DNA from: Candidatus Kapaibacterium sp.
GTDB taxonomy: Bacteria; Bacteroidota; Ignavibacteria; Kapaibacteriales; UBA2268
Length of the DNA: 51,567 bases
Assembly (NCBI GenBank): GCA_937927515.1
Contig: CALBDO010000022.1
Location: 1 to 51,567, forward strand
Direction: 5' to 3'
Shown: positions 1 through 51,567 of the stretch, piece by piece
How the letters are laid out: each line of letters starts with the position of its first letter
Numbering within the stretch: position 1 is the first letter of the stretch
Position numbers and translations under genes: made by a program
The notes under the pieces: model-generated
Database searches by the model: none
What the model saw: only the letters and a program-made list of their open reading frames with translations
What the model was told of the DNA's origin: nothing

Positions 1-11
1 AAGGATGTAAT

Positions 12-122
12 ATGATTGGAAATGATAATTGCTCATTTGAAATGCCGGTTCTTCCGCCACCAGGTAAAACATTTGAAGAACCATGGGAAACAGAATGCTA
101 TGCACTGCCATGTTGTCCTTAA
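12..122 (+). CDS. Small Cys-rich ORF, 36 aa (or 3' end of a truncated gene)
   Basis: A 36-codon frame begins at an ATG seven bases after an AAGGA Shine-Dalgarno-like run at 1-5 and ends in TAA. The peptide has four cysteines, three of them in the last ten residues (ending CYALPCCP), and a PVLPPPGK stretch. No family is recognised. The same frame stays open to the window edge, so this may instead be the last codons of a longer gene cut by the window start. A strong GC-rich hairpin follows at once, which fits the end of a transcription unit. Function unknown. Confidence 0.35.
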   Translation: MIGNDNCSFEMPVLPPPGKTFEEPWETECYALPCCP

Positions 123-129
123 AAACATT

Positions 130-155
130 GGGAGGGCGAGAAGTATCGCCCTCCC
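130..155 (+). terminator. GC-rich hairpin after the small ORF
   Basis: A perfect 10-bp stem (GGGAGGGCGA / TCGCCCTCCC) encloses a 6-nt loop. It lies 7 nt after the stop of the small ORF and 31 nt before the next gene. The downstream side is TCTAAAT and not a clear T-run, so it may be a weak intrinsic terminator or a 3' mRNA-stabilising hairpin. Confidence 0.5.
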
Positions 156-186
156 TCTAAATACAAATGAATGTAGGAGGTGAACT

Positions 187-2634
187 ATGAAAAAGTATTT
201 TTTCGTCAGCATTATATTTTTGTTCGAGATAATCAAATTATCATCATACGAGTTCTTTGAACAATTTGAATTAAAACGTTTATCAGCGAATTTTTATGGG
301 TCTTGTTTCAATCAAAACACCCTTTTGGTTTATGGAGATGGAGGAGTTATTCTTCGTAGTACCGATTGGGGCAAGAATTGGCAACAAATAAGTCTCAACG
401 ACTCGCTTCGTATAATGGACATGGTTTATTTCAATAATAAATTTTTTGGTATATCTCGTTTTCAATACATGCTTGTTTCGACCGATGATGGCTTAACTTG
501 GGAATTGAAAGATTTTGGAAAAGACACTCGTTTCTATAAACTATTTGTTATAGATAACAATTTAATCGGTGTTACACGAGGTAAAGTTTTGATTTTCAAA
601 GACGACCTGGTGCTGTCGAAGGAAATAGAAATTCCCAAAAAAGAGAAATTTTATCGAGATGAATATTTAGAAAGAGTTGTATTGGTTGATTATAATTTGC
701 TTTTTCAATATAGTAGCGACGAAATGTGCCTACTTTCCGTAAAAGAAGCAAACTATCAAATCTTTAAAGTAACATTACCACAAAATGCAATTGTTAGGGA
801 AGTTATTCGGCATTCGAATGGTGTCTTTTTGTATTTAGATAACAAATCTTTTTACGAACTAAACCTTGAAAATAAGAACCTCACATACGTAAGCTCTTTA
901 CCATCTGCATTTTCCAGAGTATTCACCACATTTGGGAACGAGGTTTTTATGTTATGCAACCACTATGATAAACGATTTAATATAGACTCGCTCACCTTTG
1001 GTAAGTTTCAAGTTAACTCAAACTTTGAAATAATTAATTCAAATGTAGATAGGCATATTTGTGAATTGAGTTTCACCAATCTAAAATGCAAAAATAAAGA
1101 TACAATGGTTGTGGTTGGTTTATACAAACTCATTATGATAAGCTTCGATGGCGGAAAAAATTGGACACTTAACTCACTTTTCAATTTTTCCCGAAAGTTT
1201 TATCCTACCTTACCATATTATTTTATAAAAGGTAAATATATTAGAACCTTAGGTCACTACCTTCACTTTTTTTCATCCAACGACACAGGAACTATTTGGT
1301 TGCCCCCAAAGCCAATGAAAATCGATTTCATAAACAACGATGATTTTTTATCATATTCCTTCTCATTAGGAACTTATATTTCCGAGGATAATGGGTTCTA
1401 TATTGCAGACGTTTTAAATATTACAGAACCAAATATTGCCTACACTACCGATGGTGGAAATTCCTTTTCCTTCGATACGAATTACTCTTATGCGCTTGGA
1501 AGTCCAATAATAGTAAAGTACAAAGATGATTATTTGCTAAAAACAACTGGGAAATTACAAATCAAAGGTGTATGGAAAATAAAGAACTCTTTTATAAAAT
1601 TAAGTATAACACAAGGGAAATTTCTCTTGGAGAGGTTTTCAATAGACACTACTGTTCAGTTTATTTTCATTACAAACATTAACGACACTCTATACGCAAT
1701 CGTTGAGAAAAATTTGGCAAGGAATTTTTCATTTCTGGATACGTTGTTTGTTTATGCCTCCTATGATGGAGCAAAAACTTGGGATTCACTTTATCCAATA
1801 ATTGTTAAGCGGCGCACTACGCAACCATTTAGCATAGGAGGATTCCGTAAATTTGCTGATACACTATTTTTCAATGTTGGTTTCAGAAAAGATGTGTATG
1901 ACTCGAACAATAATTTTCTTGAAAGTATTTACTATTTAAATTTCCGAGAACGAGTTTTTAAAGAACTCGTAGCTTTCGATAGTAGTTTAATTGTGATGAG
2001 CATTATATCAAAATTAGGTAAATACTATCTATTATATGGTGCCTATTTTAAGAAGAACAAATTAGAAGAAAAAATTTTGTTGGCAAAGAATCTTGAATCA
2101 GTAGAAGAATGGCGTGAACTGTCTCTCAATCCTCGTTATGTTCAAGGATATCCGACAGTCTTCTACCCCTTCGCAAATAAAATCATTGGGACATCTTTAA
2201 GTACACCCGTTCTTGAAATGGAGGAAAACACACTTATTATCCAGACATTCGATAATTACCACAAGACACCGGTTGTCTTTTTGGCAAAGTTGAAACCTAA
2301 TTCCATTATGTGGGCTGATTCAATAAAAGCAGACTCTTTGGAGATTCCCAATTCCGAAATATATGTAACTCAGCCCTATCCAAATCCAACTGATGAATAT
2401 TTTAACTTCAAGGTTTATTTCAATTCTAATTACCATTTTGAACAGATAAACTTTTTTGTCACCGATGTTATGGGTAGAATTGTTGCTGGAAATAATGCAT
2501 TTGTAAAAATACCTTTAACGAACCACTCAATCGAAGTAAAAGGAAGATTGGAGAACCTTTCGCAGGGTTCTTATTTCGTCGTAGCTAGCCTTCAAGGTAG
2601 AAAAAAAATAGTCCCGGTAATGTTAGTTAAATAG
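187..2634 (+). CDS. Exported BNR/YCF48-like repeat protein with T9SS sorting domain
   Basis: An 815-residue secreted protein. An AGGAGGT ribosome site lies 6 nt before the ATG, and residues 1-21 form a signal peptide. The body carries several Asp-box/BNR signatures of the S-x-D-x-G-x-x-W type (STDWGKNW, STDDGLTW, SFDGGKNW, TTDGGNSF, SYDGAKTW), as found in sialidase-like or YCF48-like beta-propellers. The last ~85 residues are a type A T9SS C-terminal domain: a QPYPNPT start, a VTDVMGRI strand and a final GSYFVV..K strand ending in lysine. By family knowledge such proteins cross the outer membrane through the type IX system and are attached to the surface or released. No catalytic residues can be assigned, so the substrate is unknown. 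It looks monocistronic. Confidence 0.85.
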   Translation: MKKYFFVSIIFLFEIIKLSSYEFFEQFELKRLSANFYGSCFNQNTLLVYGDGGVILRSTDWGKNWQQISLNDSLRIMDMVYFNNKFFGISRFQYMLVSTDDGLTWELKDFGKDTRFYKLFVIDNNLIGVTRGKVLIFKDDLVLSKEIEIPKKEKFYRDEYLERVVLVDYNLLFQYSSDEMCLLSVKEANYQIFKVTLPQNAIVREVIRHSNGVFLYLDNKSFYELNLENKNLTYVSSLPSAFSRVFTTFGNEVFMLCNHYDKRFNIDSLTFGKFQVNSNFEIINSNVDRHICELSFTNLKCKNKDTMVVVGLYKLIMISFDGGKNWTLNSLFNFSRKFYPTLPYYFIKGKYIRTLGHYLHFFSSNDTGTIWLPPKPMKIDFINNDDFLSYSFSLGTYISEDNGFYIADVLNITEPNIAYTTDGGNSFSFDTNYSYALGSPIIVKYKDDYLLKTTGKLQIKGVWKIKNSFIKLSITQGKFLLERFSIDTTVQFIFITNINDTLYAIVEKNLARNFSFLDTLFVYASYDGAKTWDSLYPIIVKRRTTQPFSIGGFRKFADTLFFNVGFRKDVYDSNNNFLESIYYLNFRERVFKELVAFDSSLIVMSIISKLGKYYLLYGAYFKKNKLEEKILLAKNLESVEEWRELSLNPRYVQGYPTVFYPFANKIIGTSLSTPVLEMEENTLIIQTFDNYHKTPVVFLAKLKPNSIMWADSIKADSLEIPNSEIYVTQPYPNPTDEYFNFKVYFNSNYHFEQINFFVTDVMGRIVAGNNAFVKIPLTNHSIEVKGRLENLSQGSYFVVASLQGRKKIVPVMLVK

Positions 2635-3055
2635 CAACCCGCTATTGACTTGCTAATTCTTAGCAATAGTAGCGATTAATTTCTAACTATTTATCACAAC
2701 TTTAACAAAATTTGATATTTTCTATGATTCGACGTATTTGCTTTTTTGTTTTACTTAGACTTATATAAATGCATTAATTATCTATACCCTTATTAGCTCA
2801 ATATAATTTGCCAAAAAATTTAAGGGAATTGATATTCAGAGGTAACATCCTGTTTCTTAAATAGTCTTGAATCCATGTTTAATCAAGCACACTTTCCTAA
2901 AATTATTTTAGCACTTGGCAATGGCAAATTTCTTGGCAAAAGTTTGCTCACATTTCATATACGCCGAACCAAATAATTATGCTAATCTTTGCTTTTTTAC
3001 TACATTTACAATGAACAAAAGTACTACTTATTTTAAAACTCTTCGTTGGGTTTCA
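2635..3055. other. Intergenic spacer between convergent genes
   Basis: About 420 bases of AT-rich sequence between the stops of two convergent genes. The only structure seen is a 7-bp hairpin (TTGCTAA, loop TTC, TTAGCAA, 2650-2666) without a T-run. A 67-codon frame at 2915-3118 overlaps the end of the SpoT-like gene and has no ribosome site; it was not accepted as a gene. Confidence 0.5.
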
Positions 3056-4963
3056 CTAAACAACACTTATTTCTTTAATGTCTTTTATTTTGCCGAGTCC
3101 AAGCACAAAGAAATTTAAATTCTCTACAGTTGAAAACTTTCCTGCAATACTCCCATTAAATTGTTGTGGATTCACCCTATCTACATTTAAATATACTTTT
3201 GTAAAGGAGACATTTAGCGCCACAGCTACGTTCGATATGAGTGAAGTAAGACCAAGTTTATCTATGCCTTTTAAGGAAATAGTCTTAACAAACTTTTGCT
3301 GTGTTTTGATTTCTTTTCGTTCAATTTTTTGTTTAATTTTTCTTATTTCGTTAATTGCTACGAGCGAAAAAGGCTTTAAATCATCCAACTCATAGATTGG
3401 ATTGCTGGCTTTTATAAATTCAAATACATCATTGTTTTCAAAGACATAGTTTAAGGACTTGCTCAGCCAGCCATGATTTGGTTTATAAACTTTTGCGCTT
3501 ATAACTTTGAAGGCTTCGTCTGGCATAAGTTTAAAAGCAGCATCCAAGACTGTAAATCCATTTGGTACTACATAGAATGTCTCCTGAACATTGTTCTTGA
3601 TAGAAACAAATTCGGTCGGAAACATCCGCTTAGCAAATTCCAAAAGTAATTGCATTTTGTCCTTTATTTCTTGGCTGTATAGATATTCAATTAATTCCAA
3701 AAAAGCGTTATACTCTCTCTCGTCGTAGGATTTGTAAGCACTTTTGTTGAGAAAAGTCTTCTCTATATCAATGGATTTCTTTTCGGAAGAGACGATATTG
3801 AAGACTATTTCGAAGCCATCGCCGTTTGGCAAAACATAGTTGTACTTTGATACCGGCAAATATAAGATAACCCCACTTAATAAATTTTCATCGAGAAAAG
3901 TAAGGGTTTCCATACTAATAAATCTAAATTCGTCTCTTAGCTTGCTGTCTATACTTCTTATCAAGTTGTTATCGTAAACCTCGGCGGGTATATTTACAAC
4001 CCAATAAAAGTGTTGATAAGTCATCGGTACTTGCCAAGAATTAGAGACCAATGCTTCGTGGAGGTCGAATAATGTCTTGTGTGCAACGACTAAGTGAATC
4101 TGGTCGGATTTCGAGGTCACAATTGAATTTAACGTCTCTTCAAGATTATTCTCCTGAGCTGTTTTGATAAACTTGTAAAATTCCTCTTTGTGGATTTCCT
4201 TGAGCTTTTGATACATCTGCTCGGCTTCTTTTGGGTTCTCGGCTATGATATGGAAAAGGCACATATCTCGAAGTTCTTTGGAAACTTCCTCGTAGCCCAA
4301 CATTTTTATCAATGGAACATAGATGTTTATTGTTTGGTTCGCAATCTCACGCCTTCGTGCCGACTTTTTTATTCCATAGAGTGTTTGGACATTATGGTAT
4401 CTATCGGCAAATTTTACAAGGAAAATCTGAGGATATTTTATTCCATATTTAAATATCTTTTGTATAGTGGCTAACTCTTGGTCTTCGTAACTTAACTCCC
4501 TGTTAACTTCAACCTGAAATTCCTTCTCAAGCTCGGAGGAATTTGTAATTTTTGTTACACCATCGACAATCCCTGCAACATTAGGGCCAAACATATTTTT
4601 AATCGTTTTAATATTTACCTCTGGCTTGTCTTCTACCAAATCGTGCAAAAAGGCAGAGATTATTGTGTCGAGGTCTGTTATCTTGAACTTACTCAGTAGA
4701 ATATGTGCAGTCTCGAAAAAATGTGTATAAAACATCGTCCCGTCGCCACGGCGGTCGTCCTTGAAATATTTGTACATAAAATCAATTGCTGATTCAATTT
4801 TATTCAAAACATTCGGCGTAAAATGCTCCGGATATTTTTTCCGACAATAATCGAAAAAGCTCTCTTTATCCTTTTGAATATTTCCACTGTAGTGGGGAGT
4901 ATAGTAAAATTGTATTACCCTTTCGTATATAGTTGATGTCTGAGAATTTAAACCTTGTTCCAT
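3056..4963 (-). CDS. RelA/SpoT-family HD hydrolase with degenerate synthetase domain
   Basis: A 635-residue homologue of bifunctional RelA/SpoT enzymes that make or degrade (p)ppGpp. Counting from the ATG at 4963 (chosen over a TTG 15 nt upstream), the N-terminal HD domain keeps its metal and catalytic residues: RRGDG, H81 in YTHFF, HDLVED at 107-112, VTKI, and D187 in KFADRYHNV. The middle (~245-430), where the nucleotide pyrophosphotransferase domain should be, lacks the recognisable substrate-binding motifs and the EIQIRT-like stretch. A TGS domain follows (~450-515, starting TFYVVPNGFTVLDAA) and then a C-terminal ACT domain (~560-635). The architecture is HD, eroded synthetase, TGS, ACT. 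I infer a hydrolase-only enzyme; it could also be a divergent paralogue with a regulatory role. Confidence 0.8.
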   Translation of the reverse strand: MEQGLNSQTSTIYERVIQFYYTPHYSGNIQKDKESFFDYCRKKYPEHFTPNVLNKIESAIDFMYKYFKDDRRGDGTMFYTHFFETAHILLSKFKITDLDTIISAFLHDLVEDKPEVNIKTIKNMFGPNVAGIVDGVTKITNSSELEKEFQVEVNRELSYEDQELATIQKIFKYGIKYPQIFLVKFADRYHNVQTLYGIKKSARRREIANQTINIYVPLIKMLGYEEVSKELRDMCLFHIIAENPKEAEQMYQKLKEIHKEEFYKFIKTAQENNLEETLNSIVTSKSDQIHLVVAHKTLFDLHEALVSNSWQVPMTYQHFYWVVNIPAEVYDNNLIRSIDSKLRDEFRFISMETLTFLDENLLSGVILYLPVSKYNYVLPNGDGFEIVFNIVSSEKKSIDIEKTFLNKSAYKSYDEREYNAFLELIEYLYSQEIKDKMQLLLEFAKRMFPTEFVSIKNNVQETFYVVPNGFTVLDAAFKLMPDEAFKVISAKVYKPNHGWLSKSLNYVFENNDVFEFIKASNPIYELDDLKPFSLVAINEIRKIKQKIERKEIKTQQKFVKTISLKGIDKLGLTSLISNVAVALNVSFTKVYLNVDRVNPQQFNGSIAGKFSTVENLNFFVLGLGKIKDIKEISVV

Positions 4964-5137
4964 TGTCCGCTTAAACAAAAAAGTTAATTTATCAAAAAAT
5001 TATGATATTAAAATGATTACTTCATTTACCAGAAATAAACCCACCAAATTCAAAATTACATCGATAGTTAAAGCACTTATATTTAATAACTCGTAATTTA
5101 AAATTTATTCACTTTTTTTTATCTTTACCTTTTTCAT

Positions 5138-5145
5138 TAATTTTG
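5138..5145 (+). promoter_or_regulatory. Bacteroidota-type -7 box before yceD
   Basis: TAATTTTG matches the TAnnTTTG -7 element and lies 20 nt before the ATG of the first gene of the fatty-acid cluster. The -33 TTTG partner is not clear, since the expected region is a T-tract, so this is a partial match. Confidence 0.4.
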
Positions 5146-5165
5146 TAACTCTAAATTGGTCGAAA

Positions 5166-5705
5166 ATGTTAAAAATATTAGTCAAAGGGGTCAAGGACGG
5201 AGAGTACGACATAGACATCTCTTCTCCCGTCGAAGAAATCGAAGGGTTCTTCCCCGAATTCTTTGGTGAAGTGCGCTTTCGTGGCAAATTGAGAATCCTT
5301 GGGAAAAGATATACAGTCGAAGGTATAGCCCAATGCGAGGCACAACTTGTGTGCGACCTGTCTTTGGAAGAATTCACCGAAACTATTAGCGCCCAGATAA
5401 GCACTTCCTTTTATGCAAACAACGAACTCTACTACGAAACAAAGGATATTAGCGAAGACCTAAGACAAAATCCCGAGCATATAATCCACGAAGACGATAA
5501 ATACATAGATATTTCCGAAGATGTACGCCAAGAGCTTGCCCTCCATCTTCCAATGAAAAGAATTGCACCGCAATTCAGAGGCAAGAGTTTCGAAGAGATT
5601 TATCCACAGTATTCTGCCGACGCAAAGCCCAAAAAAACAAAAAAAATCAACAAAGATGAGATTGACGAACGTTGGAATGAATTGAAAAAACTTAAGTTTA
5701 ATTAA
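5166..5705 (+). CDS. yceD: YceD/DUF177 family protein
   Basis: A 179-residue DUF177 protein. The family is recognised from its G-K-x-x-x-x-G-x-A-x-C-E-A-x-L-V-C-D-L core (here GIAQCEAQLVCDLS at about 57-70) and from its position directly before rpmF. YceD relatives are linked to 23S rRNA or ribosome assembly and to coordinated expression with L32, but the biochemical role is not settled. It is the first gene of the yceD-rpmF-plsX-fab cluster. The C-terminus is rich in Lys and charged residues. There is no obvious Shine-Dalgarno, as is common in Bacteroidota. Confidence 0.85.
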   Translation: MLKILVKGVKDGEYDIDISSPVEEIEGFFPEFFGEVRFRGKLRILGKRYTVEGIAQCEAQLVCDLSLEEFTETISAQISTSFYANNELYYETKDISEDLRQNPEHIIHEDDKYIDISEDVRQELALHLPMKRIAPQFRGKSFEEIYPQYSADAKPKKTKKINKDEIDERWNELKKLKFN

Positions 5706-5725
5706 TAAATTAAAAGAGGTTAACG

Positions 5726-5902
5726 ATGCCAAATCCAAAACGAAGAATGTCGAAATCGAGGCGAGATAAAAGACGTGCACACTACAAGCCAGCAACACCG
5801 ACCCTTTCTGTTTGCCCACAATGTGGGGCTGTTAAATTGCCTCATCGCGCTTGCCCAGAATGCGGATATTATAATGGTAGAAAAATTTTATCAAAATTGT
5901 AA
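5726..5902 (+). CDS. rpmF: 50S ribosomal protein bL32
   Basis: A 58-residue ribosomal protein that begins MPNPKRRMSKSRRDKRRAH, the family's typical start. Four cysteines in two CxxC pairs (C30/C33 and C43/C46) form the zinc ribbon, so this is the zinc-binding form. An AGAGG ribosome site lies 6 nt before the ATG. It sits between yceD and plsX, the classical order linking ribosome and lipid synthesis genes. Confidence 0.97.
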   Translation: MPNPKRRMSKSRRDKRRAHYKPATPTLSVCPQCGAVKLPHRACPECGYYNGRKILSKL

Positions 5903-5929
5903 TTTTATCAACAAATCAAAATAGACTTT

Positions 5930-6976
5930 ATGGATTTGCTGCGAAAGAAATATACAAAAATCGCAGTCGACGCAATGGGTGGCGACTTTGCGCCTCTAAA
6001 CGAGGTGAATGGCTCCATCCTCGCATACCAGAATAAAGACCGCTTTACCGACTTCGAAATTGTCTTGATTGGCGATGAGAATAAAATCAAGGAAGCAATA
6101 AAAAATTACAAGCCCAAAAATTTCAACTACTCGATTGTCCACGCCGAGGACGTCGTCACCATGCACGACGAACCAACTTCTGCAATTAAAAGAAAAAAGA
6201 ATTCCTCGCTTTACAAGGGTCTTAAACTTTTAGCCGATGGCTATGTCGACGCCTTTGTCTCTGCTGGGAATACCGGAGCAACTCTCTCGACCGCAACTAT
6301 TCTGCTTGGTAGAATCGAGGGGGTAAGCCGACCCACAATTGGCTCTTTCTTCCCGACAGTCGGAAGGTTTCCTACTCTTGTCCTCGATGTTGGTGCAAAT
6401 ATCGATGTAAAGCCAAAATATTTGTATGAATTCGCTGTTATGGGTACAATTTATTTCCAGAATATGTTCGGCATCGAAAATCCAAAAGTTGGGCTATTGA
6501 ATATAGGCGAGGAAGAAACTAAAGGCTCTGAAATATTGCTTACTACCCATAAAATTCTAAAGAATTCATCTTTGAACTTCATCGGAAATATCGAAGGGCG
6601 TGATGTCCTTTTGGGGACTGCAGATGTTGTCGTCTGCGATGGGCTTATTGGCAATATTGTACTCAAGTTCGCCGAAAGTGTCCTTGGATTGTTTAAATCC
6701 AAAGTCCGTAATTATGCAAAGAAGAGCATTGTTAATGCTTTGAAAGTGGCAGTGTTGAAACCAGCCCTGCGCAACATACTCAAAGATATGGATTATCAAC
6801 AATACGGCGGGGTTCCTCTACTCGGTGTCAATGGAGTTGTAATAATAGGTCACGGCAAATCCAGTCCGATTGCAATACAAAACATGATTTTTACTGCCAT
6901 CGAACAAGTGAAAAGAGATATCAACAAAAAAATTGAAAGAGCATTGAACATCAATTTTGTCGAGAAAAAATCTTAA
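5930..6976 (+). CDS. plsX: Phosphate acyltransferase PlsX
   Basis: A 348-residue enzyme that converts acyl-ACP and phosphate to acyl-phosphate for phospholipid synthesis by the PlsX/PlsY route. The family signature KIAVDAMGGDFAP lies at residues 10-22, and the SAGNTGA and GLIGNIVLKFAES motifs are present. It is slightly longer at the N-terminus than many relatives (seven or eight extra residues), and the first ATG was kept. It is a peripheral cytoplasmic-membrane enzyme. fabH follows after 5 nt, so the genes are probably cotranscribed. Confidence 0.96.
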   Translation: MDLLRKKYTKIAVDAMGGDFAPLNEVNGSILAYQNKDRFTDFEIVLIGDENKIKEAIKNYKPKNFNYSIVHAEDVVTMHDEPTSAIKRKKNSSLYKGLKLLADGYVDAFVSAGNTGATLSTATILLGRIEGVSRPTIGSFFPTVGRFPTLVLDVGANIDVKPKYLYEFAVMGTIYFQNMFGIENPKVGLLNIGEEETKGSEILLTTHKILKNSSLNFIGNIEGRDVLLGTADVVVCDGLIGNIVLKFAESVLGLFKSKVRNYAKKSIVNALKVAVLKPALRNILKDMDYQQYGGVPLLGVNGVVIIGHGKSSPIAIQNMIFTAIEQVKRDINKKIERALNINFVEKKS

Positions 6977-6981
6977 TAAGT

Positions 6982-7965
6982 ATGCCTGCAACAATCACAT
7001 CTATTGCGCACTACTTCCCTCCTGATGTTTATACAAATCACTATTTCGAGCAATACCTCGAAACATCAGACGAGTGGATAACCGAAAGAACTGGAATTAA
7101 AGAGCGTCGATTTGCCAAAAATGGTGCCACTTCAGATTTAATCGTCCCAGCTGCAAGAGAATGTTTGCAGCGCCGTGGCATGAAATTAGAAGATGTGGAT
7201 TGCATAATAGTGGCGACTGTCACGCCCGACCATATGTTCCCAGCGACCGCATGCGTTGTACAGCAGAAATTAGGAGCTCCCAATGCATGGGGCTTCGACC
7301 TCTCGGCTGCTTGCTCAGGGTTTTTATTTGCTTTAGTTACTGCGGCGAAGTTGGTCGAAGCAGGTGGCGCAAGAAATGTTCTTCTCTGTGGGGCAGACAA
7401 AATGAGTGCAATCTTGGATTTTCAGGACCGTGCACAAGCTGTCCTTTTTGGCGATGGTGCTGGCGTTGCTTTGGTAGAGATGTCTGATGACCCTGAACTT
7501 GGCATTATAGACCACATCTTGCACATCGATGGCGAAGGCGGCAAATACTTGTATCAAGCCGCTGGCGGTAGCGCCAAGCCTGCTTCTTACGAAACTGTTG
7601 CAAACCGCGAACATTTTATTCATCAAGAGGGTCAAGCTGTCTTCAAAGCCGCCGTGAAGGGTATGGCAGATGTATCTGTTGAAATAATGGAAAAAAATAA
7701 CCTTACAAAAGACGATGTCGATTGGCTTGTCCCACATCAGGCAAACCTACGGATAATTTCTGCAACTGCTCAAAGAATGGGGTTGCCCATGGATAAAGTT
7801 ATGGTAAACATTGATAAATATGCCAATACCACAGCTGCAACCATCCCCTCTTGCCTCTCTCAATGGTGGGAAGCAGGAAAACTTAAAAAAGGTGATAAAA
7901 TCATCCTCGCCAGTTTTGGTGCTGGATTTACTTGGGGCGCTGTTTATATGAAATGGAGTTTGTAG
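6982..7965 (+). CDS. fabH: Beta-ketoacyl-ACP synthase III
   Basis: A 327-residue KAS III that condenses acetyl-CoA or a branched acyl-CoA primer with malonyl-ACP to start fatty-acid elongation. The Cys-His-Asn triad is visible: C111 in SAACSGF, H252 in VPHQANLR and N282 in KYANTTAAT. TSDEWITERTGIKERR near residues 28-43 is typical of the family. It is followed 1 nt later by fabD. Primer specificity cannot be read from the sequence. Confidence 0.97.
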   Translation: MPATITSIAHYFPPDVYTNHYFEQYLETSDEWITERTGIKERRFAKNGATSDLIVPAARECLQRRGMKLEDVDCIIVATVTPDHMFPATACVVQQKLGAPNAWGFDLSAACSGFLFALVTAAKLVEAGGARNVLLCGADKMSAILDFQDRAQAVLFGDGAGVALVEMSDDPELGIIDHILHIDGEGGKYLYQAAGGSAKPASYETVANREHFIHQEGQAVFKAAVKGMADVSVEIMEKNNLTKDDVDWLVPHQANLRIISATAQRMGLPMDKVMVNIDKYANTTAATIPSCLSQWWEAGKLKKGDKIILASFGAGFTWGAVYMKWSL

Positions 7966-7966
7966 T

Positions 7967-8902
7967 ATGAAAACTGCATTACTAGCTCCTGGCCAGGGCT
8001 CTCAATATGTAGGTATGCTAAAAGATTTATTCGACGAGTTCAACTCTGTCCAAAACTTGATAGCCAAAGCAGACGCTATCCTTGGTTACAAGCTGAGCGA
8101 AATTTGTTTCAACGGTCCAATAGATGAACTAAAAAAGACTAAATACACACAACCAGCTCTGTTTTTGCACTCTGCTTCTGTGTTTGAATTAATCAGAGAC
8201 AAGATACAATTCGATTCGGTTGCCGGGCATTCCGTCGGTGAATATGCCGCTTTATATTTTGCCGATGTCATCTCTTTCGAAGATGCAATTCGCTTGGTGC
8301 AATTACGTGGCGATTTAATGTTTCGAGCTGGTGAATATGCGCAGGGAACGATGTTTGCTGTAATTGGTGCAGACGACAAAGCTGTCGAAGAAGTTTGCGC
8401 AAATCTGACCCGTTCCGGCAATGGAAGTGTCGTCGTTGCGGCAAACTACAACTGCCCTGGCCAATTAGTTGTATCTGGTTCAGCAGAATATCTTCGAGCA
8501 AATATATCAGCATTTAAAAGTATTGGAGCAAAAATCGTAAAGGAGTTGGTTGTAAGCGGCGCATTTCACTCGCCCTTAATGGAACCAGCCCGAGAGGCTC
8601 TTGGCGAAGCTATAGCAAAAACCTCCTTCCGCGATGCAAAAGTTCCAGTATATTTAAATGTTACTGCCCAACCTGAAACAAAAGCTGAAATCATTAAAGA
8701 AGCTCTTATTCAACAGCTCACCTCACCCGTTCGATGGACCCAAACAATACAAAATATGTACAACGATGGTATCCGCCGATTTATCGAAGTTGGTGCTGGA
8801 AATGTTTTGCAGGGCCTTGTGAAAAGAACTGTAACCGATTGTGAAATCTTTGGATTAGATAAAGTTGAAGACATAAATAATTTCTTTATAAATTTGAAAT
8901 AA
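7967..8902 (+). CDS. fabD: Malonyl-CoA:ACP transacylase
   Basis: A 311-residue enzyme that moves malonyl from CoA to ACP. The N-terminal PGQGSQ oxyanion segment, the nucleophile S89 in GHSVGEY and the partner H201 in GAFHSPLM are all present. The length is normal for the family. It overlaps no neighbour but starts 1 nt after fabH. The last codons of fabD contain the -33 element of a likely internal promoter for fabG. Confidence 0.97.
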   Translation: MKTALLAPGQGSQYVGMLKDLFDEFNSVQNLIAKADAILGYKLSEICFNGPIDELKKTKYTQPALFLHSASVFELIRDKIQFDSVAGHSVGEYAALYFADVISFEDAIRLVQLRGDLMFRAGEYAQGTMFAVIGADDKAVEEVCANLTRSGNGSVVVAANYNCPGQLVVSGSAEYLRANISAFKSIGAKIVKELVVSGAFHSPLMEPAREALGEAIAKTSFRDAKVPVYLNVTAQPETKAEIIKEALIQQLTSPVRWTQTIQNMYNDGIRRFIEVGAGNVLQGLVKRTVTDCEIFGLDKVEDINNFFINLK

Positions 8903-8923
8903 TATAAAAAACTCTTAAATTTG
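8893..8923 (+). promoter_or_regulatory. Bacteroidota-type promoter before fabG
   Basis: TTTG at 8893-8896 and TAAATTTG at 8916-8923 are separated by 19 nt, a full match to the TTTG-N19-21-TAnnTTTG consensus used by the primary sigma factor of Bacteroidota. The fabG ATG lies 17 nt downstream. It would give fabG-acpP-fabF an expression level independent of the upstream genes. Confidence 0.6.
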
Positions 8924-8940
8924 TATTTTTTTCTAAACTT

Positions 8941-9684
8941 ATGAATAGATTCGACGGAAAAGTTATAGTCGTTACAGGTGGTTGTCGAGGAATTGGAAAG
9001 GCAATAGTCGAAGCTTTCTTAAACGAAGGCGCCACGGTTTATGCCTGGGACTATAAAGTTCCAACTCCCGACGAGGTTTTTATCGAAGATGAAAAGCTTA
9101 GGCAAAATGTTCGAGTTATTCAAGTCGATGTAACATCTAGCGAATCTGTTGAACTATCTGCACAGAAAACAATAGAAGAATCTGGCAAAGTGGACATTTT
9201 GGTAAATAACGCAGGTATTACAAGAGACAACCTAATCATCAGAATGAGCGAAGCCGATTGGGATGCGGTATTGAATACAAATCTAAAAGGTGCATTTCTC
9301 TGCACAAAGGCTCTCGTTCGCTCGATGATGAACCAGAGGTGGGGGCGAATTATCAACATTAGCTCGATTGTAGGAGAAATTGGCAACGCCGGGCAAGCAA
9401 ATTACTCTGCCTCGAAGGCTGGCTTGATTGGCTTCACTAAATCGCTTGCCAAAGAACTTGCTTCGAGAAATATCCTCGTCAACGCCATTGCCCCCGGTTA
9501 CATTCGCACTGCTATGACGGAAAAGTTGAGCGACGAGCAAAGAGAAATGTTCTTGAAAAACATACCCCTTAAAAGAGAAGGCGAACCCTCCGACATTGCT
9601 AAAGTTGTGCTGTTCCTTGCATCCGAGGATGCAAGCTACATTACCGGTCAAGTTTTAAATGTAGACGGCGGTTTGGTTATGTAA
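8941..9684 (+). CDS. fabG: 3-oxoacyl-ACP reductase
   Basis: A 247-residue short-chain dehydrogenase that reduces 3-ketoacyl-ACP with NADPH. The cofactor motif TGGCRGIG is at 12-19 (Cys replaces the more usual Ser/Ala at one variable position), NNAG is at 89-92, and the catalytic S141/S142, Y155 and K159 (YSASK) are present. The context between fabD and acpP makes FabG the clear assignment among SDR enzymes. A 38-nt gap to fabD carries the -7 element of a promoter. Confidence 0.96.
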   Translation: MNRFDGKVIVVTGGCRGIGKAIVEAFLNEGATVYAWDYKVPTPDEVFIEDEKLRQNVRVIQVDVTSSESVELSAQKTIEESGKVDILVNNAGITRDNLIIRMSEADWDAVLNTNLKGAFLCTKALVRSMMNQRWGRIINISSIVGEIGNAGQANYSASKAGLIGFTKSLAKELASRNILVNAIAPGYIRTAMTEKLSDEQREMFLKNIPLKREGEPSDIAKVVLFLASEDASYITGQVLNVDGGLVM

Positions 9685-9723
9685 TTCATAAATTATTTGT
9701 TTAACAATAGTAAAGGAGTTATT

Positions 9724-9963
9724 ATGGCAGATATCAAACAAAAAGTCACAGAAATCGTTGTTCGAAAACTCGGTGTCGAAGAGACTCAAGTTACCGAAAC
9801 AGCAAATTTCATCAAAGACCTTGGCGCAGACTCGCTTGATACAGTTGAATTAATTATGGAGTTTGAAAAAGAATTCGGAATTACAATCGAAGACTCTGAT
9901 GCCGAAAAGATTCAAACTGTCGGCGATGCAATTAATTTCTTGAAAGAAAAAGTTGGACAATAA
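9724..9963 (+). CDS. acpP: Acyl carrier protein
   Basis: A 79-residue acidic carrier protein. The phosphopantetheine attachment site is S37 in [10 protein letters not shown]. The start was set at the ATG at 9724, preceded by AAAGGAG at 9712-9718. An in-frame ATG at 9697 would add nine residues not seen in ACPs and would place the ribosome site inside the gene. It carries acyl intermediates for FabD, FabH, FabG and FabF encoded around it. Confidence 0.98.
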
Positions 9964-9985
9964 GTGTTAATAAATTTGTAGCTTT

Positions 9986-11245
9986 ATGGCTAAATACAAT
10001 TACCCAAAAGTTGTCGTTACGGGAATTGGTGCAGTAACTCCCATTGGAAATACAGTGGAAGAGATGTGGAAAGGCTTGCTCGAAGGAACCAGCGGCGCCG
10101 ACTATATTACACGTTTCGATACGACACATTTTGAAACAAAATTTGCTTGCGAAATTAAAAACTTCGACCCGCTACTATATCTAAATCGCAAAGAAGTCCA
10201 GAGAATGGATTTATTCACACAGTTTGCAATTGCAGCTGCTACACAAGCCTTAAACGACTCTGGCTTAAATTTGGACAAACTCGACAAAAATCGGGTCGGT
10301 GTCGTCTTCGGTTCGGGCATAGGCGGAATGTGGACTTATCATCACCAACAAGAACTTGTGTATCAAAACGATGGAAAACCCGATAGAATTTCGCCCTTCT
10401 TCATACCGATGATGATATCCGACATCGCTGCTGGCCACATTGCTATCCGCTGGGGATTTAAAGGACCAAATTACGCTACCACCTCTGCCTGTGCAACCTC
10501 TTCGCATTCCCTTGCCGATGCACTGATGTTAATTCAACGTGGAGATGCCGATGTTATGGTAGTTGGTGGCAGCGAGGCTGCAATTTGTCCAATGGGTGTT
10601 GGTGGCTTCAATGCTATGAAAGCACTATCCACCCGTAACGACGACCCAAAGACCGCCTCTCGTCCTTTCGACAAAGACCGCGACGGCTTCGTTATGGGCG
10701 AAGGCGCCGGTGTAATTATCCTCGAAACTCTCGAGCATGCACTCGACCGTGGAGCTAAAATATATTGCGAGTTCGCTGGTTTTGGTCTAACAGACGATGC
10801 CTTCCACATCACCCAGCCCGCTCCCAAAGGCGAAGGTGCCTATCGTTCGATGAAACTTGCTCTCGAAGACGCAAATCTTTCCATCTACGACATCGACTAT
10901 ATCAACGCTCACGGCACTTCTACCCCGTATAACGACAAAAACGAGACAGAAGCAATCAAATCCCTGTTCGGTGAGCATGCCTACAAAATAAACATAAGTT
11001 CTACCAAATCTGAGCATGGGCATCTACTTGGGGCAGCCGGTGCCGTAGAAGCAATCATCACTATTCTGGCAATTAAATATGGAATTATTCCGCCGACAAT
11101 TAATTATTTTACCCCAGACCCAGATTGCGACCTTAACTACACCCCTAATAAACCAGTTGAAAGAAAGATTCGTGCAGCGTTGAGCAATACGTTTGGCTTC
11201 GGTGGACACAACGCAACCTTGGCATTTAAAGCTTTTGAAGATTAA
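9986..11245 (+). CDS. fabF: Beta-ketoacyl-ACP synthase II
   Basis: A 419-residue KAS II elongation enzyme. The nucleophile C169 lies in TTSACATSSH, and the two active-site histidines are H309 (NAHGTSTP) and H346 (GHLLGA), with the conserved K341. The length and the position after acpP are standard. It supplies the elongating condensation in the fatty-acid cycle. It ends 18 nt before the start of rnc. Confidence 0.97.
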   Translation: MAKYNYPKVVVTGIGAVTPIGNTVEEMWKGLLEGTSGADYITRFDTTHFETKFACEIKNFDPLLYLNRKEVQRMDLFTQFAIAAATQALNDSGLNLDKLDKNRVGVVFGSGIGGMWTYHHQQELVYQNDGKPDRISPFFIPMMISDIAAGHIAIRWGFKGPNYATTSACATSSHSLADALMLIQRGDADVMVVGGSEAAICPMGVGGFNAMKALSTRNDDPKTASRPFDKDRDGFVMGEGAGVIILETLEHALDRGAKIYCEFAGFGLTDDAFHITQPAPKGEGAYRSMKLALEDANLSIYDIDYINAHGTSTPYNDKNETEAIKSLFGEHAYKINISSTKSEHGHLLGAAGAVEAIITILAIKYGIIPPTINYFTPDPDCDLNYTPNKPVERKIRAALSNTFGFGGHNATLAFKAFED

Positions 11246-11250
11246 ATAAT

Positions 11251-11350
11251 TTGGCTTCGAGCCGTGAAAAATTTCTTCGATTTTATCTACTATGGCTTGC
11301 TCAGATTTGCTCCGAAAGAAAAATTTTCAAGCTCACGGCTCGAAGCCCAA
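11251..11350 (+). promoter_or_regulatory. Inverted repeat spanning the rnc start codon (possible RNase III autoregulatory hairpin)
   Basis: A perfect 15-bp inverted repeat (GGCTTCGAGCCGTGA at 11253-11267; its complement at 11333-11347) is extended outward by two A-T pairs past one bulged C. It continues inward, after a 5-nt bulge, by 7 bp (AAAATTT 11268-11274 with AAATTTT 11321-11327). The GTG start of rnc (11264-11266) is inside the left arm and the right arm is in codons ~24-28. The structure is seen directly. Its role is inferred from the known self-cleavage of rnc leader hairpins in enterobacteria. Confidence 0.5.
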
Positions 11351-12097
11351 AATCCTACCTCAATCGAATTTCTCCGAGAGCAAAGAAAATCTTTCATCGA
11401 AAATACTTTAAATATACGAATACAAAACTATAAATACTACGAGGAAGCTTTACTCCATCGCTCTTATCTACATCTTCTCCCCAAAGGCGAATACAACTCC
11501 AACGAAAGACTTGAATTCTTGGGTGATTCCGTGCTTGGACTTATCATTACCGACTACTTATTTCATAAGTACCCAGATTTGCCAGAAGGAGATTTGACCA
11601 AAATACGCTCGTGGCTTGTTAATAAGCATTCTCTTTCTGTCGTCGCCCGAAAATTAGAACTCGACAAACTTATCCTTGTTAGTTTCGGGACTGCCAAAAC
11701 GCTTGAACGCTCCGGCGAGACCATACTTTCCGATGCTCTCGAAGCTGTTATTGCTGCAATCTACTTAGACTCGGGCCTCGACGAAGCGAAAAAATTCGTT
11801 CTAAACAAACTCCTACCACTACTCGAAGAGGCAAATGTTATTAGAGATACAAACTACAAGAGTACACTGATGGAAAAAGTGCAAGCTTGTGGCAAAACAG
11901 CTCCTACATACGAAGTCCTCGAAGAAAGCGGTCCACCACACGACAAAACTTTCCTTGTCGGTGTCTACGTAGAAAACAAATTGCTTGCCACAGGCAAAGG
12001 CAAAAGCAAAAAAGAAGCTGAACAGGATGCGGCTAAGAACGCTTTGCTTAAATTTGAATTTTTCAAAGAGAGTGAAAATGGAAAAACTTATATTTGA
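11264..12097 (+). CDS. rnc: Ribonuclease III
   Basis: A 277-residue double-strand-specific endoribonuclease that processes rRNA and mRNA. The signature NERLEFLGDSVLG spans 80-92, with catalytic E84 and D88. A second acidic motif, SDALEAVIAAIYLDSG, and a C-terminal dsRNA-binding domain (~195-265, ending GKSKKEAEQDAAKNAL) follow. It starts with GTG and no visible Shine-Dalgarno, and no in-frame ATG occurs before the catalytic domain. The ~50 residues before the domain are longer than in E. coli but common in Bacteroidota. The start codon is buried in a long inverted repeat. Its last 20 nt overlap gcvPB. Confidence 0.94.
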   Translation: MKNFFDFIYYGLLRFAPKEKFSSSRLEAQNPTSIEFLREQRKSFIENTLNIRIQNYKYYEEALLHRSYLHLLPKGEYNSNERLEFLGDSVLGLIITDYLFHKYPDLPEGDLTKIRSWLVNKHSLSVVARKLELDKLILVSFGTAKTLERSGETILSDALEAVIAAIYLDSGLDEAKKFVLNKLLPLLEEANVIRDTNYKSTLMEKVQACGKTAPTYEVLEESGPPHDKTFLVGVYVENKLLATGKGKSKKEAEQDAAKNALLKFEFFKESENGKTYI

Positions 12098-13538
12098 AAA
12101 AAGTGTTGTTGGCAGAAAAGCATACACACTGCCAAAAGCCAAATTAGAAGAATATTCGACACGAAAATTACTTCCAGAAAAATACCATCGCAAGCGAGAG
12201 CTAAACTTGCCTGAACTGAGCGAAGTTGAAGTAGCACGCCATTTCGTAAAATTATCAAAACTCAATTATTGCATCGAAGACAATGTGTATCCGCTCGGCT
12301 CTTGCACAATGAAATACAATCCAAAGGTCAACGAAAAAATCGCTTCTTTCGATGGTTTTGCAAACTTACATCCTCATCTCGATGATGAGGACTGCCAAGG
12401 CGCTCTACAGTTAATGTACGAACTAGGCGAAGCATTGAAAAAAATCACTGGATTCACTGGAATTACACTACAACCAGCCTCTGGCTCCCAAGGCGAGTTG
12501 ACTGGCTTACTTCTTATACGCGCCTATCACCTCGACCGGGGCGATACCAAAAGAAGAAAAATCTTGATACCGGATTCTGCACATGGAACAAACCCAGCCT
12601 CATCTACTATTGCTGGCTTTGAGGTTGTAACTATTAAATCCGATACTGATGGCAGAGTAAATCTCGACGAACTCAAAAAATACTGCGATGAAACCACCGC
12701 TGGTTTCATGCTCACCAACCCCAATACCTGTGGTCTTTTCGAAAAAAATATTCTCGAAATTTCCAAAACAATCCACGATTGTGGCGGATTGATGTATATG
12801 GATGGGGCAAATTTAAATGCTTTACTCGGAGTGGTTTACCCCGTGGATATGGGCTTCGACTGTATGCATTTTAATCTTCACAAGACATTCTCTACACCAC
12901 ATGGGGGCGGAGGCCCTGGCTCTGGTCCCGTTTGTGTAAACGAAAAACTTGAACCCTATCTGCCAATCCCACAAATAACTTTCGATGGAAATAAATATCA
13001 CTTGAACTACGACTTGCCCAAATCTATTGGGAAACTACACGCATTCTTCGGTAATTTCCTGGTCTTCGTTCGTGCTTATGCTTATATCCTTATCAATGGC
13101 ACAGAAGGTTTGAAAAAAGTAAGCCAAACATCAATTGTAAATGCTAATTATCTTTTAAGCAAATTGAAAGAAGCTTACCATCAGCCTTTTAAAGAATACT
13201 GTATGCACGAATTCCTAATTACCGGGGATAATCAGAAGAAATTTGGCGTAACTACAAAGGACATTGCAAAGCGAATACTTGATTTTGGCTTCTATGCTCC
13301 CACAATCTACTTCCCATTAATTGTACACGAGGCAATGCTTGTCGAACCAACAGAAACCGAAACAAAGGAACGCTTGGACGACTTTGCAAGCATTCTTCTT
13401 CAAATAGCAAAAGAAGCCGAAACAAATCCAGAAATCCTTTTAACTGCCCCACATAATACCCCAGTTCGTCGTGTAGACGACGCCCGTGCCGCAAGGTTCG
13501 TTAATGTTAACTATTTTAAAGGGGAAACCAAAGGATAA
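12078..13538 (+). CDS. gcvPB: Glycine dehydrogenase (decarboxylating) subunit 2
   Basis: A 486-residue PLP-dependent subunit of the P-protein of the glycine cleavage system, the two-subunit form. The PLP lysine is K269 in NLHKTFSTPHGGGGPG. SAHGTNPAS and GSCTMKYNP are family motifs. The ATG at 12078 was chosen because the protein then starts at the usual family position; a longer frame to 11985 runs through the rnc coding region. The overlap of 20 nt with rnc implies translational coupling. The partner gcvPA and gcvH/gcvT are not in the window. Confidence 0.95.
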   Translation: MEKLIFEKSVVGRKAYTLPKAKLEEYSTRKLLPEKYHRKRELNLPELSEVEVARHFVKLSKLNYCIEDNVYPLGSCTMKYNPKVNEKIASFDGFANLHPHLDDEDCQGALQLMYELGEALKKITGFTGITLQPASGSQGELTGLLLIRAYHLDRGDTKRRKILIPDSAHGTNPASSTIAGFEVVTIKSDTDGRVNLDELKKYCDETTAGFMLTNPNTCGLFEKNILEISKTIHDCGGLMYMDGANLNALLGVVYPVDMGFDCMHFNLHKTFSTPHGGGGPGSGPVCVNEKLEPYLPIPQITFDGNKYHLNYDLPKSIGKLHAFFGNFLVFVRAYAYILINGTEGLKKVSQTSIVNANYLLSKLKEAYHQPFKEYCMHEFLITGDNQKKFGVTTKDIAKRILDFGFYAPTIYFPLIVHEAMLVEPTETETKERLDDFASILLQIAKEAETNPEILLTAPHNTPVRRVDDARAARFVNVNYFKGETKG

Positions 13539-13567
13539 TCATCCATGAAACATATAAATTTAGTAGC

Positions 13568-13592
13568 AAAGGCGGTCCTAAACCGCCTTTTT
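13568..13592 (+). terminator. Intrinsic terminator after gcvPB
   Basis: The 9-bp stem AAAGGCGGT / ACCGCCTTT with a 5-nt loop runs into TTTTT. It lies 30 nt after the gcvPB stop and before the end of the convergent aconitase gene, so it closes the yceD-fab-rnc-gcvPB transcript. Confidence 0.85.
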
Positions 13593-13638
13593 AATTTTGA
13601 GTATAAGTATTCTTTGTTTTAAAAATTTCACGTTCAAA

Positions 13639-15915
13639 TTAAATACGATTTACGTGCAATTTCTGCTTTATCAAATTTAAAGCAGAGCCGGCTTTGAACC
13701 ACTCTATCTGCGTTTCGCTATAACTATGATTGACCAAGAACTCCTCCGTCGACCCATCTTTGTGATGCAATACCACTTTCAATGGCTTATTCGGTTGAAA
13801 ATCATTTAACCCGACAATATCGATGATATCATCCTCTTGAATTTTATCGTAATCCTCTTTGTTCATAAAGGTCAGTGCCAACATTCCTTGTTTTTTAAGA
13901 TTAGTCTCGTGTATTCGTGCAAAAGATTTGGCAAGAATTGCTTTAACACCTAAATATCGTGGTTCCATAGCTGCGTGCTCCCGCGAAGAGCCTTCGCCAT
14001 AGTTTTCGTCGCCCACAACTATTGTACCGATACCTTTGCTTTTGTAATACCTTTGAACTTCTGGGACAGCCCCATACTCGCCAGTTAATTGGTTTTTGAC
14101 CAGGTTCGTTTTGTCGTTGAAATAGTTCGTTGCCCCAATAAGCAAGTTGTTCGAGATATTATCCAAATGGCCACGATATCGCAACCAAGGCCCAGCCATA
14201 GAGATATGGTCGGTTGTACATTTCCCTTTCACTTTAATCAAAAGACGCAGTCCGAGTAAATCCTTGCCGTCCCATGGCTCAAATGGTTGCAACAGTTGTA
14301 ATCGTTCAGATTTTGGGTCCACTTTTATGTCTATTCCAGAGCCATCCTCAGCAGGGGGTTGATATCCCATTTCACCAACTGAAAAGCCCTTCGTCGGTAA
14401 TTCATAGCCATTGGGTTCGGAAAGAAGTATTTCTTCGCCTTGCTCGGTTACAAGTTTGTCTGTCATAGGATTAAACTTCAATGTCCCAGCCAAAGCAAAA
14501 GCTGTGACAATTTCGGGGGAAGCAACAAAACTATGGGTATTTGGATTGCCATCGTTCCTTTTAGCAAAATTTCGATTGAAAGAAGTCATAATCGAATTTG
14601 GTTCATCCTTGCCAATATCGCTTCGTTGCCATTGACCAATGCAAGGACCGCATGCATTTGCCAGTACAACGCCACCAATTTTTTCGAATATTTCCGTAAA
14701 GCCATCCCTTTCAATCGTAAGACGGATTTGCTCACTACCGGGAGTAATTAAAAAATAAGACTTTGCTTTCAATCCCTTGTCGAGTGCTTGCTTTGCAATG
14801 GAAGCAGCGCGAGAAATATCCTCGTACGAAGAATTAGTACACGAGCCAATTAACCCCGCTGAAAGCCTTTCGGGCCATTTGTTCTCCTCCACTGCTTCTT
14901 TGAACTTGCTTAAACTCCAAGCCAAATCGGGTGTAAAAGGTCCGTTGATATGCGGTTCGAGTTCGTCGAGATTTATTTCAATCAACCTATCGAAATACTT
15001 TTCGGGATTGCGATACACTTCCTCGTCGCCAGTTAAATATTCCTTCAAATTTTCTGCCAACTCTGCCACCTCTCGCCGTTCGGTTGCAAACAAGTAATCA
15101 AACATCTTTTGGTCGTAGCCAAAAATCGAAGTTGTAGCACCAACCTCTGCCCCCATATTGCAGATAGTCCCTTTACCAGTGCAGGAGATAGTGTGAGCTC
15201 CTTCTCCAAAGTACTCGATTATAGCGCCAGTACCTCCTTTCACCGAAAGAATTCCAGCCACCTTCAAAATCACATCTTTTGGCGAAGCCCAGCCTTGCAA
15301 TTTGCCAGTTAGCTTCACTCCTATTAGCTTGGGCCAACGAAGCTCCCATGGCATTCCAGCCATAACATCGACAGCATCGGCTCCTCCGACACCAATAGCA
15401 ATCATGCCCAAGCCACCAGCATTGACAGTATGCGAATCGGTACCAATCATCATTCCGCCTGGAAATGCATAATTTTCCAAAAGCACTTGGTGGATTATCC
15501 CAGCTCCGGGCTTCCAAAAACCAATACCGTATTTCAATGAAACCGATGATAAAAAGTCGTACACTTCTTTGTTCAATCCAAGCGCATACTCCAAATCGTC
15601 TTTAGCGCCATTGCGAGCAATAATTAAATGGTCGCAGTGCACTGTTGTCGGCACAGCAGTTTTTGGCAGACCAGCAGAGATAAATTGCAAAAGAGCCATC
15701 TGCGCAGTGGCATCCTGCATCGCCACCCTATCCGGCTTGAAGTTTACATAATCAACTCCTCGCTTGAAATCACTGATTTCCTCTGGATTGTATAAATGTG
15801 CATACAAAATCTTTTCCGCAAGTGTCAATGGCCGATTCAAAACTTCTTTTGCTCGATTAACTCTCTCTTTAAATGTTGAATAAACTGATTGAATTAAATC
15901 AAAATCGAACAACAT
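13639..15915 (-). CDS. acn: Aconitate hydratase (mitochondrial type)
   Basis: A 758-residue aconitase that interconverts citrate and isocitrate in the TCA cycle. The three [4Fe-4S] cysteine ligands are C359 (GSCTNSS), C422 and C425 (ACGPCIGQ). The N-terminal half ([33 protein letters not shown]) and the C-terminal swivel domain ([14 protein letters not shown]) are complete. The length and the start [10 protein letters not shown] resemble the mitochondrial-type enzymes common in Bacteroidota, not AcnA or AcnB. The ATG at 15915 is preceded by AAGGA. An upstream in-frame ATG at 15936 would add seven residues that contain this ribosome site. Confidence 0.96.
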
Positions 15916-16018
15916 CGTTCCTTCCCTCAATTTCATTTAAAAATGCAAATTAAAAAATATTTCTACTCAATTTTTACTTTTATTCCTTTTTACTGCACCT
16001 TCGTTTCTAAACATTTCA

Positions 16019-16026
16019 TAATTTTG
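16019..16026 (+). promoter_or_regulatory. Bacteroidota-type -7 box before pyrB
   Basis: TAATTTTG matches TAnnTTTG and lies 22 nt before the pyrB ATG. The -33 element is not a clean TTTG, so this is a partial match. Confidence 0.4.
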
Positions 16027-16048
16027 CAAGACTTTAATTTTATTGTTT

Positions 16049-16987
16049 ATGGAAAAAGAAGTACTATCAAAACCATACTTGTTAAGTTCCGATGACCTTA
16101 CTATAGAGGATGTTAACCTGATTTTCGACAGAGTGAAATACTTTGAATATCATTACTCACTCGGCGCTACTTTCAATGATTTAAATGGCTATACAGTTGC
16201 CTTGGCTTTTTTCGAACCCTCCACACGAACAAGGATTTCCTTCGAAATTGCAGCAAAGAGGCTTGGGGGGAATACCATTCTCTTTTCCAGTGCCACAAGT
16301 AGTCTTACAAAAGGAGAATCTCTTCTGGACACCTTACATACCATCGAAGCTATGGATGTCCAGATTTTTGTCGTACGCCACTCTGGTTGTGGTGTTCCTC
16401 TTTTCTTGCAAAGAAATACAAACAAAATCGTTATCAACGCAGGCGACGGCAAACACGAGCACCCAACTCAAGCATTACTGGACTCATACACAATTCTAAA
16501 ACATTTTGGTTACATCAATGGTCTAAAGGTCTGTATCGTAGGCGATGTACTACACAGCCGCGTCGCTCGCTCTAATATTATACTTTTGAAGAAGCTTGGC
16601 GCACAAATTGCTTTCTCTGGCCCCGGCACTCTCATCCCAAGACACTTCTCCATTTGGAATGTTAATTTCTTCAGAACTATCGACGAAGCTATCGACTGGG
16701 CAGACGTCATCATGCTTCTTCGCTTGCAAAACGAAAGAATGGACTCCGGATTGGTCCCATCTTTATCTGAATTCTCTCGTCTTTATGGCTTGACCGTTGA
16801 AAGAATCAGCCGTAAGCCCGAACTTGTCGTGCTTCATCCAGGTCCGGTCAATTATGGAATTGAACTACAATACGAAGCGCCCTCCTTCCCAAACGTATTG
16901 ATTCAAACCCAAGTCACCCACGGTGTCTTCGTTCGTATGGCTTTACTTTCTCTCCTTGTTAAAACTTATGAGTCGAGAGCAAAATAA
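16049..16987 (+). CDS. pyrB: Aspartate carbamoyltransferase, catalytic subunit
   Basis: A 312-residue enzyme of pyrimidine synthesis that joins carbamoyl phosphate and aspartate. The carbamoyl-phosphate site STRTR (58-62), the HPTQALLD loop and the late LHPGPVN stretch distinguish it from ornithine carbamoyltransferase. The ATG at 16049 is preferred over a TTG 6 nt upstream. No pyrI regulatory subunit is present nearby. Its end overlaps the start of prmC by 20 nt, so the two are translationally coupled. Confidence 0.94.
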   Translation: MEKEVLSKPYLLSSDDLTIEDVNLIFDRVKYFEYHYSLGATFNDLNGYTVALAFFEPSTRTRISFEIAAKRLGGNTILFSSATSSLTKGESLLDTLHTIEAMDVQIFVVRHSGCGVPLFLQRNTNKIVINAGDGKHEHPTQALLDSYTILKHFGYINGLKVCIVGDVLHSRVARSNIILLKKLGAQIAFSGPGTLIPRHFSIWNVNFFRTIDEAIDWADVIMLLRLQNERMDSGLVPSLSEFSRLYGLTVERISRKPELVVLHPGPVNYGIELQYEAPSFPNVLIQTQVTHGVFVRMALLSLLVKTYESRAK

Positions 16988-17846
16988 AAAGGTTTGGACT
17001 GTTTCTGAACTAATTTCTTGGGGCACAAACTATTTGCATGATTACAAGATTGAATCTCCTCGCCTTTCAATCGAACTGCTCCTTTGCGAAATACTCTCGT
17101 GTACCCGACTCGATTTATACTTAAACTACGACAAGCCCCTTAATCCTCGCGAGCTTAAAGAATTAAAGTCGAAAATAAAAGCCTTGCTCTGCGGAAAACC
17201 TTTGCAATTTGTCCTTGGTTGGACTCAGTTTTTAAATTACAAGATTTTTCTCTGCAAAAAAGTTTTCATTCCAAGACCAGAAACTGAAATTTTGGTGAAA
17301 TTCGCCCTGGATAAATATAAAAATAGAAAGGAAGAGCCTCTCAGTATTTTGGATATTGGCTGTGGTAGCGGCGCAATAAGCATTGCTCTTGCTGATTTTT
17401 TCAAAAATTCTAAAGTTCTTGCAATCGATGTCGACAAGGATGCCATAGAACAAACAAAGGAGAATGCCGAACGCCACTCTCTAAAAAATATCCAGCTACA
17501 TCGTATGGATATCTTAAAGGAGGTACCCAGTGAAAAGTTTGATTTAATTGTTTCCAATCCCCCGTACATTCCCATTTTAGAGTATTATGAATTACCCAAA
17601 CATGTCCTAGACGAGCCAAAACTTGCTCTGACCGATGGTAGCGACGGGCTGACTTTCTACAAACGCTTTGCTGAGATTTTCCCGAAGATACTCAATGAAA
17701 GTGGAAACTTCTTCCTCGAAGTCGGATGGAACCAGGCAGAGGCAGTAGCCGAAATCTTCGCAAACTCTGGCTTCGACGTCGATATCAAGAAAGACTTCCA
17801 GGGAATTAAAAGAATTGTTTACTCTAATCGTTTCTTAAATACTTAA
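16968..17846 (+). CDS. prmC: Peptide chain release factor N5-glutamine methyltransferase
   Basis: A 293-residue SAM-dependent methyltransferase that methylates the GGQ glutamine of release factors. An N-terminal helical domain (about 1-95) precedes the Rossmann domain with LDIGCGSGAISIAL (128-141) and the substrate-binding NPPY motif at 197-200. The ATG at 16968, inside the pyrB end, gives a normal family N-terminus; frames further upstream read pyrB sequence. alaS follows 19 nt later. Confidence 0.94.
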   Translation: MSREQNKKVWTVSELISWGTNYLHDYKIESPRLSIELLLCEILSCTRLDLYLNYDKPLNPRELKELKSKIKALLCGKPLQFVLGWTQFLNYKIFLCKKVFIPRPETEILVKFALDKYKNRKEEPLSILDIGCGSGAISIALADFFKNSKVLAIDVDKDAIEQTKENAERHSLKNIQLHRMDILKEVPSEKFDLIVSNPPYIPILEYYELPKHVLDEPKLALTDGSDGLTFYKRFAEIFPKILNESGNFFLEVGWNQAEAVAEIFANSGFDVDIKKDFQGIKRIVYSNRFLNT

Positions 17847-17865
17847 ATTATTAAACTTTAATGGC

Positions 17866-20409
17866 ATGAAATCGAACGAAGTTAGACAATCTTTCCTGGA
17901 TTTCTTTGCTTCAAAGGGGCATAGAATCGTTCCAAGCAGTCCAGTTATTCCCCAAGGCGACCCAACTCTTTTGTTTACTAACGCTGGTATGAACCAATTC
18001 AAGGATGTTTTCCTTGGAATTGGAAAAAGGGATTACACTCGTGCAGCAGATACTCAAAAATGCATTCGCGTAAGTGGAAAACATAACGATTTGGAAGAGG
18101 TTGGGGTCGACACTTACCACCATTCATTTTTCGAGATGCTTGGAAATTGGAGCTTTGGCGATTACTACAAAGAGGAAGCCATTGAATGGGCATTTGAGCT
18201 TTTGACAAAAGTTTGGGGCTTGCCAAAAGATAGATTATTTGCCACAGTCTTTCGCACAGACGACGAGGCGTTCGAAATCTGGAAAAAGTTTCTCCCCGAG
18301 AGCCGTATCTTCCGTTTCGATGAAAAGGACAACTTCTGGGAAATGGGCGAAGTAGGGCCCTGTGGTCCTTGCAGTGAAATACATTTCGATAGAACTTCGG
18401 ATAAATCTGGTGCAAATCTTGTCAATGCTGGCTCCCCGGATGTAATCGAAATTTGGAACCTCGTCTTTATTCAATACAATCGAAACGAAGATGGCTCTCT
18501 AAGCGAGCTACCAGCACGCCACGTCGACACCGGCATGGGCTTGGAAAGAATTACTGCTGTCCTGCAAGGTACTAACTCCAACTACGACACCGACCTGTTC
18601 CGTCCTTTGATTTCCAAACTCGAAGAATTGTCTGGTAAAAATTATCCGAGCGAAGTTGCTCACCCCGATGGTATCGCCATGCGCGTCGTTGCAGACCATA
18701 TTCGCACACTTTCCTTCGCAATTGCCGACGGTGCATTTCCAAGCAATGAAGGTCGTGGCTACGTCCTACGCCGTATCCTTCGCCGTGCCTCTCGCTTTGC
18801 TCGCAAACTTGGCTTCGACGAACCTATCATTTATAAACTCGTCCCAACTTTAATAGACATTATGGGCGACTTCTTCTCCGAATTGAAATTGCACCAAAAT
18901 GTGATTGAGAAAGTTATCCGCGCCGAGGAGGAAAACTTTATCCAAACACTCGACCGGGGCATCCAAAAGTTCGACGAAATTGTCCAAAAGCAACAATACA
19001 TCGGTTCTAATATAATCCCAGGTGAAGTCGCTTTTCTACTTTACGATTCCTTTGGTTTTCCTTTGGATTTAACTCAACTTATGGCTCGCGAAATTGGTTT
19101 TACAATAGACATCGACGGATTTAATAAAAAAATGGAAGAGCAAAGGGCACGCAGTAGGCAAAGTTCAAAATTCCAAAATATAGAAATCATCACCACGGAG
19201 AAAAATTTAAAGACCGTCTTTACTGGCTACGAAGAATTCGAAACAGTTTCGAAAGTAATTCACTTCGAAGACGATAAATTAATTACCTCGCACACTCCTT
19301 TTTATGTCGAAAGCGGGGGTCAAGTTTCAGACACTGGCACTATCATTGCAAACGACATTGTCTACAATGTCGTGGATATGTCGAAGGTCGGTGATATAAT
19401 TGTACATCACCTGGACAAGCCATATATTGGCAAGGATGGGGATGATGTCCTTTTGCGAGTGGACATTAAGCGTCGCCGAAATATTATGCGAAACCACTCT
19501 GCAACGCATCTGCTCCATGAATCGCTTGTGCGTGTCCTCGGTAGCCACGTTCGTCAGTCGGGTTCTCTTGTTGCTCCCGACTATCTTCGCTTCGATTTCA
19601 ATCATTTCGAAAAGCCAAGTGAAAACCAATTGTTTGAAATTGAAAATCTGGTGAACGAAAAAATTTTCGAAGCCTTGGACGTACGTACCGAAATTATGTC
19701 GTTAGACGACGCAAGAACAAAGACAAAAGCCAAAATGTTTTTTGGAGAGAAGTACGGCGAGATTGTCCGTGTTGTCTCTATGGGCGACTTCTCCTCGGAA
19801 CTGTGTGGTGGTACGCACGTGCACAATACAAACGAAATTGGGGCTTTCAAAATAATTTCCGAGCAATCTATCGCCGCAGGAATTCGTCGTATCGAAGCTG
19901 TCTCCGGCAGTGGTGTTCTATCTTACCTCTACTCTCTAAAGGATGAACTGAACAAATTACATTTAACCAATTCCTCTCTCGAAGAAACTATCAAGAACCT
20001 ACGAAAGGAATTGCAAGCATACGAAAAAACAAAGCTCCGAAACTTGGCTAATGAATGGGTAGCCTCGGCTCGTTCCTTCAATAATATAAGAGTGCTTGTT
20101 AAGGAAGTTGAATTCGAGACTATGGACGCTCTTCGCGACAGGGCAGAAACCATTAGAAATGCTTTTGGTAAAAGTGGTATTGCTCTTCTCTTTGCCCCTG
20201 CAAAGGATAAACTCTACATCGCTTGCTCTGTTACCGACGACCTTGTGCAAAACTACCCCGCTGGCAACTTAGTCAACCTCATTGCTCAGAAGTTTGGTGG
20301 CCGTGGTGGCGGAAAGCCCCATCTTGCCACTGCTGGTGCAAAACTCAATTCAGATTACAAAAGATTCCTCGTTGATTATGATGATATAATTAACTTATTT
20401 TTTAAATAA
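17866..20409 (+). CDS. alaS: Alanyl-tRNA synthetase
   Basis: An 847-residue class II synthetase. The catalytic core has the motif 2 region HHSFFEMLGNWSFGDYY. The editing domain carries the HxxxH (HSATHLLH) and CxxxH (CGGTH) zinc site, and the C-terminal C-Ala domain ends with the GGRGGGKP stretch. All domains are present. It appears to be the last gene of a pyrB-prmC-alaS unit, followed by an AT-rich spacer without a clear terminator. Confidence 0.97.
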   Translation: MKSNEVRQSFLDFFASKGHRIVPSSPVIPQGDPTLLFTNAGMNQFKDVFLGIGKRDYTRAADTQKCIRVSGKHNDLEEVGVDTYHHSFFEMLGNWSFGDYYKEEAIEWAFELLTKVWGLPKDRLFATVFRTDDEAFEIWKKFLPESRIFRFDEKDNFWEMGEVGPCGPCSEIHFDRTSDKSGANLVNAGSPDVIEIWNLVFIQYNRNEDGSLSELPARHVDTGMGLERITAVLQGTNSNYDTDLFRPLISKLEELSGKNYPSEVAHPDGIAMRVVADHIRTLSFAIADGAFPSNEGRGYVLRRILRRASRFARKLGFDEPIIYKLVPTLIDIMGDFFSELKLHQNVIEKVIRAEEENFIQTLDRGIQKFDEIVQKQQYIGSNIIPGEVAFLLYDSFGFPLDLTQLMAREIGFTIDIDGFNKKMEEQRARSRQSSKFQNIEIITTEKNLKTVFTGYEEFETVSKVIHFEDDKLITSHTPFYVESGGQVSDTGTIIANDIVYNVVDMSKVGDIIVHHLDKPYIGKDGDDVLLRVDIKRRRNIMRNHSATHLLHESLVRVLGSHVRQSGSLVAPDYLRFDFNHFEKPSENQLFEIENLVNEKIFEALDVRTEIMSLDDARTKTKAKMFFGEKYGEIVRVVSMGDFSSELCGGTHVHNTNEIGAFKIISEQSIAAGIRRIEAVSGSGVLSYLYSLKDELNKLHLTNSSLEETIKNLRKELQAYEKTKLRNLANEWVASARSFNNIRVLVKEVEFETMDALRDRAETIRNAFGKSGIALLFAPAKDKLYIACSVTDDLVQNYPAGNLVNLIAQKFGGRGGGKPHLATAGAKLNSDYKRFLVDYDDIINLFFK

Positions 20410-20729
20410 TATATAATATTCATATGGTATGTGGAAATGTGGATAAGTTTGTTCCGGTGTTTTCTAATTCATTGATTTTATTAGAATTAAATTCCATTAC
20501 AGAAGAGCAATGTTTTGTTAATAAATTTTTTAAAATTTCTGGATAAGAATTTTCCTACACCATTATTTAACAAAATATCAACAGAAATCCACAAGTAATT
20601 CACAGCGAAAATCCCACCTATCCACAAATAATTAACTTTTTGTCGTAAAGCATATTTTTTGATTATGTGTTTTGTAAAATTGAGTAAAAATATTAATTTG
20701 TAGAGTGTCCATATTATTTGGAGGTAATT
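20410..20729. other. AT-rich spacer with DnaA-box-like sites
   Basis: A 320-base non-coding stretch between alaS and the next gene. It holds one perfect DnaA box on the - strand (TGTGGATAA, 20438-20446), a one-mismatch box on the + strand (CTATCCACA, 20618-20626) and two weaker sites (AAATCCACA 20585-20593; TAATTCACA about 20596-20604), along with long A/T tracts. Near its end, TTTG (20671-20674) and TTAATTTG (20693-20700) form a near-consensus promoter for the downstream gene. It could be a DnaA-regulated region, a DnaA reservoir or a replication origin; the first two are more cautious readings. Confidence 0.45.
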
Positions 20730-23096
20730 ATGTTACATGCAGCGGGTGGCTTCACCCCAATTGGTTACAACAGATTATCGAATCCCAACAACAAGAAGCT
20801 CTTCCGACACATACGAGCCGTTGCCCGAAGGATATTCGAAACGCTTGGTCCATTCGTCCAAGTATCCGATTTGCCAATTGTGCTCGGCGCATATGTATGC
20901 TCCATACCATCGAACTTCGACCCAGTGGTAGAAATTATCTATGATTGCTATCAGCGGCCACCACCGCAGACTCGCAACCAGAGAAGCACACACCGTTTCT
21001 ACGAACCAATCTTAAAATACATAACCAAAATTCTACTTCTCGCCTGCTTGATTTTACCCTTTGCTTCCACCAGTGCCACATCAAGACTTCCAGCCAAAGA
21101 TGCATTTTATACTCAAAATCTTGGACAGGACAGCACAGTTATTAAGCAACTTGGAAAAAATACTCAGCTAACTCTAAAGGTTAAAACTCAAATGTATAAT
21201 GTTTTAGTAGAAAAACTAACAATAAAGCAAAAATTTGATTATGAAGCTGGAAATGAAAATAAAGTGGATTTATTTGAACAAAAAACAAATTTGGGTTTTA
21301 GTGCTTATTTAAGTGTTGGAAAAGATACTATTTTAAGACTTATTTCAAATCCATTAGATAAGTATTGTGCAATAGATACACTAACAATAAATGGGGATAA
21401 AATAAACATAAAGGATAAAAGAGGAAATATAATTGAGGAGAATTTACAAACTCTACTAAAAGTTAAAAAAGAAGGAAAGATTTATAAAGTAGAATTTGGA
21501 TTTGAAAAAGAATTTAATATTGCAGAGGATGTTTATAAGTTGATAAACCTTTATCTAAATTATGGTGAGGTTTATCAAAGAAATCTAAATGCAATAGTTG
21601 GGGAGTTTAAAAAACAACCTCTAAATTTTCTTGCACAAAGAACTGAAAAATACCCCCCAGTTTATGAACCAGTTAGCATGGATGAATATTTGCATTTAAA
21701 ATTTTTTTATGACCCTAAATTAGAAAATAATTCACAATTATATGGAGAAGACTATATGCTTTTACCTTATTGGGTGATTTCTGATGAACCACCAAAAATT
21801 TATAATTGGATTTCTATGTCTGGCGTAGTTGCTGACTTTGAGATTGGAACTCCAAAAGAAGCAGTTATTAGAGTAGGAGAAAAATATAACTATCTTGAAG
21901 ATACACGACATGACCATAATGATATATACGAAGAAGAAATAAAAGAGATGGTTTATATTAAATTTTCAAAAAATTATTCTTATTATGATACCACAAAATG
22001 GAAAAGATCTGACATAAATGTGTCCTACCCTTGGCCAGGGGTGTATATTAGAGCCCCACCACCTGTTTTTTTTTACTTTGTTAGATTCTTTCCATATCGC
22101 CCAGGTGCAGTAACTCAAGGTCCAATTTATTTTACTTCTTCAAACAATGCAAATACATTTTATTTTTATCAGAAAGTCCTAAAATTGACCTCTCCCCCTA
22201 ACCCCTATCCTCCTGCTGAACCCCCATATTATCCAAGGCCACCCCCACCATTAGACTCAGTAAAATATTTTGTTTATTTTGAACAAAAAACTTTTATTTT
22301 TTATGCAAATAGAGCAAAAGATGGGGTTTATAAATGGGAGGATAGTGCAATAGTAGCAACCAGAAGAAATATTATTACAGAAACAATTGATGGAACAAAT
22401 AATGCAGTATGGGGAGATAGAGATTATGTTCCAAGAAAAATTCCTTTAGATTCCGTGCCTTATTATATAATACCAGATAATAAATTAAGTGTTATTTTTC
22501 CATCAAGAAAAGAAATAATAATATTAGATGAAAATCCTGCCTATTTAACAATTGCAAGAGATTGCTTTATTAAAGCTAATAATTTATATGTTCCAAAAGA
22601 TAGTGTTCCTGCCCGAGTTATTAGGAAAGAGCCGAGCGATGGGGAAAGCGGCGTCAGCCCGAAGACCTATATCACGGTGAAGTTCAACGAGCCGGTACGA
22701 GCCGAAAGACTTGTGGTGAAAGAAAATGGAAGGGAAAAAGAGGGGAGCTTCACTATGCTCGACGACGACAGCACTCTGGTCTGGTGGCCCCGAGATTTGT
22801 TTATGGTCAATTCGAAAGTAGATTACAAGTTCGAAGTAGTCGATAGCGACACAAATCTAACGGTAGTGGAGGGATACTTCTACACGGAGGACCCGAGCGG
22901 AGTGGAGGAGAGCGAGAGAGTTTACGAAAGCATAGGGGATTTGGTGTTCGCAGAAGAGGCACGGCTGTACGATGTGATGGGCAGAGAACTCATCGTGCTA
23001 CGGAGAGACGAGCCGGCGGACATCCCATTGCTAAGCCGAGGCGTATACTTCGTACGTGTGGACAAAAGCAAATACCATAAATTAATAATTCGATAA
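20730..23096 (+). CDS. Exported protein with Big_5-like Ig domain and T9SS-like tail; mosaic composition
   Basis: A 788-residue protein read from the ATG at 20730, which has GGAGG 5 nt before it. Residues 1-~95 are of unknown type. A hydrophobic signal-like segment (ILLLACLILPFAS, ~95-107) follows, so the true mature part starts near residue 110. Residues ~115-625 show no recognised domain and contain a proline-rich stretch (NPYPPAEPPYYPRPPPP). Residues ~630-720 look like an Ig-like Big_5 domain (PSDGESGVSPKTYITVKFNEP). The last ~50 residues resemble a T9SS tail (ARLYDVMGREL, GVYFVRVDKS). Codon use changes sharply twice: the central part is very AT-rich (TTA, AGA, AAA, GGA), while the last ~480 nt are GC-richer (CGA, GAG, AGC). 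Function unknown. Confidence 0.7.
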   Translation: MLHAAGGFTPIGYNRLSNPNNKKLFRHIRAVARRIFETLGPFVQVSDLPIVLGAYVCSIPSNFDPVVEIIYDCYQRPPPQTRNQRSTHRFYEPILKYITKILLLACLILPFASTSATSRLPAKDAFYTQNLGQDSTVIKQLGKNTQLTLKVKTQMYNVLVEKLTIKQKFDYEAGNENKVDLFEQKTNLGFSAYLSVGKDTILRLISNPLDKYCAIDTLTINGDKINIKDKRGNIIEENLQTLLKVKKEGKIYKVEFGFEKEFNIAEDVYKLINLYLNYGEVYQRNLNAIVGEFKKQPLNFLAQRTEKYPPVYEPVSMDEYLHLKFFYDPKLENNSQLYGEDYMLLPYWVISDEPPKIYNWISMSGVVADFEIGTPKEAVIRVGEKYNYLEDTRHDHNDIYEEEIKEMVYIKFSKNYSYYDTTKWKRSDINVSYPWPGVYIRAPPPVFFYFVRFFPYRPGAVTQGPIYFTSSNNANTFYFYQKVLKLTSPPNPYPPAEPPYYPRPPPPLDSVKYFVYFEQKTFIFYANRAKDGVYKWEDSAIVATRRNIITETIDGTNNAVWGDRDYVPRKIPLDSVPYYIIPDNKLSVIFPSRKEIIILDENPAYLTIARDCFIKANNLYVPKDSVPARVIRKEPSDGESGVSPKTYITVKFNEPVRAERLVVKENGREKEGSFTMLDDDSTLVWWPRDLFMVNSKVDYKFEVVDSDTNLTVVEGYFYTEDPSGVEESERVYESIGDLVFAEEARLYDVMGRELIVLRRDEPADIPLLSRGVYFVRVDKSKYHKLIIR

Positions 23097-23127
23097 CGTG
23101 GTTGGGGAAATAGTCTCGATTGAGAGG

Positions 23128-23165
23128 CAGGAGTGCAAGCACGGATGCTTGCACTTCTGTTTTTA
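23128..23165 (+). terminator. Strong intrinsic terminator
   Basis: A 14-bp stem (CAGGAGTGCAAGCA pairing with TGCTTGCACTTCTG, one G-T pair) with a 4-nt loop CGGA runs into TTTTT. It lies 31 nt after the stop of the mosaic exported-protein gene and closes that unit. Confidence 0.9.
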
Positions 23166-23346
23166 TTCAAGCAGTTAGAATAAACTACCCGATTGTGCGA
23201 CTGTACAAGCCTGGAGAAAAGAGATGCAGTAGCATTCCCAACAACCAAGAAGGTTAACTAATCGTAAGTAAAAAATTAATCAAATATTATACCAAGATTA
23301 AAAGAAAATGATTAAATTTGCTTTTAGAAGTAAGTAAGAGAGATTT

Positions 23347-23940
23347 ATGCCAGTGCTTGAAGGGGTGATTTACAGCAAGAAGGAGTTGAGTGTGCCGTTT
23401 GAATGCGACCTTGCCAAATGCAAGGGAGCGTGTTGTTTTATCGAGGGTGAATTTGGAGCACCATTGAAAGCAAGCGAATTAAAAGAAATAGAGAAAATAT
23501 TACCATGGGTATGGGATTTAATACCCGCAAGAGCGAAACAAGTCGTTGAGCGCGAAGGATGGTGGAAAAGGCAAAACGGTCGGATTTACACGAATGTAGT
23601 AAGCAGAAGAGAATGCGTATTTGCATATTTCGAGAACGGAATAGCAAAATGCGCTATCGAGCGCAGGTACCGAGAGGGTAAGATATCGTTTAGGAAACCG
23701 ATTTCTTGCCATCTATTTCCTCTGAGGGAAAATTCTTTCATTTTGTCGGAGATAAGGTATATGGAGATACCAGAATGCAAAGAAGCGATTGCTAATGGCA
23801 TAAAGAATCAAAAACCACTGTATGCATTTTTGAAAGAAGCATTAATTAGGAGATTTGGTGAGAATTGGTATAAAAGATTAATCGAAGAGGAATTTGAAGA
23901 AGAAAAAAACGGAGCAGATAGATTGGGAGGAGCAATATGA
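23347..23940 (+). CDS. DUF3109 family Cys-rich protein
   Basis: A 197-residue protein of the DUF3109 type, common in Bacteroidota and related to the YkgJ-type putative metal-cluster proteins. Cysteines lie in CDLAKCKGACC near residue 20-30, CVFAYFENGIAKC near 87-99, and the PISCHLFPLR motif near 118-127, with a late EC. These probably bind a metal ion or an Fe-S cluster, but the function is unknown. Its stop overlaps the rpoN start (ATGA), so the two are translationally coupled. Confidence 0.8.
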   Translation: MPVLEGVIYSKKELSVPFECDLAKCKGACCFIEGEFGAPLKASELKEIEKILPWVWDLIPARAKQVVEREGWWKRQNGRIYTNVVSRRECVFAYFENGIAKCAIERRYREGKISFRKPISCHLFPLRENSFILSEIRYMEIPECKEAIANGIKNQKPLYAFLKEALIRRFGENWYKRLIEEEFEEEKNGADRLGGAI

Positions 23941-25583
23941 AGGCAAGACTGACTACGACGGTAACGCTGACGCAGAACTTAACACCACAACAGATACAAT
24001 ATCTAAAGTTACTGCAGATGCCGATACAACAATTGGAGCAGAAGATAGAGGAAGAACTGCAAGAGAATCCACTTTTGGAAGCATTGGATACAGGAGAAAG
24101 CATCGAGTACGAAACTGTAGATTTAGAGAGTGAACAAGAGCCACAAACGGAGGAATATACACGAGAAAAAGCATACGAAGAGACCAGCGAGGTAGAAGAA
24201 ATAGATGAAGCGAGGGACCCGTTTGATATCTTCAAGAGGACATGGCAAGATGATGAAGTTTTGACAAAGAAAAACTTTGTCGATGGTTACGAAGACGAGG
24301 ACCAAGAACCGCTACCAATCAAACAAACAGAGTCTTTCATACAAGAGATGATACAGCAGTTTAGGATGATACCACTGAGGGAAGAGGAGTTGCTACTCGG
24401 CGAGCAAATACTTTGGAACGTAGACCCAGATGGCTATTTGCGTACACCATTGCAGGAGATAGTAGATGATACGAATGATTTAATACTGGAAAAAAATTTA
24501 GAAAGACAGCGAGAAGCACAAAGTATTACTGCAAGCAACAATCCAGCAACGCAATATAAAGTCGACCCCGAGGCGAAGATTTTGGTAGAAAAAGTGCTAT
24601 CGAACGTAGAGACAGCGAGTGGAGAGAGAGTCTTGTCGGCGGTAACCATCGAAGATGCGGAGCGTGTATTGAAAATCATACAAAACCTCGAACCGCCGGG
24701 AGTTGCATCAAGGAACTTGCAGGAATGCCTCGTAGCGCAGACCAAAGCCTACCCAGAAGGAACACCTGGGAAAGAACAAGCAATGAAAATATTGACCGAG
24801 GCATACGAGGAGTTTACCAAGAAGCATTTTCAAACTATACAGAAGAAGTTTGGCTGGAGTTCGGAGGATATACGCATTGGATTCGATTTTATAAAGAAGC
24901 TAAATCCGAAACCAGGCGTAGACGATACCCAACCCGAGATGAATACAGTAGTACCAGATTTTATCATAGAGAGAGATTTGGAGACAGGCGAGTTGATGGT
25001 AATGCTTAATGAAAGCACGATACCTGCCTTGCGGATTAACAAGATGTATGAGAGAATGAAGAAAGAGGCAGCCTCTGGCAAAAAGTTTAAAGAAGCCCGA
25101 GAGTGGTTGAAAGCGAAATACGACGAGGCGAAGTTCCTCTTGCAAGCATTAGCACAGCGAAAAACAACAATGCTAAAGGTGATGACTGCAATTGCTGGCA
25201 GGCAGAGGGAATTCTTCCGTTTTGGTCCAACGAGATTAAAGCCATTGATTTACAAGGATATAGCCGAGGATACTGGTTTGGATGTGGCGACAGTTTGTCG
25301 TATAGTGAACAACAAGTTTGTGCAAACGGAGTTTGGGACGTTCGAGTTGAAATACTTCTTCAGCGAAGCATTGCCAGCAGAGAATGGAGAGGAGGTGTCG
25401 ACCAAAGTGATTAAACAAGTCATAAAAGAAATTATCGAATCAGAACCGAAAGACAATCCATATAGCGATGAAAAAATCGTAGAGGAATTGAAGAAACGTG
25501 GTTACAATGTAGCCCGAAGGACAGTAGCAAAGTACCGTGAACAGATGAAAATCCCAATTGCAAGGCTGAGACGAGAAATTTAG
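23937..25583 (+). CDS. rpoN: RNA polymerase sigma-54 factor
   Basis: A 548-residue sigma-54. Region I is the Gln/Leu-rich N-terminus (TLTQNLTPQQIQYLKLLQMP, from residue 11). An acidic region II follows (~50-130). The core-binding region and helix-turn-helix are in the second half, and the RpoN box ARRTVAKYRE is at 526-535 near the end. It directs transcription from -24/-12 promoters with AAA+ activators. None of the latter is in the window: the response regulators at 46-48 kb lack such a domain. It overlaps the DUF3109 gene by 4 nt. Confidence 0.96.
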   Translation: MKARLTTTVTLTQNLTPQQIQYLKLLQMPIQQLEQKIEEELQENPLLEALDTGESIEYETVDLESEQEPQTEEYTREKAYEETSEVEEIDEARDPFDIFKRTWQDDEVLTKKNFVDGYEDEDQEPLPIKQTESFIQEMIQQFRMIPLREEELLLGEQILWNVDPDGYLRTPLQEIVDDTNDLILEKNLERQREAQSITASNNPATQYKVDPEAKILVEKVLSNVETASGERVLSAVTIEDAERVLKIIQNLEPPGVASRNLQECLVAQTKAYPEGTPGKEQAMKILTEAYEEFTKKHFQTIQKKFGWSSEDIRIGFDFIKKLNPKPGVDDTQPEMNTVVPDFIIERDLETGELMVMLNESTIPALRINKMYERMKKEAASGKKFKEAREWLKAKYDEAKFLLQALAQRKTTMLKVMTAIAGRQREFFRFGPTRLKPLIYKDIAEDTGLDVATVCRIVNNKFVQTEFGTFELKYFFSEALPAENGEEVSTKVIKQVIKEIIESEPKDNPYSDEKIVEELKKRGYNVARRTVAKYREQMKIPIARLRREI

Positions 25584-25661
25584 CCATTCCTAAATACAAC
25601 CAATAGCATTTTTACGATTTAATTCGTTTATTTAAACTTAGACTTTACGAGAAAAATTTCG

Positions 25662-26288
25662 ATGATAGAGGTACAAGATTGGGGTTTGATTGATTACAAC
25701 GAAGCATGGGAGAGGCAGAAAAAAATTGCCGAGGAGATAATCGAGAAGCGTAATAGAAATGTTTTTGTTGTGTGCCAGCATCCGAGTGTGATAACAGTAG
25801 GAAGAGCTGGTAGAGAGGAGAACATATTGTTACCGACCAAACTACTCGAAAAGAAGGGAATAAAAGTGGTCTACAACGACCGAGGGGGCGATGTAACATT
25901 GCACAACCCAGGGCAATTGGTCGGATATCCGATATTTAACTTGTATGATTACAAAACAGATTTGCACTGGTTCTTGCGGGAGATAGAACAGGTGGTGATT
26001 GATTTGATAATGAGCTTTGGGCTAGAAGGTGGTAGGGTCGATGGGATGACAGGAGTGTGGATAGAAGGGAAGCGAAAGATATGTGCGATTGGAATGCATT
26101 GTTCGCGGTGGGTGACATCGCATGGCTTTGCATTGAATGTGTGCAACGATTTAGAAGAGTTCAATTACATTGTACCTTGTGGAATAAAAGGCAAAGAAGT
26201 GACCTCGATTAAAAAGGAACTTGGCACGGAAATTGATTTCAATCTTGTGAAGAGACGATGTATTGAGTTCTTTGAAAAAAGATTTTAA
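25662..26288 (+). CDS. lipB: Octanoyl-[ACP]:protein N-octanoyltransferase
   Basis: A 208-residue enzyme that moves octanoate from ACP to lipoyl domains, the first step in lipoate cofactor synthesis. The GGDVTLHNPGQLVGYP motif (76-91) and the catalytic pair K139 (KRKICAIG) and C173 (VPCGI) are present. It probably serves the glycine cleavage H-protein and 2-oxoacid dehydrogenases; gcvPB is in the same window. It is separated from rpoN by 78 nt. Confidence 0.95.
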   Translation: MIEVQDWGLIDYNEAWERQKKIAEEIIEKRNRNVFVVCQHPSVITVGRAGREENILLPTKLLEKKGIKVVYNDRGGDVTLHNPGQLVGYPIFNLYDYKTDLHWFLREIEQVVIDLIMSFGLEGGRVDGMTGVWIEGKRKICAIGMHCSRWVTSHGFALNVCNDLEEFNYIVPCGIKGKEVTSIKKELGTEIDFNLVKRRCIEFFEKRF

Positions 26289-26291
26289 AAA

Positions 26292-26323
26292 TTTGGAAAT
26301 TTGAAAAAAAAGTGTTAATTTTG
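26292..26323 (+). promoter_or_regulatory. Bacteroidota-type promoter of tRNA-Gly
   Basis: TTTG at 26292-26295 and TAATTTTG at 26316-26323 are spaced by 20 nt, a full match to TTTG-N19-21-TAnnTTTG. The tRNA begins 22 nt downstream, a good distance for a short leader. Confidence 0.6.
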
Positions 26324-26345
26324 TAACCCTAGTATAGATTGAAAA

Positions 26346-26418
26346 GCGGGAGTAGCTCAGTTGGTAGAGCACAACCTTGCCAAGGTTGGGGTCGCGGGTT
26401 CGAGTCCCGTTTCCCGCT
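26346..26418 (+). tRNA. glyT(GCC): tRNA-Gly (GCC)
   Basis: A 73-nt cloverleaf. The acceptor stem GCGGGAG pairs with TTCCCGC (one G-T pair), the D stem is GCTC/GAGC, the anticodon stem CAACC/GGTTG holds loop TTGCCAA with anticodon GCC, and the T arm is GCGGG-TTCGAGT-CCCGT. The discriminator base is T. The 3' CCA is not encoded and must be added. It has its own promoter and terminator. Confidence 0.96.
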
Positions 26419-26458
26419 CAGCGGTTTCCCCAGCCGCTACTTCCTCGTTATGCTGCAT

Positions 26459-26497
26459 GCCTTGCTATCACCCCCCCGATGGCAAGGCTTTTTTTTT
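26459..26497 (+). terminator. Intrinsic terminator of tRNA-Gly
   Basis: An 11-bp stem (GCCTTGCTATC with GATGGCAAGGC, one G-T pair) with a C-rich 8-nt loop, followed by nine T residues. It lies 40 nt after the tRNA and 41 nt before nadK. Confidence 0.9.
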
Positions 26498-26538
26498 AAA
26501 TAATTTACTTATATTTGATTTCGTTATTTTGGAATTTT

Positions 26539-27429
26539 ATGAAAAGAATAGGAATTTACGAAAATGCATCCAAACCCGAAGCTATAAGCTGCGCGATTTA
26601 TGCGGCTAAGAAATTAATCAAGATGGAAGTGCAATGTTATGCGAAGAAAGATTTAATTGAGAAGCTCGACCCGGAACTTGCCAAGAATTTTGAAGAGATA
26701 GAAGAGAACGAGTTCGAAAAGTTCATCGATGTATTAATTTCCTTCGGTGGTGATGGTACAATGCTCTCTGCTTCCAATCTTTTGCTAAAATCTAACATAC
26801 CAATAATGGGAGTTAATGTAGGAAAGCTTGGATTTCTTGCGGAGTATTCTGTGGAGGATTTAGACAAAGCTTTGATAGATTTGGTCGAGGGGAACTTTCG
26901 TGTTGTGGACAGAAGCGTTCTCGAGGGAATTGTAGGAGGTAGAACTTTATACGCCCTCAACGATTTTGTAATAGAAAAGCGAGGCTCCTCGAGAATGATA
27001 ACCGTCTCGGCATACACAAACGACCACTATATAGGAGATTACCGAGGCGATGGCTTGATTGTGACGACCCCGACAGGCTCGACAGCATATTCTCTTTCGT
27101 GTGGAGGTCCAATACTTTCGCCCTCGACAAAGGTTATTTGCTTAACCCCGATTGCACCACATTCATTGACATACCGCCCGCTTGTCCTACCAGATACAAA
27201 TGAGATTGAATTGAAAACAGTTTCACCCACTGGCGAGGCTAATTTCGTTGCCGACGGCAGGACTATTGTCCGAATTTTAGACAACGAAAGCGTTAGAATA
27301 AAAAAATCGGACTATGTGGTTAAATTGGTAAAACCAACCAATAGCACTTATTACGACTTGCTACGAAAGAAGCTTCTTTGGGCTGCAAACGTCTACAACG
27401 AAACAATTAAATGTCGAAAAAGTGATTAA
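26539..27429 (+). CDS. nadK: NAD kinase
   Basis: A 296-residue enzyme that phosphorylates NAD to NADP. The GGDGT motif is at 70-74, and the second conserved stretch GDGLIVTTPTGSTAYSLS plus GGPILSP is in the C-terminal half. The ATG at 26539 gives the normal MKRIGIY start; an in-frame upstream start would add eight residues that overlap the T-rich leader. lgt begins 3 nt after its stop, so the pair is an operon. Confidence 0.95.
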   Translation: MKRIGIYENASKPEAISCAIYAAKKLIKMEVQCYAKKDLIEKLDPELAKNFEEIEENEFEKFIDVLISFGGDGTMLSASNLLLKSNIPIMGVNVGKLGFLAEYSVEDLDKALIDLVEGNFRVVDRSVLEGIVGGRTLYALNDFVIEKRGSSRMITVSAYTNDHYIGDYRGDGLIVTTPTGSTAYSLSCGGPILSPSTKVICLTPIAPHSLTYRPLVLPDTNEIELKTVSPTGEANFVADGRTIVRILDNESVRIKKSDYVVKLVKPTNSTYYDLLRKKLLWAANVYNETIKCRKSD

Positions 27430-27432
27430 TAT

Positions 27433-28239
27433 ATGGACCCATCTTCATATTTTCATTGGACTGGCAATCCCGAGATATTACGAATAGGAAGTTTTGCAAT
27501 TCGTTGGTATGGCGTGCTTTTTGCACTTGGATTTATAGTTGGATATCAAATAATGCTGTACATTTTCAAGCGAGAGAACAAACCGATAAAGGAGTTGGAA
27601 GGCTTGGTCTTTTATGTGATAATTGGTACAGTAGTTGGGGCACGACTCGGGCATTGCTTTTTTTACGAGCCGGAGTACTATTTGCGAAACCCGCTGGAAA
27701 TACCAATGGTCTGGCATGGTGGGCTTGCAAGCCACGGCGGAGCAATCGGTGTTCTTTTGGCTTTGTGGCTTTACACGCGCAGGCACAAGAAAATGAATTT
27801 GATGTGGTTGCTGGATAGAATAGTTGTCCCTACTGCTCTTGCTGCTTCGTTTATCCGAATTGGCAACTTTTTCAACCACGAGATTATTGGAAAACCCACA
27901 AGCGTACCTTGGGCAATTGTTTTTAATATTTTCCACGGCAGAGAAGTCGTCGGGATTACCCCACCAGTGCATCCATCTCAATTGTACGAAGCTATAGCAT
28001 ATTTGTTAATTTTTATTCTGCTTTTTATTTTTTACAAAAAAAACATATTTCAATCCTCGGGTAAACCATTCGGGCTATTTTTCTTGTTGGTCTTCACTGC
28101 ACGGTTTTTCATAGAATTTACCAAAGCACCGCAGGCAGATTTCGAAAAGTACCTACCCTTTAGCATGGGGCAATTGTTGAGCATACCTTTTATAATAGCT
28201 GGATTGTATTTTTTATTGAGAAGCAAGAAGAGTACGTAG
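27433..28239 (+). CDS. lgt: Prolipoprotein diacylglyceryl transferase
   Basis: A 268-residue inner-membrane enzyme that transfers diacylglyceryl from phosphatidylglycerol to the lipobox cysteine of prolipoproteins. About seven membrane segments are visible. The family motifs GGLASHGGAIG, RIGNFFNHEIIGKPT and HPSQLYEA are present. It acts on lipoproteins such as the PstS-like protein encoded at 32.6 kb. Confidence 0.95.
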   Translation: MDPSSYFHWTGNPEILRIGSFAIRWYGVLFALGFIVGYQIMLYIFKRENKPIKELEGLVFYVIIGTVVGARLGHCFFYEPEYYLRNPLEIPMVWHGGLASHGGAIGVLLALWLYTRRHKKMNLMWLLDRIVVPTALAASFIRIGNFFNHEIIGKPTSVPWAIVFNIFHGREVVGITPPVHPSQLYEAIAYLLIFILLFIFYKKNIFQSSGKPFGLFFLLVFTARFFIEFTKAPQADFEKYLPFSMGQLLSIPFIIAGLYFLLRSKKST

Positions 28240-28295
28240 GGGAGAGGTAAATTATTTTTTATAAAAAATTACCACATAATTTTTTAGGAGGATTT

Positions 28296-29018
28296 ATGAA
28301 AGGTTCTGTCAATTTTGCTTTTTTATTTGCAACATTGCTAATTTTTGCTCAAATTACAACATATTCACAGGAGCAAAAAGCCTCGGAAAGAATTAACGGT
28401 GGTATGGGCTATTTTATGGCTGGTGGTCACATTTTAAGTATAAGTTCTTTGAATACAAGACTTGCCAATAGGGGCTATCCGAAATTTTCGAGCACGTTCA
28501 CATCCTTCGGTGGCGGTGGCCATGCTGTTATTTCGAATTTCATTATTGGAGGCGAGGGGCATGGGATTATTGGAAGCGACCAAACGAACGACAAGTCGAC
28601 TCTAAGTTTGAGTGCTGGCTACGGCTTGGTTGATTTTGGCTACTTAATGTATTCAAAAGGAGGCCTAAGCGTATATCCTTTGGTTGGATTTGGTGGTGCT
28701 GGACTAAGTTTGAACATATCACAAAGGCAGATACCTACATTTGACGAGGTTTTAGATAGTTTGAAAGGGCACGTAGAATTGTCCACTGGGTCTTTTTTGC
28801 TTCATTTTGCAATAGGTGTAGATTATTTGTTGTCGTTTGGCAAACAAGAGGATTCTCGTGGAGGTTTATTGATTGGTTTGCGAATCGGAGCTACATTTAC
28901 ACCTGTTGCGGGGGACTGGAAATTTGATGAGATTAAAGTAGCCAATGGTCCGAGTGTTGGTATAAATGGAGTATATCTGCGACTGATGTTTGGTGGGGGC
29001 GGTATTTCCAGGCAATAA
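28296..29018 (+). CDS. Exported beta-rich protein, probable small outer-membrane barrel
   Basis: A 240-residue protein with an AGGAGG ribosome site and a signal peptide (residues 1-~25, cut near TTYSQ). The rest is glycine-rich with alternating hydrophobic strands (e.g. GGGGHAVISNFIIGGEGHG, LSAGYGLVDFGYLMYSKGG, GLLIGLRIGATF). It lacks the terminal aromatic typical of barrels but ends VYLRLMFGGG. No family is recognised. It stands alone between lgt and the STAS gene. Confidence 0.55.
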   Translation: MKGSVNFAFLFATLLIFAQITTYSQEQKASERINGGMGYFMAGGHILSISSLNTRLANRGYPKFSSTFTSFGGGGHAVISNFIIGGEGHGIIGSDQTNDKSTLSLSAGYGLVDFGYLMYSKGGLSVYPLVGFGGAGLSLNISQRQIPTFDEVLDSLKGHVELSTGSFLLHFAIGVDYLLSFGKQEDSRGGLLIGLRIGATFTPVAGDWKFDEIKVANGPSVGINGVYLRLMFGGGGISRQ

Positions 29019-29160
29019 GCAAACATCGACGTTTTTGGTATTAATCATGCATTTAAGTGGCGAAATCATTTTAATTTTTTTATAAAACATATTTTTACAA
29101 ATTTCATTCAAAGGCTTTAATCCTTAAGAAAATCTTAACATATATATTGTTTTTTTTCAT

Positions 29161-29168
29161 TAGTTTTG
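29161..29168 (+). promoter_or_regulatory. Bacteroidota-type -7 box before the STAS gene
   Basis: TAGTTTTG matches TAnnTTTG, 19 nt before the ATG. A -33 TTTG at the correct distance is not seen. Confidence 0.35.
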
Positions 29169-29187
29169 AATTTTTAAAAATCAAAAA

Positions 29188-29526
29188 ATGTCGAGAATAA
29201 AAGTCGAAGAGCAAATAGGTGGATTTGTTGTTTATCTAAAAGGTGATTTCATTGGAGGGGAAGAGACCGACGAGTTAAGAAAGAATCTAAAAGAATTAGC
29301 CGAAAGTAAGAAGAATAAAATTATAATCGATATGGGTAAAGTAACATATCTGAATTCCACGGCACTAGGTGTTTTAATTTCTGCTTATGCTAGTGTAACC
29401 AAAAAGGGTGGTACAATAGTCTTATGTAATTTGGATAAATCAATAGAGAATTTATTTGTTATCACGAAGTTATCAACAATTTTTCCTATATATTCTTCCA
29501 TCGAGGAGGCAATTAAAAATTTATAA
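29188..29526 (+). CDS. STAS-domain anti-sigma factor antagonist
   Basis: A 112-residue single STAS domain like SpoIIAA/RsbV. The conserved DMGKVTYLNSTALGVL segment includes S57, the serine that partner kinases phosphorylate in this family. In partner-switching systems the unphosphorylated form binds an anti-sigma factor or kinase. No anti-sigma kinase or phosphatase lies next to it, so its partner is not known from this window. It is followed 42 nt later by exbB but may be transcribed separately. Confidence 0.85.
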   Translation: MSRIKVEEQIGGFVVYLKGDFIGGEETDELRKNLKELAESKKNKIIIDMGKVTYLNSTALGVLISAYASVTKKGGTIVLCNLDKSIENLFVITKLSTIFPIYSSIEEAIKNL

Positions 29527-29568
29527 AATTAAGTTAGCATTTTATTATCAATAATAAGTAGGTACTAT

Positions 29569-30351
29569 ATGAAAAAAGCATTCAATGTAATCGTTATCAC
29601 ACTTGCATTAATCATTGCGTTCGCTGTGTACTTTTTCTATTTTGGCAATCCGAATAATTTCGAAGACCCAGCAACGAAGAAGAAACCCAAGAAAGGCAGT
29701 GTAGTCGGGGCAATTTATACTGGCGGACCAATTGTAGGAATTCTTATGAGCCTGCTGATTATATCTATCACTTTTGTGTTTGAAAGGACTTTTTCGATTA
29801 ACAAGGCGAAAGGCAAGGGCGACCTTTCAGTATTTGTAAAGAACGTTTTGGATAAACTGGCGAAAGGGGAACTTGATGATGCCCTGAAAGAATGTGATAA
29901 CCAAAGGGGCAGCCTTGCCAATATCTTAAGGGCGGGGATAGAGCGCTTTGTACAAGTGGAAAAGGACCCCAACTTCCCTGTTGAGAAAAAGCTAACAGAG
30001 GTTCAAAGAGCAATCGACGAGGCAACGAACCTCGAGACACCACTTTTGGAAAAGAACCTTGTTATTCTTTCCACAATTGCTTCCGTATCGGTATTGTTTG
30101 GTCTGTTGGGAACAACGATAGGAATGATTCGTGCCTTTGCTGCATTTGGAGAGACTGGAACAGTAGATGCAACCCAATTGGCGATTGGTATCTCGGAAGC
30201 ATTGTACAATACAGCTGGTGGTCTTGCGGCTGCTATCGTTTCTATTATTTTCTTTAATTACTTTACAACCAAAGTGGATAATTATCTTTATATGATAGAT
30301 GAAGCAATTTTAAACGTTACTCAAATATTTACGCTTAGATTGAAACAATAG
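29569..30351 (+). CDS. exbB: MotA/TolQ/ExbB proton channel family protein
   Basis: A 260-residue inner-membrane proton channel subunit that uses the proton gradient to energise TonB. It has an N-terminal membrane segment (~5-25), a linker, a second one (~52-70), a cytoplasmic loop, and two final segments around 160-185 and 205-230. The conserved LFGLLGTTIGMIRAF and ALYNTAGGLAAAIVSI stretches are typical. It is followed by two exbD genes and tonB, the usual Bacteroidota arrangement. Confidence 0.92.
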   Translation: MKKAFNVIVITLALIIAFAVYFFYFGNPNNFEDPATKKKPKKGSVVGAIYTGGPIVGILMSLLIISITFVFERTFSINKAKGKGDLSVFVKNVLDKLAKGELDDALKECDNQRGSLANILRAGIERFVQVEKDPNFPVEKKLTEVQRAIDEATNLETPLLEKNLVILSTIASVSVLFGLLGTTIGMIRAFAAFGETGTVDATQLAIGISEALYNTAGGLAAAIVSIIFFNYFTTKVDNYLYMIDEAILNVTQIFTLRLKQ

Positions 30352-30367
30352 AGCAAAGGAGGCAGTC

Positions 30368-30913
30368 GTGCCAAAAATAAAAAAGAAAAGAATGGGATTT
30401 GTTATCGACCTAACGCCTTTGGTCGATATCACTTTCCTTTTGCTTACATTTTTAATGTTCACTGCAAAGTTTAAATCCGAAGCCGAAGCCGAAAAACAAT
30501 TTACAATTCGTAGGCCCACAGTTTCCCCAGACACAACCAAGTTGCCCGAACGCGATTTGGCTATAATTAATATAGCAATTGATGATAAAGTGCCCACCGA
30601 TACATCTTATTATTATGGTTTGACAAACACAAAGGATATTCAGCAGATTTACCAATTGGTTCCAGAGGTACCAGCAGAATTTTACAACAAAGCTTTGATA
30701 AAAGTCGATACGGTAATGCTTGGGAAATTAATCCGGGCAACGCTTTCGGTGCGAAGTTCGACACGATTTGCAATTGATGCAGACCGGCGTATACGATTCA
30801 AATGGGTCGAAGATGCTATGAACATTCTGCGAAGGAATCGCGCTTTTGTTTTCAACTTCGTTACCGATAAAAGACGCGGGGGCGAAGAGGAAAAATCAAT
30901 GGAAAAGAAATAA
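30368..30913 (+). CDS. exbD: Biopolymer transport protein ExbD/TolR (first copy)
   Basis: A 181-residue ExbD-type protein with one membrane segment (~14-32) and a periplasmic domain. The LTPLVDITFLLLTFLMFT motif contains the membrane aspartate used for proton conduction. It starts with GTG behind an AAAGGAGG ribosome site. It sits between exbB and a second, longer exbD. Confidence 0.92.
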   Translation: MPKIKKKRMGFVIDLTPLVDITFLLLTFLMFTAKFKSEAEAEKQFTIRRPTVSPDTTKLPERDLAIINIAIDDKVPTDTSYYYGLTNTKDIQQIYQLVPEVPAEFYNKALIKVDTVMLGKLIRATLSVRSSTRFAIDADRRIRFKWVEDAMNILRRNRAFVFNFVTDKRRGGEEEKSMEKK

Positions 30914-30949
30914 TAGATATGTTTATTTATCGTTTAACTTTTTGAGTAG

Positions 30950-30957
30950 TAATTTTG
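30950..30957 (+). promoter_or_regulatory. Bacteroidota-type -7 box before the second exbD
   Basis: TAATTTTG matches TAnnTTTG, 32 nt before the ATG of the second exbD in a 76-nt gap. The -33 partner is only TTTA, so an internal promoter here is tentative. Confidence 0.35.
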
Positions 30958-30989
30958 TCTATTTAGGTAAGAATAATTAAGGAGAAAAA

Positions 30990-31580
30990 ATGGCTGGTGG
31001 TGGTGGCGCTCTTGAAATACCGGAAAGACAAAAGCGGGGTAAAATAGTTCGAAGAAAGAAAAAGAAAAGAATTGGTTTTAGGATAGACCTTACTCCTTTG
31101 GTAGATATAACTTTCTTGCTTTTAACATTCTTTATGTTTACAACAACAATGTTGAAGCCCCAGATAATGGAGATGCGAATTCCTCCGGAAATGTATGCAA
31201 AGGTAGAGGTTCGAGCCTCTGAACTATTGACCCTAATGCTTACACCCGAAAATAAATTGTATTGGTACAAAGGTATAGCCGACCAGAATAATCCACCTCA
31301 AGAAATATCAATATCAAAGCTTCGAGCATTGGCTATTGAGAAGAACTTGGAACCAACTGTAAAGAATAGACTTATCACAGTGTTGAAGATATCGCCCGAG
31401 GCAAATTATGCCCGCGTTGTAGAGATACTCGATGAATTAAATCAAGCTGAAATCCCAATAACCGAAGCCATTACAAAAGAAGTTGACGAAAAAGGAGAGC
31501 CTGTAAAAAGACAACGAAAATTCACAATTGCACCTCTGACAGAAGAAGATTTAAAATTATTACAAGGGGAGGGAAAATGA
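30990..31580 (+). CDS. exbD: Biopolymer transport protein ExbD/TolR (second copy)
   Basis: A 196-residue ExbD paralogue with a Gly/Lys-rich cytoplasmic start, a membrane segment with the LTPLVDITFLLLTFFMFT motif (~32-50), and a longer periplasmic part. An AAGGAG ribosome site is present. Its stop overlaps the tonB start (ATGA), so the two are translationally coupled. Two dissimilar ExbDs per cluster are common in Bacteroidota. Confidence 0.92.
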   Translation: MAGGGGALEIPERQKRGKIVRRKKKKRIGFRIDLTPLVDITFLLLTFFMFTTTMLKPQIMEMRIPPEMYAKVEVRASELLTLMLTPENKLYWYKGIADQNNPPQEISISKLRALAIEKNLEPTVKNRLITVLKISPEANYARVVEILDELNQAEIPITEAITKEVDEKGEPVKRQRKFTIAPLTEEDLKLLQGEGK

Positions 31581-32359
31581 CAAACAAAGTGATTGAATTA
31601 CCGCCCCCACCCACTTATGGGTTCGCTGAACTTAAACTTTTAATTCCCCGAAATACACTAAGGGGATTTATCATCACGGTTTCGGTTTTCCTTTTGCTAT
31701 TGCTGGCTTATTACATATATGCAAAAGCATCCGAGCGTAGTGCAGTGGCATTACCACGAGCACCTATTAGTAAAATTACCCTCGGTGGTCCAATTCAGCA
31801 GTTGGAAGAGCAGAAGGAAGATGCACCGCCACCTCCGCCAACGCAACAAGTTATGGAAATTGCTACAGCTGCAAAGGCTGGGACACCTGTGCCAATACCT
31901 GATGCTGAAATTAAAGAAGACCTAAAAGAATTTGCATCTTTCGAAAAATTGAGCGAATCGCTTGCTCGAGAAAAAGGACAAGAAATTGATATCAGTCAAT
32001 TACCCCAAGATTTCAGTCTCGACCAGAAAGTTGAAATTAAACAAAAAGAAGAAGAACCCGATATCGATGAATTCATCCCCGTCGAAAAAGAACCATACAT
32101 CGACCTGGCGGACTTGCAACGAAAAATAGTCTATCCCGAAATGGCACGCAAGGCTGGTATCGAGGGACAAGTCGTTGTTCGTGTTTTGGTAGACAAAAAT
32201 GGCAAGCCCAAAAAAGTTGTCGTTCAATCTTCAGATTCTCAAATGTTGAACCAAGCCGCAATCGATGCTGTAATGAAATCCACTTTTACACCAGCAATTC
32301 AAAATGGGCAGCCTATCGTTTGCTGGGTAAGCATACCTATTCGCTTTAAATTGCGATGA
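31577..32359 (+). CDS. tonB: TonB-family energy transducer
   Basis: A 260-residue protein with one membrane segment (~35-55, FIITVSVFLLLLLAYYIYA), a Pro/Glu-rich periplasmic spacer (APPPPPTQQ) and a C-terminal TonB domain (~180-260: YPEMARKAGIEGQVVVRVLV, then VDKNGKPKKVVV and ending IPIRFKLR). It couples the ExbB/ExbD motor to outer-membrane transporters. It overlaps the second exbD by 4 nt, and a strong terminator follows. Confidence 0.93.
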   Translation: MTNKVIELPPPPTYGFAELKLLIPRNTLRGFIITVSVFLLLLLAYYIYAKASERSAVALPRAPISKITLGGPIQQLEEQKEDAPPPPPTQQVMEIATAAKAGTPVPIPDAEIKEDLKEFASFEKLSESLAREKGQEIDISQLPQDFSLDQKVEIKQKEEEPDIDEFIPVEKEPYIDLADLQRKIVYPEMARKAGIEGQVVVRVLVDKNGKPKKVVVQSSDSQMLNQAAIDAVMKSTFTPAIQNGQPIVCWVSIPIRFKLR

Positions 32360-32380
32360 AATCTGAGAGTTTTTCAACCG

Positions 32381-32428
32381 AAAGCGAAGAATCCAAAACA
32401 AAATTTTGGTTCTTCGCTTTTGTTTTTT
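32381..32428 (+). terminator. Intrinsic terminator after tonB
   Basis: An 11-bp stem (AAAGCGAAGAA / TTCTTCGCTTT) continues past one bulged T into a 6-bp inner stem (CCAAAA / TTTTGG), followed by TGTTTTTT. It lies 22 nt after the tonB stop. The next three genes may therefore be transcribed by read-through or from a separate start. Confidence 0.85.
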
Positions 32429-32460
32429 ACTTTTGCATTTTTGAATAATTCTGGCTAACG

Positions 32461-32664
32461 GTGGTTTTTCTTAATTATGCTGTAAGGGTTATAACAATAC
32501 TTGTTGGGATTTTTTTTCTTACGGGTAGACTTTTTTACGAACATCCATATAAGCTTGAACTTCAATTTATCGGGGGCTTGTTGATTGTTTGGGGGATTTA
32601 TCGAATCTTTTCTTACAGGAAAGCTTTGAAGGAGTGGGAAAATGCTAAAAATGATGAGGATTAG
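32461..32664 (+). CDS. Small membrane protein of the TonB cluster
   Basis: A 67-residue protein with two hydrophobic segments (~5-22 and ~36-50) and a charged C-terminus (KALKEWENAKNDED). Translation would start at GTG, since the frame is closed 15 nt upstream and has no ATG. The last 23 nt overlap the start of the PstS-like gene, which supports real translation by coupling. No family is recognised; small proteins at this position are seen in comparable Bacteroidota clusters. Confidence 0.65.
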   Translation: MVFLNYAVRVITILVGIFFLTGRLFYEHPYKLELQFIGGLLIVWGIYRIFSYRKALKEWENAKNDED

Positions 32665-33544
32665 ATTAATATTTTTAATAATTGCTTCTTTTGCTTCCTG
32701 TACACCGAAAGAAGCACCAACAGAAGAACGAAAAATTTTGGTTTACTGCGACGAAGCAATATACAATCTTTTGTTGCCTTGTGTAAAGCATTACGACTCT
32801 ACTGGTAGCGTTGTTAAAGTAACTTTCCGAAAGACAACGGCTTGGGATGCAATGGCGAAATTGCTTGCCAGAGAAACAGATGCTATAATCATTGCTAGGG
32901 ATTATACTTTCTACGAAGACTCTTTAATGAAGGCATTTGGGGTTTTTCCACATACACGACTTACTCTTGCATACGATGCTCTTGTTTTTTATGTGGCAAA
33001 AGATTCGCCACTCGATACTCTCACGCATGAACAAATAAAAAATTACCTCACCGACAAAAATTATTCTCTAAAACGTCGTTATAAACAGTTGCCATCCGAA
33101 CCTATAATTGCTGTCAATAGTCCAATGTCTTCGGAATTGGTAAATTTGAATTACTTAGTACTAAGAGGTGGAAAAATTGAACGCCCTGTGAAGATTTTCC
33201 AAACACACGATAGTGTTAAAAACTATGTAAAGGCAAATCCTTATGCAATTGGAATAGGCTATCTTTCTCATCTTTTTGCCGAGCCAGAGCTTCGTGCCTT
33301 GCCAGTAAGTTTTGTCGATTCGACGGGCAAATATGTTTTTCCACACAACGTTAACCAACCAAACATACTAAGAGAGTTATATCCATACATTGTAAAGCAC
33401 TACATTTACGTCTTAGATAAATTGAACGACAATGCCATGACATTTGCGAGGTATTTGTACAATCCTGGGTTTGCCCAGAAATTTTTCTTCGAGCATGGTA
33501 TTGTTCCATCAAATGCAGAATTTCGATTAATTGAGGAAGAATGA
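32642..33544 (+). CDS. PstS-like substrate-binding lipoprotein
   Basis: A 300-residue periplasmic binding-protein-like (PBP-like) domain. A lipoprotein signal ends with IASFASC, and C20 is the lipidation site. The fold is suggested by VYCDEAIYNLLLP, the DAIIIARDYTFYEDS segment and ALVFYVAKDSPLDTLTHEQI, typical of the phosphate-binding-like superfamily domain. No pstC/A/B genes are near. The gene sits between tonB and a TPR gene, as in related genomes, so it probably works with the TonB system and not with an ABC transporter. The ligand is unknown. An ATG at 32651 or 32654 could also be the start. Confidence 0.8.
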   Translation: MLKMMRIRLIFLIIASFASCTPKEAPTEERKILVYCDEAIYNLLLPCVKHYDSTGSVVKVTFRKTTAWDAMAKLLARETDAIIIARDYTFYEDSLMKAFGVFPHTRLTLAYDALVFYVAKDSPLDTLTHEQIKNYLTDKNYSLKRRYKQLPSEPIIAVNSPMSSELVNLNYLVLRGGKIERPVKIFQTHDSVKNYVKANPYAIGIGYLSHLFAEPELRALPVSFVDSTGKYVFPHNVNQPNILRELYPYIVKHYIYVLDKLNDNAMTFARYLYNPGFAQKFFFEHGIVPSNAEFRLIEEE

Positions 33545-33545
33545 T

Positions 33546-35252
33546 ATGAAAAAGGTAACAATTATCTTGGCAATCTTATTTATTGTAAGCGAGCTTTTCA
33601 GTCAAGACAATCTTGGCTTATTTAGGCAGTACTACCGCAATGGTATGTTTCAAGAAGCCTATGGACTTTTGCCTTCCCTTGTGAACCAAAAATACAAAGA
33701 CGAGGCAATTTACTTGGCTTTCGGTGATGTTTATTTTGAATTTGAAAAGTATGATTCTGCAAAGATAATGTATCAATATGCTTACGATATTCGCAGAGAC
33801 AACGAAGAGGTCGTCGTAAAGTTGGCACGTGCGCACTCCTACACCAAAGAAACGAACAAAGCTGTTTCGATTTTAAAAGAATTTTTAAAGAAAAACACAG
33901 ACTCTTGGGTGGCGAATCTTGAACTTGGCTATGTCTACCTACGTGCAGACTCCATCAAGCAAGCCGAATATTATATTGCCAAATCAAGAGATTTGAACAA
34001 AGGTAGAGCAGAGCCACTGGTAGCACTTGGGGATTTGTATTACGCACAGAAGGTGTACGAGTTGGCAAGGATGAATTACGAAGAAGCATTGATAATTAAC
34101 CCAAATCTTATAGATGCACGCATTAAACTTGCAACAGCCTACTATTGGCTTGCCAATCGAGAAGCCGACCAGGAGCTTTCGAACGAATTGTTCACGCGCT
34201 CTTTAAAAGAATGGCAAATTGTATCGCAAAAGGACCCAAAAAATGCACGAGCTTGGTTCGAGCAAGGTAAAATACTTTTCTTAGCACAAAGATACGAGGA
34301 TGCATCGCGAGCTTTCTACCAGTATGTGCAACTTCGTCCGAGTGGGACATTGGGAAGGTGGTACTTGGCTCAATCACTTGTAGAAATTGGAAAATGCGAT
34401 TCCGCTGTGGAGCATCTCGAAATAGTGGCAAAAGAGTTGGATTCTGTTGCTTTGAAAGCAAAATTGAAGCTTGCTCGTTGTTATTACGACAATCAAAGTT
34501 TTGCTAAATCTGTAGAAGTTTACAAATCTTTGAAGTCCGAGGAGAACATTTTTGATACCCGAGACTACGAAAGGTTTGCCAGTGCTTATTTGCGAGTTGG
34601 AGATACAACAAGTGCTCTTGAAATCTACGACGAACTCTTTGACCGAAATCCAAAATTATGTGTGCTGAATTACCAAGTGGGTATGTTGGCATACTCAGCG
34701 AAAAATTACAACCAAGTGATTCGGTTTTATAATAAGTATCTGAAAAATCAATGTATCGATTCGCTAAAGGGCAAAATACTCTTTTACTTGGGGAATGCGT
34801 ATTTAAATCTCAATCAGCCAGACTCGGCAGTTGAATATTTGTCTAAGGCTTTGGTGCTCGATACCCTAAATCCGTTGGTTTACATTTATCGAGGAGATGC
34901 CTTTGCAAATTTGAATAAGAAAGACCTTGCCCGAGCAGATTACCAGCAAGCAATCAATATAACCACTGCAAGCAATAAGGAAGCCGACAAAAGGTATATT
35001 CCTTTTGCCTATGGAAAGATGTGCAGTCTTTTGCTCGATATGAAAGATTCCAAAGAGCTGTTGAAAACAGCCAAAAAGTGGACAGAGATAGAACCAAACG
35101 CCGAAAATGCTTGGCTATTCCTAGCTATTTCATACCAATTACAGAAAGATGTGCCCAATGCTTGTAAAGCATGGAAAAAAGTTTTGCAAATTAATCCGAA
35201 GAGTAAAATTGCAAATGATTACTACGAGCAATTGAAGTGTGCATCCGAGTAA
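33546..35252 (+). CDS. Exported tetratricopeptide repeat protein
   Basis: A 568-residue protein with a signal peptide (MKKVTIILAILFIVSELFSQ) and then continuous TPR repeats (e.g. EAIYLAFGDVYFEFEKYDSA, AEPLVALGDLYYAQKVYELA, GKILFYLGNAYLNLNQPDSA). The ATG at 33546 was chosen because the signal peptide starts there; an in-frame upstream start would add five residues. It overlaps no gene but begins one base after the PstS-like stop. TPR proteins usually act as scaffolds. Here it probably assembles with the TonB/ExbBD set in the periplasm. Confidence 0.85.
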   Translation: MKKVTIILAILFIVSELFSQDNLGLFRQYYRNGMFQEAYGLLPSLVNQKYKDEAIYLAFGDVYFEFEKYDSAKIMYQYAYDIRRDNEEVVVKLARAHSYTKETNKAVSILKEFLKKNTDSWVANLELGYVYLRADSIKQAEYYIAKSRDLNKGRAEPLVALGDLYYAQKVYELARMNYEEALIINPNLIDARIKLATAYYWLANREADQELSNELFTRSLKEWQIVSQKDPKNARAWFEQGKILFLAQRYEDASRAFYQYVQLRPSGTLGRWYLAQSLVEIGKCDSAVEHLEIVAKELDSVALKAKLKLARCYYDNQSFAKSVEVYKSLKSEENIFDTRDYERFASAYLRVGDTTSALEIYDELFDRNPKLCVLNYQVGMLAYSAKNYNQVIRFYNKYLKNQCIDSLKGKILFYLGNAYLNLNQPDSAVEYLSKALVLDTLNPLVYIYRGDAFANLNKKDLARADYQQAINITTASNKEADKRYIPFAYGKMCSLLLDMKDSKELLKTAKKWTEIEPNAENAWLFLAISYQLQKDVPNACKAWKKVLQINPKSKIANDYYEQLKCASE

Positions 35253-35310
35253 GTCTGAGTCCCCTACTTCTTCGAACTCTGGTTAAAAATATGTTATTAT
35301 TAGACATTTA

Positions 35311-36948
35311 ATGTTTGAATGGTGTAGTTCTCTTCCAGGCAAAGTTTCAAATTATCTTTTGTTTCTACTTGCTTTTTTTTATTTGCTTATTGGTTTCAAT
35401 CAAGGATTAAATATTTACGACGAAGGGCTAATCGTCTACGGGGCGAGCAAAATACTGCACGGCGATTTACCCTACAAGGATTTTTGGACGCTCTATGCCC
35501 CCGGACAATTTTACCTCGTTGCTGGGTTATTTTATATTTTTGGCACTGAATTACTTACCGAACGAATTTCATCAACGATAGTATTATTCTTCCTTTCTTC
35601 GGTACTTTTTTGGAATGCTCGCAAATTTGTACCAAAGAAATATGCATTATTTTCTTTTGCGTTTTTTGTGTTATGGTTGGGAGATTACAGATTCTTTGCA
35701 AACTCTATGCCTTCGGCATTGCTACTAAGCTTTGTTGGAACTCTGTGCTTGCTATATTATTTTAGTTCAAAGCCTTCTTCTCTATACATAGTACTTGCTG
35801 GAATTGCTACTGGTATTGCAACATTGTTTCGGCATGAGATTGGGCTTGTTACTTTTTTGGTTGAATTTGCGTTGATTATTCTTTTTGTTTATTATACAAA
35901 CGAAACGAAAGAAACTCGAATTTTAAAGAAGTTGGCCATCGCGGTGCGTAGGGGAACATCATATTTATTGGGTTATGTCTTTGCGTTGATTCCTTTTGTT
36001 GTTTATTTTGTTGTAAGTGTACCTTTGGATGAGATTTGGAACGACCTATTTGTCTTCCCAGCCAAAGTTTTTCCGAGGGTGCGTTCGTTGCCCTTTCCTA
36101 TGCCGGTTCCGAACATAATTTCTGTTTTAACTGGAGAGATGTCGGCGCTACAATTTGTTAAATCTGCCTTGTTGCGTGTACATTTTTATTTTCCGTTAAT
36201 AATTTACATCTTTTCAGTTTTGTTGATAATTCGACTTGTGCGAAAAAACAAAATTAATTTTCAAGCCAATTTGTTTTGGAGCATAGTCCTTTTCACGACG
36301 TTGGGATTAATTTACTTTACGCAAGTGCTTGTGAGAGCAGACCTTGCACATCTATTGCCTACGTACTTTCCAGCAAGTGTGTTGTTCGGTTTGATGCTTA
36401 GCGAAATTAAACAGATGCGAAAATTTTCCTTGTTGGCATACTTTTTGGTCTGCTTGTTTGTAATATTTGTTGCAGTGAAACCAATATCTACAAAGTTGCA
36501 AATCCTTTCTCGTTCTTCATCGTTCGAGTTCCAGATTTCCAGAGCCAAGAATATCAAATGGGACGAGAATGGAGTAAACTACCAGGAAGCATTGATGTAT
36601 ATTCAAAACTCCGTACCAGAGGGAAGCAAGATATTTGTTGGCAATACGAGGCACGATAGAATCTACATAAACGACATTATGTTCTACTTCTTAACAAATC
36701 GGCATAGTGCAACGAAGTACTATGAATTGCATCCCGGTCTGGCTACCACCGGTGCAATTCAGAAGGAAATTATAAAGGATATCGAAGTTGCGAAGGTCGA
36801 ATTTATTGTCTTGCGTAGTGAAAATATAACAGAGGCTAATGAAAGCGGAAAATCCAGTGGTGTACGACTATTAGATGAATATATACGAGATAAATACACA
36901 CCGACAAAGCACTTTGGAGATTACGTTGTTTGGCGGAGGAATCGGTAG
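35311..36948 (+). CDS. GT-C-type membrane glycosyltransferase (PMT/ArnT-like)
   Basis: A 545-residue protein with about 11 hydrophobic segments in residues 1-~395 followed by a soluble C-terminal domain of ~150 residues. An early luminal loop has NIYDEGLIVYGA and GDLPYKDFWTLYAPGQFY, which resemble the acidic catalytic loop of the GT39/GT83 family that uses lipid-linked sugars. Donor and acceptor are unknown. It is not tightly linked to its neighbours. Confidence 0.7.
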   Translation: MFEWCSSLPGKVSNYLLFLLAFFYLLIGFNQGLNIYDEGLIVYGASKILHGDLPYKDFWTLYAPGQFYLVAGLFYIFGTELLTERISSTIVLFFLSSVLFWNARKFVPKKYALFSFAFFVLWLGDYRFFANSMPSALLLSFVGTLCLLYYFSSKPSSLYIVLAGIATGIATLFRHEIGLVTFLVEFALIILFVYYTNETKETRILKKLAIAVRRGTSYLLGYVFALIPFVVYFVVSVPLDEIWNDLFVFPAKVFPRVRSLPFPMPVPNIISVLTGEMSALQFVKSALLRVHFYFPLIIYIFSVLLIIRLVRKNKINFQANLFWSIVLFTTLGLIYFTQVLVRADLAHLLPTYFPASVLFGLMLSEIKQMRKFSLLAYFLVCLFVIFVAVKPISTKLQILSRSSSFEFQISRAKNIKWDENGVNYQEALMYIQNSVPEGSKIFVGNTRHDRIYINDIMFYFLTNRHSATKYYELHPGLATTGAIQKEIIKDIEVAKVEFIVLRSENITEANESGKSSGVRLLDEYIRDKYTPTKHFGDYVVWRRNR

Positions 36949-37127
36949 TTTATTTGAGTTTACCAAATCTTATTTTCATAACAAGACATAGAGAAGTTCT
37001 CACTTGTCCTTTAATTTTGCATTACACAAATTAACAAAGTCGGTAAAAATTTTTTTATTATTTATCCGAGTTGTATATTAATTTTTCCAATTTAAGGGAA
37101 TTGTGAAAAACTTATTTGGAGATATGC

Positions 37128-37367
37128 ATGGCAGAACCAACAGTTTCCCAAAAATCTCCGTATCAGATTAAATTAAAGGCGGGGAAGTACTTTTGGTGTG
37201 CTTGCGGAGAGTCGAAAGCTCAACCATTTTGCGACGGCTCGCACAAAGTCAAGGGAGAATTTCGTCCAGTGGCTTTTGAATTGACAGAGGAGAAAACGTT
37301 TTGGCTATGTGCTTGCAAGAAGACCTCGAATAAGCCCTACTGCGACGGTACACACAAAAATCTTTGA
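37128..37367 (+). CDS. Double CDGSH iron-sulfur protein
   Basis: A 79-residue protein with two full CDGSH motifs of the C-x-C-x2-(S/T)-x3-P-x-C-D-G-(S/T)-H form: CACGESKAQPFCDGSH and CACKKTSNKPYCDGTH. Each should hold a 3Cys-1His [2Fe-2S] cluster, as in mitoNEET relatives. The start was set at ATG 37128 with a TTGGAG ribosome site; a TTG start upstream would place that site inside the gene. mnmE begins 2 nt later. Confidence 0.92.
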   Translation: MAEPTVSQKSPYQIKLKAGKYFWCACGESKAQPFCDGSHKVKGEFRPVAFELTEEKTFWLCACKKTSNKPYCDGTHKNL

Positions 37368-37369
37368 AG

Positions 37370-38719
37370 ATGGCAGAGGCTATTGTTGCATTATCTACTC
37401 CTCCGGGAGTTTCTGGTTTGGCTGTTGTTCGTGCCTCTGGCGATGGTGTTTTTGAAATAGTAGATAAATGCTTTTCAGGCAAAGTAAGAATTACCGAGGC
37501 AAAAACGCACACGATTCATTATGGGGAATTTCGTAATAAAGACAAGCTAATTGATTTTGTGACTATTTCTGTTTTTCGAGCACCTAATTCATACACGGGA
37601 GAGGATGTTGCAGAAATTAATTGTCATGGAGGATATTTCGTCGCAGAGGCAATAATTGAAACGCTCATTGAGAATGGTTGCCGCCTTGCCGAACCGGGGG
37701 AGTTTACCAAACGTGCATTTTTGAACGGGAAATTAGACTTAACTCAAGTAGAAGCCGTCGCAGACCTAATTCACTCCACTTCACAGCAAGGTTATCAAAC
37801 AGCCGTCAGGCAATTGTCTGGGGAGTTTAGCCGGCGCATTGCAGAGTTGAAGAAGAAACTGCTCGATGCTGCAAGTTTGCTCGAGTTGGAGTTGGACTTT
37901 GCAGACGAAGGATTTGAATTTATTGATAGGTCATTAATTTTGAAAGCCATAGACGAGGCAATTGATTATTGTCGTGAGTTATCATCATCATATCATTCTT
38001 CAGAAATTTTTCGTTCGGGCTTTTTCGTAGGTATTACTGGCTTTCCAAATTCTGGCAAATCTACTCTTTTCAATGCTTTGTTGAAGAAGAGGAGAGCCAT
38101 AGTAAGCGAAATTCCCGGAACGACGCGTGATTATCTCGAAGAATCGATTTTCATCGAGGGTGTCGCTGTACGATTAATCGACACAGCGGGCTTGCGGGAA
38201 ACGGAGAACATTGTAGAAATCGAGGGTATCAGGATGGTAGAATCATTGTTGGCACAATCGAATTTGATACTAGTAATAAACGATTTGAGTTTAGGCCAAA
38301 CAAATTCCGACCAATTGTACAATCAACTTCTGGAGCGCTACGAAACTTCAAGAGTTGTCTTGGTGCAGAACAAAATCGACCTAATTGAAAAACACCCCGA
38401 GGGGCGAGACTACGAAATATTTATTTCTGCAAAAAACAACGATGGGGTGAATCAAATCTATGAGATAATCCGTGAGCAAATCCGAAAGGAATCCGAGCAT
38501 ATAAAGGATGTTCTTGTAAATCAGAGGCATTATCTATTGTTGAAAAGGGCAAGCGAGGAGCTTGGCAGAGCACGGCAAAGTTTGCTTGAAAATCGTGGCA
38601 ATGAGCTTGTTGCAGATGACATGCGAAAAGCAGTTCAGACTTTAGGAGAAATTATTGGAGAAACCTTTAGCATGGATGTACTTAATTCCATTTTCTCCCG
38701 TTTTTGCATTGGGAAATAA
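37370..38719 (+). CDS. mnmE: tRNA modification GTPase MnmE
   Basis: A 449-residue protein that, with MnmG, modifies U34 of certain tRNAs. The N-terminal tetrahydrofolate-binding domain begins MAEAIVALSTPPG. The inserted G domain has G1 GFPNSGKST, G2 GTTRD and G3 DTAGLRET, and the C-terminus ends in the functional FCIGK motif. The ATG at 37370 gives the family start; a TTG 6 nt upstream is less likely. It lies next to a parS site, consistent with the common origin-proximal position of mnmE. mnmG is not in the window. Confidence 0.96.
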   Translation: MAEAIVALSTPPGVSGLAVVRASGDGVFEIVDKCFSGKVRITEAKTHTIHYGEFRNKDKLIDFVTISVFRAPNSYTGEDVAEINCHGGYFVAEAIIETLIENGCRLAEPGEFTKRAFLNGKLDLTQVEAVADLIHSTSQQGYQTAVRQLSGEFSRRIAELKKKLLDAASLLELELDFADEGFEFIDRSLILKAIDEAIDYCRELSSSYHSSEIFRSGFFVGITGFPNSGKSTLFNALLKKRRAIVSEIPGTTRDYLEESIFIEGVAVRLIDTAGLRETENIVEIEGIRMVESLLAQSNLILVINDLSLGQTNSDQLYNQLLERYETSRVVLVQNKIDLIEKHPEGRDYEIFISAKNNDGVNQIYEIIREQIRKESEHIKDVLVNQRHYLLLKRASEELGRARQSLLENRGNELVADDMRKAVQTLGEIIGETFSMDVLNSIFSRFCIGK

Positions 38720-38721
38720 AA

Positions 38722-38737
38722 TGTTCCACGTGGAACA
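38722..38737. other. parS: parS centromere-like site (ParB binding)
   Basis: TGTTCCACGTGGAACA is a perfect 16-bp palindrome that fits the conserved ParB site TGTTNCACGTGNAACA. It lies 3 nt after the mnmE stop, in a non-coding gap of 38 nt. Sites of this kind normally cluster near the replication origin, often with mnmE/mnmG/parAB. No second copy was seen in this window. Confidence 0.75.
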
Positions 38738-38757
38738 TTTAAATTACAGGGATAACA

Positions 38758-39612
38758 ATGAAAAAATTCGATATTGTTGTTGCTTATAGAATTTATCCAG
38801 GTATTGGAAAGCCCCTTGCAATTTACAATGGAGACAAGTTCAAACTGGTAAAATTGGCTTTCAAATCCTTCCTTAATGCTCTCGGAGGAGTAAATGCTCG
38901 ACTGTACTTGATTTTAGACTCCTGTCCAAAGATTTACAAAGAAATGCTTTTGTCATTCTTCCACGACGCAAAAGTTGTTGAAGTATCGCAAGCTGGCAAT
39001 TCTAAAACATTTGAAATTCAAATAGCTCTATTGCTCGAACAACAAGAAAGCAATTTAATTTATCTTGCCGAGGACGACTACTTTTATTTGCCAAATGCAT
39101 TCGAGACCACAGTTGATTTCTTTTTGCAAAATTCTCCAAATTTTTTAACTCTGTACTATCACCCGGATTATTTAAATTGGGAAATACATAAACTTGGCAA
39201 ACACAACCGAGTTTACTCCAATAACCTACTATGGGAGCAAGTTGGTTCTACAACGCTTACGTTTCTTACCACAAAGAATACCCTGTCAAAAACCAAGAAA
39301 GTTTTTGCAACTTTCAGTAAAAGAAATTACGACGCCTCGATTTGGTTCGCATTAACCAAGTTGGGGATAAATACTCCAAAATTTTATTCCCTACCATTGA
39401 CCTCGGATAAAGCAGACTTCTACTTTAAATTGGTTGCTAAAATGTGGTACCACTCTTGGAGGCAAATCATTTTTGGGGAAAAGTTTACTCTTTTTGCTCC
39501 AAATCCCTCGCTCGCTACACATTTGGAACGGGATTCGCTCGCTCCAAATGTCCCATGGAAAGAACATTTTGAACATTATTCTCGAATATGGAATATTGAA
39601 TCCGAACCTTGA
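38758..39612 (+). CDS. GT-A-like glycosyltransferase-family protein
   Basis: A 284-residue protein. The first ~140 residues look like a nucleotide-sugar-binding domain, with NARLYLILDS near 47-56 and the acidic EDDYFY motif near 104-109 in the place of the DxD metal site. The rest has many aromatics (LYYHPDYLNWE, MWYHSWRQIIFG). No signal or membrane segment is seen, so it is cytoplasmic. The acceptor is unknown, and the assignment rests on fold-like motifs and not on a full family match. Confidence 0.55.
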   Translation: MKKFDIVVAYRIYPGIGKPLAIYNGDKFKLVKLAFKSFLNALGGVNARLYLILDSCPKIYKEMLLSFFHDAKVVEVSQAGNSKTFEIQIALLLEQQESNLIYLAEDDYFYLPNAFETTVDFFLQNSPNFLTLYYHPDYLNWEIHKLGKHNRVYSNNLLWEQVGSTTLTFLTTKNTLSKTKKVFATFSKRNYDASIWFALTKLGINTPKFYSLPLTSDKADFYFKLVAKMWYHSWRQIIFGEKFTLFAPNPSLATHLERDSLAPNVPWKEHFEHYSRIWNIESEP

Positions 39613-39718
39613 TGGTTTTCTTCAATTCTTAATAGTTCCCTTCGTTGAATTTTTCGAGATAGAAATAAAACCTTTTGGCATTCGAGCAATTTACAAAGCA
39701 TCGACCAAGAATAATTCT

Positions 39719-39726
39719 TAATTTTG
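39719..39726 (+). promoter_or_regulatory. Bacteroidota-type -7 box before the large TPR gene
   Basis: TAATTTTG matches TAnnTTTG and lies 28 nt before the likely GTG start. A TTTG at the right distance upstream is missing, so the match is partial. Confidence 0.35.
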
Positions 39727-39754
39727 TATTTATAACTAAACGAAAGAGTTGAAT

Positions 39755-42700
39755 GTGAGAGAAATAGTTTTTTCCCTGGTAATTCTTTTTTCGCTGCTCG
39801 GTCCTTCGATTTATTGCCAGTTACAAGATTATCAATTTCGTTATGGCACCGAGCGCTACTTTTCAAGCAAGGAATACTTTGATAAGGAACTCTTGAAGCT
39901 TTCCGAGCGAATGCTATCCAAGACACAAAGTTACGACATATTCCCTGTGCAAGAGAAATTAATTCTCTTTTATGCCGAGATTGAATTTTACGACGGAAGA
40001 CCAGAATTTGCAATTAAAATCCTTTTGGACTTTATAAAAAATAACCCAACTTCATTGTACACTGGTTTTTTATATGAAAAAATTGCCCAGTTTTATTTCG
40101 AAATCAAGGAATATGAACTTTCTGTAAAATATTTCAAAAAAGCAGTAGAAGCGGGTATTAATGAATACAAGATTAGAAAATATTCAGAGCATCGCGAACT
40201 CTCGGCTCGCTCTCTTTTCTGGAGTGGTATAGGGTTGCTGCTTGCAGGGAAAGTGGACCTTGCCCGTGAACCATTGGAAGATTGTTTTAGGAACTACTCG
40301 GACACAAAATCTGCCGATGATGCTCTTTTCTATCTTGGCTTGATTTCCGAGATGAAGGGGGAGGAAGAGACCGCTATAACTTATTTTAAAACATTGCAAA
40401 GGAATTATCCTCGCTCAAATTTTATCATCTCTTCGAAGGTTCACGAGGCAAGTAATTACATCTCCTTGCGACAAGATGTGCAAGCTCTTGTTGCTTTGGA
40501 TTTTGCCGAGAACCTACTCTTTAGAATTCAAAAAAGGGATACGATTGGTTTACTTTATGAGCAACAAAGCGACCTTGAAAACATCGAGGAGAAAATATAT
40601 TTCCTTCGCGCGGAGGCTTTGAGTATTGGCGGTAAATACGACCAAGCAATCGATACCTACGAACGTTTTTTGCAAAAGTATCCTAATTCACAATATCGCA
40701 ACGAAGCAAGGCTCGGGATTGGGCTAGCATATTTAGAGAAAGGCGACTTCCTCCGAAGCATTGAAGTTCTTGATTCACTAATCAGTAACATAGAAGAAGA
40801 ATCAAGCAAACAAAAGCATCTTGCAGAATTATATCGGGCAATGGCAAAACGCCGTCTGGGGAGAATTTCCGAAGCTCAGGCATTGCTATCTGAATTACAA
40901 GCAAAAAGTAACTACCCTTTTCAATCCATTGCATTGCTTGAATTGGGTATGATATACTACGAGAGGAAGGAATTCACAAGTGCAGTGAAAACTTTGGAGA
41001 GAGCCTTGCGAGAGTCCGACGATAATCTAATTTCGGCTAAAATCAATTTAATGCTTGGGGCAACTTATCTGGAGCTGAAACAATGGGGCAAAGCGATACA
41101 AGCATACAAAAGTAGCGAGGAGCTTGCCAAAAGAGCCACCTACGTCCAGCTGCCAAATAAAGACTTGATGCTCGCAGAAGCTCGATTGAAACAAGGAATT
41201 GCGCAAGTGCAAGACCACAGAAACAGCGAGGCAATACAAAACCTTCTCTATGTAATTGGCAATTATCCGAATGATGCAAAAGCCGAGGATGCTCTATTTT
41301 GGCTTGCAGAAGCTTACTATCGTTCCGATATGCTTCGCAATTCCATTGATAGGTATGAAACTCTGATAGCGAAATTCCCCAATAGCAAGTATCTCGAAGA
41401 CGCTTTGTATGGATTGGGTTGGGCATACTTTCGACTAAAAAACTTTAAGAAATCGAGTGAAATTTTTGCTCAATTAGTCCGTGCATTCCCAAATTCCAAA
41501 TATGGCATTGAAGTATGGTTGCGACAAGGTGATGGCTACTTCGTGCTTAAAGATTATAAGATGGCTATCGATAGCTACCGAAAGGTCTTGGAAATCTCTG
41601 CGAAGGGCGAAGAGGCACAGTATGCTCATTATCAAATATGTCACTCATATTACAAGATGGGCAATTTGGATGCAGCCTACAACGAGGTTTTAGAGTTTGT
41701 GAAAAGATACCCCAATTCGCAGTATTCTCCAAATGCTTTGTATTTAAATGGTTGGATTAGATTTCAGCAAAAGAATTATGCAGAAGCAATTAATAGTTTT
41801 AATTTTCTCATCGATGCCTATCCAAATAGCTTGCTTGTTCCAAGAGCAAAATATGCAATTGGAGATGCACTTTACAACATGAATAAATTTGAAGAGGCTG
41901 CACAGCAATACAAAAACATTATTGATGATTATCCGACAAGCCCGCTTGTAGCAGATGCACTTCGAAGTTTGCAATATTGTTACATTGCTTTGGGCTTGGA
42001 AAGCGAGGCGATGAAAATTGCCGAGGAATATGTAAGTCGAAATCCAAGTTCACCATTTGCAGTGGATTTTGCATTGAAGAAAGGAGAGATGTTTTACACT
42101 GGGAAGAAATTTAAATCGGCAATCGAGGAGTATCAGAATTTTATACAGAGATATCCAGAAAGCGAGAGAAAGCCCGAGGCTTTATTCTGGATGGGGAAAA
42201 GTTATCAAAATCTGGGCGATAATGACAATGCGATTATAATTTTCAAAGAAATTATTCAGAAATATCCCGAAAGTGAATACGCACCCGAGTCGTTTTTGGA
42301 ACTTGGCTTGATTTACAAGTCGTTGGCAAATATACAAACTGCCGATTCTTTGTTTGGGTTGATGCAGGAGAAATACCCAGACGACCCATCCTCTGCCCAA
42401 GCTGGATTTGAGCAGGCGAGCATCAAGTTTGCCCTTGGGGATACTGCGACTGCTTTGAATATCTGGAGGCGAATTGCAGAGAACTTTGAAGGGAGTGAGT
42501 TTGGTGGACAAAGTTTGTATCGTATTGCTATGTATAATCGATTGTCGGGAAACTTCGAAGAGGCTATACGGGAGTTCTATAAAATAGCAAATATGAATTT
42601 GGACCCGAACCTGTCTGCAGAAGCCCAGTATCGAATAGGGGAAATTTATTACAGACTCGGTGATTTTTCGAAAGCTACGGAGGAATTCAATAAAGTTCGC

Positions 42701-42892
42701 GAAAAATTCTCCGATATTGAGGATTGGCATACTCTTGCCCTTTTAAACCTCGGGGATTGTTACGAAAGGCTCGGCATGCTCGAAGAGGCTATTAATTGCT
42801 ATCGTGCGATTATTGCAACTCGCCCATTGGACGACTATTCGCAAACAGCAAAGCGAAGGCTAAATTTGCTTGAACAAAAAATGAAAAAATAG
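39755..42892 (+). CDS. Very large exported TPR protein
   Basis: A 1045-residue protein with a signal peptide (SLVILFSLLGPSIYCQ) followed almost wholly by TPR/BamD-like repeats with recurring YPNS or FPNSKY turns. Repeats such as EDALYGLGWAYFRLKNF and PEALFWMGKSYQNLGD follow one another to the C-terminus. The start is GTG at 39755, with AAAGAG placed ~7 nt before it; a TTG at 39749 is also in frame. The downstream beta-barrel gene starts 9 nt after its stop. Such pairs suggest a periplasmic scaffold working with an outer-membrane barrel, but the function is unknown. Confidence 0.85.
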   Translation: MREIVFSLVILFSLLGPSIYCQLQDYQFRYGTERYFSSKEYFDKELLKLSERMLSKTQSYDIFPVQEKLILFYAEIEFYDGRPEFAIKILLDFIKNNPTSLYTGFLYEKIAQFYFEIKEYELSVKYFKKAVEAGINEYKIRKYSEHRELSARSLFWSGIGLLLAGKVDLAREPLEDCFRNYSDTKSADDALFYLGLISEMKGEEETAITYFKTLQRNYPRSNFIISSKVHEASNYISLRQDVQALVALDFAENLLFRIQKRDTIGLLYEQQSDLENIEEKIYFLRAEALSIGGKYDQAIDTYERFLQKYPNSQYRNEARLGIGLAYLEKGDFLRSIEVLDSLISNIEEESSKQKHLAELYRAMAKRRLGRISEAQALLSELQAKSNYPFQSIALLELGMIYYERKEFTSAVKTLERALRESDDNLISAKINLMLGATYLELKQWGKAIQAYKSSEELAKRATYVQLPNKDLMLAEARLKQGIAQVQDHRNSEAIQNLLYVIGNYPNDAKAEDALFWLAEAYYRSDMLRNSIDRYETLIAKFPNSKYLEDALYGLGWAYFRLKNFKKSSEIFAQLVRAFPNSKYGIEVWLRQGDGYFVLKDYKMAIDSYRKVLEISAKGEEAQYAHYQICHSYYKMGNLDAAYNEVLEFVKRYPNSQYSPNALYLNGWIRFQQKNYAEAINSFNFLIDAYPNSLLVPRAKYAIGDALYNMNKFEEAAQQYKNIIDDYPTSPLVADALRSLQYCYIALGLESEAMKIAEEYVSRNPSSPFAVDFALKKGEMFYTGKKFKSAIEEYQNFIQRYPESERKPEALFWMGKSYQNLGDNDNAIIIFKEIIQKYPESEYAPESFLELGLIYKSLANIQTADSLFGLMQEKYPDDPSSAQAGFEQASIKFALGDTATALNIWRRIAENFEGSEFGGQSLYRIAMYNRLSGNFEEAIREFYKIANMNLDPNLSAEAQYRIGEIYYRLGDFSKATEEFNKVREKFSDIEDWHTLALLNLGDCYERLGMLEEAINCYRAIIATRPLDDYSQTAKRRLNLLEQKMKK

Positions 42893-42901
42893 CGAGGGTT
42901 T

Positions 42902-44476
42902 ATGAAAAAGTTTCTTTTGCTTTTTGTTTTAATGCTTGTGTATCTCAATTTGTATTCTCAAACAGCATCGCAACCATTGGAATTACCGAATTTTATAATC
43001 GAGGGCAAAGAGCAAATCGACGTTCAAGTCGGTATAAAGCAAGCCCCCCTTTTGCAGACCTATCTTGCACGCAATTCAATTGATTCATTAATAATTGTAG
43101 GTAAACCAAGAAATTACGTAGTTTTTCCAGTTAGGATGCCTAATACGATTATCTCCAAAGCCTTTCCTTCGGGGTATGTAGACGGAAACATAGGAAGTTT
43201 CTTTACAACAAATATCTCCGCAGGATACAAATCCTATTTTAAGGATTACGAAGTATTTACCATTGGAAATTTTGGATTAAGTAGGGGGCATATTGAAAAT
43301 GCAAATTATGCTAAGTTTGCCATTGGTCTGCAAACCGATTATATTGCCCCAGAGAAATTTTACATTTTTGGGGAAAGCAAAACGACAACAAATATTGATT
43401 TTGATTATAAAACATATAGACTTTATGCATTAAGCGAGGCTCCAAGTAGAAATCAAATCGACTTTTCGGCAAAGATTATGTCGATTGGAAACTATGAAGG
43501 GTATGATTTTCAAACAGGTGCACGATTTTATACAATAAATCTTGCGAGCTCTGGTAACAGCATTTCGGAGAACCTGCTTGGTGGCTTTTTGCAAGTCTTG
43601 AACACAATGCACCAAAATAAATTAAGTGGTAGACTTTCATTGGATTTTCGTTCCACCGGGAATAAAACCACAAACTTCTTCCAGTTGGAGGGAGGTGGTC
43701 TGTTCGAAACTGGAAACCTTCGACTCGAGCCAAAGCTTGGTTTTCAATTCGCAAATTCAAGTCTTTCAAAAACACGGGCAATGGTTTTGCTGGATGTCGT
43801 AGCAAAGACCAATATTAACGAAAACTTTTCATTGTTGGTAAGATTTGATAATGGATTGCGCAACAAGAGCTTACGAGATTTATTAGGAGTTAATCCTTAT
43901 CTTTCGGACTCTTTTGCTTTGGATTTTTGCAATGCAACAGAGTTGCAAGCAAAGATTAAGTATCAACCCAATAAAGAATTGACTTTTGTGCTTTCTCCTA
44001 CTTTCTCTTTCAATACAAGATTTCCTGTTTTAAATTTTGCTCGATTAGGTTATTTCGACATTTCATATATCGATGCGTCAATTTTTTCGCTCTCTTTCGA
44101 AGGTTATTGGATATTAAAAAAATTTGGGACAATTTCCGCTGCTTTATCTTTGAATACAACTAAGCAAAATTCCAATAAGAATGATGTGCCAACTTTACCC
44201 ACGCTACAATTTCGGTTTGATTATTCCAAGGAATTTTGGAATAAAGCCAAGCTTGCGGGATATTTCGAGCACTTTGGCAGAAGATATGCAGACCTGGGAA
44301 ATTCCGTGGTTTTGTCAAGCTTTAGCAACTTGGGGCTGGTGGTGGAATACAAAATCAACAGTTCATTTATTTTAACATTCAGTGGCGATAACTTGTTAAA
44401 TTCAAATATAGTTCATTGGTATGGCTACAAGGAGTGGGGGCTAAATCTAAAATTAGGTTTGATATACAAATTTTAA
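42902..44476 (+). CDS. Outer-membrane beta-barrel protein, TonB-receptor-like
   Basis: A 524-residue exported protein. The signal peptide (MKKFLLLFVLMLVYLNLYSQ) is followed by a short plug-like segment (LPNFIIEGKEQIDV) and then by amphipathic strands up to LGLIYKF at the end, where the last phenylalanine is the typical barrel-assembly signal. It lacks a full-length plug domain and is shorter than usual TonB-dependent receptors. It is cotranscribed with the large TPR gene just upstream (9 nt). The substrate is unknown. Confidence 0.75.
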   Translation: MKKFLLLFVLMLVYLNLYSQTASQPLELPNFIIEGKEQIDVQVGIKQAPLLQTYLARNSIDSLIIVGKPRNYVVFPVRMPNTIISKAFPSGYVDGNIGSFFTTNISAGYKSYFKDYEVFTIGNFGLSRGHIENANYAKFAIGLQTDYIAPEKFYIFGESKTTTNIDFDYKTYRLYALSEAPSRNQIDFSAKIMSIGNYEGYDFQTGARFYTINLASSGNSISENLLGGFLQVLNTMHQNKLSGRLSLDFRSTGNKTTNFFQLEGGGLFETGNLRLEPKLGFQFANSSLSKTRAMVLLDVVAKTNINENFSLLVRFDNGLRNKSLRDLLGVNPYLSDSFALDFCNATELQAKIKYQPNKELTFVLSPTFSFNTRFPVLNFARLGYFDISYIDASIFSLSFEGYWILKKFGTISAALSLNTTKQNSNKNDVPTLPTLQFRFDYSKEFWNKAKLAGYFEHFGRRYADLGNSVVLSSFSNLGLVVEYKINSSFILTFSGDNLLNSNIVHWYGYKEWGLNLKLGLIYKF

Positions 44477-44563
44477 CGGAATAAAGGAATTCTCATTTTA
44501 GTTTGATTTGTATTTGGATATGTGAACAAACAATTTAAGATGTTTGTAAATCCATTATAAGTA

Positions 44564-46267
44564 TTAGATTTTGTCTTTTACTGGTAGTCGAATTGTAAAT
44601 GTGGAGCCTTTTCCATAGAGGCTTTCGACCTCGATGGTCCCACCGAAGCTTTTAATGATATTGTAGCTCACGGAGAGCCCCAAGCCAGTTCCTTTTCCGA
44701 CTGGTTTAGTTGTGTAGAATGGAAGAAAAATCTTCTCCATTTGTTCTTTTGTTATACCACAACCAGTGTCTTTTATTGAAATCAAAATGTTGTTGTTTTC
44801 GACTCGGGTGGAGACGATAATCTTTCCTGGTGGAGTTATAGCATCTCTTGCGTTGGTTAAAAGGTTAAGAATAACTTGTTTTAGAGAGTTCGGGTCGACA
44901 AAAACTTTTGGCAGGTTTGGTGCAAGTTTTTTTTCAAGAGTTATGTTCGAGACGTAAAGTTCGTGTTCGAAGAACCCTTCGAGGAGCTCGTTTATAATCT
45001 GATTGACGTCGTGATAGTCGAGTTTCAAATCATCTTTGCGAACGAAAGTCATGAGCTTTCGAGTGATATCGCGAGCTCGGAATGCGCTATTTTGGATATT
45101 GTCCAAGTGAGGTATCAAATCTTCAAAAGAGACGATTTGCCCAAATTTAGGATTAATAAGGTCTTTGATTAATCCAGCTTCGCTTGCGATTATGGCAAGG
45201 GGGTTGTTGATTTCGTGAGCAATACCAGCTGCGAGCTCGCCGACAGTTGCAAGTTTGCTTGCGTGCTCGAGTTGCGAGCGGGCAATATTTTTTTCCATCT
45301 CAGCAATTTCTTTCTCGCGTTCGTATTCGACTATTTTTTTTGCTCGAAGGTAGATAACAAAAAGTAAGAAAATAATAATTAGAGCGGAAAGAACTACGGA
45401 GGTCTTTTGAAATGTCGATACAAACAAAGTTTGGGGGGATTCAGAGGCAACAATCACGCACCAGTCTGTTTGTGCTAACCAGCAATAACCGTAGGGATAT
45501 GTTTTATGGTTAATCTTTGCTGTTGTTATTCCAACTTTTGGGCTCTGAGGAGGGTTGAATGGTGAATTTTCGAGCACCGAACCCAACCTCGGATTTGTTA
45601 GTTGGTATTTTCCCTCTGAGTTAATCAATGTTAGTAGCACGTCGCGGAAGACAGTCGAAGAAAGAAGGAACTCGTAAATCTTTGTTGGTTCGAGTGTTGA
45701 ACGAACAACAAAGAACTTACCGTTTAGGAGAGTCTTTACTGCAATAGTAAAATGTGGAAAATGTCGAAAGCCAAGATAGATATCTGTAATGATATAATTC
45801 TGCTTGTTTTGTAGCAATTTTTGAAACCAAACTTCATTGGAATAGTCAATATTTCGTAGGTTAGAGAATGGACCAGCGTAAAGTTTTTGAACACCCGAAG
45901 AGTCGAAAACTCCAAGGTCGATGAAAGCCTCGCTATCTTTTTGCAAACGCGCAAGGAAGTTTTCAATATTCCTTTCACTTATATCTGTAAAGAACGCTGG
46001 GGTTTCAACGACATTTCTTAGGTTCACCACTCTCTCGCGTAAAAAAAGGTCGAGGGTCTGTGCTTGCGTCTCTGCGATTGATTTTAGATGGAGATTCAAT
46101 CTTTCACGACTAATTTTGTTGTATTCTACTTGGAAGAATAGAATCAAAAGGAATAGTGGTAGGACATAGGTCAGAATCAATCGAACGAGTTGTCTACGAA
46201 ATAATGTTCGATATTTATTTTCATCAATTTCAAAGCCGAGCGATGTTCTTTGTTTGTCCGATTGCAT
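44564..46267 (-). CDS. Cache-type sensor histidine kinase
   Basis: A 567-residue membrane kinase. Two membrane segments (~29-48 and ~291-308) flank a periplasmic double-Cache sensor (FIDLGVFDSSGVQKLYAGPF, VWFQKLLQ, FPHFTIAVKT). The cytoplasmic part has HisKA with phospho-acceptor H351 (GIAHEINNPLA) and an ATPase with N472, DTGCGI (500-505) and GKGTGLGLSV (524-533). Cache domains of this type often sense small carboxylates or amino acids. It is the last gene of a four-gene operon and starts 3 nt after the receiver gene. It probably phosphorylates that receiver and the one fused to the transporter. Confidence 0.92.
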   Translation of the reverse strand: MQSDKQRTSLGFEIDENKYRTLFRRQLVRLILTYVLPLFLLILFFQVEYNKISRERLNLHLKSIAETQAQTLDLFLRERVVNLRNVVETPAFFTDISERNIENFLARLQKDSEAFIDLGVFDSSGVQKLYAGPFSNLRNIDYSNEVWFQKLLQNKQNYIITDIYLGFRHFPHFTIAVKTLLNGKFFVVRSTLEPTKIYEFLLSSTVFRDVLLTLINSEGKYQLTNPRLGSVLENSPFNPPQSPKVGITTAKINHKTYPYGYCWLAQTDWCVIVASESPQTLFVSTFQKTSVVLSALIIIFLLFVIYLRAKKIVEYEREKEIAEMEKNIARSQLEHASKLATVGELAAGIAHEINNPLAIIASEAGLIKDLINPKFGQIVSFEDLIPHLDNIQNSAFRARDITRKLMTFVRKDDLKLDYHDVNQIINELLEGFFEHELYVSNITLEKKLAPNLPKVFVDPNSLKQVILNLLTNARDAITPPGKIIVSTRVENNNILISIKDTGCGITKEQMEKIFLPFYTTKPVGKGTGLGLSVSYNIIKSFGGTIEVESLYGKGSTFTIRLPVKDKI

Positions 46268-46270
46268 AAA

Positions 46271-46762
46271 CTATTTTTCTTCATCATCCAGTTTACGCAA
46301 TTCATCGAGGATAGCAAGAGGACTATTCCCAAGTGCAATTTGAAAAATTTTTTCCATTTTTTCTTTGTCTTGTTGAAATTTCTTCTCCAGACGCGCTTTG
46401 TATGCTTCTTTAAGTTTCGTGATTAAATCCTCCAGCTCATAGGGTTTGGGAAGATAGTCGAAAGCGCCCAATTTTGTACACTCTACCGCAGAATCCAGCG
46501 AGCCGTGCCCAGTCAAGATTATCACCTCGATGAATTTATGTTCAGTTTTTAAAATTTCAAGTACTTGCTTGCCGTCCAGTCCTGGCATTTTTAGGTCTAC
46601 TATAGCTATATCGAATTTATTATTTCGCGCCAATTCTATGGCTTCTGTTCCATTGGTAGCTTTTTTTACATCGAAACCACGTAACTCTAATCTTTTGCAA
46701 ATAGAGTCGAGGAATTGAACTTCGTCGTCGACAACAAGGAGTTTAATTTTTCTTTCCTCCAT
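46271..46762 (-). CDS. Stand-alone response regulator receiver protein
   Basis: A 163-residue receiver with D12/D13, phospho-acceptor D56 (IVDLKMPG), T84 and K106, all intact. The remaining ~45 residues form a charged helix (KKFQQDKEKMEKIF) and no DNA-binding domain is present. It starts one base after the transporter fusion and ends 3 nt before the kinase. Its role could be a phosphate sink or shuttle, or control through protein contact. Confidence 0.92.
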   Translation of the reverse strand: MEERKIKLLVVDDEVQFLDSICKRLELRGFDVKKATNGTEAIELARNNKFDIAIVDLKMPGLDGKQVLEILKTEHKFIEVIILTGHGSLDSAVECTKLGAFDYLPKPYELEDLITKLKEAYKARLEKKFQQDKEKMEKIFQIALGNSPLAILDELRKLDDEEK

Positions 46763-46763
46763 A

Positions 46764-48533
46764 TTAAAAACCTATTAATGGCCAATAAATAGATATACAT
46801 AATGAATAAACGAAAACACAAGCAATTGCATATGGTATAGCAATTTTAATGAAATCTACTTGGGAGAAGTACCCAGTACTGTATGCAATAATAGTTGGCG
46901 GGCAACCAATCACAAGCCAAACAAAAGATGTGGTAGCAGGCAAAACCATAGTTATGTGTTTGATGCTGAGTCCAAGTGCATCTGAAAGAGGATACATTAT
47001 CGGCAAGCAAAGAGCAGTAGCTGCAGAATTGGACATAAAGCTTGAAATGAAAGACGCAAAAATACCAATTCCAAAATATTGAACTAATTTGCCCTGACCG
47101 ATTAACAGCGGTGCAAATTGGTCTGCAAGCCACTTGCCAGCACCGGTGTCGAGCATAGCAACACCAAGAGAAACGCCAGCGCCAAAAACCAACCAAGCGT
47201 CCCAAGCAAATTTTTCGATTATTGTCTTGAACTTGACGAAACCAAGCCCACAAATTGCAATGATTGCAAAAGCAGCAACTACACTTACGTGCAGATGGGT
47301 TAAATCGCCGATAGACCAAAGTAAAAATGCAATTGCGAAGATAATTGCTACACCTTTTTCCCTACGACTCATCGGTGGTAGCTTTGTAGCTTGTATCTCT
47401 GCGGGTAATTCACTAACTTTTGGGGGGTAAAGCAAGTAGCATATCAACCAAGTTGCTAATGAGACAAAAATTACAATAGGCAAGTGGCATATAAGGAACT
47501 CAAAGAAACCAATATGAATCCCATATTGCCTTTCAAGGAAATCTACAGCAATAGGATTACGACCTCCACCTAATATGGTTCCAAATCCCCCTGCGCTTGC
47601 ACTCAGAGGGATTAATAACGTGAAGAACTTGGAAAAATTATTGCTTGTTTGAGGAGTAATGTTGAGTTTATTAAATACAGGTATCATAGAAAAGAGGAAA
47701 ATGATTGTAATTGTGGCATCGTGAAAAACCGAAGAAAGGACAGAAGAGACAAGGCAGAGAAAAAGAGAAAACGTAATTATCTTTCTGCCGCCCATTTTTA
47801 ATATTCCAAAGAGTATACGATTGGTAAGCCCAACCTCGTTGATGATTACCCCGAACATAATAATCATCATAACGAACATAACGGCTGGGCTTGCGTAGGG
47901 AGACCAAGCTGCATCAGGCTTTTGAATGTTAAACAGTAGTAATCCACCACCAACAAGCAAAGCTGTAACACCTATTGGGATTGCTTCGGTTACCCAGAGC
48001 AAAATTATTGTCATTAGGAATGCTAAGAAGCGGTGTCCTTCTGGGGTTAAACCTGCAGGTGTAGGCAAAGCATAGATTAAAACTCCAATACCGATTGATA
48101 ATGTTAACTGCAAAATAATAGTCTTAAACGATTTGCCTTTTTGGGGCGCCTTTTCGGAAATCAAATACTTGGCTTTGGTTTTTGCTTTGTTCAATACATC
48201 AATCAACCTCTCAATTTCAACTGGCTTTTGCAAATAGTTGAACGCGTCCATCTGTGCCATCTGGACAGCATTTTCTGTATCGCCGAAGCCAGTGAGAATA
48301 ACCACTTGAACCTCTGGTTTCGTAGCTTTTATTCGTTTCAAGACTTCTTCGCCGCTCATATCGGGCATCTTCAGGTCGAGAAGCACAACTTCGATAGTAT
48401 CGTCTTTTGAGATTAGTTTCTCTACGTCCTTTCCAGATGTACGAGTTATAACCTCGAATCCACGCAGTCTGAGTTGTTCGGAGATACTATTAAGAAAAAG
48501 TTCCTCGTCATCAATAATCAGTAATTTGCTCAT
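46764..48533 (-). CDS. Response-regulator receiver fused to an SLC13/DASS-type sodium:anion symporter
   Basis: A 589-residue fusion. Residues 1-~122 are a complete receiver: D8/D9, phospho-acceptor D53 (LLDLKMPDMSG), T81 and K103. A short Lys-rich linker (~116-137) leads into ~12 membrane segments (139-589) with DASS features: TEAIPIGVTALL, ASAGGFGTILGGGRNP, AWDAWLVFGAGVSLG, SNSAATALCLP and the second GCPPTIIAY loop. Such carriers move dicarboxylates, citrate or sulfate with Na+. No frameshift or stop separates the two parts, and both are reading-frame continuous without a nearby ribosome site for an internal start. Phosphorylation of D53 by the operon's kinase could gate transport. Substrate unknown. 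Confidence 0.92.
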   Translation of the reverse strand: MSKLLIIDDEELFLNSISEQLRLRGFEVITRTSGKDVEKLISKDDTIEVVLLDLKMPDMSGEEVLKRIKATKPEVQVVILTGFGDTENAVQMAQMDAFNYLQKPVEIERLIDVLNKAKTKAKYLISEKAPQKGKSFKTIILQLTLSIGIGVLIYALPTPAGLTPEGHRFLAFLMTIILLWVTEAIPIGVTALLVGGGLLLFNIQKPDAAWSPYASPAVMFVMMIIMFGVIINEVGLTNRILFGILKMGGRKIITFSLFLCLVSSVLSSVFHDATITIIFLFSMIPVFNKLNITPQTSNNFSKFFTLLIPLSASAGGFGTILGGGRNPIAVDFLERQYGIHIGFFEFLICHLPIVIFVSLATWLICYLLYPPKVSELPAEIQATKLPPMSRREKGVAIIFAIAFLLWSIGDLTHLHVSVVAAFAIIAICGLGFVKFKTIIEKFAWDAWLVFGAGVSLGVAMLDTGAGKWLADQFAPLLIGQGKLVQYFGIGIFASFISSFMSNSAATALCLPIMYPLSDALGLSIKHITMVLPATTSFVWLVIGCPPTIIAYSTGYFSQVDFIKIAIPYAIACVFVYSLCISIYWPLIGF

Positions 48534-48545
48534 AATTTGAAATGT

Positions 48546-49109
48546 TTATTTGTTGAACTTTATACATTCATTAAGAATTCGATTTTCAATTTCGTTAATT
48601 AAGTCGGAAGTCCTTAGTATTCCAACTATTTCATTACCTCTTTTCACCAAGACCGAAAGGCACTGCCACATAATGATTTTATGTATCACCATTGGCAATG
48701 TTTCTTCTTCGTCGACACTTTCTGCAATTGGTTGCATTATATCTTCGACTTTCGTTTCCGAGGCAATTTGACATAAATCAACTGATATTCCCGTCCATAA
48801 AGAAAATTTTTCGTACAATGTTTCAATAAAGGAAGAACTTAGGTTCACCCTCGAAAGTTTTTCTACGTCGAACAAATTATTATACTTTGGTTCCAGCCCT
48901 TTAAGAATAGCGAAATGACCAACCTTGCCAATAACTTTGTTATCCTCGTCGAGCACAAGTATTGCACGAAACGGTGGAATGTTTGGTGGAGCATTTTTTA
49001 CTGCTTCGTTTAGTTTAACAATCGCATCCAGCATGGAGAAGCCTTTTTTAATGGTTGGATACTTCTCTATTGGAACCATTATATCCTTTGCTTTCTTTTG
49101 ATAAATCAT
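48546..49109 (-). CDS. CBS-pair protein
   Basis: A 187-residue protein with two CBS motifs (AKDIMVPIEKYPTIKKGFS near the start; VEDIMQPIAESVDEEETLP near 120, then GNEIVGILRTSDLINEIE). CBS pairs often bind adenosine nucleotides and regulate partner proteins, including transporters. It is the first gene of the operon and lies 12 nt before the receiver-transporter fusion. I infer a regulatory role for the carrier or the phosphorelay; a DNA-binding or enzymatic domain is not seen. Confidence 0.85.
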   Translation of the reverse strand: MIYQKKAKDIMVPIEKYPTIKKGFSMLDAIVKLNEAVKNAPPNIPPFRAILVLDEDNKVIGKVGHFAILKGLEPKYNNLFDVEKLSRVNLSSSFIETLYEKFSLWTGISVDLCQIASETKVEDIMQPIAESVDEEETLPMVIHKIIMWQCLSVLVKRGNEIVGILRTSDLINEIENRILNECIKFNK

Positions 49110-49425
49110 TATTTACCTCAAAATAATATCTTCAAAGACAATTTAAATAAAATCTAACTTAATGAAAGTTATATTGAATGGTCTGTATTATCTGTGTTGT
49201 TTGATTATAGATAGGTGATATTAATGAATGATAACAAAATGCTTATGGAAAGATTTATCGTAAATAAACAATATTTCAATCCTTTTCAGTTTTATTTTTT
49301 ATGCTCACAGAAAACAAAAGAACTTAAGATTAAAAATCAAAAATTTTATTAAATTTGAACATTACTTTTTTATAAGATTATTTTACATAGGCATAGATTT
49401 ATGATGATAATTGATTTAGAATAAA
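49110..49425. other. Divergent intergenic region
   Basis: About 316 bases of strongly AT-rich sequence between the - strand signalling operon and the + strand SPOR gene. On the + strand, TAAATTTG at 49350-49357 fits the -7 element, 69 nt before the SPOR ATG. On the - strand, a TTATTTTG-like box lies ~15-20 nt before the CBS gene. No ORF, RNA gene or repeat was seen. Confidence 0.45.
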
Positions 49426-51270
49426 ATGGGCTTAAAAATCGATAAGGGCTTGTTCGAAGAAAGAGCCTACGGAGGCTTTGAATACACCGACCCCGACGAC
49501 GAGACTTTCCTGCTCGACCAATTAGAAAAGTATCCTGGGGATTTGCCTTTTGAAAACGAGAACCTCGAGGTTGAAGATAACTTTTTGGCTTCGATTTCAG
49601 ACACTGGTGCCAACGAGAAAGTGTCTGTCGAAGAAATCACACCAAGCAACTTTGCAAGTGAAGTTGCCAAGCAACAAGAAGGAGAGGTTTCCCAAGACGA
49701 TACATCTAAACAACAAAATGTATCGTTTGAAAATGAGGAGAGGCTTGCTCGACCATACGAAAAGGCTGGTATTGACAAGGAAGAGAAAAAGAGAGTACCC
49801 TACCAGAAATCAGGTTTAATTGAGGACGAAGAAGTAGTACCTTTCGAGCGAAGTGGTTTGGAGCCCAAGGCAGAGCCCAAAATTGCGGAAGTATCGAAAT
49901 CAACCAAATCGATTTGGGATATCTTCGAAGATGTTGAAAGCGAAAATGTTACCTCTGAAACAACAGAGAGAAATCAGACAGTAATAGAACCGAAGCCAGA
50001 GCAAATTCAAGCTCAAGACGAAGAGCAGTTAATTAAAGAGCCACCTACTGAAGAGACTGAAAAAGCAGAGGACATAAAAACAGACTTGGCGAGCACGCCG
50101 CAGACAGAGACAATATTAATCGAATCTGATAGTATTGTGGGAATACCGATAGAAATCAAAGTTTCCGAGGTAAGTCAAGAAGAACTTGAGGCTGTTTTAG
50201 ATAAAGATTTTCGCAATTCTTTATTAGAAGACTTAGAGAAGAGCCGTAAGAAAAGAGAGCAAAAAGAAGCCAAGCAAGAGGAAGTCATATCAGCAGAGGA
50301 AAAAGAAATACTTCAAGCAGAATTGAACGAAGAAAGTTCAGTACCTACGGTGGAAGAGGTTACGCCAGTAGAGGTCGATATAAGTTCGATTGAACTGGAA
50401 AAGCCCTCACAAATTGTCGCACAGGAGTTTATCGAGACAGGCGAACTTGATAAGAAGAAGAAAAAGAAGAAGAAAAAAGTCAAATTTGCTAAAGAGAAAG
50501 AGCAGGTACAAACAGAAAATGCAAAAGAGGTAGTTGTCGGGTTCGAAAAAACGGAAGAGGAGTTGAAATCTGGAGAAACTCAAGAAGCTGAAGAAGAAAA
50601 GAGAAAAAGAAAAGCTCCCGTGTTTTGGCTAGTTTTAGGTGGTGGACTGGTACTGTTGTTGTTTGTCGTCGGTGGTGGGTATTTGGTCTATCGAAATTAT
50701 TTTGTAAAACAGCAATCAAAAAAGGAAATTGCCAAGAAGCCCGAACCTTTGAAAAAAGCTGAACAAAAAGCAGAGATAGCAAAGCCCGAAACTACCGCTT
50801 CGAACCAAACCGGAGAGGGGGAAATTCCTGCTCCAAGCAAACAAGAAAACGAGGCAAAAGAAGACTTATCCAAGATTGAATCCAAGGCTATTACTCCAGT
50901 AGAATCCAAATTTGGTGCAAAAGAAACCAAAGTGAAACCAAAGTCTGAACCACAAACGAAACCTACTGTGCCGAAATACATTTCAAAACAAGAAAGTAAA
51001 CCTTTTGTGCTTCCAAAGGAAGTGAGGATTGTAGAGACCACGCAAGAAGAGTATTCGATTGAAATTTTCTCAACTGCAGACCCAGAGGAAGCAAACTACT
51101 GGATAGCTCAACTACAAAAACGAGGAATTAACGTGTATCAAAAAGTTCATAAGGTAAAAAACGTCCCTTACTATAAAATTAGGATTGGTTCCTACAAATC
51201 ATTAGAAGAAGCCAGAGATTTTGCTCGTAACTTGGGATTCAGAAATTTTTGGATTGATAGGATTAAATAG
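49426..51270 (+). CDS. Membrane protein with C-terminal SPOR domain
   Basis: A 614-residue protein. Residues 1-~390 are acidic and cytoplasmic and rich in Glu/Lys, with a poly-Lys cluster just past position 340. They contain three short repeats: RPYEKAGI (109-116), VPYQKSGL (124-131) and VPFERSGL (138-145). One membrane segment (~396-422) is followed by a Lys/Glu/Pro-rich linker and a SPOR domain (~543-614, YSIEIFSTADPEEANYWIA to the end). SPOR domains bind denuded peptidoglycan at division sites. Septal or envelope role inferred; partners unknown. Confidence 0.85.
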   Translation: MGLKIDKGLFEERAYGGFEYTDPDDETFLLDQLEKYPGDLPFENENLEVEDNFLASISDTGANEKVSVEEITPSNFASEVAKQQEGEVSQDDTSKQQNVSFENEERLARPYEKAGIDKEEKKRVPYQKSGLIEDEEVVPFERSGLEPKAEPKIAEVSKSTKSIWDIFEDVESENVTSETTERNQTVIEPKPEQIQAQDEEQLIKEPPTEETEKAEDIKTDLASTPQTETILIESDSIVGIPIEIKVSEVSQEELEAVLDKDFRNSLLEDLEKSRKKREQKEAKQEEVISAEEKEILQAELNEESSVPTVEEVTPVEVDISSIELEKPSQIVAQEFIETGELDKKKKKKKKKVKFAKEKEQVQTENAKEVVVGFEKTEEELKSGETQEAEEEKRKRKAPVFWLVLGGGLVLLLFVVGGGYLVYRNYFVKQQSKKEIAKKPEPLKKAEQKAEIAKPETTASNQTGEGEIPAPSKQENEAKEDLSKIESKAITPVESKFGAKETKVKPKSEPQTKPTVPKYISKQESKPFVLPKEVRIVETTQEEYSIEIFSTADPEEANYWIAQLQKRGINVYQKVHKVKNVPYYKIRIGSYKSLEEARDFARNLGFRNFWIDRIK

Positions 51271-51440
51271 TACTTAAACATTTTTTGCCTTTATGCATCC
51301 TCCAAATTTTCAGACAAATGCGACGTTGAATCTGTCCAGATTTCTTTCGATGATATTCATTTAAATTTCCTCAGCTACGCAAATTGCTTAACTTGATTTT
51401 TGCTGAATTCATTTGGTAAAGTTTTCACTTTTGCTTACAA

Positions 51441-51471
51441 GCAAAAAGCCCGCGGCACTGACCGCGGGCTT
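51441..51471 (-). terminator. Intrinsic terminator of the - strand T9SS cargo gene
   Basis: The 10-bp stem AAGCCCGCGG / CCGCGGGCTT with a 6-nt loop is followed on the - strand by a run of five T residues (AAAAA at 51443-51447 on the + strand). It lies 24 nt after the stop of the partial - strand gene. Confidence 0.8.
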
Positions 51472-51494
51472 GTGGAATCAAGATGTGGTGTTTT

Positions 51495-51567
51495 TTACTT
51501 CGTAATTACAAATTCTTGTCTTTGTCGGAAGTGTTCGCTTGCCATCGTGATGATGTACATTCCGTTG
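51495..51567 (-). CDS. Partial CDS: C-terminal end of a T9SS-exported protein
   Basis: On the - strand the window ends inside an open frame that stops with TAA at 51495-51497. The visible end, about 23 residues, reads NGMYIITMASEHF then RQRQEFVITK. The G-x-Y-x-I/V pattern followed by a final basic V-x-K strand is typical of the type A T9SS sorting domain. The intrinsic terminator follows. The rest of the gene lies beyond the window, so the function is unknown. Confidence 0.65.
   Translation of the reverse strand, partial: NGMYIITMASEHFRQRQEFVITK

Follow-up and report, generated by a model that had tools for sequence, protein, structure and literature searches.

Can the receiver domain of a two-component system act directly on an ion-coupled carrier? 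This question is raised by a gene in a 51,567-nucleotide stretch of Candidatus Kapaibacterium sp. DNA (contig CALBDO010000022.1; the whole stretch is referred to as the window), in which a single open frame of 589 codons encodes one REC-DASS protein of 589 residues. Pfam analysis of the protein gave Response_reg at residues 5–114 (E 3.2e-24) and Na_sulph_symp at residues 140–588 (E 3.4e-45). The PF00072 score was 85.7 bits against a curated cut-off of 30.2, and that of TIGR00785 'dass' was 206.5 against 198.6, so that the two parts qualified as a receiver and as a DASS (SLC13) carrier, respectively. These results bore out the initial annotation, which had described an uninterrupted frame joining a receiver to a complete DASS carrier and had placed it at the right coordinates; it gave neither the minus strand nor the operon, and it made no mention of the association with sulfate reduction or of the wider family of such proteins. 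Among the four Pfam matches there was no DNA-binding output domain, and the carrier stands after the receiver. The protein thus lies outside the class of transcriptional response regulators, with a carrier in place of the DNA-binding output. The features of the locus are listed in Table 1.

Table 1. Features of the REC-DASS locus, in window coordinates
Feature	Coordinates	Strand	Basis
REC-DASS fusion gene, 589 aa, stop codon at 46764-46766	46764..48533	-	Open frame, both domains, AlphaFold2
Receiver domain, residues 1-114	48192..48533	-	Pfam, residues, 3jte fold match
End of receiver helix 5 and linker, residues 115-139	48117..48191	-	Model helix 107-128; identity 47-58%
DASS/SLC13 carrier, residues 140-589	46767..48116	-	Pfam, TIGR00785, fold matches
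HDA, residues 271-273, at the first SNT motif of VcINDY	47715..47723	-	Alignment
GGGRNP loop, residues 322-327	47553..47570	-	Alignment of type A carriers
CBS-domain protein, 187 aa, first gene of the operon	48546..49109	-	Pfam; adjoins the fusion in relatives too
Single-domain response regulator, 163 aa	46271..46762	-	Pfam; clade groups beside fused receivers, 89/91
Histidine kinase, 567 aa, HisKA, HATPase_c, and dCache-like sensor region	44564..46267	-	Pfam

An AlphaFold2 model of the 589-residue protein, with 46 sequences as the input, had a mean pLDDT of 88.5 and a pTM of 0.78. Residues 1–126 of the model matched the receiver structure 3jte (Z 21.3, rmsd 1.4, 125 residues aligned), and residues 133–589 matched NaDC3 (Z 37.9, rmsd 3.0, 443 aligned), Pho90 (Z 37.4, rmsd 3.0, 444 aligned), and NaS1 (Z 33.9, rmsd 3.5, 445 aligned), so that the DASS fold spanned the whole carrier part of the predicted structure. 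The receiver was located at the N terminus, which is the place of the SPX domain in Pho90; the N-terminal end of DASS family carriers is cytoplasmic. When the protein was compared with those of three genus-mates, the receiver showed 79–84% and the carrier 75–86% identity, and the linker showed 47–58%, residues 121–139 being less conserved than any other stretch. The dS value was 3.9 in one of nine comparisons and was saturated or without an estimate in the other eight, and no ratio was derived from these values. The same join recurred in 10 of the 54 family genomes, which ruled out an assembly artefact or an origin by chance.

Fusions with two kinds of carrier were found, type A, as in the window, and type B. 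The window receiver had each of the residues D8, D9, D53, T81, and K103, just as initially annotated, and all five were present in 8/8 type A and 28/28 type B receivers, that is, in 36/36 fused receivers. This ruled out a degenerate pseudo-receiver. The five residues were also intact in 10/10 free regulators of Kapabacteria and in 14/15 of those encoded downstream of type B carriers.

In the sample of 54 family genomes, the fusion was linked to sulfate reduction genes. All ten fusion-bearing genomes (G000–G003, G009, G011, G018, G022, G749, and G764) carried dsrA; G011 had a type B fusion only, and G009 had a clean type B copy and a partly masked type A copy. The fusion was found in 0/40 dsrA-negative family genomes, and four family genomes (G024, G029, G765, and G766) had dsrA without it (Fisher 4e-8 for the association in the 54 family genomes, with kinship ignored). 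The results for aprA in the 60-genome set agreed, with nine genomes over the cut-off in addition to G011, in which the gene was in two pieces. Both dsrA and aprA were present in the genome of the window, where a single region of contig C6 contained sat, aprB, aprA, qmoC, dsrA with a neighboring gene that resembles it, as dsrB would, and dsrC, together with DsrK and DsrM matches under their cut-offs. A 583-residue NAD(P)-binding protein encoded between the dsr genes and dsrC (L170:8382-10133) occupies the place expected for DsrL. DsrD, considered as a marker of the reductive direction, was found in 0/60 genomes, and likewise in no control genome; the search thus had no positive control and gave no information on direction. 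A published MAG, that of Candidatus Thermonerobacter thiotrophicus, is a predicted sulfate reducer (PMC6338057). The REC-DASS operon of this MAG (L042) is located close to a contig end.

One genome of the same genus (G004) had no dsrA, and its carrier, 59% identical, had no receiver. In a quick carrier tree the G004 carrier fell inside the fused clade, on a long branch that leaves its placement unsure, and it has therefore probably lost its receiver; tblastn detected no receiver remnant upstream. This locus (L038:8457-9860) is a candidate for the joint loss of control and of sulfate reduction.

Type B REC-DASS proteins consist of approximately 690 residues, of which about 80 form an insert that follows the first membrane helix, and the carrier showed 27–28% identity with that of the window over the matched part. 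In Kapabacteria they occurred in G009 and G011. In the class of Desulfatitalea alkaliphila, type B fusions were present in at least 22 of 291 genomes, a lower bound, since three candidates were scored per genome among the matches listed. Twenty genomes gave a full-length match in a stop-free frame, and two more (G523 and G521) had both domains in one frame in an ORF scan. Type B matches in G682, G462, G460, and G459 were cut by contig ends, and several long frames (approximately 700–730 residues) in the scan of this class matched the carrier part only. Type B was also found in 1 of 198 genomes of a Desulfovibrio's phylum (G949), and no fusion was found in 148 genomes of Thermodesulfovibrio's phylum at E 1e-100. 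Around the 20 type B loci that had at least 1 kb on both sides, in stretches that were short, a kinase gene was found within 1.5 kb in 16, a free regulator in 13, and a CBS gene in 8.

The nearest relatives of the window's carrier are unfused DASS proteins, chiefly of Desulfobacterota. A scan of the genome collection for type A carriers with two peptide patterns, which misses carriers without those peptides, gave 54 loci. Eight of them were type A fusions (L041–L047 and L050, the L045 receiver being partly masked), all from organisms named Kapabacteria/Kapaibacterium, Ignavibacteria, or Bacteroidetes/Chlorobi group. In the stretches examined, none of the other 46 had a type A carrier joined to a receiver, including the five whose carrier frame had first been lost or cut and was read again (L059, L087, L088, L091, and L092). 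These 46 loci were named as Desulfobacterota groups (32), Nitrospirota (5), Rhodocyclaceae/Sulfuritalea (5), unspecified Proteobacteria (2), an uncultured bacterium (1), and a distant WOR-3 match (1). In the quick carrier tree, the fused carriers, the G004 carrier, and 39 unfused carriers grouped together with an SH-aLRT of 97. By this grouping, and by the dsrA and aprA of its own genome, the window carrier belongs to a carrier clade of sulfate reducers.

Signalling genes were frequent around the unfused members of this clade. Among the 43 unfused type A carriers with at least 1 kb on each side, a set that includes related genes and several per genome, 26 had a receiver protein of fewer than 240 residues and 22 a CBS protein within 1.5 kb, and 35 had one or more of the signalling genes sought, versus 0/29 control DASS genes from the phylum of the window. 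No signalling neighbors were found for the five Rhodocyclaceae/Sulfuritalea carriers, and a CBS gene was the sole signalling neighbor of four carriers of the Nitrospirota branch, which indicated that a receiver is not required for the carrier to work. A second, unfused DASS carrier is encoded in the genome of the window itself (contig C2, L172:1-2066), and starts beside the gene of a 178-residue protein similar to the CBS proteins encoded in the carrier operons (the Pfam CBS match being that of a relative in L037).

The initial annotation had read the carrier loops as GGGRNP and, at residues 544–547, CPPT, and had supposed from them an unusual ion or substrate site. Alignment with VcINDY confirmed both readings and revealed a further change that had been overlooked: the first SNT motif of VcINDY aligned with HDA in the window protein, the second being SNS. 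HDA was present in 9/9 fused and 52/52 unfused type A carriers, and GGGRNP in 9/9 and 42/52, respectively; the second loop was CPPT in 4/9 and CPPS in 5/9 fused carriers, and CPPT in 51/52 unfused ones. Because unfused carriers have HDA, GGGRNP, and CPPT, the loops mark the whole carrier clade; they were rejected as a hallmark of the fusion, and the unusual site supposed from them is not tied to it. The window carrier is outside the VcINDY-like subgroup with two SNT motifs, and it was not filed there because it has HDA at the first position and SNS at the second. Since the first SNT is replaced, the substrate is not readable from the sequence.

The gene order of CBS, REC, and DASS around unfused carriers matches that of the fusion, and we therefore first supposed that an upstream regulator had fused in place with a type A carrier. 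The tree of 142 receivers placed all 36 fused receivers in one clade (100/96), inside which eight type A receivers joined two type B receivers of Kapabacteria (100/92). Grouping the type A fused receivers with the regulators that precede unfused type A carriers was rejected (p-AU 8.7e-6, in a test run after the receiver tree was known), and in-place fusion was discarded. A clade of 25 free regulators adjoined the fused receivers, with a join of 89/91 that was under the program's star; 24 of the 25 came from these operons, 10 from Kapabacteria and 14 from just downstream of type B carriers. The quick carrier tree, with 136 sequences, set types A and B far apart, each with unfused relatives of its own, and a constraint of all fused carriers as one group was rejected (p-AU 1.2e-7). 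As the fused receivers form one clade and the carriers do not, one receiver seems to have moved between two carriers. The simplest history would be a single fusion of a type B carrier with a receiver, with the receiver later passed on, in Kapabacteria, to a type A carrier; this direction is suggested by the wider range of type B, and no root was inferred. The receiver tree left out same-genome duplicates (L041, L042, L043, L045, L047, L050, L071, L080, and L138), receivers with fewer than 95 matched residues or with 60 bits or less, sequences with masked letters (G009 C7), identical sequences, and L155 (G564). The carrier tree left out the same loci, carriers with fewer than 330 matched residues, and heavily masked rows.

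In the window, the operon runs in the minus direction from the CBS protein through REC-DASS and the single-domain regulator to the dCache-like histidine kinase, with intergenic gaps of 12, 1, and 3 bp. The dCache_1 match of the kinase scored 39.1 bits, under its cut-off of 45. Further genes were noted around related loci. TauE/SafE-type (sulfite exporter family) genes are located near the REC-DASS operon in two relatives (L034:6269-7300; L035:2581-3627 and 12526-13587; one copy from the Pfam check). A protein of approximately 850–890 residues with PPDK_N and PEP-utilizer domains is encoded a few kb or less from the DASS gene in seven genomes (L034:3541-6207, L035:3677-6307, L044:9827-12469, L048:1785-4379, L051:1943-4371 in two frames, L064:7709-10327, and L093:1630-4176); the L034 and L035 copies were put to Pfam and match by construction. 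Clusters of this kind also contain receivers joined to CBS domains (L070:1690-2622, L165:3206-4108, L166:3207-4118, L168:525-1445, and others; Pfam on L070), which made up 11 rows of the receiver tree.

The initial annotation had proposed the carrier as the direct output of the receiver, and the comparative evidence supports this proposal in part: the fusion is conserved, the five residues are intact in 36/36 fused receivers, a kinase is encoded in the operon, and the receiver is found on two carriers. We consider it somewhat better than an even chance that this protein is a response regulator with a secondary anion carrier as its output, in a predicted sulfate reducer of the Kapabacteria type, and that the carrier is gated by phosphorylation of the receiver. 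The neighboring kinase would respond to an external ligand, which may be sulfate, and would phosphorylate D53 of the fused receiver as well as the free single-domain regulator. The surface through which the receiver contacts either the carrier, on its cytoplasmic side, or the partner receiver in a carrier dimer would change on phosphorylation, and within seconds this change would directly raise or lower the rate of transport or the limit of accumulation; a second, internal input may come from the CBS protein. The genomic association and the published view of such clusters make sulfate (or sulfite, thiosulfate, or a related oxyanion) the most likely substrate. The fusion suggests control at the carrier, instead of or beside the promoters. 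Against gating we counted the four dsrA-positive family genomes without the fusion, the Rhodocyclaceae/Sulfuritalea and Nitrospirota-branch carriers with no signalling neighbors found or with CBS alone, the free regulator of the operon, which could carry the output, the replaced first SNT motif, and a report that, on the orthologous contig, whose gene 7 is likely the fusion, transcription of a predicted sulfate transporter also follows sulfur metabolism (PMC6338057).

The evidence from the operon also bears on other roles for the fused receiver. The carrier could be a co-sensor, or transceptor, whose substrate-bound state alters the phosphorylation or dephosphorylation of the receiver and thereby the kinase and the free regulator, with the latter as the output. 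The free regulator is encoded directly after the fusion, its clade neighbors the fused receivers, and transporter-linked kinases of the SLC5/STAC kind exist (PMC9100948). However, the kinase has an extracytoplasmic dCache-like sensor region of its own, and the free regulator is also without an output domain, so that something else must act; we regard this role as unlikely. The two receivers from neighboring clades in one operon would also suit a fused receiver that serves as a phosphate sink, or as a docking tether for the kinase and the free regulator, and leaves transport unaffected. Joining to a carrier would be needless for a sink, yet the same receiver clade is found on two different carriers, and the probable loss of the fusion in G004, albeit on a long branch, coincides with the absence of dsrA; such a role appears distinctly improbable.

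In the Desulfosarcina cluster, the regulators are called WalR type and are said to control the formation of the DASS carriers, and a figure legend draws an interaction with promoters (PMC11887813). If the same held here, the regulators would act on promoters and the fusion would be incidental, and two long receiver proteins (L066, 477 residues; L072, 491 residues) would accord with this. Nevertheless, the three free regulators put to Pfam had the receiver domain alone, the free ones in the tree had 122–233 residues, the fusion confines its receiver to the membrane, and the Desulfosarcina carriers themselves are reported as constitutively formed (PMC11887813). We therefore give very little credence to purely transcriptional control.

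The rate of sulfate reduction depends strongly on its first step, the uptake of sulfate (PMC5840216). Sulfate reducers switch between uptake of low and of high affinity, through carriers about which little is known (PMC6492693). A carrier-bound receiver would offer a direct, testable handle on the fast control of this step, and sulfate uptake may, if gating is true, be adjusted at the protein itself and not only by gene expression. With slightly better than even confidence, we propose these proteins as the founding class of response regulators with an ion-coupled carrier output, in which phosphorylation would gate sulfate uptake and the receiver would be a portable module. This would be a new kind of output for two-component signalling.

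Known systems share parts of this arrangement. LacS of Streptococcus thermophilus is a secondary carrier in which phosphorylation of a fused domain changes transport; that domain is a C-terminal PTS IIA phosphorylated by HPr, and not a receiver. No receiver-carrier fusion was described among the titles and abstract openings listed by searches of an open-licence PMC library for such fusions and for the control of sulfate carriers; an earlier listing may exist in domain-architecture databases or in subscription reviews of response-regulator output domains. In the SLC5/STAC sensor kinases such as CbrA, a solute symporter domain is likewise joined to a two-component protein, but the symporter is on the sensor kinase, that is, on the input side, and belongs to SLC5 rather than SLC13 (PMC9100948). 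The DASS groups Ci and Cii are, like the carriers described here, putative sulfate carriers of sulfate reducers, and group Cii ranges from 474 to 691 residues, the upper end of which would fit type B fusions by length alone (PMC5840216); a term search of that text gave no 'receiver', 'response regulator', 'fused', or 'CBS'. The Desulfobacteraceae clusters, too, belong to sulfate reducers and bring DASS carriers together with CBS and two-component proteins, whereas the passages on these clusters describe control of gene expression and do not mention a receiver-carrier fusion (PMC11887813). A precedent for such control is given by yeast Pho90 and Pho87, DASS family carriers with an N-terminal regulatory domain, SPX, which restrains their flux (PMC7381174). 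Unlike the fusion, these carriers are eukaryotic and transport phosphate, and their domain is SPX, linked to inositol pyrophosphates, and not a receiver phosphorylated by a kinase (PMC7381174). If gating is true, REC-DASS would be a bacterial counterpart of the SPX-controlled Pho90.
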